A DNA stretch of 64,000 bases, taken from the NCBI GenBank assembly GCA_016125495.1, contig WGLQ01000005.1, positions 1-64,000 of the forward strand. The letters are read 5' to 3'. The notes beneath the pieces were generated by a model that saw only the letters and a list, made by a program, of their open reading frames with translations, was not told the DNA's origin and did not search any database. Made by a program: the position numbers and the translations under genes. Positions within the stretch are counted from its first letter, which is position 1. Every line of letters starts with the position of its first letter. Shown piece by piece: positions 1 through 64,000 of the stretch. The DNA comes from Hyphomicrobiales bacterium. GTDB lineage: Bacteria > Pseudomonadota > Alphaproteobacteria > Rhizobiales > RI-29.

Positions 1-162
1 GATGTGCGCGCGATGCTGGCGGCGATCGCCAGGCGCTGTAATGTGATCGGCTTCGATTTCGTCGAGGTCAATCCGCTGCTCGATGTCGGCACGGGGGCGA
101 CGAGCTATCTCGGCGCGGTGACGGCGGCGACGTTCCTCGGCTTCGTCACGGGCGCGGACTGA
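1..162 (+). CDS. Agmatinase/arginase-family ureohydrolase, C-terminal end (partial)
   Basis: The last 53 codons of a gene that begins left of the window. The reading frame from base 1 to the TGA at 160-162 contains GFDFVEVNPLLD followed by GATSYLGA, the usual C-terminal signature of agmatinase-type ureohydrolases. These enzymes hydrolyse a guanidino compound to urea with a binuclear manganese centre. The metal-binding Asp/His motifs lie outside the window, so substrate (agmatine, guanidinobutyrate, arginine and others) cannot be judged. The next gene starts 161 bases downstream on the same strand and appears unrelated in function. Confidence 0.8.
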   Translation, partial: DVRAMLAAIARRCNVIGFDFVEVNPLLDVGTGATSYLGAVTAATFLGFVTGAD

Positions 163-323
163 GGGGGTGCCGACCGGGGCGCGCGCCGCGCGTCCTGGAT
201 CGAAGTGACACACGTCAACAAGCGCGTTGCCGGCGCCGACCGCAACGACTATCGGGCGGTCGGCGCGTCTGCTAGCGATTCCATGGAGATCGGGGGGATC
301 GGACGCGGCCGGGGCGGGATCGC

Positions 324-1700
324 ATGCTCTTTCACAGCCAGCTTTTCATCCTGGCGTTCCTGCCGGTGACGGTTGCGCTCTATTATGCCTCGGCTCGGTC
401 GCCACGGGTGCGTGAGTGGTTGCTGATCGCGGCGTCGCTGTTCTTTTATTCCTGGTGGGACGTGCGCTTCCTGCCGCTGCTGCTGGCGCAGACACTGGTC
501 AGCTGGCTGGCGGCGGAGGGGGCCTTCCGGTTCGGGGCGCGCTGGCTGCTCGGGGCGGCGATCGCGGCGAACCTCGCCGTGCTCGGGCTCTACAAGTACC
601 TCGATTTCTTCGTTTCCATCGCCGAAGACGCCATCGGATCGCCGTTGCCTCGCGCGGACCTCATCCTTCCGATCGGCATCAGCTTCTACACCTTCCAGAT
701 CATCTCGTATCTGGCGGACGTGCTCCGGGGAGAGGCGCCGCGCTACGGCATCCGGCGGTTTTCCCTCTTCGTCGTTCTATTCCCCCAGCTCATCGCCGGG
801 CCGATCGTGCGGCACAACGAGATCGTGCCGCAGTTCGACCTCGATCCGATGCGCGAAGGTGTGGCGGAGCGCATCGCAAAGGGGCTGGTGCTGCTGGTGG
901 CGGGGCTGGTTGCCAAGGTGCATCTCGCCGACCGGTTGGCCGAGGTCGTCGATCCGATCTATGCGGCGGCGGGCGTGGGGCCGGTCACCTTCGCCGAGGC
1001 GGGCCTTGCCATCCTCGGGTTCGCGCTGCAAATCTTCCTCGATTTCGCGGCCTATTCGGAGATGGCGATCGGCATCGCACTGATGCTCGGCCTGACGCTT
1101 CCGATGAATTTCAACCAGCCGTACCGCGCTCAGAACCTCAGGGATTTCTGGCGGCGCTGGCACATGACGCTCTCGCGCTTCCTCAGGGACTATCTTTATA
1201 TTCCGCTCGGTGGCAGCCGCGCGGGCTGGTGGCGCTACGTGATGGCGAGCCTCGTGACGATGGGGCTCTGCGGTCTCTGGCACGGGGCGGGCTGGACGTT
1301 CATCATCTGGGGGCTGGCGCATGGGGTGGGGCTCGTCGTCTGTCGGGCCTGGCAGCTCGGGCGGCTTTCGATGCCGGCTCCGCTCGGCTGGCTGGCGACG
1401 TTTTCCTTCGCGGTTCTGCTCTTTGCGATCTTCCGGGCGCCGGACCTCGCGACGGCTGGTCACATCTACGGCGGTTTTTTCTTTCCGGCCGAGTGGGGGC
1501 AGATGCCTCGCGGCGGCACGCTCGTGCTGCTCGCCATCGCGCTCGCCATCGCGCTCGCCCCGCGGCCGATGCTGAGCCTCGTCGACGGCTGGCAGAGGCC
1601 GAGGCGCTGGATGGTGGCGGCGGTCGTCGTGGCGGCCGTCGCGGGCATTCTCGAGGTCGGCAAGGGCCAGCCCGAGACGTTCATCTATTTCCAGTTCTGA
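324..1700 (+). CDS. MBOAT-family O-acyltransferase (AlgI-like)
   Basis: Membrane-bound O-acyltransferase of 458 residues, the usual AlgI length, with many hydrophobic segments spread along the protein. Family landmarks are the RDFWRRWHMTLSRFLRDY block and a GLWHGAGWTF block whose His (residue 320) is the invariant MBOAT histidine. AlgI-type proteins move acyl groups across the inner membrane for transfer to an exported polysaccharide or cell-wall polymer. The gene 10 bases downstream encodes an SGNH-like protein with one N-terminal membrane helix, the typical partner that carries out the extracytoplasmic transfer, so the pair is probably a two-gene operon. The polymer being acylated cannot be inferred; no polymerase genes are near. 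The SD before the ATG is weak. Confidence 0.88.
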   Translation: MLFHSQLFILAFLPVTVALYYASARSPRVREWLLIAASLFFYSWWDVRFLPLLLAQTLVSWLAAEGAFRFGARWLLGAAIAANLAVLGLYKYLDFFVSIAEDAIGSPLPRADLILPIGISFYTFQIISYLADVLRGEAPRYGIRRFSLFVVLFPQLIAGPIVRHNEIVPQFDLDPMREGVAERIAKGLVLLVAGLVAKVHLADRLAEVVDPIYAAAGVGPVTFAEAGLAILGFALQIFLDFAAYSEMAIGIALMLGLTLPMNFNQPYRAQNLRDFWRRWHMTLSRFLRDYLYIPLGGSRAGWWRYVMASLVTMGLCGLWHGAGWTFIIWGLAHGVGLVVCRAWQLGRLSMPAPLGWLATFSFAVLLFAIFRAPDLATAGHIYGGFFFPAEWGQMPRGGTLVLLAIALAIALAPRPMLSLVDGWQRPRRWMVAAVVVAAVAGILEVGKGQPETFIYFQF

Positions 1701-1710
1701 GGAGGGCGGG

Positions 1711-2730
1711 ATGGACTGGAGCCGATTCCTCAGGGCGAGCCTCTTCGGTATCGCGGCGGTCCTGGTGGCCATCCTCGCATTCGTCGCGCTCATGGACCCC
1801 TATGGGAACCTCCGCCACAGGCTCGCCGGTCCCCACGTCGCAATGGACCTCAACCAGCGCTATCAATTCCCCTCCATCATTTTCAGCGGCGAGTTCGATT
1901 CGCTCGTCATCGGCACATCGACGGCGCGGCTCCTCGAGCCTACCCGCCTCGAAGCGGCCTTCGGCGGGCGCTTCGCCAATCTCGGCATGAATGCGAGTAC
2001 GGCCTTCGAGCAGTCACAACTGATGAAGCTCTTCCTACGCGAAGTCGCGCGGCCGCATGCGCTCGTGATCGGGATCGACCATGCCTGGTGCGCAGCGGAT
2101 GCGGATGTCGAGCGCACGACCCATCGTGGCTTTCCGCCCTGGATCTACGACGACAACCCCTGGAACGACTGGCTTTATCTCCTCAATGCGAAGTCGGTCG
2201 AGATCGCGGGACGCCAGCTCGGGGCAAGGCTCGGGCTCGAGGAGCCGCGCATTCCCCGCGCGGGCTTCGGCGTTTCCATCCACGATGAGGCGACCTACGA
2301 TCCCCTGAAGGCCAAGGTGCGGATCGCGGAGTATGGCGAGGTCTCGGCGGCGCCGCGACGCGAACTGCCGGCGCTGGTCTGGCTCGAGGACGTGCTCGCG
2401 GTTGCGCCGCGCGAAATGCTGAAGCTCGCCATCGTGATCCCCGTGCACGTCAGAGCGCAACCCGTCCCCGGATCGCCCGCCGAGGCGCACGAAGCCGAAT
2501 GCAAGCGGCGGATCGCGGAGATCGGGGCGCGCCATGGCGCGACGGTCGTGGATTTTCGGTACCCCTCTCCGCTGACCCGCGAGGACGGCAACTACTGGGA
2601 TGCGCTGCACTGGCGGTTGCCGATCGGCCAGCGGATCATCGAGGGCGCGCTTGCGGCGGTGGAGGGAAAATCGGGGCCGGAATGGCGGCTCCTGGCGCGA
2701 CCTGGTGTGGTCGAGGCCAAGAGGTTCTGA
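1711..2730 (+). CDS. SGNH-hydrolase-like protein, probable acyl-transfer partner of the MBOAT protein
   Basis: 339 residues with a single N-terminal membrane helix (about residues 9-27) and an otherwise soluble, probably periplasmic body. Two features recall the SGNH fold of AlgX/AlgJ-type acetyltransferases: SLVIGTSTAR near residue 70, where the nucleophile Ser would follow Gly-Thr, and DALHW near residue 297, a D-x-x-H block V. A GIDHAWC segment lies between them. The gene starts 10 bases after the MBOAT stop, following a GGAGG-type ribosome site (gaggagggcggg), so co-expression is very likely. Proposed role: final transfer of acyl groups to a surface polysaccharide. It ends 9 bases from the convergent sulfatase gene. 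The fold assignment rests on short motifs. Confidence 0.65.
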   Translation: MDWSRFLRASLFGIAAVLVAILAFVALMDPYGNLRHRLAGPHVAMDLNQRYQFPSIIFSGEFDSLVIGTSTARLLEPTRLEAAFGGRFANLGMNASTAFEQSQLMKLFLREVARPHALVIGIDHAWCAADADVERTTHRGFPPWIYDDNPWNDWLYLLNAKSVEIAGRQLGARLGLEEPRIPRAGFGVSIHDEATYDPLKAKVRIAEYGEVSAAPRRELPALVWLEDVLAVAPREMLKLAIVIPVHVRAQPVPGSPAEAHEAECKRRIAEIGARHGATVVDFRYPSPLTREDGNYWDALHWRLPIGQRIIEGALAAVEGKSGPEWRLLARPGVVEAKRF

Positions 2731-2739
2731 CGGAGTTTC

Positions 2740-4227
2740 TCAGAGCGCGGGTCCCGTCTTCATCCTCTCCTGCTCATCGGGTGTCGGGGTGTGGTTGAAC
2801 AGGTAGGCGCTTTCGCAGGCTTGCCTTCCGCCGAGTGCCGCGATGCGGGCGCCCTGGTCCGCGAAACAGCGGGCGTTGACCTCCTCGGGATCGCAGACGG
2901 CGGTAAGGCGCCGGGCACCTTCCGTGAGGGCCGCCGCAACCTCCGGCCGCCACCTGCTTTCGGGAGCGAGATCCTCGAGTTCGTGCGGATCGGCCGACAG
3001 GTCGAAGAGTTGCGGCGGCTGGCCGACGTAGGCGATGTATTTCCACGACTGCCAGCGAACCATGAAGGTTCCGGTCTTGGAGCCGCCGTCGTGATATTCG
3101 CTGAAGGCGGTGCGCTCGAGGTCGTCGGGTTCGCATGCGAGTGCGGCGAGGGAGCGGCCCGGCAGGGCGCGGCTCCAGTCGTCGTCGGGGCTGCCGGTGA
3201 CGGAGACCGCGGTCGGGGCGAGGTCGAGGAGGCTCGCCGCGGTCGCCACCTTGCGGCCGGCGGGAATTCCGGGGCCGGCAACGATGAGGGGGACGCCGGC
3301 CGAGGCCTCGTACATGAGCTGCTTGGTCCAATAGCCCTGGTCGCCGAGCATCTCGCCGTGGTCGGAGGTGTAGAGGACCATCGTGTCATCGCGCGCGCCG
3401 CTGGAATCGAGCGCAGTCAGAATGCGACCGACGCAATGGTCCATGAAGCTGACGAGCCCATAGTAGGCGACGCGGGCCTCGCGCATGCGCTGCTCGTCGA
3501 AATAGCGATCGTAATCGTAGAACGAGGCGATGTTGCGCAGTTCGGGATGGCTCGGCGGGCGGCGCTCGCCAAAGCCGATCGGCAGGTCGACGGTTGCGGG
3601 ATCGTAGAGATCGAAGAACTCGCGCGGCGCGCGCAGGGGATAGTGGGGGCTTACGAGGGAGACGAATGCGGCCCACGGCTCGGCACCCCGCGCCCGCGAG
3701 GCGAGCCAGTGCTCGGCGGCATCGGTTATGGCGCGGTCGTAGTCGGTGTAGCTCGAGGGGCCGGCCCCGACGTCGTCAGCCAGCTCGGCCGCGGAGGTAT
3801 AAGGTGGCGGGTCCTGCCGCAGAAGGCCGATCGCCCAGCCGACACCGCCGACGACGTGCATCGGGAGGATCTCCTCGGAAAAGCCGTTGTCGTCGGCGCC
3901 GGAGCGGAAATGCAGCTTGCCGATGGAGACCACCTCGCGACCGGCATCGCGCAGATGGTGCATCCAGGTCCGGCGCCGGCCGTCGTAGGGGGTGGCGCTG
4001 TCCCAATAGCCGATGCGGTGGACATGATCGCCACACGCGATGGCGGCGCGCGTCGGCACGCACATCGGCGAGGGCGTATAGGCATTGGTGAACATGCTGC
4101 CGCGAGCGGCGAGCGCGTCGATGTTGGGCGTGCGCACGATGGCGTGGCCAGCGCACCCCATCGCATCCTTGCGGTGTTCGTCGGAAATGATGATCAGGAG
4201 GTTCTTCGGCTTCCCGCTGTCAGCCAT
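2740..4227 (-). CDS. Type I sulfatase (CxPxR formylglycine class)
   Basis: 495 residues of the alkaline-phosphatase superfamily. The N-terminus LLIIISDEHR supplies the first metal aspartate (Asp16), and SPMCVPTR places the formylglycine cysteine at residue 56 with Arg60, the C-x-P-x-R type matured by aerobic FGE. TSDHGEMLGDQG gives the later metal-binding Asp-His. The family cleaves sulfate esters; the substrate is not predictable here, although the sequence resembles arylsulfatase/choline-sulfatase relatives rather than phosphonate hydrolases (Cys, not Ser, at the active site). No export signal is seen, so it is probably cytoplasmic. A second sulfatase (betC) lies 8.7 kb away. No gene with intact FGE cysteines is in the window. 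Confidence 0.88.
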   Translation of the reverse strand: MADSGKPKNLLIIISDEHRKDAMGCAGHAIVRTPNIDALAARGSMFTNAYTPSPMCVPTRAAIACGDHVHRIGYWDSATPYDGRRRTWMHHLRDAGREVVSIGKLHFRSGADDNGFSEEILPMHVVGGVGWAIGLLRQDPPPYTSAAELADDVGAGPSSYTDYDRAITDAAEHWLASRARGAEPWAAFVSLVSPHYPLRAPREFFDLYDPATVDLPIGFGERRPPSHPELRNIASFYDYDRYFDEQRMREARVAYYGLVSFMDHCVGRILTALDSSGARDDTMVLYTSDHGEMLGDQGYWTKQLMYEASAGVPLIVAGPGIPAGRKVATAASLLDLAPTAVSVTGSPDDDWSRALPGRSLAALACEPDDLERTAFSEYHDGGSKTGTFMVRWQSWKYIAYVGQPPQLFDLSADPHELEDLAPESRWRPEVAAALTEGARRLTAVCDPEEVNARCFADQGARIAALGGRQACESAYLFNHTPTPDEQERMKTGPAL

Positions 4228-4273
4228 GAGGTTCGCTCCGCCTCTGGGTAAACGGCCAGGTGGGCCGCTAGCC

Positions 4274-5062
4274 TCACTTCAGCATGAAACGCGTCAGATG
4301 GCGAGCGACGTCGGCGGCGGCCTCGAGGAGGATGGCGTGCTTGACCTCGGGCAGCACGACGAGTTCGGCAGCGGGCATCGCCTCGGCGATGAGACGGTTG
4401 AGGCGGGGGTTGCAGCCGCCGTCGTTCTCGCCGGTGAGAACGAGCGCACGGTGGGAGATTTCGTGCAGCCAGGGACCCATCTCGGTGCCGGCGTAGATGC
4501 GAAAGACGTTCATGAAGACATTAGCGTCGGTCGCGACGACCTGGTCGAGGCGGCGACGCACGATGTCCGGGTTGGCGGCAATGAAGGGGTCGGTGAACCA
4601 GCGGGCGGTGAGCGTTTCGAGGACCCGGGGAATGCCCTTTTCCTCCATGGCGTTGACGACGCCCCACACCTTGGTGCTGTCGTCCGCGGTGCGGAAGGCA
4701 GCCGTAGAGAGAAGGCCGAGGGAAAGAACACGATCGGGAAACCGGCGGGCGTAGGCGGGACCGATCATGCCGCCGAGGGAATGGCCGGCGATGTGGACGC
4801 GGGAAAAGCCCGAACGCTCGCGCACCCGATCGAGATCGGCAACGAGCTCGTCGAGGCCGAACGGGGCATCGGGGACCGGTGAGGCGCCATGGCCGCGAAG
4901 ATCATAGGAGACGAGCGTGAACCGGTTGGTGAGCAGTGGGGCAACGAGGCGCCAGGCGTCGCGCGCCGCGCCGATGCCATGCACCAGGACCAGCGGTGGT
5001 CCCGCGCCCTCGACGGTCATGGCGCAGTCGATCGGGGTCGCTTCCATGGCCGGGGCTCCCAT
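4274..5062 (-). CDS. Alpha/beta-fold hydrolase (enol-lactonase/esterase type)
   Basis: 262 residues with a standard alpha/beta-hydrolase layout: oxyanion region LVLVHGIG (about 24-31), nucleophile elbow GHSLGG with Ser95, acid in TGENDGG and His in VKHAILLE. The overall form resembles 3-oxoadipate enol-lactonase (PcaD) and related esterases. Its ATG overlaps the stop of the upstream tautomerase gene (TGATG), so translation is coupled, and a flavin monooxygenase gene lies just upstream of that. This suggests ring or side-chain breakdown: oxygenation, tautomerisation, then hydrolysis. The substrate is unknown. Confidence 0.85.
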   Translation of the reverse strand: MGAPAMEATPIDCAMTVEGAGPPLVLVHGIGAARDAWRLVAPLLTNRFTLVSYDLRGHGASPVPDAPFGLDELVADLDRVRERSGFSRVHIAGHSLGGMIGPAYARRFPDRVLSLGLLSTAAFRTADDSTKVWGVVNAMEEKGIPRVLETLTARWFTDPFIAANPDIVRRRLDQVVATDANVFMNVFRIYAGTEMGPWLHEISHRALVLTGENDGGCNPRLNRLIAEAMPAAELVVLPEVKHAILLEAAADVARHLTRFMLK

Positions 5063-5271
5063 CAGGACTTCTCGGGCGTGTCGGGATATTTATCCGAGCA
5101 GAGTACGCCTCCGGAGCCCCAGTCGCCCTTGGCGACGTCGGTGATGACGATCTGGACGGCCTCCGGCTTGCCACCGCAGGTGCGCACGAAGGCGTCGGTC
5201 AGCTCGCGCACCAGCGCGCGCTTCTGATCGGTGCTGCGCCCCGGGAACATTTCCACCCTGATGATAGGCAT
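5062..5271 (-). CDS. 4-oxalocrotonate tautomerase family protein
   Basis: 69 residues starting MPIIRVEMFPGRS. The proline directly after Met is the catalytic N-terminal base of the tautomerase superfamily, which fixes the start at 5271 although the open frame extends further upstream. The length is slightly above the 62 residues usual for 4-OT, with a hydrophilic tail. Family members convert enol and keto acids in aromatic and other catabolic routes. The gene sits between a flavin monooxygenase and a hydrolase, with a TGATG overlap to the latter. Confidence 0.85.
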   Translation of the reverse strand: MPIIRVEMFPGRSTDQKRALVRELTDAFVRTCGGKPEAVQIVITDVAKGDWGSGGVLCSDKYPDTPEKS

Positions 5272-5297
5272 GACATTCTCCGTTCGATGAATGAGAA

Positions 5298-6353
5298 CTA
5301 CTCGGCCGCAGCGCTGGCGGGTCGGTTGGTCGCCGAGCGACGTCCGGTGAAATGTGGCATCACCTCCTCGGCGAAGCGATGGAGGCATTCGAGGGTCTCG
5401 GCCTGGCTCGCGCCGAAATTCACGCTGAGGATCATACGGTCGACACCGGCCTCGGCGTAGGGGGCGAGCTTGTCGATCATCTCCTGGGGCGTGCAGATGA
5501 GGAGGCTTTCGGCGAGCTGCTCGATGGTCTGGCGGCGCGGCAGCGGCTTTATCATCCCGTGTTCGACGATGCCGGGACCGGTGTAGACGTTGTCGAAGCG
5601 GCTGTAGTAGTCGTTCGCGGCCTCGATCTTGGCGCGCCGGTCGGCCTCGCCCGTGGCGATGAAGGCGACGCGCGAGAGCGAAAGCGTCAGGTGCGCACCT
5701 GCCTCACCCATCTCCTCCTTGGCTCGGGTGAAGGCGCCGACCTGATCCAACATCATTTGGTGGTCGCCCGAAAGCGGTGTCGTCTGGATGTGGAAGCCGC
5801 GCTTGGTGCAGGCATAAATCCCCTCAGGCACCATCACCGCCATCATCAACTTGATGGGACGAACCGGGCGCGGCATCACCGTCAAGGGCTCGAAGTCGTA
5901 GTATTTCCCCTTCCAGGATACCTCCTCGCGGGTCAGCAGCGCCTGGAGGACATCGAGGCTCTCGTCGAATTTCTCGCGGCTGACGGCGAGCGGCACGCCG
6001 AGGCGGTCCATCTCGAAACCGAAGGCGCCGCGGCCGACGCCGAGATGGAGGCGGCCACCCGTCAGGATGTCGGCGACGATCACCTCGCCGGCGTAAATGC
6101 GCATGTCGTGCAGCGGGAGCACGACGACGGAGGTCAGGATCTTGATGCTCCGCGTGCGTTCGGCGATCTGCACGGCGAGTTGGAGCGGGGCCGGCAGCAT
6201 CAGGATGTTGATGAGGTGATGCTCGGTGAGCGAGACGGCGTCGAAGCCGAGGCGGTCGGCGAGGACGGCCTGCTCGACCATGGCGGCATAGAGGTTGTCA
6301 CCACCGACGCTCTTGTCGGGATAGTAGGCCGATAGCTGGATGCTGAATTCCAT
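5298..6353 (-). CDS. LLM-class flavin-dependent oxidoreductase (bacterial luciferase-like)
   Basis: 351 residues when started at the ATG giving MEFSIQLSAYYPD; longer open frame upstream has no family character. Typical luciferase-like TIM-barrel segments are GFDAVSLTEHHL, LHDMRIYAGEVIVADILTGG and LGVGRGAFGFEMDRLGV. Enzymes of this class use reduced flavin and oxygen for monooxygenation of small organic substrates. The gene is first in a leftward set with the tautomerase (26-base gap) and alpha/beta hydrolase, and is divergent from a LysR regulator across 131 bases that contain a LysR-type palindrome, so it is probably induced through that regulator. Confidence 0.88.
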   Translation of the reverse strand: MEFSIQLSAYYPDKSVGGDNLYAAMVEQAVLADRLGFDAVSLTEHHLINILMLPAPLQLAVQIAERTRSIKILTSVVVLPLHDMRIYAGEVIVADILTGGRLHLGVGRGAFGFEMDRLGVPLAVSREKFDESLDVLQALLTREEVSWKGKYYDFEPLTVMPRPVRPIKLMMAVMVPEGIYACTKRGFHIQTTPLSGDHQMMLDQVGAFTRAKEEMGEAGAHLTLSLSRVAFIATGEADRRAKIEAANDYYSRFDNVYTGPGIVEHGMIKPLPRRQTIEQLAESLLICTPQEMIDKLAPYAEAGVDRMILSVNFGASQAETLECLHRFAEEVMPHFTGRRSATNRPASAAAE

Positions 6354-6450
6354 CGATGCGAACCCTCCCCCTTGCCGGCCGTCGATGCGACCTGCCAGCA
6401 CCATCGCGCAGAACGCTCGATCTTGAAAATGAAAACTTATGCACTGATAG

Positions 6451-6465
6451 TTCGATAGTTTCGAA
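6451..6465. promoter_or_regulatory. Candidate LysR-type regulator box
   Basis: TTCGATAGTTTCGAA is a perfect inverted repeat (TTCGA, 5-base spacer, TCGAA) and contains the T-N11-A pattern that LysR regulators bind. It lies 20 bases before the LysR gene start and about 98 bases before the divergent flavin monooxygenase start, in the most AT-rich part of this intergenic region. That position suits autoregulation plus control of the catabolic genes. No effector is predicted. Confidence 0.55.
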
Positions 6466-6484
6466 CCAGGGATCGCGAACTCGG

Positions 6485-7321
6485 ATGAACCTTGCCGCAC
6501 TGCGCACCTTTCTGGCCGTGGTCGAGGCGGGCAACCTCAACAAGGCGGCCGAGCACCTCAACGTCACCCAATCGACGGTGACGGCGCGCCTCGATGCGCT
6601 CGAGGAGACGCTGGGCCAGCCACTGCTGGTGCGCTCACGGCGTGGCGCGCAACTGACGCGCGCGGGCTTTGCTTTCCAGCGCCATGCTGAACTCATGGTG
6701 CAGGCCTGGGAGCAGGCGCGAAAGGCGGTCGGCCTGCCGCGCGGGTTCTCCGGGCTGTTCAGTTTCGCCAGCCATCCGGACCTCTGGGAAAGCGCTGGGG
6801 CGGCCTGGCTGGAGCGGGCGCGGCGGGCGCAGCCGGAACTCGCATTCGAGGCCTGGCCCGGGACGCTGCGTGAGATCGAACTCTGGCTCTCGAGCGGGCT
6901 GACCGATGCCGCGCTGACGACCGAGCCGATCGCCGGTCCCGGTGTCGCCTCGCGCGAGATCACGCGCGAGCGGCTGGTGCAGGTGGCGAGCGTTGCCCGG
7001 CGCGTCCAGCGCTGGGACCCGGCGTACATCTATGTCGATCTCGGCCCCGAGTTCCGGCGCCAGCATTCACTGGCCTGGCCGGTCGATGAGACCGCCTACA
7101 TGACATTCGGCGCGAGTCGGTGGGCGCTCGACTTTCTCCTGTCGCGGGGCGGGTCGGCATACCTTCCTTGGGGCCTCGCCGGCCCGCAGGTGGCGGCCGG
7201 CCGGCTCCATCCGGTCGAGGGAGCGCCAGAGTTCTCGCGGCCGGTCCACCTCGTTTGGCGCGAAGCGAGCCTGCAGGCTCACCCCTGGATCGGCGATTGC
7301 AATCCGGAGCCCGGTGGCTGA
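6485..7321 (+). CDS. LysR-family transcriptional regulator
   Basis: 278 residues, slightly short for the family. The N-terminal winged helix-turn-helix is clear: MNLAALRTFLAVVEAGNLNK followed by AAEHLNVTQSTVTARLDALE and LGQPLLVRSRRGAQLTRAG. The remainder is the effector-binding domain. The start is placed at the ATG that begins the LysR pattern rather than at the open frame further upstream. It is divergent from the monooxygenase-tautomerase-hydrolase set, the usual arrangement for a regulator of the adjacent catabolic genes, and a T-N11-A palindrome sits just before its start. Confidence 0.9.
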   Translation: MNLAALRTFLAVVEAGNLNKAAEHLNVTQSTVTARLDALEETLGQPLLVRSRRGAQLTRAGFAFQRHAELMVQAWEQARKAVGLPRGFSGLFSFASHPDLWESAGAAWLERARRAQPELAFEAWPGTLREIELWLSSGLTDAALTTEPIAGPGVASREITRERLVQVASVARRVQRWDPAYIYVDLGPEFRRQHSLAWPVDETAYMTFGASRWALDFLLSRGGSAYLPWGLAGPQVAAGRLHPVEGAPEFSRPVHLVWREASLQAHPWIGDCNPEPGG

Positions 7322-7345
7322 GGCGCCGGGCACGACGGCCGGTGA

Positions 7346-8239
7346 CTATTTCTTTTCCTCGGGTTGGCAGAGGAAAATCGGTGGTTCGTAGCGGAACGGG
7401 CGCACGGTGATGAAGGCCTCCGGCTTGCTCCAGGCCGAGGAGTTGTCGACCGCCATCCACTCGCCGATGGTGACGCCGACGTGGCGGAAAAGAACGCCGC
7501 CCTTCTTTTCCCGATCGACGTGGACGCCGCGGCCGATGCGCGGTAGGGGGCCCTCGTAGTGCGAATTCCAGGCGACGAGGCAACCGGCTCGCTGGGTGTC
7601 CGACGGCCGCCAGCCTGCTTTCCAGGCCATGTCATAGATCGCCTTGGCGTCGGCGGTGGACTTGGCCCACTTGCAGCCAGCCTGCTTCAGGATGGCGTAG
7701 ACGACGAGGGCGCAGGAATTGTAGCCCGGCATGTCGTCGACACGGGTCGCGGCGGTGTGCGTGCGAACACCGTAGAGGAGGCCGTTCTTGCCGGCATCGA
7801 AGGCATTGGGTGCTTCGCTCGCGTAGTGGGTGATGGCCTCCGGCGAGCAGTCGGCGGCGGGCGGTGTGGCGAGGCCCTGGCCGTCGGTGGAAACGAGGCT
7901 GACGAGGCCCGTGCCGCCCAGGCTCCAGCTGCCATCCACCCCGGCAGAGACATAGGCGCCGGTCGTTTGAGGCAGGTGGGAGGCGTCGACCGCACCGAGC
8001 CGGGGGGCGAGTTCCCCGGTATCGGGGACCGCGGGCTCGGTCGACGGGCGGACCTGCGTTTCGGAGCCTGCCGGCGCCGGCCGGCTTTCACGCCCGATGA
8101 AGGACCAAAGGGCGCCGAGACTGCCGCGATAGCTCGGGGACTGCCCGGGCTCACTCGCGAGGGACGAGGGAGGCGACAGAAGCGCAACGAGCGCGCCCGC
8201 GAGCAGAATCGAAGGAAGGAAGCGGGGCGGCGCGCTCAC
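7346..8239 (-). CDS. Secreted protein with a papain-like (CHAP/NlpC-type) cysteine hydrolase pattern
   Basis: 297 residues with an N-terminal signal peptide (hydrophobic stretch about 9-28, cleavage near SLAS). A low-complexity region follows to about residue 130. The C-terminal domain has GYNSCALVVYAILKQAG with Cys176 at the start of a helix, FRHVGVTIGEW with His253 on a strand, and AVDNSS shortly after. This Cys-His-Asn/Asp order is that of papain-like cell-wall peptidases (CHAP, NlpC/P60). The GTG start overlaps the stop of the upstream Rid gene by four bases, with GGGAG about seven bases before it. I did not recognise a specific family, so the peptidase call is inference. Confidence 0.5.
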   Translation of the reverse strand: MSAPPRFLPSILLAGALVALLSPPSSLASEPGQSPSYRGSLGALWSFIGRESRPAPAGSETQVRPSTEPAVPDTGELAPRLGAVDASHLPQTTGAYVSAGVDGSWSLGGTGLVSLVSTDGQGLATPPAADCSPEAITHYASEAPNAFDAGKNGLLYGVRTHTAATRVDDMPGYNSCALVVYAILKQAGCKWAKSTADAKAIYDMAWKAGWRPSDTQRAGCLVAWNSHYEGPLPRIGRGVHVDREKKGGVLFRHVGVTIGEWMAVDNSSAWSKPEAFITVRPFRYEPPIFLCQPEEKK

Positions 8240-8673
8240 GAGCGGGCTCCCGGCTCGACTCGCGCGATCACGTCGATCTCGAGCAGGAAATCGGGATGGG
8301 CGAGACCTGAGATGATGAGCATCGTGTGGGGCGGATAGCCGGGACCCGCGAAATAGCGCGGGAAGAGTTCGGCGCGGGCCTCGCGGAACGGTTGAACATG
8401 GGCGGGATCGACGAGGTAGGACGTGACCATGGCGACGTCGTTGCAGGACGCTCCCGCCCCCTCGAGCACGCCGGCGATATTGGCGAGCACCTGGGCGAAC
8501 TGGGCCTTGAAGTCACCCTTGCCGACGATCGCACCCTTGGCATCGACCGCCACCTGGCCCGATACGAACAGCAATTCGCCGCCCGGGGCGACGCGGGCGA
8601 GCTGGCTGTAGGCGCTCTGTGGGGCGACGGCGCCGGGCGGGTTCTCGTAGCGGACGGCAGGGGAAGCGGGCAT
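8236..8673 (-). CDS. Rid (YjgF/YER057c/UK114) family protein
   Basis: 145 residues with the Rid core: LLFVSGQVAVDAKG, FKAQFAQVLANIAGVLEGAG, and a terminal LLEIDVIARVE strand. RidA proper deaminates reactive enamine/imine intermediates using an Arg in the ARS-x-V-E-V segment. Here the equivalent stretch reads PPHTMLIISGL, so that Arg appears replaced, placing the protein with the non-RidA subfamilies. The start is at the ATG giving MPASPAVRYENPPG. It is coupled to the downstream secreted protein by a GTGA overlap. Confidence 0.8.
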   Translation of the reverse strand: MPASPAVRYENPPGAVAPQSAYSQLARVAPGGELLFVSGQVAVDAKGAIVGKGDFKAQFAQVLANIAGVLEGAGASCNDVAMVTSYLVDPAHVQPFREARAELFPRYFAGPGYPPHTMLIISGLAHPDFLLEIDVIARVEPGARS

Positions 8674-8770
8674 GGCTAACCTCCGAGGCTCCATTCGGGG
8701 CGTGAGTCGGCAGGCGATCACCCACAGAATCGGCGTTCGTGTGGCACTTGGCAAGCGGTGGGCGGTCCGG

Positions 8771-9457
8771 CTATCGCGGCGGCATGGCGAGCAGGCTGGC
8801 GAGCAACACGGTAATGGCGGCGCACCAGCTCGCGGCAATCCGCGTGGCGATGCCGCTCCAGGTCATCCACCCTCGTTTCGTCAGCCAGCGCACCAGGGTG
8901 ACCAAAACGACGACGAGAATGGCGACGGCCGCCACGATCCCGAGCACGAACCACCACCACTGGTCGTCGGCCGGCCCGTCGAGATAGCCGGAAAGCCCCA
9001 TCGAGGCTCCGATGAGGAGGCCGCCGGGCCAGGCGAGCCATGGCATGGCAAAGCCCGAGGCGGCATAGGTGGCGCCGGCCGCCGCGAAGCCGGCGAGGGG
9101 GATGAAGGCGTAGACCTCGAGGCCGTGGCGCTCGGGAACGAGAAGGCCGGCAACGAGCCCGACGGCGAGGGCCAGAAGGGCGATGTGAACGGTTCGGGGG
9201 CCTGTGCCGTCGCGACGCCGAGAGGTCTCGAGCCCGTAATAGAGTGCGATGGCGAGTACGCCGAGGAGGATGCTCGGGGTCATGACCGCGTGCACCATGC
9301 CGGACTCGAGATAGGTCGAGTTCTCGTGGATGCCGTGCGCGGCGGCCGGATGCGATGCCCCCGCGAGTGCCAGGAATGCAGTGATCGCCATCGGCGCGGC
9401 GCGGCGGCGACCTCGATGGACAGATGGCGGTGCCGGCGCGACGGACGGCTCGAACAT
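8771..9457 (-). CDS. Membrane protein paired with HupE/UreJ-like protein
   Basis: 228 residues with a signal-like N-terminus ending at SHPAAAHGIHEN, then about six hydrophobic helices (for example HAVMTPSILLGVLAIALYYG and WWWFVLGIVAAVAILVVVLV). The ATG sits inside the stop of the upstream HupE/UreJ-like gene (TGATG), so the two are translationally coupled and probably form one complex. The His-rich start after the signal (HGIHE) resembles the AH-x-G opening of HupE proteins, hinting at a diverged relative or second subunit for metal handling. No named family was recognised. Confidence 0.6.
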   Translation of the reverse strand: MFEPSVAPAPPSVHRGRRRAAPMAITAFLALAGASHPAAAHGIHENSTYLESGMVHAVMTPSILLGVLAIALYYGLETSRRRDGTGPRTVHIALLALAVGLVAGLLVPERHGLEVYAFIPLAGFAAAGATYAASGFAMPWLAWPGGLLIGASMGLSGYLDGPADDQWWWFVLGIVAAVAILVVVLVTLVRWLTKRGWMTWSGIATRIAASWCAAITVLLASLLAMPPR

Positions 9458-10080
9458 CAGGCCCCCACCAGGAACCAGACGCCCATGCCACCAATCAAGC
9501 CGCCGGCGATACGGCTCACCCAGCCGTCGACCAGCCGGCCGAGGAGCAGGCCGAAGGCGATGCCGAGGATGTGGATCGCGCCAGTGGCAACGACGAAGCC
9601 GAAGCCGTAGGCGACCGGGTCGACGGCGGTCGGCAGTTCCGCACCATGCGCCCATCCGTGATAGATGGCGAAGGCGCCGACGATGACGAGGGCGATGGAT
9701 TCGGGCGCCCGCCAGGCGGCCAGGATGGCGAGGCCGAGAACGATGACCGAGAGAGCGATGGCGATCTCGACCGGTCCGACCGGAACGCCTTGCATGCCGA
9801 GCACGCCACCAAGTGCCATCACCAGGGGAAACGTGATGGGCAGCGACCAGACGGAACGGCCGCCGATCTGGGCGCCCCAGATGCCGACGGCGAGCATGGC
9901 GAGGAGGTGGTCGGGGCCGGCAATCGGATGCTGGAGGCCGCTCAGGAACCCGCCCGCCTCGCCGGCGACGTGCGCGGCGGCATCGCCCGGCCAGCCCATG
10001 CATGCGACGGCCACGAGAGCCAGCATTGCCAGCCCGCAGCGCAGTCGTTGGATCGCCGGGCCATGCTCCGAGTGCCTCAT
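9457..10080 (-). CDS. HupE/UreJ-family membrane protein (probable nickel/cobalt uptake)
   Basis: 207 residues, the usual HupE/UreJ size. After a signal-like segment ending in AAAHVAG comes GGFLSGLQHPIAGPDHLLAM, the diagnostic His-Pro-x5-Asp-His signature of helix 1. Further His residues occur in IYHGWAHGAE and GAIHILGI. Family members are secondary carriers for nickel or cobalt, usually beside hydrogenase, urease or cobalamin genes. None of these is visible here; instead a molybdopterin oxidoreductase ends 57 bases upstream on the same strand and a second membrane protein is coupled downstream. Confidence 0.82.
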   Translation of the reverse strand: MRHSEHGPAIQRLRCGLAMLALVAVACMGWPGDAAAHVAGEAGGFLSGLQHPIAGPDHLLAMLAVGIWGAQIGGRSVWSLPITFPLVMALGGVLGMQGVPVGPVEIAIALSVIVLGLAILAAWRAPESIALVIVGAFAIYHGWAHGAELPTAVDPVAYGFGFVVATGAIHILGIAFGLLLGRLVDGWVSRIAGGLIGGMGVWFLVGA

Positions 10081-10136
10081 ATCACAATCTCCTCTCAGCC
10101 AGTTTCGCGCGCCAGTCGATCAGAGGTCGATGTCGG

Positions 10137-12287
10137 TCATGCGACAACGTGGCCCGCGCTTTCACTCTCGTCTCGTCGAGGGGTCGCCTCGTCTTCCGAC
10201 TGTACCGGGCGAGCCCAGACGGCATTATCGTGGAACGCGGCGCCACCGACAGGTGGCGCGGGGTCCGCACCGGTCAGGGTGTTGATGCCCTCGCCCGCCT
10301 CGAAATGGTCGTTCGGCGTGATGCTCTCGACGATCAGCACGCCGGGCAGGACGCCATCGAAGGCCTTCGCGGTGACGATCACCTCGCCACGGGCGTTGCC
10401 GAGGCGCAGGCGCTGGCCATCATGGGCCCCGAGGCTCGCAAGGTCGCTTGGGTGGACCAGCACCTTCGGACCGCCTTCGCGCGCACGGCTCGTCGGGGTC
10501 TCGGTGAAGGTCGAATTCAGGAAGTTGCGGGCGGGACTGGTGGCAAGCCGGAAGGGATGCCGGGCGTCGGCCGCCTCTGTGATGCGCCAATAGTCGGGCA
10601 AGCGCGGCATGGTGCTCGCATCGCCCACCGGACGCTCGCTGCGTGCTTGCAGCCCCGCCCAGTCGGCCGCGAACTGGAAGCGGCCATCGCTGGTCTCGAA
10701 ACCGTCGAGGAAATGAGCCTTCTCGAATGGGAGTGCGCAGTCGATCCAGCGCCGTTCAACGAGTTCGGACCAGCCTGGAAAGCCGGAAGCGCGCAGCGTT
10801 CGATCGAGAATCTCGGGCGCCTCGAGGCGGAAGCCTTCGTGCGCGTCGGCGATCCCGAGGCGGGCGGCGAGTTCGCGGATGACCCAATGGTTCGAGCGGC
10901 ACTCGGCGGGCGGATCCACCAGTTTCGGTCCGGCGAGGAGGTGGGTCTGGCCGGACGAGATGTAAATGTCTTCGTACTCGGTGAACATCGCGGCGGGCAG
11001 CACGACGTCCGCATAGCGTGCCGTCTCGGTCATGAACTGCTCGTGGACGGCGACGAAGAGGTCATCGCGCGAGATGCCGCGCTTGACGAGCCGCTGATCC
11101 GGGGCGACCGAGACCGGGTTGGTGTTCTGGATGAAGAGCGCGGAGACGGGTCCGCCGCCATCGAGGGCGATGGCATCGCCGGTCAGCGCCGGGCCGATGC
11201 AACTCATGTCGATGATGCGCGTCGTGCGGTCGAGCAGTTCGCGACCGACGATGAGGCTCTTGTCGATGTCGTAAATCGCCGAGTTGCTCTGCAAGGCGCC
11301 GCCGCCCTCGTGCTGCCAGGCGCCGGTGACGACCGGTATACAGCAGGCGGCGTGCATGCTCATGGCGCCGTTGCGACTGCGCGAAAAACCATAGCCGAGG
11401 CGCAGCAGCGTGCGCGGGTGCTCGCCGACGAGACGGGCGAAGGCCTCGATCTCGTCGACGGAAAGGCCGGTGATCGCGGCAGCCCACTCCGGTGTGCGGC
11501 TGCGCACGTGGTCCTCGAGTTCGTCAGTGCCGCTGGCATAGCGCCAGAGGTATTCGCGGTCGGCATGGCCGTCGCGAAAGAGGATATGGAGCACGCCACA
11601 GGCCAGCGCGGCATCCGTTCCCGGGCGGATGACGAGGGGGAGTTCGGCCTGCTCGAGGGTGGCATTGCGGTAGATGTCGACGGCGACGATGCGGGCGCCC
11701 CGTTCCTTCCTGGCGCGCGTTGCATGCGCCATCACGTTGACCTGGGTGTGCACCGCGTTGGTTCCCCAGAGCACGATGACGTCGGACTTGGCCATCTCGC
11801 GCGGATCGACCCCCCGACGCTTGCCGTGGCCGACGACCCAGCCGGCGACGGGCAGCGCGATGCAGATCGTCTCGCCCTGCCGGGAATAGCGCTTGGCGTG
11901 GCGGAGCCGGTGGATGCCGTCGCGCTGCAGCAGGCCCATCGTGCCTGCATAGAAGTAGGGCCAGACGGCTTCGGACCCATGTCGGCGCTCGGCCTCGATG
12001 AGGCCTTCGGCGACACGGTCGAGGGCCTCGTCCCACGAGCAGCGCTCGAACTGGCCGGCGCCCTTCGGGCCGACCCTGCGCAGCGGATGGAGGAGGCGGT
12101 CCGGATGGTTCGCGCGCTCGGCATAGCGCGCGACCTTGGCGCAGATGACGCCGTCCGTGTAGGTGTTGTCGCGCGCGCCGCGCACGCGGCCGATCAAGCC
12201 GTCGGGCATCACGTCGATGTCGAGGGCGCAGGTCGAGGGACAATCGTGCGGGCAGGCCGAGTGGCCGATGCGGAGTGGCTTGGTCAT
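10137..12287 (-). CDS. Molybdopterin-dependent oxidoreductase with N-terminal [4Fe-4S] site (DMSO reductase superfamily)
   Basis: 716 residues. Cys12, Cys16 and Cys20 in CPHDCPSTC plus Cys49 in GVICAKV form the N-terminal [4Fe-4S] motif. Later blocks match the bis-MGD fold: WDEALDRVAEGL, LWGTNAVHTQVNVM, IVAVDIYRNAT, LFIQNTNPVSVAPD, DVVLPAAMFTEYEDIY, and a C-terminal cap with RNFLNSTF and GVLIVESITPNDH. There is no Tat signal, so it is probably cytoplasmic and works with a soluble electron partner. The start is the ATG giving MTKPLRIGHSACPHDC. The substrate is unknown. It may head a leftward transcript including HupE-like, membrane, Rid and secreted-hydrolase genes; a GNAT gene is divergent. 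Confidence 0.87.
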   Translation of the reverse strand: MTKPLRIGHSACPHDCPSTCALDIDVMPDGLIGRVRGARDNTYTDGVICAKVARYAERANHPDRLLHPLRRVGPKGAGQFERCSWDEALDRVAEGLIEAERRHGSEAVWPYFYAGTMGLLQRDGIHRLRHAKRYSRQGETICIALPVAGWVVGHGKRRGVDPREMAKSDVIVLWGTNAVHTQVNVMAHATRARKERGARIVAVDIYRNATLEQAELPLVIRPGTDAALACGVLHILFRDGHADREYLWRYASGTDELEDHVRSRTPEWAAAITGLSVDEIEAFARLVGEHPRTLLRLGYGFSRSRNGAMSMHAACCIPVVTGAWQHEGGGALQSNSAIYDIDKSLIVGRELLDRTTRIIDMSCIGPALTGDAIALDGGGPVSALFIQNTNPVSVAPDQRLVKRGISRDDLFVAVHEQFMTETARYADVVLPAAMFTEYEDIYISSGQTHLLAGPKLVDPPAECRSNHWVIRELAARLGIADAHEGFRLEAPEILDRTLRASGFPGWSELVERRWIDCALPFEKAHFLDGFETSDGRFQFAADWAGLQARSERPVGDASTMPRLPDYWRITEAADARHPFRLATSPARNFLNSTFTETPTSRAREGGPKVLVHPSDLASLGAHDGQRLRLGNARGEVIVTAKAFDGVLPGVLIVESITPNDHFEAGEGINTLTGADPAPPVGGAAFHDNAVWARPVQSEDEATPRRDESESAGHVVA

Positions 12288-12398
12288 GGGCGGCCGTCCC
12301 TTCCTGGCGATCGCAACCGTTTTACGGCCTGACGCGGACCAGCGGCAAGGCGAATTGGGGGGCGCAGCGCATATCGCGCGCAACCGGTGGAGGATGCG

Positions 12399-12872
12399 AT
12401 GACGGAACCTGGAAAGGAAAATCGACCGCGGATCAGGCCGGTGGTGCCGGGCGAGCATGCGCGCTGGCTCGAGATGTTCGAGGCCTATGCGGCATTCTAC
12501 CGGGTGACGCTGCCCGAGGGCGCAGCCGGGACCGTCTGGGGCTGGATCGCGGATGCGGGCGAGCCCTTCTGGTGCGACGTCGCCGAGGCAGCGGACGGGC
12601 GGCTCGTCGGGCTCGTGCAATACCAGCTCATGCACCGTTCACTCGGCGGCGGGCACGTCGTCTATCTCAGCGATCTCTACGTCGAGCCGGGCATCCGGGG
12701 CGGCGGCACGGGGCGGGCGCTGATCGAGCACGTCATCGCGTTCGCGCGGGCGCGCGGCATCGCGAACGTGCGCTGGCTGACGCAGGAGTTCAATTACCCG
12801 GCGCGGACCCTCTACGACACTTTCGCGCCGAAGTCGGATTTCATTCTCTATTCGGTGCCGACGGGGGCGTGA
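12399..12872 (+). CDS. GNAT-family N-acetyltransferase
   Basis: 157 residues. Motif A is VEPGIRGGGTGRALIEHVI, containing the R-x-x-G-x-G acetyl-CoA pyrophosphate loop, followed by WLTQEFNYPARTLYDTF, the usual terminal helix that packs on CoA. The ATG at 12399 is preceded by GGAGG five bases upstream, which favours it over the in-frame GTG at 12387. It is divergent from the molybdopterin oxidoreductase and convergent with betC, separated by 24 bases. The substrate amine is not predictable. Confidence 0.87.
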   Translation: MTEPGKENRPRIRPVVPGEHARWLEMFEAYAAFYRVTLPEGAAGTVWGWIADAGEPFWCDVAEAADGRLVGLVQYQLMHRSLGGGHVVYLSDLYVEPGIRGGGTGRALIEHVIAFARARGIANVRWLTQEFNYPARTLYDTFAPKSDFILYSVPTGA

Positions 12873-12896
12873 ACCGGAACGCGGCAGGCGCGCGCG

Positions 12897-14402
12897 TCAC
12901 TCGCTCCGGGGAAAGCGCTTCGACGTCTCGAGGATGTTGAGGTCCATGTGATTGCGCATGTAGCGCTCGGACGCCTTCTGCAGGGGCTGGAAGTCCCAGG
13001 GGAAGTAATTGCCGTTGCGCAGTGCTTCATAGACCACCCATCGGCGCGCCTGGCTCTCGCGCACCTCGGCATCGAAGCGGGCCATGTCCCAGCGGGCGGC
13101 GACGGCGGCGGCCATGCGGGCTGTTGCCCCGGCGTGGGCGGGGTCGCCCGCGAGGTTGGAAAGCTCGTGCGGGTCGGCCTCGAGGTCGAAGAGCATCGGG
13201 GCGTCGGCCTCGCAGTGGATATATTTCCACTTTCCATCGCGGATGCCCACCAGCGGGGCGATCGAGGCCTCGGCGGCGTACTCCATGAGCACGGGCGAGG
13301 TTCGGGGTATGCCGCGGGCGAGCGGCAGCAGGCTCTCGCCGTCCGTCCAGGTCAAGACGTCGGCAAGGTCGATGCCGGCGAGATCGGCGAGGGTCGGCGT
13401 CACGTCCATGGTCGAGACGGGAGCGGTGACGAGGCGCGGGGCCAGACCAGGGGCGGCGATCATCAGCGGCACGCGGGCCGAGCCCTCGAAGAAGTTCATC
13501 TTGTACCAGAGGCCGCGCTCGCCAAGCATGTCGCCGTGGTCGGAGACGAAAACGACGATCGCCTCCTGGCGGGTCGCCTCGAGGGCAGAGAAAATCTCGC
13601 CGATCTTGTCGTCGAGGTAGGAGATGTTGGCGAAATAGGCGCGGCGGGCCCGGCGGATGTGCTCGTCGCGGATGTCGTAGCTGCACCAGTCGTTGGCATC
13701 GAAGATGCGGCGGGCGTGGGCGTCGTGCGCCTCGTAGGGCATGGCGGGGACGACGGGCAACAGGTGGCCGCAGTCCGCGTACAGATCCCAGTAGCGGCGA
13801 CGGGCGACGAAGGGGTCGTGCGGATGGGTGAAGCTCACCGTCAGCATCCAGGGCCGCTCGTCGGCGCCGCGGGCGAGATCGTAGACCTTGCGCACGGCGT
13901 GGTAGGCGACCTCGTCATCGTATTCGAGCTGGTTCGTGATTTCGGCGACGCCGGCGCCGGTGACCGAGGCCATGTTGTGATACCACCAGTCGATGCGCTC
14001 GCCGGGCTTGCGGTAGTCGGGGGTCCAGCCGAAGTCGGCGGGATAAATATCCGTGGTCAGTCGCTCCTCGAAGCCGTGCAATTGATCCGGTCCGACGAAG
14101 TGCATCTTGCCGGAAAGGCAGGTCTGGTAGCCGGCCCGGCGCAGGTGATGGGCATAGGTCGGGATCGCGGAGGCGAATTCGGCGGCATTGTCGTAGACGC
14201 GGGTGCGCGAGGGGAGCTGGCCAGACATGAAGCTCGCGCGGCCCGGGGCGCAGAGCGGGGAGGCCGTATAGGCGTTGGCGAAGCGCACCGAGCGGGTGGC
14301 GAGCGCGGCAAGGTGCGGCGTGCGCAGGAATTCGGCTGGACCGTCGGGAAAGAAGGTCCCGGCGAGCTGATCGACCATGACGACGAGTATGTTGGGGCGC
14401 AC
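12897..14402 (-). CDS. betC: Choline-sulfatase
   Basis: 501 residues, the typical BetC length. ILVVMVDQLAG gives the first metal Asp, and SPLCAPGRASFMSGQLPSR places the formylglycine Cys at residue 51 in C-x-P-x-R. The following TRVYDNAAEF and LSGKMHFVGPDQLHGFEERL blocks are characteristic of choline-sulfatases, as is the C-terminal extension with VYEALRNGNYFPWDFQP. It hydrolyses choline-O-sulfate to choline and sulfate, feeding glycine-betaine osmoprotectant synthesis. Unlike rhizobial betICBA clusters, no betA, betB or betI is adjacent. Translation starts at GTG with GAGGA nine bases before it. A Rid-family gene lies 36 bases upstream on the same strand. Confidence 0.93.
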   Translation of the reverse strand: MRPNILVVMVDQLAGTFFPDGPAEFLRTPHLAALATRSVRFANAYTASPLCAPGRASFMSGQLPSRTRVYDNAAEFASAIPTYAHHLRRAGYQTCLSGKMHFVGPDQLHGFEERLTTDIYPADFGWTPDYRKPGERIDWWYHNMASVTGAGVAEITNQLEYDDEVAYHAVRKVYDLARGADERPWMLTVSFTHPHDPFVARRRYWDLYADCGHLLPVVPAMPYEAHDAHARRIFDANDWCSYDIRDEHIRRARRAYFANISYLDDKIGEIFSALEATRQEAIVVFVSDHGDMLGERGLWYKMNFFEGSARVPLMIAAPGLAPRLVTAPVSTMDVTPTLADLAGIDLADVLTWTDGESLLPLARGIPRTSPVLMEYAAEASIAPLVGIRDGKWKYIHCEADAPMLFDLEADPHELSNLAGDPAHAGATARMAAAVAARWDMARFDAEVRESQARRWVVYEALRNGNYFPWDFQPLQKASERYMRNHMDLNILETSKRFPRSE

Positions 14403-14438
14403 GGCTGACGTCCTCGGTCGTGGCAGCGGGGAGCGCCG

Positions 14439-14831
14439 TCAGCCCGGCGCGCTCATGCGCCGGCGCGCCGTGACCTCGATCTCGATCCGGATCGCGGGGT
14501 CGATCAATTCCGCAACGAACATCGTGGCGGCGGGACGCGCCTTGGCGAAGGCCTCGGAAAGGAGCGGGAAGCAGGGCTCGAACTCGGTGCGGTCGGGCAG
14601 GATGTAGGTGACGCGCACGACATCGTCCAACGAGGAACCGGCGGCGGTGAGCGCGGCCGAAATGTTGTCGAGGGTCTGGCGGCATTGGGCGACGACGCCA
14701 TCCGCCAGCGTCATCGTCTTGTAGTCGAAACCGGTGGTGCCGGAGACGAAAATCCATTCGCCGTCGACGACGGCACGCGAATAGCCGACGAGGCTCTCGA
14801 AGCGTGAGCCCGACGAAATGTGCTGGCGCAT
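14439..14831 (-). CDS. Rid (YjgF/YER057c/UK114) family protein
   Basis: 130 residues: a Rid fold with WIFVSGTTGFDYKTM, QCRQTLDNISAALTAAGSS and IRIEIEVTARRR. As in the other Rid protein at 8.2-8.7 kb, the position of the catalytic RidA Arg appears not conserved (AATMFVAELI in the equivalent strand). The ATG at 14831 is chosen over an upstream TTG because GGAGGA sits nine bases before it. It is followed by betC on the same strand and may be co-transcribed with it; a direct role in choline sulfate use is not established. Confidence 0.8.
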   Translation of the reverse strand: MRQHISSGSRFESLVGYSRAVVDGEWIFVSGTTGFDYKTMTLADGVVAQCRQTLDNISAALTAAGSSLDDVVRVTYILPDRTEFEPCFPLLSEAFAKARPAATMFVAELIDPAIRIEIEVTARRRMSAPG

Positions 14832-14920
14832 GGCGGATTGTCCTCCTGGCAACGGTGGGTGGGCATACCGGGCGGTTGGTCGAGTGGCCCCGCCGCCCGG
14901 TGCGCGCGTGCCGAACCGCC

Positions 14921-15343
14921 TCAGCCGACGATTTCGTCGAGACGGAAGTTGAGCTCGATCTCGCGGGCCGCCGATTCCGGTTTGTCGGAGCCGTGCACCG
15001 AGTTCTCGCCGACCGACTTGGCAAAGAGCTTGCGGATGGTGCCCGGGTCGGCGTCTGCCGGGTTGGTCTTGCCCATCACGGTGCGGTACTTGGCGATCGC
15101 ATCCTCGCCCTCCAGCACCTGGACGACGATCGGGCCGGAGGTCATGAACTCGACCAGTTCGCCGTAGAAGCCGCGCCCGGCGTGCTCCTCGTAGAACTTC
15201 TCGGCCTGCGCCCGCGTCCAGCGGACCCGCTTCTGGGCGACGATGCGAAGACCTGCCTCCTCGATCACGGCGTTGATCTTGCCGGTGAGGTTGCGGGCGG
15301 TGGCATCGGGTTTGATGATGGAGAACGTGCGCTGGACAGCCAT
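14921..15343 (-). CDS. ndk: Nucleoside diphosphate kinase
   Basis: 140 residues, full family length. The start [20 protein letters not shown] and the active-site block [16 protein letters not shown], with the phosphorylated His, are unmistakable. It transfers the gamma-phosphate of ATP to NDPs and dNDPs in the cytoplasm. It is divergent from the ABC-F gene across about 150 bases. The open frame continues upstream of the chosen ATG but without family character. Confidence 0.97.
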
Positions 15344-15494
15344 CGGGGGGCCTTTCGTCTCGGTGTCGGGGTTGGGCTCTGATCGGGCGGAGCTATAGCC
15401 TTGCCGCCCGCCGCCAGCAAGCATTGGGCGTCGCGGTGCGGCGGACGCGTGCCGGCAGGTGACGCGGGCCGGCCATGGCGCTATGTGCACGGCC

Positions 15495-17417
15495 ATGCTG
15501 CACATCAACGACATCACCTTCCGCATCGACGGAAAGCCGATCTTCGAGAGCGCGACGGCGGGCATCCCGACCGGTCACAAGGTCGGCCTCGTCGGGCGCA
15601 ACGGGGCCGGCAAGACGACGCTGCTCAGGCTCGTCACCGGAGAACTCGCGCTCGACGGGGGAAGCATCTCGACGGCCAAGGCCGCACGCATCGGCATCGT
15701 CGCGCAGGAGGCACCGGGCGGGCCGGAAAGCCTCGTCGAGTGGGTGCTCCAGGCGGACCTCGAGCGCGCGGCCCTGCTCGCGGAGGCCGAGACGGCGAGT
15801 GATGGGCACCGCATCGCCGAGATTCACCAGCGCCTCGCCGACATCGACGCCCACGCGGCACCGGCGCGGGCCGCCACCATCCTCTCGGGCCTCGGTTTCG
15901 ACGAGGCGGCACAGGCGCGGCCCTGCGGCTCCTTTTCGGGTGGCTGGCGGATGCGCGTAGCGCTCGCGGCCGCGCTCTTTGCGAGTCCCGAGGTGCTGCT
16001 GCTCGACGAGCCGACCAACTACCTCGACCTCGAGGGTGCGCTCTGGCTCGAGACCTTCATCGCGCGCTATCCGCACACGGTCCTCATCGTCAGTCACGAC
16101 CGCGATCTCCTCAACAAGGCGGTCGGCAGCATCCTGCATCTCGATCGCGGCAAGCTCACCCTCTATTCGGGGGGCTACGATGACTTCGAGCGTCAGCGCC
16201 GCGAGCGCCAGCGCCTCGACCTCAAACTCAAGGCCAAGCAGGACGACCAGCGCCGCCACATGGAGGCGTTCGTCGAGCGCTTTCGGGCCAAGGCCACCAA
16301 GGCGCGTCAGGCACAGAGCCGCTTGAAGGCGCTCGAGCGCATGCAACCCATCGCCGAGGTCATCGAGCGTCGCGTCGCGCCTTTCATCTTTCCGAGCCCG
16401 GCCAAGAAGCTCGGCGATCCGCTCCTTCGGCTCGAGGGGGCGAGCGTCGGCTACGGCGAGGGCCCACCCGTGCTCGCCGGCCTCTCGCTCAGGATCGACG
16501 AGGACGATCGCATCGGCCTGCTCGGGGCGAACGGCAATGGCAAGTCGACCTTCGCCAAGCTGATCTCGGGCCGGCTCGAGCCGCGCGAGGGGCTGCGCCG
16601 CTGCTCCAAGAAGCTCACGTTCGGCTATTTCGCGCAGCATCAGCTCGACGAACTCGACCCCGCCGGCTCGCCCTATACGCATATCGCCGCCCTGATGCCC
16701 GAGGCGACGGAAGCCCAGAAGCGGGCAAAGCTCGGCGCCCTCGGCTTCGGCGCCGACAAGGCGGACACGAAATGCGCGCATCTCTCGGGCGGCGAGAAGG
16801 CCAGGCTGCTGTTCGCGATCGCCACGTTCGAGGGCCCTCACATCCTCATCCTCGACGAGCCGACCAACCATCTCGACGTCGACAGCCGCGAGGCGCTCGT
16901 CATGGCGCTCAACGAGTACGAAGGGGCGGTCATCCTCATCAGCCACGACCGGCATCTGATCGAGGCGACGGCCGACCGGCTCTGGGTCGTGAGGGATGGC
17001 TCGGTCCGGCCCTACGACGGCGACATCGAGAGCTATCGGATGGAATGCCTCGCCGAGCGGGGCGGACGGGGGCGGCGGGGAGGTCAGAACAGCGGGGCGG
17101 CGGCCAGGGCGGGCGGCGATGGTGACCCGCGAGGAAGCGAATTGCGCTCGGGCGACCGGCGGACGTCGGCGCTCCGGCGGGCCGATCTCGCACCGTTGCG
17201 CAAGGAGATCGCGGGCCACGAGCGGCGCATGGAGGACCTTTCCTCCAAGATCGCCCGGCTCGATGCCGCCCTCTCGGACGTCGATCTCTATCAGCGCGAG
17301 CCGGACAAGGTCGCGCGCTATGCGCAAAAGCGCGCCGAACTCGCCCGTGACCTCGAGGAGACGGAAGCCGCCTGGCTGGAGGCGAGCGAGTTGCTGGAGA
17401 GTGGCGGGGGGAAATAG
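15495..17417 (+). CDS. ABC-F family ATP-binding protein (YheS-like)
   Basis: 640 residues with two ABC domains and no membrane segments, the ABC-F layout. Domain 1 has Walker [10 protein letters not shown] (34-42), signature FSGGW and Walker [12 protein letters not shown]; domain 2 has [18 protein letters not shown] and [12 protein letters not shown] charged linker ([16 protein letters not shown] and [20 protein letters not shown]) corresponds to the P-site tRNA interaction motif. A Gly/Arg-rich stretch precedes a C-terminal coiled coil ([20 protein letters not shown]). The size and arrangement fit the YheS group, thought to act on ribosomes. The start is the ATG giving [13 protein letters not shown]. 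Confidence 0.92.
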
Positions 17418-17443
17418 TCGAGCGGCAACGGGAGCGCAAGAGA

Positions 17444-18037
17444 ATGGTCGGCTTTGCAAGGCTCTGGCGTGATCGCTACGGCGATGTTCCGCCCCTCGGA
17501 CATGACCTGCGTCAAGAGCGCGCCGGAAGCTGGGCGCGCGCCTACGGCCTGCCAGGCGGCAAGCGCTACGCCACGACGGCAGGCGAGCAGGCCGAGATCG
17601 CGGCGCGCGCCGAGGCGATCGCGGCGTTCGTCCTCGGTGGGGCCGACGCCGAGGCTTGGGTCGTTGGCAGCTTCGTCGATGGGAGTGGGCGCAAGTACAA
17701 GAAACGGGTCAAGCGAAGCATCGGCCTGCCCGCTGGTGTGCGACCGACCATGAACTGGCGCGAGGCCGATGGCGACAGTGGCGGGGAGGGCGAGCCCGGA
17801 GCGCGCTGGCTCGCCTATGCGCGCTCGCTTCGCTGGCAGCCCGGGTGCTGGGCCGATCTTCTCGCCGACATCGCGGACGATCGCATCGCCAACGTCGTTT
17901 TCGTCTCCCCGGACGCGGGCCGGGTCTTTGCGCCCTATGACGGGGGCTTCGACGTGATCCTCGAGGGCGAGGGCGAAGTCGAGCGATTGCGTGCGCTCTT
18001 CACACCCTGGCTCTCGCCGCGCGTGGACGGGCTTTGA
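17444..18037 (+). CDS. Conserved-looking hypothetical protein (possibly DUF3885-like)
   Basis: 197 residues, soluble, no signal. The pattern LWRDRYGDVPPLGHDLR at the start, then KRVKRSIGLPAGVRPTMNW, and VVFVSPDAGRVFAPYDGGFD near the end look like one compact domain; the last block recalls DUF3885 proteins, but this is a weak memory-based match. It follows the ABC-F gene by 26 bases on the same strand, so it may be co-transcribed, and is convergent with the methyltransferase gene 12 bases away. No function is proposed. Confidence 0.65.
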   Translation: MVGFARLWRDRYGDVPPLGHDLRQERAGSWARAYGLPGGKRYATTAGEQAEIAARAEAIAAFVLGGADAEAWVVGSFVDGSGRKYKKRVKRSIGLPAGVRPTMNWREADGDSGGEGEPGARWLAYARSLRWQPGCWADLLADIADDRIANVVFVSPDAGRVFAPYDGGFDVILEGEGEVERLRALFTPWLSPRVDGL

Positions 18038-18049
18038 CCGCCAGCCGCT

Positions 18050-18754
18050 TCACTTCGCCCGTTCGTAGAGCGCGAGCAAGTGGGGGATCGGGGGATCGCG
18101 GCGGTCGTCGAAACGCTCGGCTTCAACGCGTACCAAGCCGGCACGCTCGAGGGGGGCGAGGTCGGCCTCGGTCAAGGGCCAGGGTGGGCCCGGGGGCGGA
18201 GCCTCCCGGTCCGGATCGGCGAAACGGGTCATGAGGAGGAGGCGGCCGCCCGGGGCAACGAGGGCGGGCAGCGCCGCGACGGCCCGAGCGAGGAGATGGC
18301 GCGGCATCGCCTGAAGATTGTAGGTTTCGTGCACGAGGTCGAAGGCGCCGCGCCAATCGGCGGGAGGGGAAAGAAGGTCGGCGGCAACGAAGGAGAGGCG
18401 GGCGATGCCCGCATGGCGCCGGGCGGCCCAGGCGACCGCGGTCTCTGCAATGTCGAAGGCGGTGACCTGCCAGCCGGCCTCGGCGATCATGCGTGCATTG
18501 TCGCCGAGGCCGCAGCCGACGTCGATGGCGCGCCGGCCGGCGCCCGGGTTGTCCGCGAGCCAGGCGGCGAGGCGAAAACGCGGGGCGGCCTTTTCCCAGG
18601 GGATGAGGCCGGGTTCGCCGTCCGCCTTGCGATAGAGAGCATCGAACCAGGAAAAGGGCGTGCCGGCGGCCTCGGCTTCCTGCTGGAGGGCGTAGGCGTT
18701 GGCCCGGCCCTCGGCGCGCAAACGTTGCTCGCGATCGTCGTCGGTGCCGCTCAT
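18050..18754 (-). CDS. Class I SAM-dependent methyltransferase
   Basis: 234 residues. Motif I is RAIDVGCGLGDNARMIAEAG with the acidic residue two strands later in VTAFDIAETAV; FVAADLLSPP and FDLVHETYNLQAM follow as the later SAM-pocket motifs. The substrate is not predictable. The ATG overlaps the stop of the upstream holC gene (ATGA), indicating translational coupling, although no functional link to DNA polymerase is known. Confidence 0.87.
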   Translation of the reverse strand: MSGTDDDREQRLRAEGRANAYALQQEAEAAGTPFSWFDALYRKADGEPGLIPWEKAAPRFRLAAWLADNPGAGRRAIDVGCGLGDNARMIAEAGWQVTAFDIAETAVAWAARRHAGIARLSFVAADLLSPPADWRGAFDLVHETYNLQAMPRHLLARAVAALPALVAPGGRLLLMTRFADPDREAPPPGPPWPLTEADLAPLERAGLVRVEAERFDDRRDPPIPHLLALYERAK

Positions 18755-19200
18755 GCCTTTTTCTCCCATCTCCCGTCCGGGGTCTCCTGGTGGTAGGAAA
18801 GAGCATGGCCGGCGGCCTTGGCCTCCTTCCAGTGGGTACGGGCGGCCGCGAGCTGGTCCGCGTCGCCGCCGTCGAAGATGACGATCACGCGCTCGTAGCA
18901 ATCGAGGCCACCGGTCCAGGCGCCATCCACCAGAAAGCGCACGGTAGAGCTGTTCTCATTCCCGTCCTCTGCGGTCAGCAGGATCGGCTGGTGTCCTGCG
19001 TTGGGTTCGCCGCTCCGGCCATGGGGAAGGAAACTGGAATTCTCGTAGGTCCAGAGGTGGGAATCGAGCGCGGCAACGCGTTCGGGCGAGCCCGCCTGGA
19101 CGACCGCCTTCCAGCCGCGAGCCAGCGTGCGTTCGAGGAGCATCGGCAGGACACGCTCCAGCGGGCGGCTCTCGAGGTGATAGAACCAGACCTCGGCCAT
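18751..19200 (-). CDS. holC: DNA polymerase III chi subunit
   Basis: 149 residues. The beginning MAEVWFYHLESRPLERVLP, the block ALDSHLWTYENSSFLPHG and CYERVIVIFDGGDADQLAAA are the HolC pattern. Chi is the clamp-loader accessory subunit that contacts single-strand binding protein. The start is fixed by the conserved N-terminus, 10 bases after the der stop. In many alphaproteobacteria holC adjoins pepA; here its neighbours are der upstream and a methyltransferase overlapping by four bases downstream. Confidence 0.9.
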   Translation of the reverse strand: MAEVWFYHLESRPLERVLPMLLERTLARGWKAVVQAGSPERVAALDSHLWTYENSSFLPHGRSGEPNAGHQPILLTAEDGNENSSTVRFLVDGAWTGGLDCYERVIVIFDGGDADQLAAARTHWKEAKAAGHALSYHQETPDGRWEKKA

Positions 19201-19210
19201 CGATGCCTCC

Positions 19211-20689
19211 TCAGCCCTCGGCGAAGGGATTCTTCCCCTTGCGCCAGTGCAGGCGGATGGGAACGCCGGGCAAGTCGAATGCCTCACGCAAGCCGTTGAC
19301 CAGATAGCGCTGGTAGGCCTCGGGCAGTGCCTCGGGGCGGGAGGTGAAAACGATGAAGGTGGGGGGGCGGGCGTTCGGCTGCGTCATGTAGCGCAAGCGC
19401 ACGCGGCGGCCGGAGACGGCGGGCGGGGCATGGCGTCCGGTCGCCTCGGCGAGGTAGCGGTTGAGCGCGGCCGTCGAAATGCGGCGGTTCCATGCCTCCT
19501 CCATCGCCAGAACCGCCTTACGCAGGCGCTCGAGGCCGGAGCCAGAGAGCGCCGAGAGGGTGACGAGTGGGACGCCACGGATCTGCGGCAGGAGGCGCTC
19601 GGCCTCCTCGCGCAGCGCGCGCAGACGCGTCGGTTTATCCTCCACCAGATCCCACTTGTTGATCGCGATGACGAGCGCCCGCCCCTCGCGCGCAACGAGG
19701 TCAGCGATGGCGAGGTCCTGCTTGTCGAACGGGCTTTCGGCATCGAGGAGAAGGACGACCACCTCGGCGAAGCGGATCGCGCGCAGGGCATCGCCGACGG
19801 AGAGCTGTTCGGGGCGTTCGTGGATGCGCGACTTGCGCCGTAGGCCCGCGGTATCGAAGAGGCGGATGGCGCGGCCCGTCCAGGTCAGATCGACAGCGAT
19901 GGAATCGCGGGTCAGGCCCGGTTCCGGGCCGGTGATCATACGCTCCTCGCCGAGGAGACTGTTGACGAGGGTGGATTTTCCAGCGTTCGGGCGCCCGACG
20001 ATGGCGACCTTGAGGGCATGGAGAGGGGCGGCGTCGGCGGTGCCTTCGCTGCCGGCGTCCTCACCGGCGGTCTCCCCGTCGGCGGGCCCTTTCGCACCGG
20101 CATCGGCCTCGGGGGCCGGGCCGGACGCCGCGGCCTTCTCGCTGTCCGCCGCCGCCCGCGCCGCAGCCTCGGTTTCCGCCGCGCTCATGGCATGATCGTC
20201 GAAGCGCTCGATGATGAGCCGGTAGAGTTCCCCCATGCCTTCGCCGTGTTCGGCGGAGATGGCGACGGGTTCGCCGAGACCGAGGGAGAAGGCCTCGTAG
20301 GCGCCGTCGAGCCCCTGGCGCCCCTCGCACTTGTTGGCCAGGAGGAGCACCGGGCGCCCGCTTTCTCGCACGATCTGGGCGAACAATTCATCGCCCGCGA
20401 TGATGCCCGCGCGCGCGTCGATGACGAAGAGGACGAGATCGGCCTCGCGGATCGCCAGTTCGCTCTGGGCACGCATGCGCGCCGAGATCGTGCCGGGATC
20501 GGCATCCTCGAGGCCGGCGGTATCGACCACGGTCATGCGGCGTCCGGCGATCGTGGCGTTGGCCATTCGCCGGTCACGTGTCAACCCGGGCGTCTTGTCG
20601 ACGAGGGCGATGCGCCGTCCTGTCAGCCGATTGAAGAGCGTCGATTTTCCGACGTTCGGTCGGCCGGCGATGGTGACGGTGAAGGGCAT
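19211..20689 (-). CDS. der: Ribosome-assembly GTPase Der (EngA)
   Basis: 492 residues with the tandem GTPase domains unique to Der. Domain 1: GRPNVGKST (9-17), DTAGLED and NKCE. Domain 2: GRPNAGKST, DTAGLRRKSRI and NKWD. A KH-like C-terminal domain ends in PGVPIRLHWRKGKNPF. Between the G domains lies an acidic, Ala/Gly/Glu-rich linker of about 50 residues, longer than in E. coli. Der is needed for 50S subunit maturation. The start is at the ATG giving MPFTVTIAGRPNVG. Confidence 0.96.
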   Translation of the reverse strand: MPFTVTIAGRPNVGKSTLFNRLTGRRIALVDKTPGLTRDRRMANATIAGRRMTVVDTAGLEDADPGTISARMRAQSELAIREADLVLFVIDARAGIIAGDELFAQIVRESGRPVLLLANKCEGRQGLDGAYEAFSLGLGEPVAISAEHGEGMGELYRLIIERFDDHAMSAAETEAAARAAADSEKAAASGPAPEADAGAKGPADGETAGEDAGSEGTADAAPLHALKVAIVGRPNAGKSTLVNSLLGEERMITGPEPGLTRDSIAVDLTWTGRAIRLFDTAGLRRKSRIHERPEQLSVGDALRAIRFAEVVVLLLDAESPFDKQDLAIADLVAREGRALVIAINKWDLVEDKPTRLRALREEAERLLPQIRGVPLVTLSALSGSGLERLRKAVLAMEEAWNRRISTAALNRYLAEATGRHAPPAVSGRRVRLRYMTQPNARPPTFIVFTSRPEALPEAYQRYLVNGLREAFDLPGVPIRLHWRKGKNPFAEG

Positions 20690-20840
20690 GGTCGGTTTCC
20701 GGATCGGCGGCCGGCGGGCGCGGCCGAAAGGGCGACTGACGTACAGCAGCCCATTGTCGCGCTGTCGATAGCGGATTTCGGGTCGGTTGTCGCGTGCGGC
20801 CGGCCGCCCGCGGATGGGGGCGCCCGGCCGTGACCTCCTG

Positions 20841-20913
20841 GTGCAGCGCATCCGACGTTTGGTACCCGCTCGCAGCACGGTTTCGAACCAAACGTCGGAT
20901 GCATAAGCTGCAC
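20841..20913. repeat. Palindromic intergenic repeat, unit 1
   Basis: A 73-base imperfect palindrome. Outer arms GTGCAG and CTGCAC (20841-20846, 20908-20913) flank a perfect 16-base core stem GCATCCGACGTTTGGT (20848-20863) and its complement (20887-20902). The right arm carries an extra ATAA, predicted as an asymmetric bulge. It lies upstream of der and is related to unit 2, which is inverted relative to it. Form suggests a REP/REPIN-like or MITE element. Confidence 0.75.
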
Positions 20914-20930
20914 CAGAATCATAGACTTGC

Positions 20931-21005
20931 TAGTGTTCCACTTGGCTCCGACACTTGGTCGATCGCGTGCCGCAAAGGGTACCAAACGTCGGAGCCGGAA
21001 CACTA
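20931..21005. repeat. Palindromic intergenic repeat, unit 2 (inverted copy)
   Basis: A 75-base imperfect palindrome bounded by TAGTGTTCC (20931-20939) and GGAACACTA (20997-21005), with inner stem GGCTCCGAC pairing with GTCGGAGCC. Read as reverse complement it aligns with unit 1 through CTCCGACGTTTGGTACCC. A four-base bulge (ACTT) occurs at the same structural position, while the stem ends differ in sequence yet remain paired. Unit spacing is 17 bases. Confidence 0.72.
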
Positions 21006-21125
21006 GATGGCCGAGGCGAGGGTGCTCACGATCATGAACGCGATGCCGCCGAGGAAGCTCGAAACGGCGCCGAGAAGCGGCAGAGCCGCCGCGACCGTTG
21101 CCACCCTCATGAGGAACTCGCTCAT
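21003..21125 (-). CDS. Possible 40-residue membrane protein
   Basis: A short frame, MSEFLMRVATVAAALPLLGA then VSSFLGGIAFMIVSTLASAI, with one long hydrophobic stretch. A GGAGA motif lies six bases before the ATG. Its TAG stop is formed by the last bases of palindrome unit 2. Coding is plausible but not proven: the region has no homologue I recognise, and GC-rich DNA yields spurious hydrophobic frames. Confidence 0.3.
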   Translation of the reverse strand: MSEFLMRVATVAAALPLLGAVSSFLGGIAFMIVSTLASAI

Positions 21126-21374
21126 GGGGGATCTCCGGGTCTTGGTTTCCAGTTGCTCGATGCCGGCCGGATGTAGGCGCCAGAGGAAATTGTGCAAGGC
21201 AGCATTGCTGCGCTGCACACCGGCCATGCGCTGTGCGTATCGCTCACTGCCGAAGGCCTCGGCGTCGGCTCGAACAGTTCTCAGCGTTCCACTTGCCGGG
21301 GGGATCACGGGATGCCAGCGGCCAGGCCCGTCGCCGGCACCGGGGAGGATGCGGTTCGAGAGGAGAACCCGGGA

Positions 21375-22993
<1,619 letters not shown>

Positions 22994-23003
22994 GGGGCGC
23001 ACC

Positions 23004-23951
23004 ATGAAGTCCGATCAGGCCGTCTCCGTCAAGGTCAAGACCACGGTACGTGGTCTTGACGTGCTCTCGACCGTCTATGCCTTTGCCATGGCGTTGGGCC
23101 TGACGCAGGTCTTCCTCGGATCGCAGGCCTATCTCACGAAACTGCTCTCAGGCACCGCGCCGGTAGCCGACGAGAAGTCGATTTTGGTGTTCTTTCTCTT
23201 CGCCAATATCACGCTTCTGGGCCTGCGATTCTTTTGGGTGCCTAGGAACCTCCAAAGCCTCGTTATTGCAGCAGCCCGTGCTCATGCGATCGCCCCGGCA
23301 GCCGACCGGGCCAAGGGTGATCTGTCGAATGCGTCCATCGCATTCCATCTGGTTGTGATATTTCTGCATGGCACCCTTTTTTATATCATTTGCGCAGAGT
23401 TTGAGTACGTCACTTTTGCGTTGTCATCAAACCTGCCGCTGAGTTCTTCGGTTTTTCTGGGGTATGTCGTCATGCATGCGGCATTGCTGCTGATGAATGC
23501 AGCATGGATTGCGATCGCGCGTCGGCAGGAGGTGCGACTTGAGCTGCATGTCAACAACATGGTGGCGGCGAACGGACCGTCGGCTGGAAACGTCTGGTGG
23601 CGGAACAATCTCGTGGCCGGGTTGATCGCCCTTGCCCCATTCTCGATCGTCGGCACATGCCGCTCGTCGGCCACTGAATGCGTCCAGCAATCGATCGGGG
23701 GGCCACTCACGATCATGGATACGCTGCCCACATCACCACAGGTCATGGCCACGATATACTACGATCTGGTTGGGTTTCTTGAAAGACTCGACATGACCTC
23801 TACGCATTTTCCGGTGTACTGGGTTCTCATCGTGTTCTTTGCGAATAGTGCATATGACCTCCTTAATGCCGGACGGTTTTATGTTTTCTTCGAGGATGTC
23901 GAGTGGGAAGATGTGCTCGAGTCCAGCAAGGATCGGGGGCCGATAACATAG
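23004..23951 (+). CDS. Unknown multi-pass membrane protein (cassette gene 1)
   Basis: 315 residues with about six predicted membrane helices (near 20-40, 60-80, 110-130, 150-172, 200-218 and 268-286), among them IAFHLVVIFLHGTLFYIICA and FPVYWVLIVFFANSAYDLL. The final 25 residues are acidic (FFEDVEWEDVLESSKDRG). No family was recognised. A ggtgagggg ribosome site precedes the ATG. Codon usage and base composition are visibly AT-richer than in the aminotransferase before it. The next gene starts at the base after its stop, so the two are certainly one transcript. Codons 11-19 encode a perfect hairpin in the DNA. Confidence 0.72.
   Translation: MKSDQAVSVKVKTTVRGLDVLSTVYAFAMALGLTQVFLGSQAYLTKLLSGTAPVADEKSILVFFLFANITLLGLRFFWVPRNLQSLVIAAARAHAIAPAADRAKGDLSNASIAFHLVVIFLHGTLFYIICAEFEYVTFALSSNLPLSSSVFLGYVVMHAALLLMNAAWIAIARRQEVRLELHVNNMVAANGPSAGNVWWRNNLVAGLIALAPFSIVGTCRSSATECVQQSIGGPLTIMDTLPTSPQVMATIYYDLVGFLERLDMTSTHFPVYWVLIVFFANSAYDLLNAGRFYVFFEDVEWEDVLESSKDRGPIT
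23034..23060 (+). other. Perfect 12-bp inverted repeat inside the start of cassette gene 1
   Basis: GTCAAGACCACG (23034-23045) and CGTGGTCTTGAC (23049-23060) are exact complements separated by GTA. The element sits 30 bases after the ATG. In mRNA it would form a very stable hairpin able to affect early elongation; as DNA it could be a dyad operator. It also encodes residues, so neutral origin is possible. Confidence 0.6.
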
Positions 23952-24800
23952 ATGCATGTTCCGGAAATCATGTATCGGCAGGCTACAGACATTGTCCTAG
24001 GCGCCCTCTGTTTGGGATTGTTCTTTTTTGCCTTGTTGAGTGGGTTGCCGCGGGCCGAGGATGATGTCGCGCTGCGAATTGCCGCTCCGCTCTTGCCGCC
24101 CCAGATGGACCTCGACGGGCGGGGCCGGGAAGCTGACATCGTACAAGCCGCATTCGAGGCCGCCGGACTGAACCGGCGTATCGAGTTCCATATCATGCCT
24201 TTTACTCGGCACTGGAAGTCGTACGCAAGTGATCAGCGGTTAGATGCGGTGATCACTGTGCCAAAGGAAGTGACCCTCAAGGGCGTTCGATCAGAACCCT
24301 ATATCTACTACCAGAATGGTGTGTTCTACGATCGCTCATCAATACCTGGAGGACTGGGCAACAACCCGATCGGCGCGCTGGAGCTCAGTCGGATCGTTAC
24401 TTTCGCTGGCTCGACCGCGGTGTTGAAAGAACTGGGCCCTCTGAGTGAGCGGGCGCCGATGTATATTGAACGTGCCGATCAGTTGAGCCATTCTGTGGTG
24501 TTGGCGAGCGGATTCGTTGATGTCGTCATTGCTGATGAGTTGATATTCGATTTTTACACCAGGCAGGTCGGCGCGAGCGTAGCGGGAACCGTTGATGCTC
24601 CGCCGTCGCGCGAGCTCGTATTTGATCCGATATTTTGCCCCACTCCCTATCAGGTTGTGTTTAGAAGTTTCGAGTTGAGAGAGTTGTTCAATAGTGGGCT
24701 CTCTGTCATCCAGAAGAATGGCACGCTTGAGAAAATAAATAGTGATTACCACGCGTCGAGAGGGGTCCAAAGGCTGGACAGGGAGGGGTGTCTCAAGTGA
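23952..24800 (+). CDS. Periplasmic solute-binding-like protein (SBP family 3 type), orphan (cassette gene 2)
   Basis: 282 residues: an N-terminal hydrophobic segment (about 13-32, IVLGALCLGLFFFALLSGLP), then a fold resembling family-3 solute-binding proteins: LRIAAPLLPPQMDLDGRG, EADIVQAAFEAAGLNRRIEF, RLDAVITVPKEVT and IVTFAGSTAVLKELG, ending with a helix like the usual LEKINSDYHAS tail. This matches the pattern of amino-acid-type binding proteins, but there is no ABC permease or ATPase nearby. It lies between two membrane proteins with zero-gap and overlapping junctions, so a receptor or sensor role is as likely as transport. Confidence 0.68.
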   Translation: MHVPEIMYRQATDIVLGALCLGLFFFALLSGLPRAEDDVALRIAAPLLPPQMDLDGRGREADIVQAAFEAAGLNRRIEFHIMPFTRHWKSYASDQRLDAVITVPKEVTLKGVRSEPYIYYQNGVFYDRSSIPGGLGNNPIGALELSRIVTFAGSTAVLKELGPLSERAPMYIERADQLSHSVVLASGFVDVVIADELIFDFYTRQVGASVAGTVDAPPSRELVFDPIFCPTPYQVVFRSFELRELFNSGLSVIQKNGTLEKINSDYHASRGVQRLDREGCLK

Positions 24801-25213
24801 GCGGGATCTTTGTTAACTACTGCCTGTTGTTAGTGGCGATTCTGCTGCCAATGCTGGTGTTCAGCTCAGCGAGCGTGCCGGCATTTGTGCTTAGTGTCGC
24901 GTCCTTTGTAGCCGTTGGTTGCCTTGTTGGCGTTGCTCTGCGGCTGACTGTGCACGCGTCCGAGTCGCGGGGGGAGTTGATTGATCGTCATGCGCGGCTT
25001 CAGAAAGTGGTTCTGCTTTCGCTGGTCGTGGGCGGCGTTGCGGGATCCCTGCGCATGTTTTCATACTACGAGCAGTTTCAGCTGCGCTTCGGGGTGGAAG
25101 TACCGCTTGTCGTGATTGGGATTTTGGCCTGGGTTGTGAGCGTTGCAATATCGGTTGCGGGCTTCGTGTCGACGAGTTGGAATTTGTTTGGGAGTTTGCG
25201 CCGTTCGGACTGA
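24797..25213 (+). CDS. Unknown four-helix membrane protein (cassette gene 3)
   Basis: 138 residues with four predicted helices (YCLLLVAILLPMLVFSSASV, FVLSVASFVAVGCLVGVALR, KVVLLSLVVGGVAGSLRMF, PLVVIGILAWVVSVAISVAG) and almost no soluble part. The GTG at 24797 overlaps the previous stop (GTGA) and has an agggaggg site nine bases upstream; an earlier GTG at 24788 touches that site and is less likely. No family recognised. It ends the cassette; the next gene is on the opposite strand. Confidence 0.65.
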   Translation: MSGIFVNYCLLLVAILLPMLVFSSASVPAFVLSVASFVAVGCLVGVALRLTVHASESRGELIDRHARLQKVVLLSLVVGGVAGSLRMFSYYEQFQLRFGVEVPLVVIGILAWVVSVAISVAGFVSTSWNLFGSLRRSD

Positions 25214-25358
25214 AGCCAGGGGCGACGGGTGAGCCGATCGGGCTTTTCCGGGCGCAGGTGTTTGCAACCCGCTTTCGTGTGGCCTTCATCGCGCAATACC
25301 AGTGTGGCGGCGAATTGTGGCCGGCGTTCCGAGTAGGACGTGGAAAAGTTCCCACCCC

Positions 25359-26639
25359 CTACATGTCCCGCACCACCCTGACGCCGATACCGTTGTCGGC
25401 GGTTTTCTCGTCGACTTCGCGGCGGGCGGCGGAGCGCAGGTCGGCGGCGTCCGAATACCAGGCGCCGCCCTTCACGATGCGCGTCGGGCAGGTGTAGCCG
25501 ACGCTGAGGGCATTGCCGTTCTGCGGGGCGAGCGACATCGGATCGTACCAGCAGTCCTCGACCCATTCCGCGACGTTGCCGTGCATGTCGAGGACGTCGA
25601 AGGAATTCGGGCCGTAGGAGCCGACGCCGCGCGAGCCGGGGGCGATGCCGAGTTCGGCGCGCGAGGCAAAATGGGCCGAAGTGTTCAACAGCTCGGGGCC
25701 GGGCGCATAGGCGGTCTCGGAGCCGGCGCGGGCCGCATACTCCCACTCGGACGCCGAGGGCAGTCGGTAGGCGCGACCGGTGCGCTCGCTGAGCCAGGCG
25801 ACGTAGTGCTTGGCATCCAGCCGCGAAAGGCAGACAGCCGGGTGGCTCGGGGTCTGGAGGTAGCCCGGCTCGGTCACGTCGACAGCCGAGATGGAGGCGT
25901 CGCCCGAACGGCATTCCTTGCTCGGAACGTAGCCCGTCGCGGTCATGAAGGCCTGGTACTGAGCGAGCGTGATCTCCGTTCTCGAGATCGCGAAGGGCTT
26001 CTTGAAGGTGATCGCGAGCTGCGGGCCCTCATAGGGCTGGCGAGCCGGTTCGTGCTCGGGAGAGCCGAGCTGGACGGTACCGGGCGGGAGCACCACCATT
26101 TCCGGGCAGACGTCGCAATCGGTCAGGCGCTGGCCGATCACGCGCGGGTCGATCTCTGTCGGCTTGTCGCGGTAGGTGAAGGTCGTGTCGCCCTGCGGGA
26201 GGCCGCCCTGGCCACCGTTGCCGGGGGCCGGAGCCGGAGCAGCACCGCCGCCACCACCACCGCCTGCGCCCCCGCCCGCGCCGCCACCGCCACCACCGCC
26301 GCCACCGGACTGGTTGGCCGGGCCACCGCCGCCGCCGCCGCCACCCGCGCCGCCGTTCTGGGCCTGCTCGGCCGGCTTCTGGTTGGCGGCGACCTGGACG
26401 GGCGTCCAATCATAGGGGTCGTAGGTGAAGATGAGACCGGCAATGAAGCCGACGAACATAAGACCCAGAACGCCGACCGAGGCCTTGGGATATTTCTTCA
26501 GGGTGCCGGTCTCGAGGCCGAGTAGGACGGCTCCCATGATCACGAAAAAGCCGATCCCGGCAAAGCTCCAGAACAGCATGCGTGCATCCCACCCGGCTGC
26601 CCACTCCGGCCATGGCTGGCCGGGCGGCTTGGTCGTCAT
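25359..26639 (-). CDS. Membrane-anchored SUMF1/FGE-fold protein lacking the FGE cysteines
   Basis: 426 residues. Two N-terminal helices (FWSFAGIGFFVIMGAVLLGL and VGVLGLMFVGFIAGLIFTY) are followed by a linker of nearly 50 residues composed mostly of glycine, then a full formylglycine-generating-enzyme-type domain (MVVLPPGTVQLGSPEHEP, EITLAQYQAFMTATGYVP, YRLPSASEWEYAARAG, MHGNVAEWVEDCWYD, IVKGGAWYSDAADLRSAARR). In true FGE the last block carries the catalytic cysteine pair; here it has none, so sulfatase activation is unlikely despite two sulfatases in the window. Non-enzymatic or other SUMF1 roles are possible. ATG 26639 is preferred over GTG 26657; neither has a clear SD. Confidence 0.8.
   Translation of the reverse strand: MTTKPPGQPWPEWAAGWDARMLFWSFAGIGFFVIMGAVLLGLETGTLKKYPKASVGVLGLMFVGFIAGLIFTYDPYDWTPVQVAANQKPAEQAQNGGAGGGGGGGGPANQSGGGGGGGGGAGGGAGGGGGGGAAPAPAPGNGGQGGLPQGDTTFTYRDKPTEIDPRVIGQRLTDCDVCPEMVVLPPGTVQLGSPEHEPARQPYEGPQLAITFKKPFAISRTEITLAQYQAFMTATGYVPSKECRSGDASISAVDVTEPGYLQTPSHPAVCLSRLDAKHYVAWLSERTGRAYRLPSASEWEYAARAGSETAYAPGPELLNTSAHFASRAELGIAPGSRGVGSYGPNSFDVLDMHGNVAEWVEDCWYDPMSLAPQNGNALSVGYTCPTRIVKGGAWYSDAADLRSAARREVDEKTADNGIGVRVVRDM
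26242..26355 (-). repeat. Low-complexity glycine-linker tract
   Basis: A run of GGN codons (read on the minus strand), interrupted by a few Ala, Pro, Asn and Ser codons, encodes the flexible poly-Gly linker of the SUMF1-fold protein. Such GGC/GGT tracts change length easily by slippage, so the linker length may vary between strains. Confidence 0.85.
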
Positions 26640-26693
26640 CGGGGGGCAGGATGGCACGAGGCGGTAACCATTCGGTTTCCAGCGTGCAGATCG

Positions 26694-27497
26694 TCAGCCG
26701 GCGGACGCGCGCGGTTCGTGACGGGCAAAGAACGCGGTGACGGCCTGCTTGTGGGTGCGATCGCCGACCGACTTCATGTGATCGCGGCCGACGATATCGA
26801 AGTGCTCGGCACCGGGGATGAGGTCGGCGAGGCCCTTTGCCGGGCCGCCGATGGGATCGTCCGTGCCGACCGCCACGAGCGTTGGAACGCGCAGCGCGCC
26901 GACCATCTCGGCGGTGATCCTCGCGCGCGCCGAGAGAATGCACGCCGCGAGCGCCCGAAGGTCGCTGCCGGTCGAGACCGCGAAGTCGCGAAAGCTCCTG
27001 GCGGTCGGATGGGTCACTTCGGCCGGGTCCTCGGCGAGGAAGGCGTGTGCGATGGCGCGGGCGCCGGGCAGTCCGAGGACCATGTTGGCGCCGAGGCCGG
27101 AAAAGACCACCGAGGCGACCCGCTCGGGGTGCTCGAGGGCGAGGAACGCGGCGATCCGGGCGCCCATCGAGAACCCCTGGACGTGGGCCCGTTCGATCCC
27201 GAGGTGTTCGAGGAGGCGGAACGCGTCGTCCGCGAAGATCGGCGCGCCATAGAGTGTTTCGTCGTAGAGCTTGTCGGAGCGGCCATGGCCGCGAACGTCG
27301 AAGGCGATCACCCGGTGACCTGCCTGCCGAAGATGACGGACCCAGCTGGTGTCGACCCAGTTGACCCGGTAGTTCGAGGCGAAACCGTGGATCAGGAGCA
27401 CGGGCAGGCGCTCGGGCGCGGCATCCCGGTCCGCCGGGGCGTCGAGATAGGCGATTTCGACGCCGGCCGAAGAAAAGCTCGCTTCGATGCCGTTCAT
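26694..27497 (-). CDS. Alpha/beta-fold hydrolase
   Basis: 267 residues: LLIHGFASN oxyanion region, FDVRGHGRSDK, nucleophile elbow QGFSMGA with Ser110, acid in GTDDPIGG and His in GRDHMKSVG. This is the common esterase/lactonase/dehalogenase-like fold without a diagnostic subfamily motif. GGGAG lies seven bases before the ATG. It starts 130 bases from the divergent zf-CHCC gene and ends 55 bases before the SUMF1-type gene on the same strand. Confidence 0.85.
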   Translation of the reverse strand: MNGIEASFSSAGVEIAYLDAPADRDAAPERLPVLLIHGFASNYRVNWVDTSWVRHLRQAGHRVIAFDVRGHGRSDKLYDETLYGAPIFADDAFRLLEHLGIERAHVQGFSMGARIAAFLALEHPERVASVVFSGLGANMVLGLPGARAIAHAFLAEDPAEVTHPTARSFRDFAVSTGSDLRALAACILSARARITAEMVGALRVPTLVAVGTDDPIGGPAKGLADLIPGAEHFDIVGRDHMKSVGDRTHKQAVTAFFARHEPRASAG

Positions 27498-27626
27498 GCA
27501 ACGCTCCCTGGCGAACCAGCGGTCATCGGCCCTGCGACCGGCCCCTGGCGTAAGGTCTCTCTACCAATTCGTGCCGGTCGTCGATATGGTCGCCGGCGTC
27601 GGAATGGATCGAGACGAGGCGGCAAG

Positions 27627-27875
27627 ATGGCCGGACACGGCACAACTCCACACTTCTGCAACGACCTCGGCGTCGAGCGCATCTCGATCGGCGTCCGGGA
27701 ATTCCAGTGCATGGGCGCGCGCCCGCCTCACGATCACCCGCACGTCTTCCTCGATATGGGCAGCGACAACCAGATCATCTGCCCCTACTGTTCGACCCTC
27801 TACGTACACGAGGCGAGATTGGCACCGGATCAAAGCGATCCGCCGACCTGCCTGCACACGGGCCATATCCGCTGA
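27627..27875 (+). CDS. zf-CHCC zinc-finger protein (NDUFS6-like)
   Basis: 82 residues. Cys28 (EFQCMGARPP), the PHDHPHVFLDMG block supplying His, and CPYCSTLYV with Cys52 and Cys55 form the zf-CHCC pattern. In mitochondria and alphaproteobacteria this domain occurs in the NDUFS6/13-kDa zinc subunit linked to respiratory complex I, though many bacterial copies stand alone. The ATG at 27627 is the first sensible start; the longer frame upstream lacks protein character. No complex I genes are nearby. Confidence 0.83.
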   Translation: MAGHGTTPHFCNDLGVERISIGVREFQCMGARPPHDHPHVFLDMGSDNQIICPYCSTLYVHEARLAPDQSDPPTCLHTGHIR

Positions 27876-27975
27876 GGCGGCTCGCCGGTGCGCCCGATCG
27901 GTGTCCTGTGGACAGTGGAGAAGTCGGTAGACCTCGAGGCCAGGGCGCCGGGCCGGCGGTTGATGACGGTCAGCG

Positions 27976-29265
27976 ATGAGCGGGACGGGTGAGCGACCGG
28001 TCTTGATCGCGGGGGCGGGGATCGCGGGGCTCGCGACGGCCCTCGCGCTCGCCCGGCGCGGCATGGTGTCGTCTCTCCTCGAGCGGTCGGCCAAGCTCAG
28101 CGAGGCCGGCGCCGGCATCCAGCTCGGACCCAATGCGACGCGGATCCTCGGACAATTGGGCCTCGGCGAGAGGCTGGCGGCCGTCAGCGCGGAGCCGAGG
28201 GCCATCGTGGTGCGCGATGGCCATGGCGCGGGTGCGCTGCTCTCGCGTATTCCGATCGGTAGTGAGATGCGGCGGCGGTTCGGCGCGCCCTATCTCGTCC
28301 TCCACCGCGCCGCGCTCCAGGGGCTGCTGGTCGATGCCGTCGGGGCCGAGCCCATGATCCGCCTCGAACTCGGCAAGCGCGTCACGGGGTGGCGCCTGCG
28401 TGAGACCGGTGCCGTCGGCCGGAACGAGGTCGAGGCCGAGGTCGAGGAAGGGGATGCGGCGGACGGCGGTCGGCCGGGGTGGATCGCCAAGCGCGCCGGT
28501 TGCGGGCTGGTCGTGGCGGACGGCATCTGGTCGCGGCTGCGAAAGGAGGTGCTCGGCGGGGACGCACGCCCGCCTCGGCTCGCGGGCAAGTCCGCGTCGC
28601 GCGCCCTGATCGCACCCGCCGACTTGCCGAGTTCGATCGCCGCCGACGAGGTGGGGCTGTGGCTGCTGGCGCATGCGCACGTCGTCCACTATCCCGTGAC
28701 GCCCGGCGGAGCCGTCAACGTGGTGGTCGTTCTCGACGAAGGGATCGTCGAGCGGGGTGATGGAACCGCGCATCATCTGCCCTGGGAGCGTGATGTCGCC
28801 GAGGAGGCTCTGGCGGGTGCGCTCAGCGGGGCGGCGCGGCCGCTGCGCGAACTCGTCGAGGCCGGTCGCGGCTGGCGCTGCTGGCCGCTCGCGGTGATGC
28901 ACGCGCCGCACGTCTGGGCGCGCGACGGGGCGGTGCTCGTGGGGGACGCGGCGCATCCCGTGCTGCCGTTCCTTGCCCAAGGCGGTGGGTTGGCGATCGA
29001 GGATGCCTCCGTGCTGGCCGAGGAACTGGCGCACGAGGCCGAAGGGGGCGGCGGGCTCGACGCCGAGCGGTTCATGGCCGCCGCGCGGCGCTATCAGGCC
29101 CGGCGGGTTTCGCGGGCGCGGCGCCTGCAGGGGGCCTCGATCCGAAACGGACGCATCTACCATCTTTCGGGCGTGGCCCGGCTCGTGCGCAATGCCGCCA
29201 TGCGGGCGCTGCCGGCGAGGGCGCTGCTCGCGCCCTACGGCTGGATCTACGGGTATGTCCGCTGA
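27976..29265 (+). CDS. FAD-dependent monooxygenase (salicylate hydroxylase-like)
   Basis: 429 residues of the class A flavoprotein hydroxylase fold. VLIAGAGIAGLATALALARR is the N-terminal Rossmann GxGxxG FAD site, GAGIQLGPNATRILGQLGL follows, and AVLVGDAAHPVLPFLAQGGG is the second FAD motif (GD-x6-P). The usual middle DG motif appears as LVVADGIWSRLR. These enzymes hydroxylate aromatic or related substrates with NAD(P)H and oxygen. It is convergent with the symporter gene (60-base gap) and follows the zf-CHCC gene by 100 bases. Substrate unknown. Confidence 0.88.
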   Translation: MSGTGERPVLIAGAGIAGLATALALARRGMVSSLLERSAKLSEAGAGIQLGPNATRILGQLGLGERLAAVSAEPRAIVVRDGHGAGALLSRIPIGSEMRRRFGAPYLVLHRAALQGLLVDAVGAEPMIRLELGKRVTGWRLRETGAVGRNEVEAEVEEGDAADGGRPGWIAKRAGCGLVVADGIWSRLRKEVLGGDARPPRLAGKSASRALIAPADLPSSIAADEVGLWLLAHAHVVHYPVTPGGAVNVVVVLDEGIVERGDGTAHHLPWERDVAEEALAGALSGAARPLRELVEAGRGWRCWPLAVMHAPHVWARDGAVLVGDAAHPVLPFLAQGGGLAIEDASVLAEELAHEAEGGGGLDAERFMAAARRYQARRVSRARRLQGASIRNGRIYHLSGVARLVRNAAMRALPARALLAPYGWIYGYVR

Positions 29266-29325
29266 GCCGGTCTGGCCAACCGCAAGGCGTGGTGGTGGGT
29301 ACGGCGTGGTTCGCAGCGACCGCGG

Positions 29326-31284
29326 TCAGCTGCGCAATGCTTCCCCGGTATCGCTGACGTCGCCGATGTCGTCGATCAGTGCCTCGACGCGGCGACGAGG
29401 TGGCGTCGACATTTCGAGCTGGTAGGCCAGGAACCAGAGTACGATCACGCCGCCGCCCCAGAAGATGATCTGCCAGGCCCAGATCGACGGCAGACCCAGT
29501 ACCCAGGTCGAGGCATCGTTCGGGTCGCCGAGGATCGCATTGCCGGTGACGAGCCCGGGACCGATCGCGAAAAACATCCACAGCACGGTCAGCACCCAGC
29601 CGGCGGGGATCAGCGCCCGGCGCTCGGTGGGCAGGTTCGCATGCGCGCGCAGGAAGCCGTGGAAGCGCATGCGATGCTCGGTCGCCTCGCGGCTCTGCGT
29701 CAGCGCGGAGAACACGACGGCGACAAGGAGGTTGGCCGCGAGGCCCCAGAGTGCCGAGTGGATGGTGAACGGCCAGCGACCCCAGGGCAGCGCATACCCC
29801 AAGGCGGCGGCAATCTGACCGCCGAGCTTTTCGGTGAGCACGACCGCGACGATGCCGGCGATCAACCCCATCGTGATGCCGGTGCGGGTCAGCCATGGAA
29901 CATAGCAGACGGCGATCAGCGCCGGCCACATCTGGACACCGAGCGCGATGGCGATGCCGCCGAGCAAGACGAGCGCGTCGCTGGTCAGGAGCGCGGCGGC
30001 GGTCGCCACGACCAGTACGATCAGCACCATCAGCCGTGCGATCCCACGCTGCAGGCCATGGCTGGCCGAGGGCACGACGAAGTGCTTGACGAGGTCGCGC
30101 GTCAGCAAACCCGAAAGGGTCGAGAGGTAGACCGCTCCGGTAGATTGCATCGCGGCGATGGCGGCGAGCGCCAGGAGGCCGGCGAGCCAGGGCATGCCGA
30201 CGGAGAACGCGGTGATGAGCGAGGGCACGAGCAGACCCTGCTCGCCGGGCGCAATCGGATCGAGCCGGTTGGACACGAGGCCGTCGGCCTCTGGCGCCGC
30301 GTTCATGATGGCATCGGCGCCGAGCAGATGGCCGCCGATGCCCTGGATGGCGGCGGCAACGAACAGCACGATGCCGATCACGAAGGCCGATGCCCAGACC
30401 TGCTGAGAGGCGAACGGAGCAGGGTCGCGGCTGGCGAATGCCCACATCGTGAAGATCGGGGTCGCCTGGATGCCCAGCATCGCGATCATGTACGAGAAAA
30501 TCATCATGGCGGTCCAGGGTCCGCCTTCCGCAGCCGGGCCGCTCGTGACGAGCTGGATCACTCCGGGCACCGCGAGGTAGTGGGAGTGACCATCCGGCGT
30601 GCGCACGGGGTCGAGTTCGCCGATGAGGGCGATGCCACGCTTCAAGGCATCGAAGCCGCCGATCGCCTCGAGAGTCATGTAGCCGAGGGTGATCATGCCG
30701 GCGACCAGCAACAGCCCCTGGAGGGTCGCGACGGCAGCAACAGCCCGCAGGCCCCCGATGGCGACGTAGACGAGAACGCCGGCCGCGAGGGCGAGGATCG
30801 CGAAATCGGCCGGGATCTCGCCCGCGCTCACGTATTGCACGAGTTGGCCCGAGACCTGGAACTGAAGCGCGATCAGCGGCACCGAGAACATGATCGCAAC
30901 GAGCACGACCAGGAGCCGCACAGCGTCCCCACGGAAGTAGGAAGCGAACATCTCGCCCGGCGTCACGAAGCCGAAGCGCTTGCCGATCATCCACTGACGC
31001 TTGAGGAAAAGGACGCCGGTGAGCGGTATGACGATCGCATAGAACGAGGTGTAGGCGTACTGGAAGCCGTCGGCGTAGATGAGGCCCGGGTGGCCGAGGA
31101 AGGTGGCGCCCGAAAAGGAGGTCGCCGTCGCCGCGACCACGAAGATCCAGAACGGGACCGAACGACCGGCAATGAGATAGTCGGTCGCCGAGCGAGCCGA
31201 GAGAGCGCCGCGAAACGCCAGGACAACGCAGCACAGCCAGTACGCGGCGACGCAAGCGATCAGCCAGAAAACCTTGTCGTCCAT
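29326..31284 (-). CDS. Sodium:solute symporter family protein
   Basis: 652 residues with about 13-14 membrane helices. The SSS signature region is SATDYLIAGRSVPFWIFVVA then ATATSFSGATFLGHPGLIYA, with RFGFVTPGEMFASYF after helix 3 and ALAAIAAMQSTGAVYLSTLS in the Na2-site region. A long hydrophilic C-terminal tail follows the last helices. Homologues take up monocarboxylates, amino acids or vitamins; nothing here decides between them. The start is set at the ATG giving MDDKVFWLIAC; the frame upstream is not protein-like. Over 750 bases upstream are without genes and contain a strong hairpin. Confidence 0.9.
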   Translation of the reverse strand: MDDKVFWLIACVAAYWLCCVVLAFRGALSARSATDYLIAGRSVPFWIFVVAATATSFSGATFLGHPGLIYADGFQYAYTSFYAIVIPLTGVLFLKRQWMIGKRFGFVTPGEMFASYFRGDAVRLLVVLVAIMFSVPLIALQFQVSGQLVQYVSAGEIPADFAILALAAGVLVYVAIGGLRAVAAVATLQGLLLVAGMITLGYMTLEAIGGFDALKRGIALIGELDPVRTPDGHSHYLAVPGVIQLVTSGPAAEGGPWTAMMIFSYMIAMLGIQATPIFTMWAFASRDPAPFASQQVWASAFVIGIVLFVAAAIQGIGGHLLGADAIMNAAPEADGLVSNRLDPIAPGEQGLLVPSLITAFSVGMPWLAGLLALAAIAAMQSTGAVYLSTLSGLLTRDLVKHFVVPSASHGLQRGIARLMVLIVLVVATAAALLTSDALVLLGGIAIALGVQMWPALIAVCYVPWLTRTGITMGLIAGIVAVVLTEKLGGQIAAALGYALPWGRWPFTIHSALWGLAANLLVAVVFSALTQSREATEHRMRFHGFLRAHANLPTERRALIPAGWVLTVLWMFFAIGPGLVTGNAILGDPNDASTWVLGLPSIWAWQIIFWGGGVIVLWFLAYQLEMSTPPRRRVEALIDDIGDVSDTGEALRS

Positions 31285-32053
31285 GGTCGTGCCCGAGCCT
31301 CCAACGAGCGTGCGCAGCCACCGAGCGCCAGCGTCGGCCAAGCCCACGGCAGACGCATGGCGGCCTCGCGGTACGTCGAAATCCTTTAGAAACAATCGGC
31401 TGGCGCGTAAATGGTCAATAGCGCACGGCACGCAAGCTTAACCCGGTCGCACGTCGGCCCCGACCTTGGCGCCGCGCGAAGCACACCTCGGCAAGGATGC
31501 CGCCACCATACGACGCCGGATGGAGCCGGGCCCGACGCGAACGAGCCGCCGTCGGCGAACAGTCCCGACGGCGGCTCCACCCCGCTCATGCATGCCAAAG
31601 GCCCTCTTGGCCGGGTGGTTCTAGCAGATCTCCTGGGACGTGGAAGTCGCGGCCGGTGTGCCGATGACGATTGAGGAATAAATTGTGTTGTTCGAGTTGC
31701 CGGGGGATGCCGGTCGTCCCCGGGCCGGGCATCCGATGCGCTGAGAACTTGACTTCGGCCATGGGGGAGTGACTGCGGGCGCAACGGCATGGATTGCCAA
31801 CAGTTCCCGTCGCGGCCCTCGGCGGTTCGTCAAGCGTGGCCTTGTCGATGCGCCTTCGAGCGGGAGACGGTCCCCAGGTCGCCGTGTCGAATGTTCGCCG
31901 GATGTCCCGAGTGGCAATGTGACGAATGAGCGACAGCTAAGCGGAAAATATCGCCTTGTGGATCCCGGCCGCCTCTGGATATCTCGGACGCGGACCCGGC
32001 ATGCGGGGGGGGACTCGTTGCGCGTTGCGGGGCGACCGGCGCTCTGCGGCCGG
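31285..32053. other. Long intergenic region without a recognised gene
   Basis: Between the symporter start and the AsmA-like stop, both on the minus strand. Open frames here are Arg/Pro-rich and look like GC-rich noise. The visible content is one strong hairpin (31543-31577) and an AT-richer patch around 31660-31700 that may hold a promoter. No RNA gene was recognised. Confidence 0.6.
31543..31577. other. Perfect 13-bp GC-rich hairpin
   Basis: GAGCCGCCGTCGG (31543-31555) and CCGACGGCGGCTC (31565-31577) are exact complements around a nine-base loop. It lies 259 bases upstream of the symporter start. Neither strand has a following T run, so it is not a standard intrinsic terminator; it could act as a leader structure or a factor-assisted terminator. 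Confidence 0.55.
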
Positions 32054-33772
32054 TCAGCCGCCACCTGCTCCGGCTGTCCCCGTCGAGGGTGGCAGCGGGG
32101 CGTTGCCCGGAGTGAAACTTCCGCTCGTGCCATCCGGTGTCACCGCGCCCTGGCGCGGCGCCAGATCCTCGTAGTGGATGCTCGGCTGGGTCCAAGGGCC
32201 CTTCAGCATCAGGACCGATGGATCGGCGCGCGTTGCGGCGCTCGCTGCCGTGTCGAGTTCGTCGACGTCGATGCGCATGTAGAGGCGCTGCTGGGCGAGA
32301 TTGACCGAACCATCGACGATCAGTGTGCCACTGCCGGTCTCGAGCCGGACGCGGTCGCAGAAGGCGTTGCCACCTCGCAGCGTGAAGTTGGCCTCGAGTT
32401 GGTCGAACTCCGTCCGGTTGCCCGCGCTCGGCGGCCAGCCGTGCAGCGTGCCCTGACGGGCCAGGGTCGCGAGCCCGGCGAGATCCATCGCAAGACTGCC
32501 GCCGTCCGGAATGGTCAACGCCAGGCCGCCAGCGAGGTTCTCGAGCAACTCGCCGGGTGAGCCTCCACTCGACTTGAGGTGCAACTGGGCGCTACCCACC
32601 CCGCGCAAAGCGGCGAGGTCGGAAAAGGGGGCCAAGAGGCGGTCGATCTCGACCGTCGTCGCCTCGCTCCGCAATTGCAGGTGGAAGGTCTGCGGTGCGC
32701 CGTTCGCGCCGGGAGCATCGAGGGTCAACTCGATCTGGCCGTTGAGCATCCCGCCCGCGACAGCCGATTCGGCGGCATCCGCAAGGAGCCGCCCCTGGCG
32801 GAGCGTCACGGACAGGGCCGTGCGCCCTAGTTCGAGTGTGCCGGCGTCGATCTGCTCGGCCGAGAGGCGCAAATCGGCGTCGAGGTTGTGCATCGCTTGC
32901 TCGAGAAGGTGGGCAAGCTCCGTCGTCCACGCCGAGGGGGCCGGGGTCGCGCCGTCCGCGGCGACCAGAGCATCGGTCAGCTCGAGGCGCGTGAACGCGA
33001 GCGTGGCATCGATGTTCGGCTGCTGGCCGGAGAGATCGATGGACAGAAAGCCCTGCGCCATGCTCTGGCCGTAGCGCAACGTCGTGTCCTCGATCGCCGC
33101 CTTGCCGCCGCCGTAGGTCAGATCGCCGGCGAGTGAAAGGCCGCGAAACGGCGTGGCGCGAAGCGGGCCTCCCAGCAGAGCCGCAAAGGGCGAGCCGGCG
33201 GCGATTTCCAGTTTGAGGCGGCCTGCGGCCCTGGGCCCTGCGCCAAGCCGCACATCGCCCGAAAAGCGCAGTCCGAGGCCGCCGCCTTCGAGCGTCACAC
33301 TGGCGGGGCGGGTGGCGGCCGCATCGTTCGCCGGGGGAAGGCGGGCGTCGAGGGAGAGGGCCCCGGGGGCGCCTGCGACATTGAAGGTGGCGCGGGCCGT
33401 GACCTCGTCGTCGGAGCCGTGCGAAAACTCGAGGTTGACGCCTTGGAGCGTCATCGAGCGGTTGCCGCGCACGATCTCGACCGTGCCATCCTCGATCAGC
33501 ACCGAGCGAAAACCGGGCCCGGCGCCTGCCTCGAGCAGTCGCCGCAGCATTGGCTCGAGGGCGGACAGGTCCGGCTCGTCGGGCAGCGCAATGCTCAGCC
33601 GTGGGGAGACGAGGTGCAAGCGCTCGCCGGAGAGGGCGCCGAGAACCGCAGTGGCGGCGGCAGGCACCCTGCTGGCCTCGATGATCTCAGATGCGGCATG
33701 CACACCCGATGCGACCAGGATGGCCGCCGCGAAACCGGTCGTCCATCGCGCCAGGGACACAGGGTTCAGCAC
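32054..33772 (-). CDS. AsmA-like protein
   Basis: 572 residues. An N-terminal hydrophobic helix (TTGFAAAILVASGVHAASEI) precedes a long beta-rich body. The C-terminal half has the AsmA pattern: GSAQLHLKSSGGSPGELLEN, LAGGLALTIPDGGSLAMDLA, FDQLEANFTLRGGNAFCDRV and GTLIVDGSVNLAQQRLYMRI. AsmA-type proteins bridge the inner and outer membranes in lipid transport or outer membrane assembly. The start is taken as GTG at 33772 because GGGAGG lies nine bases before it; an upstream GTG at 33817 lacks such a site. It is divergent from acetoacetyl-CoA synthetase. Confidence 0.8.
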   Translation of the reverse strand: MLNPVSLARWTTGFAAAILVASGVHAASEIIEASRVPAAATAVLGALSGERLHLVSPRLSIALPDEPDLSALEPMLRRLLEAGAGPGFRSVLIEDGTVEIVRGNRSMTLQGVNLEFSHGSDDEVTARATFNVAGAPGALSLDARLPPANDAAATRPASVTLEGGGLGLRFSGDVRLGAGPRAAGRLKLEIAAGSPFAALLGGPLRATPFRGLSLAGDLTYGGGKAAIEDTTLRYGQSMAQGFLSIDLSGQQPNIDATLAFTRLELTDALVAADGATPAPSAWTTELAHLLEQAMHNLDADLRLSAEQIDAGTLELGRTALSVTLRQGRLLADAAESAVAGGMLNGQIELTLDAPGANGAPQTFHLQLRSEATTVEIDRLLAPFSDLAALRGVGSAQLHLKSSGGSPGELLENLAGGLALTIPDGGSLAMDLAGLATLARQGTLHGWPPSAGNRTEFDQLEANFTLRGGNAFCDRVRLETGSGTLIVDGSVNLAQQRLYMRIDVDELDTAASAATRADPSVLMLKGPWTQPSIHYEDLAPRQGAVTPDGTSGSFTPGNAPLPPSTGTAGAGGG

Positions 33773-33995
33773 TTCGAGCCGCCTCCCATCCGCACCCCCG
33801 CGCTCAAGGCGCTCCACGTCGGTCGCGACGTGACCGGTTCAAGTTCCATCCCGTCCCCGGTCCCATGTCCGCACTGCGTGCCGCATGCGAACCGCATCGC
33901 AGCGATAGGATCCGCCGTCCATGCAGCAGGCCTGCTCGACGCCAGGCCATGCCAGTTGCGTGAGCGTCCCGCTTGGCCAGTAGCCATCCGTGCGA

Positions 33996-34016
33996 TTTGG
34001 CGTCTATAGAGCCAAA
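33996..34016. promoter_or_regulatory. Inverted repeat upstream of the acetoacetyl-CoA synthetase gene
   Basis: TTTGGC (33996-34001) and GCCAAA (34011-34016) flank a nine-base AT-rich centre that includes CTATAG. It ends 31 bases before the ATG, overlapping the expected promoter, so it is a candidate operator. The regulator is unknown. Confidence 0.4.
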
Positions 34017-34047
34017 ACTGTGACCGTTTGAGTGCGGAGGCAATGCC

Positions 34048-36018
34048 ATGTCGAACCCCCTTTGGCAACCCGCCGACAGGGCTCAAAAGGAGGCGAACCT
34101 CGCTCGGTTCATGGCATGGGCCGGCGATCGGCACGGGCGCGACTTCGTGGATTGCGAGGCGCTTCATGCCTGGTCGGTCGCTGACACCGCCGCGTTCTGG
34201 GAAGCGGTCTGGGACTTCACGGGCGTCGTCGGCGACAAGGGGGCCGGGCCATTCCTGGTCGATGCCGCGAAGATGCCGGGGGCGCGCTTCTTTCCGAACG
34301 CCAGACTGAATTTCGCCGAGAACCTGTTTCGGCATGGTGGCGAGGCCGATGCGCTGGTCTTCTGGGGTGAGGACAAGGTCAAGCGCCGCATGGGTTGGGG
34401 GGAACTCAACAGGCAGGCGGCGCGCTTCCAGGGCCTGCTCGCCGAACACGCCGTCGACCAGGGGGCTCGCGTTGCCGCCATCATGCCGAACATGCCGGAG
34501 GCCGTCTCGGCCATGCTCGGGGCGGCGGCGAGCGGCTGCATCTGGTCGTCGTGCTCGCCGGATTTCGGGGTCAAGGGCGTGCTCGACCGTTTCGGGCAGA
34601 TCGAGCCCGAGGTGCTGGTCGCCTGCGATGCCTACGTCTACAACGGCAAGATTTTCCCGATGGGGGCCAAGCTCGGCGAGATTGTGGCGGCGCTCCCCAG
34701 CCTCAAGCTCGTGGTGATCGTGCCCTACATGGGAGAGGCCGTGCCGGGCGGGGATGGCGAACTGGCGGGGCTCGACAAGGCGGTCCACTGGGGACGGGCG
34801 GTCGATGCGCGCGGCGAGGAGGTGCCGACGTTCAGGCGCCTGGAATTCTCGCACCCCCTCTATATTCTTTTCTCCTCCGGCACGACGGGCGTTCCGAAAT
34901 GCATCGTCCACTCCGCGGGTGGAACGCTCCTCCAGCACAAGAAGGAGCACGTGCTGCATTGCGACCTGCGGCAGGGCGACAGGCTGTTCTATTTCTCCAC
35001 GTGCGGCTGGATGATGTGGAACTGGCTCGTCTCCGGGCTGGCGAGCGGGGCAACGCTGCTGCTCTTCGACGGCTCTCCCTTCGCGCCGGGGCCGAACATT
35101 CTCTTCGATTATGCCGACGCCGAGCGCATGACGTTCTTCGGCACGTCCGCAAAGTACATCGACAGCCTCAAGAAGGCCGAGGTGCGACCCGCCGCGACGC
35201 ACGACCTTTCGAGCGTACGCGCGATCGCCTCGACCGGCTCGCCGCTCGTTGCCGAGAGCTTCGACTACGTCTACGAGGCGATCAAACGCGACGTGCATCT
35301 CGCGTCGGTGTCCGGCGGCACCGACATCGTTTCGTGCTTCGTCATCGGCAATCCGCTGAAACCCGTCTGGCGCGGCGAGATCCAGGGCCCGGGCCTCGGT
35401 ATGGACATCGACGTGGTCGATGAAGAGGCCCGTCACATGGCACGCGGCAAGGGCGAACTCGTCTGCCGCAATGCATTTCCGTCCATGCCGATCGGATTCT
35501 GGGGCGACCCGGACGGGGCGAAATACCGGGCGGCCTATTTCGAGCGATTTCCAGGCCTCTGGCACCATGGCGATTTCGCCGAGTGGACCGAACACGGGGG
35601 CATGATCATCCATGGCAGATCGGACGCGACTCTCAATCCCGGGGGCGTGCGCATCGGAACGGCGGAGATTTATCGCCAGGTCGAGCAGCTCGGAGAGATC
35701 GTCGAGGCCATCGTGATCGGGCAGGACTGGGACGGCGACGTCCGGGTCGTGCTGTTCGTACGCCTCGCCGAGGGGGTCTCGCTCGATGCCGATCTCGAGC
35801 GGCGCATCCGCCAGCGCATCCGGGACGGCGCTTCGCCGCGTCATGTGCCGAGCAAGATCGTCGCCGTCCGTGACATCCCGCGCACCAAGTCGGGCAAGAT
35901 CACGGAACTCGCGGTGCGCGACATCGTGCACGGCAAGGAGATCAAAAACCGCGAGGCGCTTGCGAACCCCGAGGCGCTCGAACTCTTTCGTGACATCCCC
36001 GAACTCGGGCGTCCCTGA
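34048..36018 (+). CDS. Acetoacetate-CoA ligase (acetoacetyl-CoA synthetase)
   Basis: 656 residues, the usual size. The N-terminal block NPLWQPADRAQKEANLARFM and the ARLNFAENLF segment are typical of AACS and distinguish it from acetyl-CoA synthetase. The adenylation motifs are LFSSGTTGVPKCIVHSAGG, SVSGGTDIVSCF, FAEWTEHGGMIIHGRSDATL and C-terminal PRTKSGKITELAV with the catalytic Lys. It converts acetoacetate, CoA and ATP to acetoacetyl-CoA, feeding ketone body and polyhydroxybutyrate use; a phasin gene lies 3.7 kb away. GGAGG sits seven bases before the ATG. Confidence 0.93.
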   Translation: MSNPLWQPADRAQKEANLARFMAWAGDRHGRDFVDCEALHAWSVADTAAFWEAVWDFTGVVGDKGAGPFLVDAAKMPGARFFPNARLNFAENLFRHGGEADALVFWGEDKVKRRMGWGELNRQAARFQGLLAEHAVDQGARVAAIMPNMPEAVSAMLGAAASGCIWSSCSPDFGVKGVLDRFGQIEPEVLVACDAYVYNGKIFPMGAKLGEIVAALPSLKLVVIVPYMGEAVPGGDGELAGLDKAVHWGRAVDARGEEVPTFRRLEFSHPLYILFSSGTTGVPKCIVHSAGGTLLQHKKEHVLHCDLRQGDRLFYFSTCGWMMWNWLVSGLASGATLLLFDGSPFAPGPNILFDYADAERMTFFGTSAKYIDSLKKAEVRPAATHDLSSVRAIASTGSPLVAESFDYVYEAIKRDVHLASVSGGTDIVSCFVIGNPLKPVWRGEIQGPGLGMDIDVVDEEARHMARGKGELVCRNAFPSMPIGFWGDPDGAKYRAAYFERFPGLWHHGDFAEWTEHGGMIIHGRSDATLNPGGVRIGTAEIYRQVEQLGEIVEAIVIGQDWDGDVRVVLFVRLAEGVSLDADLERRIRQRIRDGASPRHVPSKIVAVRDIPRTKSGKITELAVRDIVHGKEIKNREALANPEALELFRDIPELGRP

Positions 36019-36113
36019 GCGGAGGGCGTACCCGATCGGCCGCGGTCATGGCCGCAAGACGCGGGGCGCCCGCACCGTCTCGCCTCGCCCCCGCGTGCCG
36101 CTGGCGCAAGGGG

Positions 36114-36290
36114 TCAGGACCCTCCCGTCCTACCTTTGGCGTCCCTTGTATGGGAGGCGTCGGTGGGTCTGCTCGCGATCTTAATGATGAGGAAAACAAA
36201 AATCGCGAGTGTGACGACGAGCACCAGTACGAGACCCCACAGCGCGATGGCCGCGAGCGGATCGGTGTCGAGGAGGGCGATGAGGTCCAT
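36114..36290 (-). CDS. Small single-pass membrane protein
   Basis: 58 residues: MDLIALLDTDPLAAIALWGL, a strongly hydrophobic helix (VLVLVVTLAIFVFLIIKI) and a basic hydrophilic tail. CGGAG lies six bases before this ATG; the in-frame ATG two codons earlier abuts the same site and is less likely. The helix stops sharply at KIASRP, as expected for N-out/C-in topology. No family recognised. It is convergent with the acetoacetyl-CoA synthetase gene. Confidence 0.55.
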   Translation of the reverse strand: MDLIALLDTDPLAAIALWGLVLVLVVTLAIFVFLIIKIASRPTDASHTRDAKGRTGGS

Positions 36291-36407
36291 GGACATCTCC
36301 GAATTGGCTGGAGCCTGCCGACCGGCCCGGCAGCCGGCCGCGGCTCGACCATCTTCCTGTCGGTCGCAAGGCACATTGATCCCGATCAAGAGACGGGCGA
36401 ACGGTTC

Positions 36408-37193
36408 TCAGCTGTTGGACCAACCCAGCAGCCGATCCCGCCAGACCAAGCCTTCGCGCGTCGTGCCGCGCGGGCGGTATTCGCAGCCGACCCAACCCCG
36501 ATAGTCCATGTCGTCGAGGGCGGTGAGGACGGCGCGATAGTCGACCTCGCCCTGGTCGGGCTCGCCGCGATCGGGAACGGCTGCAATCTGGACGTGGCCG
36601 ATCAGGTCACGCCAGTCGGCGAGCCCGGTGAGGATATCGCCGGCGATGATCTGGCGGTGGTAGACGTCGAACTGCAGACGAACCGAAGGCTCGTCGATCT
36701 CGGCGATCAGCGCGCGGGCATCGGTGAAGTCGCTGAGGAAATATCCCGGCATGTCGCGGCGGTTGATGGGCTCGATCATCAGCTCGATGCCGCGCTCGGC
36801 CAGACGGCGCGCGGCGGAGCGCACATTCGCCACATAACAATCCCACGCCCGCTGGTCGCGCGGATCGCCGAGCCCGGCCATGACATGGATGCGTTCAACT
36901 TTCGTCGCCTCGGCATAGGTGATGGCGCGGTCGATGGAACGCTCGAAGCGGGGTTCTGCTCCGGGCAGGCAGGCGAGACCGCGTTCGCCCGCTGCCCAGT
37001 CGCCGGGGTCGGCATTGAAGAGGGCCAGTGTCAGCCCCGAGCGTGCCATCGCCTCGGCGATCCGCTCGGGTGGCTCGGCGTAGGGGAACTGGCATTCGAC
37101 GGCCGCAAAGCCAGCGGCGGCCGCCGCCGCGAAACGCTCGAGGAACGGGCGTTCCTCAAAGAGCATGGTGATGTTGGCGGCAAGACGGGGCAC
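36408..37193 (-). CDS. Hydroxypyruvate isomerase family TIM-barrel protein
   Basis: 261 residues, matching Hyi/OtnI length. It starts MPRLAANITMLFEERPFLER, typical of the family, and carries the barrel metal and catalytic acids in LMIEPINRRDMPGYFL, VRLQFDVYHRQIIAGDI and GWVGCEYRPRG. Members interconvert hydroxypyruvate and tartronate semialdehyde, or isomerise 2-oxo-tetronates. No glyoxylate or tetronate genes are adjacent, so the exact substrate stays open. Translation begins at GTG. Confidence 0.88.
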   Translation of the reverse strand: MPRLAANITMLFEERPFLERFAAAAAAGFAAVECQFPYAEPPERIAEAMARSGLTLALFNADPGDWAAGERGLACLPGAEPRFERSIDRAITYAEATKVERIHVMAGLGDPRDQRAWDCYVANVRSAARRLAERGIELMIEPINRRDMPGYFLSDFTDARALIAEIDEPSVRLQFDVYHRQIIAGDILTGLADWRDLIGHVQIAAVPDRGEPDQGEVDYRAVLTALDDMDYRGWVGCEYRPRGTTREGLVWRDRLLGWSNS

Positions 37194-37235
37194 GGCGGCA
37201 CTCGCGGATGATCTCAGGGTGTCTCGTCGCTGCCC

Positions 37236-39611
37236 TCACGCCGACCGCATCGGAATGCGCACGACGATGTCGAGGTGCTGCGGGCCGCTGGTCTCGAGCT
37301 TCAAATGGACACCGCACTGGGCCGCGAGATCCTCGGCGATACGGTAGGTTGCGGGAATGCTGGCGCGCGGCGATTCGAACACGATCACGGCGCCGCTCGG
37401 TTGCGCGGAGACCCGGAGATCCGCGTAGGTGATCGCGCCGGCGCTCGTGCGGGTCGGGCCGGCGCTCAAGGTCACGCGGCCTTCGGGGCCGGCGGCATCG
37501 ACGCTGCGATCGATGCAGGCGATCAGGATCTGGCGGAGCAGCAGCGGCAGGATGTCCGGCTCGGCGGGGGTGGCGATCGCGCCGCGCACGAGCCGGACGC
37601 GGCGCAGTTCGGCGCGTCCACGCGAGCAGCGCAGCGCATCGTCGGCGATCCGCCGCAGGCTCTGCGCCTGGGGGGCGGTGCTGGTGACGGGCGGGCGGGC
37701 GGGATGCCTCGGCTGGCGGCCGGTGGCGGGCGAGCGCGTCGGTGCCGGCTGCGCGACGTGCCGGCCAGTGGCGTTGGATATGCTCCCGTCGGCCAAGCTT
37801 GACAGGATTCCTGGTCTCTTCGCTTTGCCGAATGGGGCGCCTCCCGTGGCGGGGGCGAGTTCGTCGGCGACGGCATGGGTACGGGGTGGCGCGGCACCAC
37901 GATGCTCGCCCGCATCCAGTTCTTCCGCCAGCAGCATCACCTTGCCGCCGGGGATGAGGCGCGCGCCGCAACGCAGGCGCGTACCTTCACCGCCGAGTTC
38001 CGTGGTGCGCACCGCGGCCCGACCGGCAAGCTGGCGCGCGGCATCGGCGAGCGCGCGCAACCAGCCATCCGCCCAATCCGATTGCCCGCTCGAAAAGAGC
38101 GCGCGCCAAGCGTCGTTGGCCAGTTCGCAACCCGCCTCGCCGTAGACCGCCGCGGCAATGGGCAGCGGCAAGAGGTATTCGGTGAGGTCGGAAGCGTCGG
38201 TGATCTGCTGCGTTGCGGGCGGCTTTGCCGCAAGCGCTGCCGGCTCCGCCGCGTGCTCCCCCCGTGCAGTCGGATTGGCGGGTGCTTCCGCGAGGGGGGC
38301 GGGCAACACCTCCCGTTGCGGTCGGTCGGTCTGACGCTGCAACTCGGCGTTTCGGTGGGTCGCCGGGCGAGCGAGGATCGCTCCGGCTGGCGGCCGCCAG
38401 GGACTGGCGCGACGGATCGGGGCGGGACGGACCGTCGGGAGCGGGGGGACGGGCGTCAGACCGGCACGCGGACGTGTCAGGCCGGTTCGCGCCACCGTCT
38501 TCGCGGAGGTGCCGTTCACACGCGCGGGTGGCGAGACACTCCGCGATTGCCGGTCCGCGGCATCGCCGGTGACGCGATCGCAAGGGGCCTCGGGACTGGG
38601 CTCGGATTCACGATCGGCGCCGGTTCGGGCATTGCGCCGCGCGGCTCTGCGCAACAGGCGGTGAAGGGCGGCGCGGGGGCCAGTGCGTGGGGTTTCGCGA
38701 GGGGCGTTCCCGACAGGGTCCGTGCCCGGCGCAACGGGGCGTGGGGCTGCATCGGAGGGGGCCAGCGAACCGCGCGTGGGGGTGGGTGCGGCCTTGCGTG
38801 CGGCTCCGGTGTTGCTCGCCGCCTCACGGATCTGGCGCGCGATCGCGGCCATGGCGGCGGCATCGGCGTCTTCCTGGCCCGCGCCGTCCTCAGAGCCCAA
38901 TGAGCGGGCCGGTCCGGTCGCAGGGGGGGGCGTGGCGACGTCGTCGGACCGCCGCCCCGTTTGGCCACCGCGGCTCTCGGCTCCAGGCGGAAAGGGTATG
39001 AGCACGAGGGGGCGTGCCGGGGCCGCTGGCTGCGCATCCAGGGCGAGCGTACCGGCCACGGGATCGACGGTGACACCGGCCGCGGCAGGATCGTCGTCCG
39101 CCGGTTCTCCTGCGGGCTGCGGTCGCGGTATGGTCCGCCCCGACGGCTCGCTGGCGAGTACGAGAACGGCCCGGCTCGCGTCGGCGAGGCGGATGGGACG
39201 AACACTGGCCAGGAAAGCGATCGCGCCGCGCGGGCGCCAGAAGACGAGGCGCTGGGGCAGGCGCAGCCCACTGCGGGTCGCGGCGGCCGCTTCGAGGGCG
39301 GCGAGCGCGGGGGTCGCGCGGTCGATCCCGGCGGGCCAGCGCTCGTCCGCCCGCAGGCCCAGAAGGCGGGTGGCGGCGGCATTGCCCCAGACCAACTCGC
39401 CGCGATCGAGCGAGACGATGAAGGCGGCGGCAGGGGACGCCGCCAGCCGCTCGATGTCGTTCTCACTCAATTCCAGCGGTTGTTCGCTCACGCTCGAACC
39501 GTCCACGTCGTGCACCTGTCTGCCAGCCGGGCCGGCCGGACGATGCGCCGGCGATGCCTCACCCGGGCCGGTATGGCCCGCCCGGTCGGCCGTCGCGTTC
39601 CTCGCCCGCAT
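37236..39611 (-). CDS. Large disordered protein with N-terminal PAS-like and C-terminal degenerate histidine-kinase ATPase domains
   Basis: 791 residues. A PAS-like domain (about 50-150: NDIERLAASPAAAFIVSLDR, ELVWGNAAATRLLGLRADE) is followed by some 350 residues rich in Pro, Ala and Arg, a second PAS-like piece (TEYLLPLPIAAAVYGEAGCE), another linker, and a C-terminal region shaped like a histidine kinase: QAQSLRRIADDALRCSRGRA and LLLRQILIACIDRSVDAAGP. In active kinases the latter block is the N-box with two Asn; here they are gone, and no DxGxG is seen (VIVFESPRASIP). No phosphorylatable His is evident. It probably senses or scaffolds rather than phosphorylates. Start could also be a GTG about 35 codons on. 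Confidence 0.72.
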   Translation of the reverse strand: MRARNATADRAGHTGPGEASPAHRPAGPAGRQVHDVDGSSVSEQPLELSENDIERLAASPAAAFIVSLDRGELVWGNAAATRLLGLRADERWPAGIDRATPALAALEAAAATRSGLRLPQRLVFWRPRGAIAFLASVRPIRLADASRAVLVLASEPSGRTIPRPQPAGEPADDDPAAAGVTVDPVAGTLALDAQPAAPARPLVLIPFPPGAESRGGQTGRRSDDVATPPPATGPARSLGSEDGAGQEDADAAAMAAIARQIREAASNTGAARKAAPTPTRGSLAPSDAAPRPVAPGTDPVGNAPRETPRTGPRAALHRLLRRAARRNARTGADRESEPSPEAPCDRVTGDAADRQSRSVSPPARVNGTSAKTVARTGLTRPRAGLTPVPPLPTVRPAPIRRASPWRPPAGAILARPATHRNAELQRQTDRPQREVLPAPLAEAPANPTARGEHAAEPAALAAKPPATQQITDASDLTEYLLPLPIAAAVYGEAGCELANDAWRALFSSGQSDWADGWLRALADAARQLAGRAAVRTTELGGEGTRLRCGARLIPGGKVMLLAEELDAGEHRGAAPPRTHAVADELAPATGGAPFGKAKRPGILSSLADGSISNATGRHVAQPAPTRSPATGRQPRHPARPPVTSTAPQAQSLRRIADDALRCSRGRAELRRVRLVRGAIATPAEPDILPLLLRQILIACIDRSVDAAGPEGRVTLSAGPTRTSAGAITYADLRVSAQPSGAVIVFESPRASIPATYRIAEDLAAQCGVHLKLETSGPQHLDIVVRIPMRSA

Positions 39612-39701
39612 TGGGCAACCTCTTGCGCGACGACACGAACATGCTTTCCGCTTAGTGGAAACGATGCGAAAATGACAGTCTTAACGCGTGGAGGTGAGAC
39701 G

Positions 39702-40076
39702 ATGCCGAGCCCCGAGCATTTCCAGATCCCCGACACGGTCCGCGAACTGGCGGAGCGGAACCTGGAGCAGGCCCGAAATGCCTACGATCAGATGATGGAG
39801 GTCGCGCGCCAGGCCCAGCAGCTCATGCAGCAATCTCAAGACGCGGTCTCCAATGGCGCCCTCGAAGTCCAGCACAGGGCCGTGACGTTCGCCGAGGAGA
39901 ACATGCGCGAGAGTTTCGATCATGCGATGCAGCTGGCGCGGGCAAGTGACATGCACAGTGCGCTGCAATTGCAGCAACAGTTCGCGCAGTCGCAGGTCGC
40001 ACGGTGCGCCGAACAGACGCGGGAGATGACGCAGATGATGCTCGAGGTCGCCCGCAAGATGCAGGGTGGACGCTAG
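39702..40076 (+). CDS. Phasin family protein
   Basis: 124 residues, almost entirely amphipathic helix, with the phasin pattern: VRELAERNLEQARNAYDQMM, ALEVQHRAVTFAEENMRESF and a terminal EMTQMMLEVARKM. Phasins coat polyhydroxyalkanoate granules. GGAGGTGAG just before the ATG at 39702 decides the start over an upstream in-frame ATG. It is divergent from the large PAS/kinase-like gene across 90 bases. A hairpin follows the stop by 13 bases. Confidence 0.88.
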   Translation: MPSPEHFQIPDTVRELAERNLEQARNAYDQMMEVARQAQQLMQQSQDAVSNGALEVQHRAVTFAEENMRESFDHAMQLARASDMHSALQLQQQFAQSQVARCAEQTREMTQMMLEVARKMQGGR

Positions 40077-40089
40077 TTCGATTGCGGAT

Positions 40090-40108
40090 CGGGCCAATGC
40101 ATGGCCCG
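40090..40108 (+). terminator. Hairpin after the phasin gene, possible terminator
   Basis: CGGGCCA and TGGCCCG pair perfectly around ATGCA, 13 bases downstream of the phasin stop. No T run follows, so efficiency as an intrinsic terminator is doubtful. The rest of the 290 bases up to the tRNA shows nothing else recognisable. Confidence 0.35.
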
Positions 40109-40366
40109 TGGGGGCATGTTCTCTGGCCGGGCCCTGGTTTGATGGGGAAGCGGCTGGTCTTGCCAACGGTGCGCCGGCTTGCGTACGCCAAGGCGCACCG
40201 GGCCGCTGTTCGGGCAAAACCGCTGTGTGTCATACCAGTGTGCACCTAGGCGTGGACGGCGCGCGCGTGACGCGCTATATGCGCCTTCTCCGGGCCGCCG
40301 TCGTGGTGGCCACTTGGCGGTCGTCGCGACGCGTGGCCGCCATGATGTCGGTGATCCGACCCGAGT

Positions 40367-40443
40367 GCCGCCTTAGCTCAGCTGGTTAGAGCGCTAGATT
40401 GTGGATCTAGAGGTCCCCCGTTCGAGCCGGGGAGGCGGTACCA
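40367..40443 (+). tRNA. tRNA-His (GTG anticodon)
   Basis: 77 bases folding as a standard cloverleaf: acceptor GCCGCCT/AGGCGGT, T8-A9, D stem GCTC/GAGC, anticodon stem CTAGA/TCTAG with loop TTGTGGA (anticodon 40401-40403), T arm CCCCG-TTCGAGC-CGGGG, discriminator A73 and encoded CCA. Most tRNA-His have an extra G(-1) opposite C73; here the base before position 1 is T and position 73 is A, so the extra G is absent, as known for most alphaproteobacteria. The first pair is G-U. Confidence 0.96.
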
Positions 40444-40814
40444 ATAAAACCAAGAGCTTAGAAGATGGCCCTGGCACGTCGCAAAATCGCCAAGTAACGC
40501 CTAGGGAACATGCTTCGGGGTCAATTTTCTTGACCGAGCGTGCCGGACGCCATCATGTGGACGCCCGAAGCCACCAATTGACAGGTGGTGAGATCGATCG
40601 TCCTCTTGCGCGTCATCGTCATTCACGCTGGTGGCGCGTGAGGGGCACGGCTTGGCCAGTGGCCAGCGGCTCGGAGCCATCGAGGTCTTCGCACTTTCCC
40701 GGGTCGTCCCGGCCGGTGGCGGCGCAGGTGACCAGTCCAGCGCTCTTTGCGGCCTATCGTGCTTGGCGCGCGAGTTCCGGCTTCGTGCCTCTGCGGGAAG
40801 GCGCGTTCACCGCT
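40444..40814. other. Gene-free stretch between tRNA-His and an IS remnant
   Basis: No credible gene. Only a short dyad, GGTCAA-TTTTC-TTGACC at 40519-40535, stands out. The stretch adjoins a decayed transposase fragment and may be insertion debris. Confidence 0.5.
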
Positions 40815-40990
40815 TCATTCGAGACACTGGCCCGAGAGGCCGGCACACTTCTTCTTCCAATTTAAGTACGTCGCATGGCTGATCCCCGCCTTCCGGCAGA
40901 TCTCCTCGACACATGTGCCCGGCTTCACACTGCCGGATGACGAACGCCTCCTGTGCTTCCATCAACTTCGATGTGATCGTGGTCTTCCCT
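40815..40990 (-). pseudogene. IS3-family transposase OrfA fragment, frameshifted
   Basis: Read on the minus strand, SKLMEAQEAFVIRQCEAG is followed, after a single extra G in GCCGGGCACATG, by TCVEEICRKAGISHATYLNW and KKKCAGLSG before a stop. Together these match the start of IS3-group OrfA (the pattern EAQIAFVLRQAEAGT, VEEVCRKAGIS-ATYYNWKKKYGGL), including its helix-turn-helix. The remaining OrfA, all of OrfB and clear terminal repeats are missing, so this is a dead remnant. Confidence 0.75.
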
Positions 40991-41074
40991 CTTCTCCCCA
41001 GCCTCGGGAATGATGCGGAAAGCTCCAACCCGATTCGGGGGGCACTTCAGGGGAGCAGACCACATGCATGCCCC

Positions 41075-42250
41075 CTATTTTCGGCGCAGGGAGCGGGCGA
41101 AAGCGCGAATGTCGTCCACGAGGAGCTGTGGCTCCTCCATCGCACCGAAATGTCCTCCGCGCGGCATCTCCGTCCACTGCGCGATGTTATATATGCGCTC
41201 CACGTAGCTGCGAGGGGGCCAAGCCAGCATTTCCTTCGGGAACAGGGCACATGCCGTCGGCACTTCCACACGCCTTCCCTCGGGAGACAAAAGGCGCCCC
41301 CCTTCCTCGCGGCGTCCAAAATAGATCCACGTGGACGTGCTGAATGTTCCGGTCACGAGATAAATCATGATGTTCGTCAGAAGGTCGTCGCGCGAATGTG
41401 CGCTTTCGGGATCATTCCCTTTCGTATCCGACCACGAGCTGAATTTCTCCAGGATCCAGGCCGCAACTCCCACGGGGCTGTCCATCATTGCGTAGCCGAG
41501 GGTCTGTGGCTTGGTGGCCTGCTGCGTCCGGTAGCCGTTCTCCATGATCTGATCCCGATCGAAGCGAGCAGCCCATTTCTCCTCTTCCGGACCCTTCGGA
41601 CCGTCCCTGTGACGCATCGTCAGGATGTTGATGTGGATGGCCTTGCACGCCGGCGCGTGGTCGTAGCCGAGCCAGCTCGATATGGCTCCGCCCCAGTCGC
41701 CGCCCTGTGCGATGTAGCTGTCGTAGCCGAGCACAGCTGTCATCAAGGTGTGCAGGCTTGCCGCCATCCGACGCGGGCCCCACGGACGCGGCGGTCTATC
41801 GGAAAACCCGAATCCGGGGAGGGACGGCGCGATCACGTCGAAGGCATCGCCGATGTCACCACCGAAGCGTTCGGGATGCGCGAGCGGCTCGACAATATGC
41901 CTGAATTCCGCGATGGAACCGGGCCACCCGTGAGATATCAGTAGAGGTTGCGGATTGGGGCCACTGCCTCTCTCGTGGATGAAATGCAGGTTGAGACCCT
42001 CGACCGGCGCCATGAACTGGGGGAACGTGTTGAGCGCAGCTTCCTGTTCCCTCCAGTCGAATTCCTCCAGCCAGTAGGCGCAGAGTTCCCGCATGTAGCG
42101 GAGATTGGTGCCACACTCCCAGCCATCCAAGTCCGGCATGGCAGACCAGGGATACTGCGCAACCCGTCTGCGAATATGGTCCAGCGTGTCGTCCGAAACG
42201 GAAACCTGAAACGGCGTGGGCCGCAACAGCTGACGGCGGGCGTCTACCAA
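41075..42250 (-). CDS. Epoxide hydrolase (EHN-domain family)
   Basis: 391 residues, the usual length. The N-terminal EHN segment (FQVSVSDDTLDHIRRRVAQY) precedes an alpha/beta-hydrolase core: oxyanion HGWPGS (107-112), nucleophile Asp185 in QGGDWGG and His367 in PRGGHFGAMEEP. Asp in place of Ser marks the epoxide hydrolase/dehalogenase mechanism, adding water to an epoxide. The start is an unusual TTG: GGGAGG lies nine bases before it and no ATG or GTG precedes the EHN domain. It shares its strand with the MocR gene upstream and may belong to the TRAP-associated catabolic block. Confidence 0.9.
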   Translation of the reverse strand: MVDARRQLLRPTPFQVSVSDDTLDHIRRRVAQYPWSAMPDLDGWECGTNLRYMRELCAYWLEEFDWREQEAALNTFPQFMAPVEGLNLHFIHERGSGPNPQPLLISHGWPGSIAEFRHIVEPLAHPERFGGDIGDAFDVIAPSLPGFGFSDRPPRPWGPRRMAASLHTLMTAVLGYDSYIAQGGDWGGAISSWLGYDHAPACKAIHINILTMRHRDGPKGPEEEKWAARFDRDQIMENGYRTQQATKPQTLGYAMMDSPVGVAAWILEKFSSWSDTKGNDPESAHSRDDLLTNIMIYLVTGTFSTSTWIYFGRREEGGRLLSPEGRRVEVPTACALFPKEMLAWPPRSYVERIYNIAQWTEMPRGGHFGAMEEPQLLVDDIRAFARSLRRK

Positions 42251-42423
42251 TGATCGGGTCCTCCCGTCCTTTCCTGCCGTGCCGTTCTCAGCCGGGGTGT
42301 TCGCGCGAAGAAGCGCACTCGCTTCAATTCAGCGCAGGAGGCCAGATTCCGGAGGTCGGGACGAGTGACAGCTGGCACAATTCAGGGTGACAGTTCGGAA
42401 GGGAGCGAAGTCCTGCGCGCACG

Positions 42424-43905
42424 TCAGGTCGACGGTCTGATGAGCCCTTCGACTTCCTCAGCGATGATCTTGACGCCATCTTCGAGTTTTCCGAGCGGAA
42501 CGAATGCGAAGCCGACCCTAAAATTCCTTCGGACGTCGTTCTCGAGGTAAAATATCTGTCCCCTGTCGATCAGGACGCCTCGCGGTCTGAGCCGGTCACG
42601 GAGTTCGGTGGCGTCGAAATCGGGCGGGCCCGTGATCCAGAAGCTGGTGCCTCCTTCGTTCTCGGTCACCTCGAGCATGTGGAGATGGCGGGCGATCGCA
42701 TCGCGCATCGCATGCCAGCGCTTGTGGAACCGCCTCTGGATGTTTCTGAGATGTGCGTCGAAATACCCGAGCCGGAAGAAGAGGGCTGCCGTCTCCTGAA
42801 CGATCGTCGGCGGGTGGCGCAATACCGCACCCCTTATCGCACGCAATTCGCGGATGATGTCCGGATGGGCGACGATGAAGCCGAGCCGAATGCCTGGTGA
42901 CAAGATTTTCGACAGGCTGCCGATGTATATGACCCGTTGATGACGATCCAATGAGCGCAGCGAGGGAGACGGCTTGGAAAGAAAGTTCATCTCGGCTTCG
43001 TAGTCGTCCTCTATCACCATGAAATCATTGGCGTTCGCGGCATCCAGGAGTGCTTCGCGCCGCTCCTGAGACATGGTCACCATCGTTGGGAATTGATGGC
43101 CCGGCGTGGTGAATACGAGCTGGCATCCAGGCGGAATGGCCGAAGTGATGATGCCCTGTTCATCGACAGGGACGCCGACCAGCCTGTGACCGCCGAGGAC
43201 GAAGGCGTTTCGTGCGCCTTGAAAGCTCGGGTTCTCGAATGCGACCGGCTCCTTGCGGCGAGCAAACAATAGGCTGATCAGGAACAGGGCGTTCTGTGCT
43301 CCCAGCGTGATCAGGATTTCGTCGGCGCGGGCATGGATGCCGCGGTAGGTCAGGAGCCGTTGGCACAGTTGTTCCACCAGGTGTCGGCTGTCGCTTTCGA
43401 TGGAATCGCCTGTCCAAAACGGCATTTCCTTGCGGCCCAGGATCTGTCGCGAGCACTCCCGCCAGGCGTCGACCGGAAAGAGATCCGGGTCGATCTGGTT
43501 ATAGAGGAACGGGTAGGGGTAACGGGTCCAGTCGGTCGGATTGTCGATCCGGGTCAGGCCCGACGCGGGAAAGGAGATGGGCGACGGCGCTTCCACTGTG
43601 TGGCGACCGGTCACGGCACTGCTGCCGGGGGACGCCAGGAGCGACAGTGCGTCGGCGCTGATGTAATAACCCGAACGGTCCCGGGAGGTGACGAGCCCCA
43701 GATCGATCAGCCGGTTGTAGGCGGCAAACACCGTATTGCGCGAGACATCGAGCTGCGCGGCCAGGACGCGGCAGGACGGTAACGGTTGGTCGCAGGCGAG
43801 CGATCGGGACGTGATCGCCGAGCTGACGGCCTCGCAGATCTGGTCGCGGAGGCTCAGTTCCGAGCCCTCCGGCAACTTGAAGGGGGGCAACGCCATCATG
43901 CCCAT
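42424..43905 (-). CDS. MocR-type regulator (GntR winged helix fused to class I aminotransferase domain)
   Basis: 493 residues. The N-terminal GntR helix-turn-helix (LRDQICEAVSSAITSRSLAC, PSCRVLAAQLDVSRNTVFAA, GLVTSRDRSGYYI) is linked to an aminotransferase fold with ITLGAQNALFLISLLF, FMVIEDDYEAEMNF and YIGSLSKILSPGIRLGF, where the Lys would hold PLP. MocR proteins sense PLP adducts or amino compounds rather than transaminate. Of several nearby ATGs, the one at 43905 has GGAGG six bases upstream. It diverges from TRAP transporter 1 and probably controls it. Confidence 0.9.
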   Translation of the reverse strand: MGMMALPPFKLPEGSELSLRDQICEAVSSAITSRSLACDQPLPSCRVLAAQLDVSRNTVFAAYNRLIDLGLVTSRDRSGYYISADALSLLASPGSSAVTGRHTVEAPSPISFPASGLTRIDNPTDWTRYPYPFLYNQIDPDLFPVDAWRECSRQILGRKEMPFWTGDSIESDSRHLVEQLCQRLLTYRGIHARADEILITLGAQNALFLISLLFARRKEPVAFENPSFQGARNAFVLGGHRLVGVPVDEQGIITSAIPPGCQLVFTTPGHQFPTMVTMSQERREALLDAANANDFMVIEDDYEAEMNFLSKPSPSLRSLDRHQRVIYIGSLSKILSPGIRLGFIVAHPDIIRELRAIRGAVLRHPPTIVQETAALFFRLGYFDAHLRNIQRRFHKRWHAMRDAIARHLHMLEVTENEGGTSFWITGPPDFDATELRDRLRPRGVLIDRGQIFYLENDVRRNFRVGFAFVPLGKLEDGVKIIAEEVEGLIRPST

Positions 43906-44115
43906 GAAGCTCCTCCACCACGAACGATCCGCGGCGCCGCATCCCGGTGACCTTTGCAACCGATGATCGACAACGCAAACACCAGGATGCCGAGGATAGT
44001 GCCGCCGCGGTCAACTGTCCCCTCCATTCGTCCCATCTGTCACTTCCGTTGCGCTATCGCGATGCCGAAGATGCGATGGTCGTCACGTCCGGTGGCAAGC
44101 TGGGAGGAAAATGGA

Positions 44116-45156
44116 ATGACACGACACCCGCTACTGAAGTTACTGGTGGCCGCCGTGGTGCTCATGTCCGGCGCGGAGTTCGCAAGCGCTCAGAAAGTTC
44201 TGAAGCTTGGAACGGTGGGGCAGCTGGGTATGCCGATCGGCGATGCGATCGACCAAGCGCTCATCCCGACCCTGGAACGGGTCTCTGGCGGCATGCTGAA
44301 GGTCGAACCGCACTACCGCGGCTCACTTTGTGGCGAACAGAAATGCGGCGAGCAGGCCAATCAAGGGCTCCTGCAATTGTGGACCAGTTCCACCGCCAAC
44401 TTCGGCAGCTTCGGCACCGACCTCGCGATTTTCGATCTCCCCTACATCTTCAAGAGCATCGAGGACGCGGACCGCATCTCGCGGCAGTGGCTTTCCAAGC
44501 GGCAGTGCGACCGTGCGGCAGAGAGTGCCGGGCACATCTGTCTGGTCGTCTATTCCAGCGGCGGGTTCCGCCAGCTCGCCAACGCCCAGCGGCCGGTTCA
44601 TGTTCCTCGGGACATGGAGGGGATCAAGTGGCGAGTGACCAAGAGCCCGATCGAATATACCCTCATCAAGGCCTGGGGCGCGGTGCCTGTACCCTATGAC
44701 TGGACCCAGCTCTATCAAGGTCTCCAGACCGGCGTCGTCTCGGGGCAGTACGTGGCGGTGCCGTGGCAGCACATCGCGAAGCTGCACGAGGTTGCCAAGT
44801 ACTTCACCGAGATCGGCGGTTCCTGGTCCGGCAATCAGCTCTCGATGGACATCACGCAGTACAATGCCCTGACCGAGCAGGAAAGGGAGTGGCTGCACGC
44901 GGCAGCGCAGGCATTCGCGGACAAGGTCAGTGAGCTGGACCGCCAATGGGTCGCTGACGGAGAAGCCGCCATCAAGGCTTCAATCACCGAGTGGTATGTG
45001 CCCACGGAAGAGGAGCTCGCCCAATGGCGCGAAGGGGCCATTGCGGCATGGCTCGATGCAAAGGGAACGTTCGAGCCTGAAATCGCCGAGCGGGTCCTCA
45101 GAGAGCAGGGCATGGACAGCTTCATCGAGGCGCTCAAGAAAGCGGGCGCGCTCTGA
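44116..45156 (+). CDS. TRAP transporter 1 substrate-binding protein (DctP type)
   Basis: 346 residues with a Sec signal peptide (MTRHPLLKLLVAAVVLMSGA, cleavage near EFASA). The mature protein shows the DctP pattern: KVLKLGTVGQLGMPIGDAID, FDLPYIFKSIEDADRI and AVPVPYDWTQLYQGLQTGVV then SGQYVAVPW. Two cysteines close together (SLCGEQKCGEQ) near residue 75 are unusual and may form a disulfide. The canonical ligand-anchoring Arg is probably in GIKWRVTKSP. GGAGG eight bases before the ATG supports the start. Divergent from the MocR regulator; permease genes follow. Confidence 0.9.
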   Translation: MTRHPLLKLLVAAVVLMSGAEFASAQKVLKLGTVGQLGMPIGDAIDQALIPTLERVSGGMLKVEPHYRGSLCGEQKCGEQANQGLLQLWTSSTANFGSFGTDLAIFDLPYIFKSIEDADRISRQWLSKRQCDRAAESAGHICLVVYSSGGFRQLANAQRPVHVPRDMEGIKWRVTKSPIEYTLIKAWGAVPVPYDWTQLYQGLQTGVVSGQYVAVPWQHIAKLHEVAKYFTEIGGSWSGNQLSMDITQYNALTEQEREWLHAAAQAFADKVSELDRQWVADGEAAIKASITEWYVPTEEELAQWREGAIAAWLDAKGTFEPEIAERVLREQGMDSFIEALKKAGAL

Positions 45157-45423
45157 GTCGCGGAAATTTCGTAGGTCATACAGGGCATTGAACGGGTCGG
45201 CGGGGCGCTTCAACGTGTGTGGCCCCGTCGTCATCCTGCCGGTAGGCCAGCGACAACCGCCTTTGGTCCGGCGCTCCGAGCCATCCGCTCGGTGCGCCGG
45301 AAAGACACTCTGATCGGCGTACCGCGGCGCCCGATCGCCCGGGTTTCAAGACCGGTCGTCCGCAGATCTGTCGGCGCGAGACAACGACCCGCGCCCGAGC
45401 CCCGCAGCAAGGTATGCTCCACC

Positions 45424-46710
45424 ATGGAAATCGTTTTCCTCCTGGTCGTCCTTCTGGTCCTGATCCTTGCGGGGGCACCGATAGGTTTCACGCTCATTCT
45501 CATTCCCGTCGTCTACATCCTGTTCACGGGCGCGGCGCCGCTCATCCTCATTCCAAGCCAGATGTTCAGCGCGATCGATTCGGTCCCCCTGACGGCAATC
45601 CCGTTCTTCATGCTGACGGGCGAACTGATGACCAGCGCGACCATAACCGACCGGCTGGTCGAACTCAGCAAGCGCATCATCGGGCGGATGCGCGGCAGCA
45701 TGGCGCAGGTCAACGTTCTGGTCAGCATGTTCTTTGCCGGCATGAACGGCTCGGTCGTGGCGGACACGGCAACCGTCGGCTCCCTGCTCGTGCCGGCGAT
45801 GAACCGCTCGGGCTATCCTCCCGCCTTCACAGCCGCGATCACGGCCGTCAGTTCGACAATCGGCGGCATCATTCCTCCCAGCATCATGATGATCGTGCTG
45901 GCCAATGCCGGTGGCATATCCGTGGGGGCGCTCTTTGCCGCCGGAATTGTGCCGGGCATCCTGATCGGGATGATGTTGATGGTGATCAATCACGTGATCG
46001 CCGTACGCAACAATTTCGAGCGGAGCGAAACGCCATTCAGCCTCTCGGAGGTTGCCTCTTACGGCCGCAAGTCGTCCTTTGCGCTCCTCATTCCAATCGT
46101 TCTGGTCGGTTCGGTCGTGGGGGGAATCGCGAGCGTCGTCGAGGCGGGAGCGCTCACCGCGACGATCGCATTGCTCGTCGGCCTCTTCGTCTATCGCACC
46201 ATCACATGGTCGAATTGCAAGGGGGCCTTCGTTCGCGCCTTCCGCAACTCGGCGATGGTCTTCATCATCATCGCTGCTTCTGGACCATTCGGTTGGCTCC
46301 TCACGTCTCTGGGTGCCAATACACAACTCGAACAATGGCTGCTCGGATATGCCGATGATCCGCTGCTGTTCGCGCTGGTTCTGGTGCTCTTCATCTGCTT
46401 GCTCGGCATGGTGATGGACTCGGCCGCGAACATCATCGTCGTCGGACCGGTGCTGGTCGACGTCATGGTGAAGGCCGGATACCCGGACGTACAGGCCGCA
46501 CTCGTCGTCGTCGTCGGCTTCCTGATCGGCTCGGTCACGCCGCCCGTCGGTGTCGCCTATTTCACGGCCAGTGCCCTCGCCAAGGCGCGGCTGGAGAGCG
46601 TGGCCGTGGCCATGATTCCGTATCTCGTGGCCCTGTTCGCACTCCTTTTCATACTGGTGGTCGTTCCGGATATAACGATGTTCCTGCCACGCCTCATGGG
46701 CTTTTCCTGA
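45424..46710 (+). CDS. TRAP transporter 1 large permease (DctM type)
   Basis: 428 residues, the normal DctM size with about 12 helices. Characteristic blocks include VPLTAIPFFMLTGELMTSAT, MFFAGMNGSVVADTATVGSL, AITAVSSTIGGIIPPSIMMI and FLIGSVTPPVGVAYFTASAL. This subunit carries the solute with sodium. It follows the binding protein after 267 bases of apparently empty sequence and precedes the small permease, an order (P-M-Q) different from the usual P-Q-M of transporter 2. Confidence 0.92.
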   Translation: MEIVFLLVVLLVLILAGAPIGFTLILIPVVYILFTGAAPLILIPSQMFSAIDSVPLTAIPFFMLTGELMTSATITDRLVELSKRIIGRMRGSMAQVNVLVSMFFAGMNGSVVADTATVGSLLVPAMNRSGYPPAFTAAITAVSSTIGGIIPPSIMMIVLANAGGISVGALFAAGIVPGILIGMMLMVINHVIAVRNNFERSETPFSLSEVASYGRKSSFALLIPIVLVGSVVGGIASVVEAGALTATIALLVGLFVYRTITWSNCKGAFVRAFRNSAMVFIIIAASGPFGWLLTSLGANTQLEQWLLGYADDPLLFALVLVLFICLLGMVMDSAANIIVVGPVLVDVMVKAGYPDVQAALVVVVGFLIGSVTPPVGVAYFTASALAKARLESVAVAMIPYLVALFALLFILVVVPDITMFLPRLMGFS

Positions 46711-46757
46711 TTGCGATCCGGTGGCGGACCGGCGGCCTTCGGCTGGGAGGACAATCG

Positions 46758-47327
46758 ATGCCACGTTTTCTGCAGATCATTGACCGGCTGGTGCACAACG
46801 TGTTGACGACGCTGTGCAGCATCCTGCTGCTCCTCATGGTCGCATTCACCGTCTATTCCGTGGTCATGCGGTATTATTTCGAGAGTCCACCCGTCTGGGG
46901 CGATCTGCTTACCGTACTCAGCAACATCTGGCTGGTTTTCATTGCCCTCGCGTTGACGGTTCGCGATCGCGACCACATTGCACTTGATCTCGTTTATACC
47001 CGATTGCCGCTTCGCGTGGCTTTTTTCGTGCAGCAATTCTGGTCGCTGGTTATTTTTCTCCTGGGTCTGGTCATCCTGTACTATGGGCTGCAGGTCGTTT
47101 CGACGATGGGTGGCAGGTATTGGGAAATGTGGTATTTCGCTTGGGAAGACGGCGGCTTGGTCTACAAGCCCAATTACATGCCGAAGAAATATGCGCAGAC
47201 GATTCTTCCGATTTCCGGTGTGCTGATCAGTATGGCTGCACTCATGGCCATACTCGAGGATTGCGTCCGTTACTCGAAGGGGCGTTTCCGGCTTGCGGGC
47301 GAGGAAGCACGCGAAACCCACCAATGA
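46758..47327 (+). CDS. TRAP transporter 1 small permease (DctQ type)
   Basis: 189 residues with four membrane helices (SILLLLMVAFTVYSVVMRYY, VLSNIWLVFIALALTVRDRD, VQQFWSLVIFLLGLVILYYG, ILPISGVLISMAALMAILED). The RDRDHIALDLV segment after helix 2 is typical of DctQ. It begins 47 bases after the large permease with GGGAGGAC before the ATG and completes transporter 1. A 9-bp hairpin follows 52 bases after the stop. Confidence 0.88.
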   Translation: MPRFLQIIDRLVHNVLTTLCSILLLLMVAFTVYSVVMRYYFESPPVWGDLLTVLSNIWLVFIALALTVRDRDHIALDLVYTRLPLRVAFFVQQFWSLVIFLLGLVILYYGLQVVSTMGGRYWEMWYFAWEDGGLVYKPNYMPKKYAQTILPISGVLISMAALMAILEDCVRYSKGRFRLAGEEARETHQ

Positions 47328-47857
47328 CGACGCTGTCGCTCCATCTCAAGGATAACTCGCGCCCTCGAGGACGGGAAGATCACCTGCGGAACTGTTCACG
47401 CAGGTGACGGCCGGCGTCCTCGGTGCCGATCCCGAAGAATTTCGGCGGAGGCATGCGGTGGTGAACCGAATGCCCGTGCGGCCGACAGCCTCGGCACGGG
47501 ACATTTCGGGTGCCGGTTGATGCCGCGGGCGAGAAGCCGACTGGCCGCCTTTTCGGGTCTCCGGGGGCGTCATTGGATGATGCAGACCGGGCTCGGCGCA
47601 CCGGATCGCCACGCGAGGTTACGAGGTTGCGGGCGCCGGGCGGACAGCGCTGTGCGCGACGGACCCGTGATGGCCGCCATGTGCAGAGCGATGGGGCCCA
47701 TGCGCCAAGTCCGTGGGCCGGGTTGGCGAGGCGCTACGGCGCCCGGTCTAGCCAAATGCCTCGGGCGCGCAAATTGCCTTGTCAGCGCAACTCGACCGGC
47801 GGATACTCGAAGCTTCTAACGGCACCCCGAAGGGTCGATTTTTGGGAGGAAGTCGCA
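47328..47857. other. 530-base gap between the two TRAP transporter gene sets
   Basis: No credible gene. It contains a hairpin near the start (47380-47407) and, just before the next gene, a GGGAGGA ribosome site. It presumably holds the transcription start of transporter 2. Frames running through it are short and Arg-rich. Confidence 0.6.
47380..47407 (+). terminator. Hairpin after TRAP transporter 1, possible terminator
   Basis: TCACCTGCG (47380-47388) and CGCAGGTGA (47399-47407) pair perfectly around a ten-base loop. It sits 52 bases past the small permease stop, where transcript 1 should end, but lacks a T run. Confidence 0.4.
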
Positions 47858-48994
47858 ATGAGCAGTACAAAGGACTCAACGGTTTCACGGCGCTCGTTCC
47901 TCAGGAAGGGCGCGCTCGCAGGCGGGGCCATCGCGGGCAGTGTGGTCGCGGCACCGGCCGTCCTGGCGCAAGCCCCGATCGTCGTGAAAATGCAGACTTC
48001 GTGGCCGGCATCCGACATCTGGATGGATTTCGCGCGCCAGTACGTCGAGCGTGTCGAGCAAATGTCCGGTAATCGCCTCAAGATCGACCTGCTGCCTGCC
48101 GGCGCGGTCGTCGGCGCGTTCCAAGTGATGGACGGTGTAAACGATGGCGTTCTCGACGCGGCACACACGGTGCCCGTCTACTGGTACGGCAAGAACAAGG
48201 CTGCCTCGTTCTTCGGCACCGGGCCGGTCTGGGGCGGGTCGGCCACGACGATGCTGTCCTGGTTCTACCAGGGGGGTGGCGCGGAGCTTTATCGAGAGCT
48301 CACCCAGGACATCATGGGCCTCAACGTTTACGGCTTCATGGGCTTCCCGATGTTCGCGCAGCCCTTCGGTTGGTTCAAGAACGAGGTGAGCAAGGCGAGC
48401 GAACTCCAGGGCTTCAAGTACCGCACGGTGGGGCTTGCCGCCGATCTCATGCAGGCGATGGGCATGTCGGTGGCGCAACTCCCCGGGGGTGAGATCGTGC
48501 CGGCGATGGAGCGCGGTGTCATCGACGCCTTCGAGTTCAACAATCCCTCCTCCGACAGTCGTTTCGGGGCTCAGGACGTCGCCAAGAACTACTACCTGTC
48601 CTCTTACCACCAGGCCTCGGAGAGCTTCGAGTTCCTGTTCAACAAGGACTTCTTCGACGATCTGGCGCCAGACCTGCAGGCGATTCTCAAATTTGCCGTC
48701 GAAGCCGCTTCGACGGCAAACACCGCTTCGGCGATGGACAATTATTCAGCCGACCTCCTCAAGCTGCAAAAGGAATCCGGCGTCAAGGTGCACCGCACCT
48801 CCAAGGATATCCTCGATGCCCAGCTCAAGGCCTGGGATGGCCTGATCGCCGAGCTGGAAAAGGATGCGTTCATGAAGAAGATCATGGACAGCCAGCGCGC
48901 CTGGATCGAGCGGGTCACCTACTACGAACTGATGAACGCGCCCGACTACGCTCTGGCCTACCAACACTACTTCCCGGGCAAGCTGGCTCTCTGA
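47858..48994 (+). CDS. TRAP transporter 2 substrate-binding protein (TakP-like)
   Basis: 378 residues. The N-terminus has a twin-arginine signal (SRRSFLRKGALAGGAIAGSV, cleavage near VLAQA), so it is exported folded. The mature part resembles TakP, the 2-oxoacid-binding TRAP protein of Rhodobacter: VKMQTSWPASDIWMDFARQY, FKYRTVGLAADLMQAMGMSV with the ligand-binding Arg, LPGGEIVPAMERGVIDAFEF and SYHQASESFEFLFNK. A monocarboxylate 2-oxo acid is therefore a reasonable substrate guess. The ATG is preceded by GGGAGGA. The upstream open frame is not used. Confidence 0.9.
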   Translation: MSSTKDSTVSRRSFLRKGALAGGAIAGSVVAAPAVLAQAPIVVKMQTSWPASDIWMDFARQYVERVEQMSGNRLKIDLLPAGAVVGAFQVMDGVNDGVLDAAHTVPVYWYGKNKAASFFGTGPVWGGSATTMLSWFYQGGGAELYRELTQDIMGLNVYGFMGFPMFAQPFGWFKNEVSKASELQGFKYRTVGLAADLMQAMGMSVAQLPGGEIVPAMERGVIDAFEFNNPSSDSRFGAQDVAKNYYLSSYHQASESFEFLFNKDFFDDLAPDLQAILKFAVEAASTANTASAMDNYSADLLKLQKESGVKVHRTSKDILDAQLKAWDGLIAELEKDAFMKKIMDSQRAWIERVTYYELMNAPDYALAYQHYFPGKLAL

Positions 48995-49076
48995 GCTTCG
49001 AACGACCGCGTCCGGTCCCCGGTGCCCGACCACTGTCGGCGCCGGGGATCGAAATCCCGTCCAGTTCGAGTGCAGC

Positions 49077-49661
49077 ATGCGTTCATTCATCAGATTCGCT
49101 GATGCCCTGTCGGCCGGGTTCGGCAAGGCTTTTGCTTGGCTGATCATCCTCATGACGTTCGGCACGGGCTACGAGGTCTTCGTGCGCTATGTGCTCGGCA
49201 GTCCGACGCCGTGGGCGCTCGATGTGTCGTTCATCATGTACGGTACACTGTTCATGATGGGTGGAGCCTATACGCTGTCGCGCGGCGGCCATGTCCGGGG
49301 CGACTTCCTCTATCGCTTGTGGCAGCCCAGGACGCAGGCCAGGGTCGATCTCGTCCTCTATCTCCTGTTTTTCTTTCCTGGCGTCATGGCGCTGATCCTT
49401 TCCGGCTGGAAATATGCGGCCCGCTCGTGGCGCTTCGCGGAGGTCAGCATCAACAGTCCCGCAGGTGTCCCGATCTTCCAGTTCAAGACGGTGATCGTCG
49501 CGGCCGGCATCCTGCTTTTCATTCAGGGCATCGCGCAGGTCATGCGCTGCATCATCTGCATCCGCGAAAACCGCTGGCCGGTGATCGAGGACGACGTGCG
49601 CGAGACCGAGGAGCAACTCGTGCGTGAGGCCGCGCGAGGCAACAGCACAGGGCACAAATGA
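49077..49661 (+). CDS. TRAP transporter 2 small permease (DctQ/TakQ type)
   Basis: 194 residues with four helices (FAWLIILMTFGTGYEVFVRY, IMYGTLFMMGGAYTLSRGGH, LVLYLLFFFPGVMALILSGW, VIVAAGILLFIQGIAQVMRC). The GGHVRGDFLYRLW segment and the longer periplasmic region (RSWRFAEVSINSPAGVPIFQ) fit the TakQ-like subgroup. Its stop overlaps the start of the large permease gene by four bases (ATGA), so the two permease subunits are made together. Confidence 0.88.
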   Translation: MRSFIRFADALSAGFGKAFAWLIILMTFGTGYEVFVRYVLGSPTPWALDVSFIMYGTLFMMGGAYTLSRGGHVRGDFLYRLWQPRTQARVDLVLYLLFFFPGVMALILSGWKYAARSWRFAEVSINSPAGVPIFQFKTVIVAAGILLFIQGIAQVMRCIICIRENRWPVIEDDVRETEEQLVREAARGNSTGHK

Positions 49662-51076
49662 GCGAACCCCAGGTAGCCCTGTTCATGCTGGGGCTTTTCA
49701 TCTTCGTCGTCTTTCTGGGATTTCCCATCGCGTTCACCTTGATGGCGATGGGGATCGGCTTCGGCTACTATGCCTATTACGATCCGACGCGCATGTGGCG
49801 AGCCTACAACCGGCTCGATGAGAACGCGAGCTGGTGGGACAGCACCTCGCTCTGGATCGAAGGGTTCTTCAACAACCGCATCTTCGACCTGTTCATCAAT
49901 CAGACCTATACGGTCATGTCGAACGAGGTGCTGACAGCGGTGCCGCTGTTCCTGTTCATGGGATACCTCGTCGAGCGGGCAAACATCGTCGACAGGCTGT
50001 TCAATTCGCTCAACATCGCGTCGAAGAACGTCCCCGGTTCGATGGGGGTCGCCGCGCTCATCACCTGCGCGCTGTTCGCGACCGCGACGGGCATCGTCGG
50101 CGCTGTCGTCACACTGATGGGCCTCCTCGCCCTGCCGGCCATGCTGCGGGCCCGCTACGATACCTCCTTCGCCTCCGGGATCATTTGCGCGGGCGGCACG
50201 CTGGGGATTCTGATCCCACCATCGATCATGCTGATCGTCTATGCGGCAGCCTCGGGTGTCTCGATCGTTCGACTCTATGCGGGGGCATTGTTGCCGGGCT
50301 TCCTGCTGGTCGGGCTCTATCTACTCTATGTCATCGGGCGCTCGATCCTGCAGCCGAGTGTCGCGCCCCGGCCCACCGACGAGGAAGTGCCGGACGTGCC
50401 GATCGGCAAGCTCGTCCTCATGCTGCTGACCTCGTTTTTTCCGCTGGCCTTCCTCATTCTCGCGGTGCTCGGCTCGATCCTGTTCGGTCTGGCGACGCCG
50501 ACCGAAGCCGCTTCGATCGGAGCGCTGGGGGGAATTTTGCTCGCCATCGCCTATCGGGCCATGACCTTCCAGCGCCTGCGCGAGTCCGTCTATCTGACCG
50601 TGCGCACGACGGCCATGGTGTGCTGGCTGTTCGTCGGGTCGTACACGTTCTCGTCCGTCTTTTCCTATCTCGGGGGCGAGCAGCTGATCTCGGAATTCGT
50701 GCGCGGCCTCGATCTCACACCGCTGCAGTTCCTGCTGCTGGCGCAACTGATCATCTTCCTGCTCGGTTGGCCGCTCGAATGGTCGGAGATCATCATCATC
50801 TTCGTTCCGATATTCCTGCCGCTGCTGGCGCTTTTCAACATCGACCCGCTGTTCTTCGGCGTGCTTGTGGCGCTCAACCTGCAGACCTCCTTCCTCACTC
50901 CGCCCATGGCCATGTCGGCCTACTACCTCAAGGGGATCGCGCCACCGCAGGTGCAGCTGATGCAGATTTTCTCCGGCGTCATGCCCTTCCTGCTGCTGGT
51001 CTTCGTCGCCATGGCGATCATTTACATCTATCCGCAGACGGTCTTCTACCTGCCCGAGACGTTCTATGGCCGCTGA
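49658..51076 (+). CDS. TRAP transporter 2 large permease (DctM/TakM type)
   Basis: 472 residues, longer than transporter 1 DctM owing to an inserted hydrophilic segment near residues 40-75 (RLDENASWWDSTSLWIEGFF). Family blocks are VLTAVPLFLFMGYLVERANI, FATATGIVGAVVTLMGLLAL, GGTLGILIPPSIMLIVYAAA and LNLQTSFLTPPMAMSAYYLK. It is coupled to the small permease upstream and overlaps the amidase gene downstream by 11 bases, implying a P-Q-M-amidase operon. Confidence 0.92.
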   Translation: MSEPQVALFMLGLFIFVVFLGFPIAFTLMAMGIGFGYYAYYDPTRMWRAYNRLDENASWWDSTSLWIEGFFNNRIFDLFINQTYTVMSNEVLTAVPLFLFMGYLVERANIVDRLFNSLNIASKNVPGSMGVAALITCALFATATGIVGAVVTLMGLLALPAMLRARYDTSFASGIICAGGTLGILIPPSIMLIVYAAASGVSIVRLYAGALLPGFLLVGLYLLYVIGRSILQPSVAPRPTDEEVPDVPIGKLVLMLLTSFFPLAFLILAVLGSILFGLATPTEAASIGALGGILLAIAYRAMTFQRLRESVYLTVRTTAMVCWLFVGSYTFSSVFSYLGGEQLISEFVRGLDLTPLQFLLLAQLIIFLLGWPLEWSEIIIIFVPIFLPLLALFNIDPLFFGVLVALNLQTSFLTPPMAMSAYYLKGIAPPQVQLMQIFSGVMPFLLLVFVAMAIIYIYPQTVFYLPETFYGR

Positions 51077-52406
51077 TCGCACGATGGTAGGCGCGGTGGG
51101 ACTGCGTGACCGGCTCGCCAGTGGAGCGCTTCGGGCAGTCGAGCTGGCCGAGGATTGCCTGGCGCGTGTCGGCGCCGTGGACGAAAAGGTGCGGGCCTGG
51201 GCGTGGCTCGATCGAGACCATGTCCTGCAACAGGCCCGCGCGCTCGATGTCTACAGGGCGAGCGGGCGTCCACTCGGGCCGCTGCACGGGTTGCCCGTCG
51301 CGATCAAGGACATCATCGATACTGCTGGTGTCGCGACGGAGAACGGCTCGCGCATCGACAGCGGCAGGGTGCCCGCCAACGACGCGGCGGTCGTCGAACG
51401 CCTCAAGGCGGCCGGTGCGATCATCATGGGCAAGGCGGCGACCACCGAACTCGCCTTCTTGCACCCTGCAAAGACAACCAACCCCGCGAACACCGGGCAC
51501 ACACCGGGCGGCTCATCGGCCGGCTCGGCCGCGGCGGTCGCCGCGGGCATGGTACCGCTGGCCATCGGCACCCAGACCGCGGGCTCGGTGATCCGGCCGG
51601 CGGCCTTCTGCGGCATCACCGGCTTCAAGCCGACATTCGGTGCGATTTCACGTCGGGGCATACTCGCCCAATCTCCGAGCCTCGATACCGTCGGTGTGAT
51701 GGGCCGGGACCCCGAGGATGTGGCGCTTCTGGCCGAGGCGCTCTTCGGACACGATCCGCTCGACAGGTCGACGGCGCCGGCCCCGCATCCACGACTGCTC
51801 GAGTGCGTCCGGGCGGGCGCGCCGCTCGCCCCGACCTTCGCCTTCGTGCGCACGCCGTACTGGGAGCGTGCCGATCCGCAGATGCGTGAGGCGCTCGAGG
51901 AACTCGTCGACCTGCTCGGAGAGAATTGCGCCGAGGTCGAACTGCCGGCGGCCTTCGCCGAGTCGGATGAAATCCGCAAGCGGATACAATTCGCCGAACT
52001 CGCCAAGTGCTATCACCGCTACTTGACAAAGGGGGAGGGGCTCATATCGGACGAACTGCGCGAGGCCGCAGAACGGGGCGCGCGGTTGCCGGCCCGCGAT
52101 TATATCTCCGCCCTCGACTGGTCCGACGTTTACGTGGCGGCGCTCGAGCAGGTGTTCTCGCGCTGGGATTTCATTCTGACGCCCGCGGCAAAGGGGCCGG
52201 CTCCCGAAGGGCTCGCGAGCACCGGCGATCCGGTCTTCAATGGGCTCTGGACGCTCTGCCGGATGCCGGCGGTCACGATACCGCTGTTCGAGGCGGAGAA
52301 CGGGCTGCCGATGGGCGTGCAACTGGTTGGGCGTCGCGGTGACGACGGCCGGCTGCTGCGCGCGGCGCGCTGGCTGGCGGACTTCGTCACGTCGGCCCGG
52401 GATTGA
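51066..52406 (+). CDS. Amidase (amidase-signature family)
   Basis: 446 residues. The Ser-cisSer-Lys triad is visible as Lys81 in LPVAIKDIID, the cis-Ser in TPGGSSAGSAAA (150-151), and the nucleophile Ser174 in IGTQTAGSVIRPAA. The amidase signature runs across that whole region. It hydrolyses an amide to acid and ammonia; substrates in this family range widely. Its ATG overlaps the large permease gene by 11 bases, so the imported compound or its product is probably the substrate. A 50-residue membrane protein gene follows by 10 bases. Confidence 0.91.
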   Translation: MAADRTMVGAVGLRDRLASGALRAVELAEDCLARVGAVDEKVRAWAWLDRDHVLQQARALDVYRASGRPLGPLHGLPVAIKDIIDTAGVATENGSRIDSGRVPANDAAVVERLKAAGAIIMGKAATTELAFLHPAKTTNPANTGHTPGGSSAGSAAAVAAGMVPLAIGTQTAGSVIRPAAFCGITGFKPTFGAISRRGILAQSPSLDTVGVMGRDPEDVALLAEALFGHDPLDRSTAPAPHPRLLECVRAGAPLAPTFAFVRTPYWERADPQMREALEELVDLLGENCAEVELPAAFAESDEIRKRIQFAELAKCYHRYLTKGEGLISDELREAAERGARLPARDYISALDWSDVYVAALEQVFSRWDFILTPAAKGPAPEGLASTGDPVFNGLWTLCRMPAVTIPLFEAENGLPMGVQLVGRRGDDGRLLRAARWLADFVTSARD

Positions 52407-52416
52407 GGATCGAAAA

Positions 52417-52569
52417 ATGCTCGAAAGGTCGCTTGCCGCCGTCGCATTCCTGGTCCTGGCCGCGTTCATCGGTGTGCTGCTTTGGAAGCTGCCGCGCCCG
52501 GACCTCGGTGCGGTGGCCCTGCTCACGCTCGCTCTGGCCGCCTACGATTTCTTCCGCCGTGATTCATAG
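52417..52569 (+). CDS. 50-residue membrane protein at the end of the TRAP-amidase operon
   Basis: Two hydrophobic helices, SLAAVAFLVLAAFIGVLLWK and LGAVALLTLALAAYDFFRRD, separated by a short LPRPD turn and ending in a positive patch: a small hairpin membrane protein. It starts 10 bases after the amidase stop in the same direction, preceded by a weak AGGA site. Position and clean helical pattern make it a real gene candidate. No family recognised; it may be an accessory part of transporter 2. Confidence 0.55.
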   Translation: MLERSLAAVAFLVLAAFIGVLLWKLPRPDLGAVALLTLALAAYDFFRRDS

Positions 52570-52672
52570 GTCGGCGACCGGGCGGAAATTTACGGCTTCA
52601 CTTGCGGGTCGGGGGATGATGGGCCGGGCCGATCGGGGTGCCGAGCGGGCTAATCTGCGTGCCGGCGTGCCC

Positions 52673-53527
52673 TCAGAAGGGTGACAGCCGGCGCAGGGTG
52701 CGGCCCGCGCGATTGACGCCCCGGCGTACCGCGCGCGTACCCTGACGGGTCGCTCGGGTCGCCGCGCGTGTCGCGCGTCCAGCCGTGCCGTTCAGGATCG
52801 CCGCGTGCCGCAGCCGCCGGATCGGGTCGATCCGCAGGCTCCGACCGACGAACGGAAAGGCGGTTGCCACCGCCACGCCGGGCAGCAGCCCCTTGGTCCA
52901 GCGGATCGGTTCCGTGACGATGCCGTCGAGGCGAGAGTGTACGAGCTGGCCGACGAGGTTGTGGCGCCGGCAATTGCGGGCGCGCGAGCAGACCTCCACC
53001 TCGCCTTCGTGCAGCAGCACGACGGTCTCGCCATTTTCGTCCACGAAGAGGTCGAATACCGTGCCGAGCACGCCGATCGTCGCCGATGGCGTTTCGATGC
53101 GATAGGCGTTCTTGTCGTTCTCTCCGGTGATGAAGCGAAAAGCGCCCTTCAGCACACGCAGCGTGACGCTCGCGATGCCTTGCGAACGTTGCACGACATA
53201 GTCGTCGAGGCTGAGCCGTCCATTCGGGCCCAATGCCAGTTTGGTGTCATCGTCGAGTTGCAGTTCGGCCCGACCATTGGCCGCCGTCTCGAGAACCTCG
53301 GCCAAGTGGACGCGCACCCCTTCGCGCAACCGACGGCGGTTCTCGCCGAGCGTTCCCGTCACTTGCCGCACCGCAACGACCGTGGTGCCGATCTCGGCCC
53401 CGTCGGCAGCCCTTGCGACCGGGGCATGGAACGGTACCGCAAGCAGCACGCCAGCCAGTGCCCCTGCCGCCAGGGAGCGGAAAAGACCACGGGGGTGGCC
53501 GGGGGCATTCGAGGCAAGCTCGCTCAT
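52673..53527 (-). CDS. FecR-domain secreted protein
   Basis: 284 residues. Signal peptide with LAAGALAGVLLAVPFHAPVA and cleavage near ARAAD (about residue 40). The FecR domain follows: VHLAEVLETAANGRAELQLD, DTKLALGPNGRLSLDDYVVQ, RIETPSATIGVLGTVFDLFV and TVVLLHEGEVEVC. The C-terminal 60 residues are extremely Arg-rich. FecR-domain proteins of this sort often neighbour CHASE2 cyclases, as here, where the cyclase gene diverges 148 bases away. The domain suggests periplasmic ligand or envelope sensing. ATG 53527 is chosen over a GTG two codons earlier. Confidence 0.87.
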   Translation of the reverse strand: MSELASNAPGHPRGLFRSLAAGALAGVLLAVPFHAPVARAADGAEIGTTVVAVRQVTGTLGENRRRLREGVRVHLAEVLETAANGRAELQLDDDTKLALGPNGRLSLDDYVVQRSQGIASVTLRVLKGAFRFITGENDKNAYRIETPSATIGVLGTVFDLFVDENGETVVLLHEGEVEVCSRARNCRRHNLVGQLVHSRLDGIVTEPIRWTKGLLPGVAVATAFPFVGRSLRIDPIRRLRHAAILNGTAGRATRAATRATRQGTRAVRRGVNRAGRTLRRLSPF

Positions 53528-53556
53528 GAACACTTATCCCAATCGATAGATCAGTT

Positions 53557-53562
53557 ATTATA
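53557..53562 (-). promoter_or_regulatory. Candidate -10 element for the FecR-domain gene
   Basis: On the minus strand this reads TATAAT, within the only AT-rich stretch of the FecR-cyclase intergenic region and about 30 bases before the FecR start. No matching -35 with standard spacing is evident. Confidence 0.3.
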
Positions 53563-53674
53563 TCAGAGCAGGGAATGTGAAGGTAGCATGGATTGCCGCT
53601 CGCACGGCTCGATCGTCCCAGAACGGTCACCGTGACGCGGCCGGCGCGTGCGGCCGCAACAGCGGGGGTGACCG

Positions 53675-55909
53675 GTGAGCATCCGGGCGATCTATGTCGT
53701 GGTTGCGCTTCTCCTCGTTCTCGGCTTGTCGCTGCTGCGGCTCGCCGATCCTGCGCCGCTCGAGCGGGCGCGGTTCATTGCCTTCGACCTGCTCCAGAAC
53801 CTGGCGCCGCGGACGCCGGACCCGAACCATCCCGTTCGCATCGTCGATGTGGATCAGGCGTCGCTGGCGGCGATCGGACGCTGGCCGTGGCCGCGCGACG
53901 TGCTCGCCCGATTGATCGAGAAGCTCGATGCGCTCGGCGCGAAAGTGATCGCATTCGACTTCGTGTTCCCGGATGCCGAAGCCGATCCGATCGAGGCGCT
54001 CGGACAATCGCTGAAGTCGGATCCGGCAGCGCTCTCGCTGCTGAGACAACTGCCGCGACTGGAATCCGGCGATGCGGCATTCGCCGCGGCGATGGCGGGA
54101 CGAAAAGTGGTGCTCGGGGCGATCGGGCGGGCGGGACGTGCGACGGGGGCGCCGGTTCGCAAGTCCGGGTTTGCGCTGCTCGGACGTGATCCGGTTCGTC
54201 ATTTGCCGCACTTCGGTACGGTCACGGCGAACCTGGCGTCATTGACCGAGGCGGCGGCCGGTCTCGGAGCGGTCAACTGGATCCCCGAGCACGACCAGAT
54301 CGTGCGCAAGGTGCCGCTGGTCATCGCCATCGCGGGTGAGCCGTTCCCATCGCTCACGGCCGAAGCGCTGCGCCTCGCCAGCGGGGAGACGACGATCTCG
54401 ATCCGCTCCTCAAGCGCGAGCGGCGAAGATGGCCTCGGCCTCGAAGTCGGCATCACGTCGATGCGGATCGGGCCATATCGTGTGGCGACGGACCGGCATG
54501 GTCAGGCTCTCATCGCGTTTTCCGAAAGCGATCCGGAACGCTATCGGTCGGCGGCGGCGGTGCTCGACGGGACGGTGCCGGCAGATGACATCGCGGGTCG
54601 CATCGTGCTCGTTGGCACCAGCGCGCCCGGTCTCTTCGATCTGCGGGCAACGCCAATGGACAGCGTCGTGCCCGGTGTGGAGGTGCACGCCCAGGCGATC
54701 GAGCAGATCCTTGCCGGTCACGCGCTCTCGAGGCCGGACTACGCCACGGGCATGGAGTTGACCTTCTCGGTCGTCATGAGCCTGCTGCTCGCGCTTTTCG
54801 CCTATCGGACCGGCGCATTCGCCACCGCCGTGATCGGCTTGATCACGGTCACGTTCGTCCTCTCGGCGTCCTGGATCGCGTACCAGGCCTTTGGCCTCCT
54901 GTTTGACTCCGTCTTTCCGATTCTCAGCGCCACGGTCGTCTATCTCGTCGCAACCGCGCTCCTCTATTTCACGACCGAGCGCGAACGCAACCGCGTGCGG
55001 CGCGCCTTCAGCCACTACATGGCGCCGAGCCTCGTCGAGCGACTGACACGCGAGCCGGGGCGCCTCAAGCTCGGTGGCGAGACGCGCGAGTTGACTGTGC
55101 TCTTCAGCGATGTGCGCGGCTTCACCCGCATCGCGGAGGGTTATCGGGAAAATCCGGCGGACCTCATCGTGCTCATGAACCGTCTGCTGACCCCGCTGAC
55201 CAATGCGATCACGGAGCGGGGCGGCACCATCGACAAATACATGGGCGATGCCATCATGGCGTTCTGGAATGCCCCGCTCGACGACGAGCAGCACGCAGCC
55301 AATGGCTGCCGGTCGGCGCTCGAGATGGTCGCACGGCTCGACATGCTCAATGGTGAGCGCCGCGCCGAGGCGTCCGGCCAGGTGGCGCAAGGTGCGCTCG
55401 AGCCGTTGCGGCTCGGCATCGGCCTGGCGACGGGCGCGGCCATCGTCGGCAACATGGGCTCGGAATTGCGGTTCGATTATTCGGCGTTGGGCGATGCGGT
55501 GAACCTTGCCTCGCGCCTCGAGTCGCTCTCGGTGCAATACGGAGTGCGGGTGCTGATCTCGGACGAGACGCACTTGCGGGGCGCGGCGGGGCTCGCGGTG
55601 GTGGAAGTGGACGTGGTGCGGGTCAAGGGGCGTGCGGAGGCTGTTCGGATCTGGACGCTCGTCGGTGGCGAGGCGCTGCATCGCGATGCACGATTTGCCT
55701 CCGTTGTCGAAGGGTTCGACGAGGCGCTCAGGCTTTACCGCAACCGTGATTGGGTCGGCGCCCGCGCCCGCTACCTGGAACTCGCCAAGGCATCCGGCGC
55801 GTTCGAACTCGATGAGCTCGCCCTCTGTTTCGCCCGGCGTTGTGCCCGCTTCGAAGAGGCGCCGCCGCCGCCGGACTGGGATGGGGTCTGGGGCGCCGAG
55901 AGCAAATGA
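53675..55909 (+). CDS. CHASE2-domain adenylate/guanylate cyclase
   Basis: 744 residues. After one N-terminal helix (IYVVVALLLVLGLSLLRLAD) comes a periplasmic CHASE2 sensor (about 30-345: VRIVDVDQASLAAIGRWPWP, IAFDFVFPDAEADP, GRIVLVGTSAPGLFDLRATP), then three membrane helices and a class III cyclase domain. Metal-binding Asp residues are in LFSDVRGFTRIA (about 479) and DKYMGDAIMAFW (about 523), whose Lys favours ATP; DYSALGDAVNLASRLE supplies the transition-state Asn and Arg. All catalytic residues are present, so it should be active, making cAMP in response to an envelope signal. GTG start. Divergent from the FecR-domain gene. Confidence 0.92.
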   Translation: MSIRAIYVVVALLLVLGLSLLRLADPAPLERARFIAFDLLQNLAPRTPDPNHPVRIVDVDQASLAAIGRWPWPRDVLARLIEKLDALGAKVIAFDFVFPDAEADPIEALGQSLKSDPAALSLLRQLPRLESGDAAFAAAMAGRKVVLGAIGRAGRATGAPVRKSGFALLGRDPVRHLPHFGTVTANLASLTEAAAGLGAVNWIPEHDQIVRKVPLVIAIAGEPFPSLTAEALRLASGETTISIRSSSASGEDGLGLEVGITSMRIGPYRVATDRHGQALIAFSESDPERYRSAAAVLDGTVPADDIAGRIVLVGTSAPGLFDLRATPMDSVVPGVEVHAQAIEQILAGHALSRPDYATGMELTFSVVMSLLLALFAYRTGAFATAVIGLITVTFVLSASWIAYQAFGLLFDSVFPILSATVVYLVATALLYFTTERERNRVRRAFSHYMAPSLVERLTREPGRLKLGGETRELTVLFSDVRGFTRIAEGYRENPADLIVLMNRLLTPLTNAITERGGTIDKYMGDAIMAFWNAPLDDEQHAANGCRSALEMVARLDMLNGERRAEASGQVAQGALEPLRLGIGLATGAAIVGNMGSELRFDYSALGDAVNLASRLESLSVQYGVRVLISDETHLRGAAGLAVVEVDVVRVKGRAEAVRIWTLVGGEALHRDARFASVVEGFDEALRLYRNRDWVGARARYLELAKASGAFELDELALCFARRCARFEEAPPPPDWDGVWGAESK

Positions 55910-55942
55910 GCTCCGCCAACGCGCGCTCGCTCCGGTTCGCGG

Positions 55943-58717
55943 TCAACCGCCTTTGCGTCCCCGTCTCAGCGACCGGCCGAGCCAGTCGCGCGCGAACAGG
56001 CTGCGACGGAGATATTTTTCCAGTTCGAGGATGGCGAACAGCGCGATCCCGGTCGCGACGACGACGAGGCCGTCGGAGAACGCGACGGGCCTGGTGTCGA
56101 ACAAGGTCTGCATGAAGGGAAGATAAGTAAAGGCGAGCTGCATCAAGATGATCGCGCCGACGCCGAGGAGGACGGCCGGTGTGCCCAGCACACCCTGCCA
56201 GGTGGCCGACGCACCATGCAGGTAGCGCACTGAGAACAAGTAGAAGATCTCCATGACGACGACGGCGTTGACGACGATGGTGCGGGCGCTTTCATGCGAA
56301 AGGCCGCGCGCCTCGGCCCATGCAAAGAGGGCAAAGGCGCTCGCGGCGAAAAGCACCGAGACCAGGGCGATCCGCCAGACGAGGAATGGCGAGAGCAGCG
56401 GCTCGCCGGCGCCGCGCGGTGGGCGGCGCATGATGCCGGGCTCAGCAGGCTCGAAGGCGAGAACGAGGCCGAGCCCGACGGCGGTCACCATGTTGATCCA
56501 GAGAATCTGAACGGGCGTGATCGGCAAGGTCAGCCCGAAGAGGATCGCCGCGGCGATGACCAGCGTCTCGCCGCCGTTGGTCGGCAGCGTCCAGGCAATC
56601 ACCTTCGTCAGATTGTCGTAGACGGTGCGCCCTTCGCGAACGGCCGCCACGATCGAGGCGAAGTTGTCGTCGGCGAGAACCATCTCGGAGGCTTCCTTGG
56701 CGGCCTCGGTGCCGTTGCGGCCCATGGCGACGCCGACGTCCGCGCGCTTGAGGGCCGGAGCGTCGTTGACGCCGTCGCCGGTCATGGCAACGACCGCGCC
56801 ACCCGCCTGGAGGGCCTCGACGAGGCGCAGCTTGTGCTCCGGGCTCGTCCTGGCGAAGATGCTCGTGCTGGCGATGGTGGCGGTGAGCGCCGAGGCTTCC
56901 AGGCGGTCGATTTCGTGGCCGGTCATCGTTCGATCGGCGCGAGCGAGGCCGAGCTGACCGGCGATCGCGGACGCTGTCGCGGCGTGGTCACCGGTTATCA
57001 TCTTCACGGCGATGCCGGCCTCGCGGCATTCGCGAACGGCTCTTGTCGCCTCGGCGCGTGGCGGATCGATGAGGCCGATGATGCCGATGAGGGTGAGGGT
57101 GCCTTCGACATCGGCCATGGTAATGGCGCGCGTTCCAGGGGGCATCGCGCGGTGGGCGATCGCCAGCACGCGCTGGCCGCCCCGCGCCAGTTCCTCGATC
57201 GCCTGCTCCCAATACGCACGGTCGAGGGGCTCGCTGCCGGATGCGGTCGCCTGGACCCTGCACATTTCGAGCAGGCGCTCCGGCGCGCCCTTCACGTAGG
57301 TCGTCACGGTGCCATCGCGGTCGCTGTGGAGCGTGGCCATGAAGCGGTGGGCGGAATCGAAGGGGATCTCATCGAGGCGCCGCCACTGTTCGAGCAGCTT
57401 TTCACGGTCCTGACCGAGCTTGATACCGAGCGCGACGAGCGCGCCCTCCATGGGATCGCCGTCGACCGACCAGAGTTCGCCGGCATTGCGCAGCGCCGCA
57501 TCGTTGCAGAGCACCGCTGCCCGACCGATTTCCGCGAGCGCCGGTGAGGTGAGCGGGTCGATTTCCCGGCCATCGCTCGTCACACGCCCCCGGGGCGCAT
57601 AGCCCTCCCCATCGATGATATGGACGGCGTCGGACGAGACGGCGTGGGTCACCATCATTTCGTTGCGCGTCAGTGTGCCGGTCTTGTCCGAACAGATGAC
57701 GCTGACCGAACCCAGGGTTTCGACCGCCGGCAGACGGCGGATGATGGCATTGCGCGCCGCCATCCGTTGTACGCCGATGGCGAGCGTGATCGTCATGACC
57801 GCCGGAAGGCCTTCGGGGATCGCGGCGACGGCCATGCCGACCATGGCCATGAATGCGTCTTCGACGGCGTAGCCGCGCACGAGCACGGCAAAGGCGAATG
57901 TGCCGCCGGCCAGTCCGAGGATGACGAGTGTCAATTGCCGGGCAAAGGCGTTCATCTGGCGGACCAGCGGGGTTTCGAGCCGCTCGACGCCACTGAGCAG
58001 ACCACTGATGCGGCCGAGTTCGGTGGCGGCACCCGTCGCAACCACGACACCGATGCCCTGACCCGCCGTGACGAGGGTTCCCGAAAACGCCATGGAGCGG
58101 CGATCGCCGAGCGGGGCATCGTCCTCGGCCGGTGCCGTCTGCTTTTCTGCCGGTACGGACTCGCCCGTCAGGATCGCCTCCTCGACGCGCAGATTCCTGG
58201 CCCGGAGCAGGCGGACGTCCGCGGCGATGCGATCGCCGGCCTCGACGAGAAGGATGTCGCCGGGCACGACATCGGCCGCATCGACCGTCTGCCGTCTGCC
58301 GGCGCGAAGGACCGAAGCTCTCGGGCTGATCATCGACCTGATCGCCTCGAGCGCCGCTTCGGCCCGGCCCTCCTGGACGAAGCCGATCACCGCATTGATG
58401 ACGACGACGGCAAGGATCACACCGGTGTCGATCGCGTGGCACAGGGCCGCCGTCACCGCGGCCGATGCCAGAAGCACGTAGATGAGGAGGTTGTCGAATT
58501 GTCCGGCGATGCGGGCGAACATGCTCTTGCGCGCCGCGGCTGGGAGGGCGTTCGGACCATGGGCGCCGAGGCGCCTTGCGGCCTCGCCCATGTCGAGCCC
58601 GTCGCGCGATGCGGCGAGCCGCGCCAGCGCGTCGTCGGCGGCAAGGGCGTGCCAGGGCGGCGACGGGGGGGCTTGATCGATCGGCGCCGGTTGGTCGCCG
58701 TGCGAACGCGCTGACAC
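55943..58717 (-). CDS. P-type cation-transporting ATPase (P2-type architecture)
   Basis: 924 residues. N-terminal cation ATPase domain, actuator TGES (184-187), helix M4 with IPEGLP (about 300), phosphorylated Asp344 in CSDKTGT, and hinge TGDGVNDAP. Six C-terminal helices mark P2 ATPases related to Ca2+ and Na+ pumps. In M5 the site residues are kept (TNGGETL), but in M6 [11 protein letters not shown] has Ala where SERCA has the Ca2+-binding Asp after Asn-x-x-Thr. So the ion is uncertain and may not be calcium. GTG start, with GGAGG seven bases upstream; a small hairpin lies just before that. Confidence 0.9.
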
Positions 58718-58738
58718 CTGACGTCCTCCAACCGTGAA

Positions 58739-58755
58739 GGCACGGTGACCGTGCC
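58739..58755. other. Short hairpin in the ATPase leader
   Basis: GGCACGG and CCGTGCC pair around TGA, about 22 bases upstream of the ATPase GTG start and close to its ribosome site. It could be a leader element of the ATPase mRNA or the end of the upstream FadL transcript. Evidence is structural only. Confidence 0.3.
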
Positions 58756-58928
58756 CTCACCGGAGCCGTTGCGACAATGGGTCACGAACTCGGCCGTCGG
58801 GCACGGCCCTGTCACTTCACGTGCCGTCACGCGAGGCGACTGCCGCACACGTCGTGTGGCCATCGAAGAATGACAATGGGGTGGCCGCGGCCAAGGGTCT
58901 GCGGGATCAGGCTCGACGGACGCGGACC

Positions 58929-60191
58929 CTACCAGTTGATCGCGACGTTCACCCCGAAGGTGTCGAGTTCGGCCTCGTACACCCCGTTCAAAGTGCCGCT
59001 GGTCGGTCCGGCCACATTGATCGCCGCGTCCTCGAAGAAGACGTGCGCGTATTGGGCCGAGATCGTCGCGTTGTGGTCGATCTTGTGGGTGAAACCAATG
59101 GCGATTGTGGTTCGGGCGCCGTCCGGGCTCAGCGTGTTGGTGCCGCCGTCAGTGACGGCGGTGTCGTAGTGGATGCCGGCGGTCAATTCGGTGCCCGGCC
59201 GAAGCAGGTAGCCGAACCCGGCGGCGAGCAACCACGTGTCGTCCCAGGTTTGCGCGCGCAGCTCGTTCGGACGGCCGGAGCCGAAGGCGATGTCGAAGCC
59301 CTTGAAGCGGCTCCAGCCGACCCATTGGCCTTCAGCGAAGAGTCTGAGATGCGGGTTCACGCGTTGCTCGATACCGAGCGTGACGATATGCGGCAGATCG
59401 ACGTCGAAGGTGGCGGTCTCGACGGGAATGCCGGGCAGCACGGCGCCGGCCTCGCCACGCATGTGGTGGGTGAGGGCCGAGCGATAGCCGATGCCAATTC
59501 GCGTTCCTTCGCCGGGCGTCAGCAGAATGCCCGCGACGGCGCCGAAGGCGCGATCCTCGCCATCGAGGTAGCCGAGTGCCTCGACGAAGCCGAAGGGGGT
59601 CGGAATGAGTTCCGACTTGGTGAACTGGGCGTCGAACTGCTGAGCCTGGACGCCAGCCGAGATCGTAATCCAGGGGGCCGCGCGCCAGGCGAGCGCCGCC
59701 GTGATGTTGATCCCCGTCATGTCGGTTTCGATCAGGTGGAAGCGGCCGGCCCAACCCGGGTTGGCGGCGATGTCGACGGCGAAGTGGCCGGTGGCGCCGA
59801 GGCCGAGCCAGAGGTCGCTGGCGATCGGGATGGCGGCAAAGAAAGTGGGCGCGAATGCGGTCTCCGTCATCTCACCCGAGCCGCCCGCCGCGGAAAGGTT
59901 GGCACCGAGCGGTGAGAACGCAGAATTCGCCTCGATCTTGACGGATGGAGCGAACAGCTTGGTGTCGATCACCGCGCTCGGTCCGTCGAGCCCGCCGATG
60001 GTGGCCGGATTGCAGAAGAAGAAACTCGCATCGTCGCTGCGCGCCGAGCAGCCCGCGAGCGCGGTGCCCATCGCCTTGCCGGACTGATAGGGAGCATAGA
60101 AACCGCCGGCGGATGCGCTCTGGCAGGCAGCCAGGACCAGCGCGAGGCAGGCCAGCGAGCGGATCGGTCGGTGAGCGAACGGGCGCCGCAT
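58929..60191 (-). CDS. OmpP1/FadL-family outer membrane porin
   Basis: 420 residues. Signal peptide with SLACLALVLAACQSASAGGF, then the FadL-type opening GFYAPYQSGKAMGTALAGCS and DDASFFFCNPATIGGLDG, where the Asn-Pro-Ala box (NPA) after a Phe-rich patch is diagnostic. The rest is a run of amphipathic beta strands with a C-terminal aromatic end (FGVNVAINW). These barrels let hydrophobic molecules such as long-chain fatty acids or aromatics cross the outer membrane. An AGAGGGG site sits seven bases before the ATG, excluding the longer frame. It follows amidohydrolase, oxidoreductase and CoA-ligase genes on the same strand. Confidence 0.9.
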   Translation of the reverse strand: MRRPFAHRPIRSLACLALVLAACQSASAGGFYAPYQSGKAMGTALAGCSARSDDASFFFCNPATIGGLDGPSAVIDTKLFAPSVKIEANSAFSPLGANLSAAGGSGEMTETAFAPTFFAAIPIASDLWLGLGATGHFAVDIAANPGWAGRFHLIETDMTGINITAALAWRAAPWITISAGVQAQQFDAQFTKSELIPTPFGFVEALGYLDGEDRAFGAVAGILLTPGEGTRIGIGYRSALTHHMRGEAGAVLPGIPVETATFDVDLPHIVTLGIEQRVNPHLRLFAEGQWVGWSRFKGFDIAFGSGRPNELRAQTWDDTWLLAAGFGYLLRPGTELTAGIHYDTAVTDGGTNTLSPDGARTTIAIGFTHKIDHNATISAQYAHVFFEDAAINVAGPTSGTLNGVYEAELDTFGVNVAINW

Positions 60192-60334
60192 GTGGATTCC
60201 CCTCTCTGCAAGCAAATCACTTCCAGGAAACTCGATGACTTCGCCGCGCACTGCATGCGCGAATGCGTTGGCAGCCAGGGTTTTCGGGAACCAGTTGCTC
60301 ACGCGCAACAGGAGGTGGGGCCCTCCGGCGTGTC

Positions 60335-61192
60335 TCACGCGAGGCGCAGGAACCCGGCGGCGTTTTCGCCGAGCCATTTGCGTTTGACGCCGTCCTTCAA
60401 GGGCAAGGCCTCGATCTCACCGACGGCCTCGGCCACCGGCTGCATCGGCCAGGCCGATCCGAAAACGATGCGGTCCTGGAGGAGCGTGTTGCCGTACTGC
60501 AGGAGCGGCTCGTAGCCCGAGCCCGGTATCGCCAGCACCTTGGGGCGAACGGCGACGAGGCCGATGTGTACGTTCTTGTGGCGCCAGGCGACGGCGATCA
60601 ATTCGTTCACCCAGGGCCAACCGGGCGGGGAGGCGATCACACGCAGCTCCGGAAAGTGCGTCATGACCGTGTCGAGGGCGCCGGGGTGGCCGTGGCTCAT
60701 CGTGCTGCGGGTCGAAAAGTTGAGGCCGGTGTGGATGTTGACCGGGATGTCGAGTTCGATGCACTTGGCATAGAGGGGGTAGAGTCGGGCATCGTCGATG
60801 GCGAGCTTGCTCTCGAAACACTGGATGTTGAGGCCGACGAGGCCGAGCCCGGTGACGGCGTGCTCGAGTTCGCGAACGGCGGCCATGCCCTTGTGCGGAT
60901 CGACGCCGGCAAAGCCGATGAAGCGGGGGCCGTGCGCCTTGCAGAACGCGGCGACGTCCTCGTTGTGGATTTTCAGCCCGAAACTGGTTTCGACGTCGCG
61001 CGCCTTGACCACCACCGCGCGGGCGCCGAGGGCGTCATAGGCGGCAAGATAGGCCGTGAGCGCTGCGGCGGGATCGGCGGGCCGGTCGACGCGGGCCTCG
61101 CTCGCGGCATAAACGCGGCGGTAGTTGGCGAGGTGGCCGGTCGCCTGTGGGTTGAACGCGGCGACGGGCGGCGTGCTGGAGAAATCGATCAT
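60335..61192 (-). CDS. Amidohydrolase-fold (ACMSD-like) TIM-barrel protein
   Basis: 285 residues. The middle and end match decarboxylase-like amidohydrolases: FIGFAGVDPHKGMAAVRELE, GLVGLNIQCFESKLAIDDAR, LDIPVNIHTGLNFS, PGWPWVNELIAVAWRHKNVH and IVFGSAWPM. The N-terminus, however, reads MIDFSSTPPVAAFNPQATGH and lacks the H-x-H metal motif usual at this point, so metal use or chemistry may differ from ACMSD. GGGAG seven bases before the ATG sets the start. It is 46 bases downstream of the PYROXD2-like gene. Confidence 0.8.
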   Translation of the reverse strand: MIDFSSTPPVAAFNPQATGHLANYRRVYAASEARVDRPADPAAALTAYLAAYDALGARAVVVKARDVETSFGLKIHNEDVAAFCKAHGPRFIGFAGVDPHKGMAAVRELEHAVTGLGLVGLNIQCFESKLAIDDARLYPLYAKCIELDIPVNIHTGLNFSTRSTMSHGHPGALDTVMTHFPELRVIASPPGWPWVNELIAVAWRHKNVHIGLVAVRPKVLAIPGSGYEPLLQYGNTLLQDRIVFGSAWPMQPVAEAVGEIEALPLKDGVKRKWLGENAAGFLRLA

Positions 61193-61238
61193 CGGTGGCT
61201 CCCGGGGCTCCCACTTCGGCACGAGGCACGACCGACGT

Positions 61239-62828
61239 TCAGCGGCGGCGGTCCTTCAGGATTTCGCGCGCCGCATTGTGGCCGGGCACGCCCGTGACGC
61301 CGCCGCCCGGGTGCGCCGAGGAGCCGCAAAGGTAGAGATTGGCGACGGGCGTGCGGTAGTCGGCGAAACCGCCGACGGGGCGGCGGATGAACTGCTGGTC
61401 GATGGTGAGGTCGCCGTGGTGGACGTGGCCCTCGGGCAGGCCGAAGCGGGCTTCGAGATCGGCGGGGGTCAGAACCTCGGAATGCAGGATGCTCGACCGC
61501 ACGCCAGGGGCGTGGCGCTCGATGGTCGCGATGGTGGCCTCGAGCAGGTCGCCGCGCGCCTCGTTCCAATCGCGGTCGGCGAGGCGGTAGGGGGCATGGC
61601 CGCCCATGATGGAGAGGACGTGGTGGCCGGGCGGCGCGAGCGTCGGATCGAGCACGCTCGGGGCATAGACCGTGAGGAAGGGATGGCGTGAAAAACGCCC
61701 CTTCCGGTAGTCGTCGAAGGCCTCCTCGAGATAGTCGACGCTCGGGCCGATGCGCACACCGACGGGATAGTCGAAGCCGCGCTCGGCGGGTGAAAAGGCG
61801 CTGTAGCGCGGCAATTCGCTGACCGCGAGGTGGACCTTGAAGATGGAGGAGTTCGTACGGATGGCGCGGACATCGCGCACGAAGCCTTCCGGCAAGATGG
61901 CGCTGTCCATGAGGCGCAGGAAGGTGGACTTGGCGTCGGCGTTGGCGACGACGGTGCGCGCGGGTATGAATTCACCGTTCGTCAGCCGCACGCCGGTCGC
62001 AGCGCCCCGCTCGCACTCGATGCGCGCGACTTCGGCGCCGGTTCGGATTTCCAGTCCCTCGGCGCGTCCGGCGGCGGCGATCGCCCCGGTGAGCGCGCCC
62101 ATGCCGCCCCGTACGAGCCCGGAGGGACCGGCCGCGGTCGTGTTGTCGCGCACCAGCGGGCGGATGCAGGAAAACGCGGTGCCGGGCATGCGCATGGAGG
62201 CGTTGGTGCCGCCGCCAGGAACATAATAGCCGAGCGCTGTGATGACCGCATCGCTCTCGAACCATTTGCGCAGGTAGTCGAAGGCGCTCATGGTCAGCAC
62301 ATCGTAGAGTTCGTAGAAGCGGTCGGCGAACTGGTGGTAGCGCAAGAGAAAGCGCGCCGTGCGAAGGAGGTCGCGGGGGCGCCGCGAGGCAACGTCGGGC
62401 GGCGTTTCCCAGATGATGCGCCGGATGAACGGGGCGAGACGCTCCAGGTTGCGCCGGTACTCCGGATAGGCCGCCGCATCTCGGGGGGAGTACCGCGCAA
62501 GCTCGGCGCAGAACCTGTCTTCATCACCCCAAAAGACGATCGAGCCACCATCGTCCATGGGTGCGAAGGTCGGCGGCGTCGGAATGACGGTGAGGCCGTG
62601 GCCCAGGAGGTCCAGATCGAGGATCACCTTGGGCTGCATCAGTGTCATCACGTAGGAGCCGGTCGAGAGCCGATAGCCCGGCCAGAGTTCCTCGGTGACG
62701 CAGGCACCGCCGAGCAGCGGGCGGCGCTCGAGGACCAGCGTGCGCAGCCCCGCCCGCGCCAGATAGGTGCCGCATACGAGGCCGTTGTGGCCGCCCCCGA
62801 CGATCACCGCATCGTGCATGCTAGCCAT
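61239..62828 (-). CDS. FAD/NAD(P)-dependent oxidoreductase (PYROXD2/phytoene-desaturase-like)
   Basis: 529 residues. The N-terminal dinucleotide fold is DAVIVGGGHNGLVCGTYLAR plus LVLERRPLLGGACVTEE, the PYROXD2 pattern, and the C-terminal FAD box is NLYLCGSSAHPGGGVTGVPG. The middle matches the CrtI-like superfamily (LVRGGMGALTGAIAAAGRAE). It should oxidise a hydrophobic substrate with FAD; the substrate is unknown. Start ATG 62828 overlaps the CoA-ligase stop by eight bases and has a GGAAAGGG tract upstream; ATG 62819 is an alternative. It is the second gene of a leftward catabolic-looking set. Confidence 0.88.
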   Translation of the reverse strand: MASMHDAVIVGGGHNGLVCGTYLARAGLRTLVLERRPLLGGACVTEELWPGYRLSTGSYVMTLMQPKVILDLDLLGHGLTVIPTPPTFAPMDDGGSIVFWGDEDRFCAELARYSPRDAAAYPEYRRNLERLAPFIRRIIWETPPDVASRRPRDLLRTARFLLRYHQFADRFYELYDVLTMSAFDYLRKWFESDAVITALGYYVPGGGTNASMRMPGTAFSCIRPLVRDNTTAAGPSGLVRGGMGALTGAIAAAGRAEGLEIRTGAEVARIECERGAATGVRLTNGEFIPARTVVANADAKSTFLRLMDSAILPEGFVRDVRAIRTNSSIFKVHLAVSELPRYSAFSPAERGFDYPVGVRIGPSVDYLEEAFDDYRKGRFSRHPFLTVYAPSVLDPTLAPPGHHVLSIMGGHAPYRLADRDWNEARGDLLEATIATIERHAPGVRSSILHSEVLTPADLEARFGLPEGHVHHGDLTIDQQFIRRPVGGFADYRTPVANLYLCGSSAHPGGGVTGVPGHNAAREILKDRRR

Positions 62829-64000
62829 TCGCGGGGCCCTTTCCTTGCCCGGCCAGCCGATCATGGACCGGGCCCGCCGGGCCGGCTTCGGACAGCAGCA
62901 GGTGCTTGGCGATCTTCATGGACGATGTCTTTGGAAGCGTGGACCGGCTCTCGAAATAGCGTGGAACCTTGAAGGACGCCAGATTGCGTCGGCAATGCTC
63001 GATGAGTGCTTCGAGCGGCGCCAAGCCGACGTCCGGACCGTCGCGCCAGACGATCAGCGCCTTGATCTCCTCGCCGCGCACCTCGTCCGCGACGGGAACG
63101 CATGCGGCCTCGGACACGGCATCGAACGACATCAGGACGCTTTCGACCTCGCGCGCGGCGATGTTCTCGCCGCTGCGCCGGATCACGTCCTTGATGCGGC
63201 CGACGATGGAGAAGTAGCCGCGCTCGTCCATGGTGAAGAGGTCACCGGTGCGGAACCAGTCGCCGTGGAAGGCGGCGGCCGTCGCCTCGGGCTTGCGGTA
63301 GTAGCCACGGAAAATACCGGGCCCGCGCACAAGCAACTCGCCGACCGTTCCGGGCGGCAGCGTATTGCCCTGCTCGTCGGCGATGCGGCATTCGCGGAAC
63401 GGGCAGGGGATGCCGCAGGAGGCCGAGCCGACCATGGCGGTCTCCTCGATCGGCATGTAGAGCGTCGGGCCGATTTCCGTCATGCCGAAGGCTTCGCGCG
63501 CGCAGAGGTCGAAGCGCTCCTCGATGACGGCGTGGAGATGGCGGGGGAGCCCGTAGACGTTGGCGCGGATGATATCATTGCGGCGGTCGTCGGGGTGGGC
63601 GGGCTGCTTCAAGGTGAGGGCGGGCAGGAGGCAGAACTCGATGCGATGCTCGCGAACCCAATGCATGAAGCGCGAGGCGCTCTGGCGCGCGGCGACGTAG
63701 AGCGTCGCGCGCTGGTGGATCGCCATCAGCAGCAGCCACTGGGGGTCCATATAATAGAATGGTGTCGATGCGAGGATGCGGCGGTAGCGGCGGCCGTCGC
63801 GGAACGCGTTCACCTTGCCGGCGTTCAGCCAATAGCGCTGCGGCTGCATGCAGCCCTTGGGAAAGCCGGTCGTGCCCGAGGTGTACTGGATGTTGAGGAG
63901 ATCGTCGTGGCCGACGTCGTCGGGCGGAGAAAAGCCGTCGAGCGGTGTCGCCAACAGATCGTCCAGGCCGTGGTGGTCCGGGCGCGGGGCGCCGGCGACG
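62821..64000 (-). CDS. Acyl/crotonobetaine-type CoA ligase (AMP-binding), 5' end outside the window
   Basis: The frame runs off the right edge, so the N-terminal part is missing; 392 residues are visible. Adenylation motifs: IQYTSGTTGFPKGCMQPQ (P-loop), EAFGMTEIGPTLYMP, WFRTGDLFTMDERGYFSIVG, RIKDVIRRSGENIAAREVES and LPKTSSMKIAKHLL, where the last Lys region closes the active site. This resembles CaiC-like and fatty/aryl acid CoA ligases, which activate a carboxylate with ATP. The downstream oxidoreductase overlaps its stop. With FadL and the amidohydrolase it suggests uptake and activation of a hydrophobic acid. Confidence 0.88.
   Translation of the reverse strand, partial: VAGAPRPDHHGLDDLLATPLDGFSPPDDVGHDDLLNIQYTSGTTGFPKGCMQPQRYWLNAGKVNAFRDGRRYRRILASTPFYYMDPQWLLLMAIHQRATLYVAARQSASRFMHWVREHRIEFCLLPALTLKQPAHPDDRRNDIIRANVYGLPRHLHAVIEERFDLCAREAFGMTEIGPTLYMPIEETAMVGSASCGIPCPFRECRIADEQGNTLPPGTVGELLVRGPGIFRGYYRKPEATAAAFHGDWFRTGDLFTMDERGYFSIVGRIKDVIRRSGENIAAREVESVLMSFDAVSEAACVPVADEVRGEEIKALIVWRDGPDVGLAPLEALIEHCRRNLASFKVPRYFESRSTLPKTSSMKIAKHLLLSEAGPAGPVHDRLAGQGKGPANG

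Follow-up and report, generated by a model that had tools for sequence, protein, structure and literature searches.

A rare, apparently undescribed three-gene module coding for a solute-binding protein and two membrane proteins of unrecognised family in alphaproteobacteria

A conserved gene triplet

Three adjacent genes, hereafter A, B and C, apparently form a real, rare and so far undescribed module, which probably encodes a membrane system for small-molecule uptake or sensing; no description of such a triplet was found in the open-access literature. They were identified in the window, i.e. the whole 64 kb stretch of Hyphomicrobiales DNA that was analysed, and the same A-B-C order was found in two distantly related alphaproteobacterial metagenome-assembled genomes (MAGs), at unrelated loci (L013/L010 and L014). 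This recurrence, which had been predicted in the preliminary description, provides strong comparative evidence that the three genes constitute a functional unit, the case being stronger for A-B than for C.

Gene organisation and composition

Gene A (23004..23951, + strand, ATG start at 23004) codes for a protein of 315 aa with about six predicted transmembrane (TM) segments, gene B (23952..24800, + strand, ATG start at 23952) for a 282-aa protein assigned below to the SBP_bac_3 superfamily and carrying an N-terminal TM segment (residues ~14-32), and gene C (24797..25213, + strand, GTG start at 24797, with an alternative in-frame GTG start at 24788) for a protein of 138 aa with four predicted TM segments. 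No nucleotide separates the stop codon of A from the ATG of B, while B and C overlap by four nucleotides (GTGA). The ORF calls are exactly those first described, and the coding status and order of the genes are backed by the two homologous triplets. A, B and C are presumably carried by one transcript, which may also include, through read-through, the aspartate-aminotransferase-type gene located upstream (21788..22993, + strand), since its stop codon lies 10 nt from the start of A on the same strand; this gene is a conserved housekeeping gene outside the module.

A sigma-70-type promoter pattern, which tells little for an alphaproteobacterium, had no match in positions 22500-25700. Within the first codons of A, a perfect 12-bp inverted repeat with a 3-nt loop (GTCAAGACCACG-GTA-CGTGGTCTTGAC, 23034..23060, no strand assigned) could be an operator, an attenuator or a chance occurrence; it is devoid of a T-run, and the surrounding region folds no better than shuffled sequences.

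Concerning base composition, the cassette is the 2.2 kb with the lowest GC content in the window (0.55 vs. 0.66), in agreement with the AT-richness reported earlier. The GC contents of A, B and C are 0.551, 0.545 and 0.564, respectively, and their GC3 values 0.67, 0.63 and 0.66 (about 0.65 for the cassette), vs. a GC of 0.662 and a GC3 of 0.886 for the aminotransferase gene. Further downstream, on the opposite strand (25359-26657), an ORF resembling, by eye, proteins of the formylglycine-generating-enzyme/sulfatase-modifying-factor type displays an N-terminal TM segment and a long Gly-rich linker.

Recurrence of the triplet

One of the two other triplets is found in a Hyphomicrobiales MAG (G349, whose contig is identical to that of L013), with an A-B-C order identical to that of the window. 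The other, in L014, was picked up by A alone, yet genes for B and a 4-TM C follow directly behind A. Searches of 397 genomes of the same order detected B in four, among them that of the window, and A in two, that of the window and G349. When 84,980 species were scanned with an alignment of A alone, the L013 locus and L014 were the sole matches, bearing in mind that the scan relied on two short peptide patterns and that divergent members would be missed.

With respect to the window proteins, A is 34-35% identical in L013 and 30% in L014, and B 38-40% and 30-32%, respectively, the range depending on the alignment. C is the most divergent of the three (~22% identity in L013); that of L014 shows no significant similarity to the window C (hhalign E 0.32), and its assignment is based on its position, its length of 132 aa and its four predicted TM segments. 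At all three loci, an NTGA (ATGA or GTGA) overlap joins B and C, the A-B spacing is 0, +63 and -4 nt, and the flanking genes are wholly different among the three loci.

Protein B, a probable membrane-anchored binding protein

The preliminary description had presented the middle protein as a family-3-like solute-binding protein (SBP) with an N-terminal membrane segment, and both profile comparison and hydropathy agree with this. The Pfam model SBP_bac_3 (PF00497) scored 19.1 bits against B, i.e. under its gathering cut-off of 26.4, and 17.3-24.7 bits, or no match, against the homologues of B. A profile built from seven sequences of the B family, however, matched the solved amino-acid SBPs AncQR (4zv1; E 9.4e-10, positions 55-260) and 2o1m (E 1.3e-5). 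Because this match runs along most of the domain, B can be placed, on profile grounds, in the SBP_bac_3 superfamily. The fold was judged by this match since the AlphaFold model of B, based on three sequences, was too poor for the purpose (pLDDT 45.6); a Foldseek search with that model gave a weak list made up mostly of amino-acid SBPs and of the ligand domains of glutamate receptors, none of them significant. As for the layout of GluR0-type ionotropic receptors, it was not observed: B aligns continuously with soluble SBPs, with no inserted TM pair.

In the amino-acid binders of SBP_bac_3, the Arg of a TxxR motif holds the alpha-carboxylate of the ligand. As read off the alignment, the corresponding AncQR residue faces a Leu in the B-family consensus and a Val in the window B, and this replacement by an aliphatic residue makes an ordinary alpha-amino acid, bound in the usual pose, an unlikely ligand. 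B displays the motifs PFxRHW and TVP, and RHW, TVP and NG are invariant in seven close members, solo and triplet ones together. A lobe-2 Asp, otherwise conserved, is a Glu in the B of L014.

Two features set the triplet B proteins apart from the solo relatives, i.e. those encoded elsewhere than in a triplet. The cysteine pair C229/C280 (window numbering) is present in all three triplet B proteins and absent from the eight solo relatives that were compared; a different pair is found in five of these. By eye, the N-terminal hydrophobic helix of the triplet proteins shows no obvious signal-peptidase site, whereas the solo relatives with an intact N-terminus mostly have cleavable signals (e.g. VAHA-DE, PASA-DQ). 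The triplet B proteins would thus be anchored in the membrane by an uncleaved N-terminal helix, and this anchoring, together with their private cysteine pair, suggests that they are adapted to a complex with A and C. In the B tree, support was lacking both for a group of the triplet proteins and for their separation (57 and 43), so this tree does not by itself establish that the trio arose once.

Membrane proteins A and C

A and C had been described as membrane proteins of unrecognised families with about six and four helices. Hydropathy agrees, with six TM segments in A, one N-terminal segment in B and four in C, and the possibility raised at that time, that either A or C would match a known, unrelated family, did not materialise: no Pfam or NCBIfam model passes its cut-off, and scans of PHROGs and PADLOC gave no convincing match. 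In the window A, 15 Lys and Arg residues lie in inner loops vs. 3 in outer loops, which places both termini inside. C has short loops and a positive inner loop, and the positive-inside patterns of A, B and C recur in the homologues. A and C have no soluble signalling domain.

The motifs of A include VYAFxMALGL, LGxRFFWVPRNL, WxxNNL and NSxxDL, as well as a conserved periplasmic TCxxxAxxC. Conserved motifs are found where TM2, TM5 and TM6 end on the cytoplasmic side, and the longest conserved ones (RFFWVPRNL, WxxNNL and a C-terminal EW) lie on the predicted cytoplasmic face. The AlphaFold model of A (pLDDT 62.7, pTM 0.65) had no Foldseek match at E<=0.001. VIA-align matches to helical bundles and GPCRs (Z up to 13) were flagged as common for helical proteins, and nothing was concluded from them.

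Distribution and possible transfer

The searches for A covered about 1,350 distinct genomes (the samples overlap and genomes were counted by their handles). A was not found elsewhere in a class sample of 385 genomes, was absent from 29 other genomes in the family of G349, and had no further match in the order of the L014 host, for which 298 additional genomes were searched. When 349 genomes sampled across the phylum were searched with a profile of A, the matches at E ~0.003 in five genomes were taken as chance because they are short and some contain stops. With three instances in total, each carrier is a singleton among its sampled relatives. Plasmids, phages and viral contigs gave no match to A, and a phage or plasmid origin of the triplet was rejected on this basis.

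The L013 triplet is AT-richer than the host region (GC 0.38-0.45 vs. 0.56), while that of L014 matches its host (0.64-0.67 vs. 0.65-0.68). In L014, a tRNA-Gly (CCC) gene lies 59 nt downstream of C (L014:10176-10308); tRNA genes are a common kind of integration site. No integrase was seen near this triplet. In none of 29 same-order genomes does the aminotransferase locus have, within ~1.5 kb, any of the three genes or the one that follows the cassette in the window. Synteny at this locus is therefore not conserved and the insertion point of the cassette cannot be placed.

Sporadic transfer is the simplest account of this distribution. The earlier proposal of acquisition by transfer is in line with the sporadic distribution and with the low GC in two of the three hosts, but the third copy, in L014, is at host GC, and the searches yielded neither an empty site nor an integrase.

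Comparison with known systems

Two ATPase-independent transporter families that depend on an SBP are well described, TRAP and TTT. Like the triplet, TRAP (DctPQM) and TTT (TctCBA) combine in one cluster an SBP and two membrane proteins, one of which is small, with 4 TM, and poorly conserved, with no ATPase. In these families, the large membrane subunit is the better conserved and the small one poorly so (PMC5812351), a contrast also seen between A (30-35% identity) and C (~22%). Their large subunit (DctM/TctA), however, has ~12 TM, whereas A has about six, matches no family and shows no similarity to DctM or TctA; C is a 4-TM protein that matches no DctQ model. The SBP differs as well, being of the DctP or TctC type in TRAP and TTT, while B is SBP_bac_3-like and apparently membrane-anchored. 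A TRAP_fused match in one homologue (E 0.02, 13.5 bits vs. a cut-off of 320.65) is sub-threshold and was not taken as evidence.

As for ABC importers, the absence of an ABC permease or ATPase gene next to the cassette, mentioned in the preliminary description, was borne out, and it extends to all three triplets. The polar amino-acid ABC binding proteins (PF00497; AncQR 4zv1) are matched by the B family along most of the domain (E 9e-10), but B stays under the Pfam gathering score, has no TxxR Arg and is encoded without permease or ATPase genes.

In Corynebacterium, a sensor role has been proposed for an SBP_bac_3-type protein and a protein with 4 TM that are not accompanied by an ABC transporter: GlnX, whose four TM segments come with two periplasmic domains of ~155 aa, would work with GlnH and pknG (PMC9769921). 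The actinobacterial GlnX-GlnH-PknG system resembles the triplet in that a membrane-associated SBP_bac_3-class protein is encoded with a 4-TM protein and no ABC transporter. In contrast to GlnX, C (138 aa) has short loops and no large periplasmic domains, and the triplet has no kinase gene alongside but includes an additional 6-TM protein. Partner genes of the TRAP, TTT or GlnX kind are absent.

Possible function

By analogy, the parts list, i.e. an SBP, a better-conserved membrane subunit and a poorly conserved 4-TM one, with no ATPase, signalling domain or shared regulator, resembles the TRAP/TTT design, and this is why uptake is favoured. A, B and C may associate as parts of one inner-membrane complex, and that this complex is a compact, ATPase-independent and SBP-dependent uptake system is our tentative preference. 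B would be the periplasmic solute-binding domain, tethered by its uncleaved N-terminal helix, with A (6 TM) and C (4 TM) as its dedicated membrane partners; it would capture a small ligand other than a standard alpha-amino acid and deliver it to a pathway built chiefly from A, which C would assist. Transport itself and the class of ligand are deduced from these features. Counting against this reading are the 6 rather than 12 TM of A and the absence of a transporter to which it could be connected by sequence or fold, the cytoplasmic-face motifs of A, which would also fit the docking of a cytosolic partner, i.e. signalling, the small number of known instances (three) and the absence of significant similarity in the C of L014.

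The closest alternative, which we consider possible though less probable, uptake being somewhat more likely, is a sensor: as proposed for GlnH-GlnX-PknG, the tethered B would bind a periplasmic ligand and change the conformation of A/C, thereby signalling to a cytoplasmic partner encoded elsewhere. Besides the Corynebacterium precedent (PMC9769921), the cytoplasmic position predicted for the best-conserved motifs of A, the tethering of B, which suits a 1:1 receptor, and the siaBC-type and response-regulator genes adjoining solo B relatives in Azospirillum speak for such a role. However, no kinase, cyclase or regulator is common to the three neighbourhoods, C is devoid of a periplasmic domain of the GlnX kind, and two polytopic proteins exceed a sensor's needs.

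It is unlikely that B has turned its SBP fold to a non-binding role, as a scaffold or chaperone that helps to assemble or protect A/C or another envelope complex. The replaced carboxylate-binding Arg and the Glu at the lobe-2 Asp position in L014 would fit such a re-use, and SBP-like proteins with such roles exist, among them MxaJ, which has a maturation role and is a weak match of the B-family profile; but RHW and TVP, in the cleft region, are invariant in seven close members, which suggests that binding is retained. A role as mobile accessory cargo, perhaps in phage defence or competition instead of nutrient handling, is very improbable. The singleton distribution, the AT-richness in two of three hosts and the tRNA-Gly gene beside the L014 copy speak for it; against it stand the lack of a convincing PADLOC match, of recognised defence, integrase or phage genes in the three neighbourhoods, and of any match in phages or viral contigs.

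A recurrent triplet combining an SBP with two membrane proteins of unknown family would be a candidate for an architecture distinct from TRAP and TTT, or for a receptor of a new type. With some reserve, we consider that the triplet (6-TM, 4-TM and tethered SBP, no ATPase) may represent an undescribed class of SBP-dependent membrane system; it would then be either a minimal tripartite secondary transporter of a third kind, alongside TRAP and TTT, or a novel ligand-gated receptor. The module is rare, and the evidence for its mechanism indirect.

Solo relatives of protein B

Solo relatives of B were found in two genomes of the same order and in Azospirillum (loci L006, L007, L011, L012 and L059). 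These 'transporter substrate-binding domain-containing' proteins share with B a domain of ~30-40% identity and the PFxRHW, TVP and QNG motifs, but, unlike the triplet proteins, they are secreted, have another cysteine pair and stand without A or C. The frequent occurrence of B without the membrane genes had been put forward earlier as an argument against a three-part system. This argument applies only in part: relatives of B do stand alone, but those are secreted forms that lack the C229/C280 pair. The two forms offer a natural contrast between one binding domain solo and secreted, and the same domain tethered with partners; the cysteine signature separates them, which is directly testable.

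On Azospirillum plasmids (L006, L007 and L059), the solo relative occupies a fixed place between a cluster coding for a SpoIIE-type phosphatase, SiaB and SiaC, and a response regulator, which suggests a link between this solo form and signalling. More distant solo relatives, in Pseudoalteromonas (L057 and L058), are also found at a fixed place, between pqiAB and thioesterase/dnaK genes.
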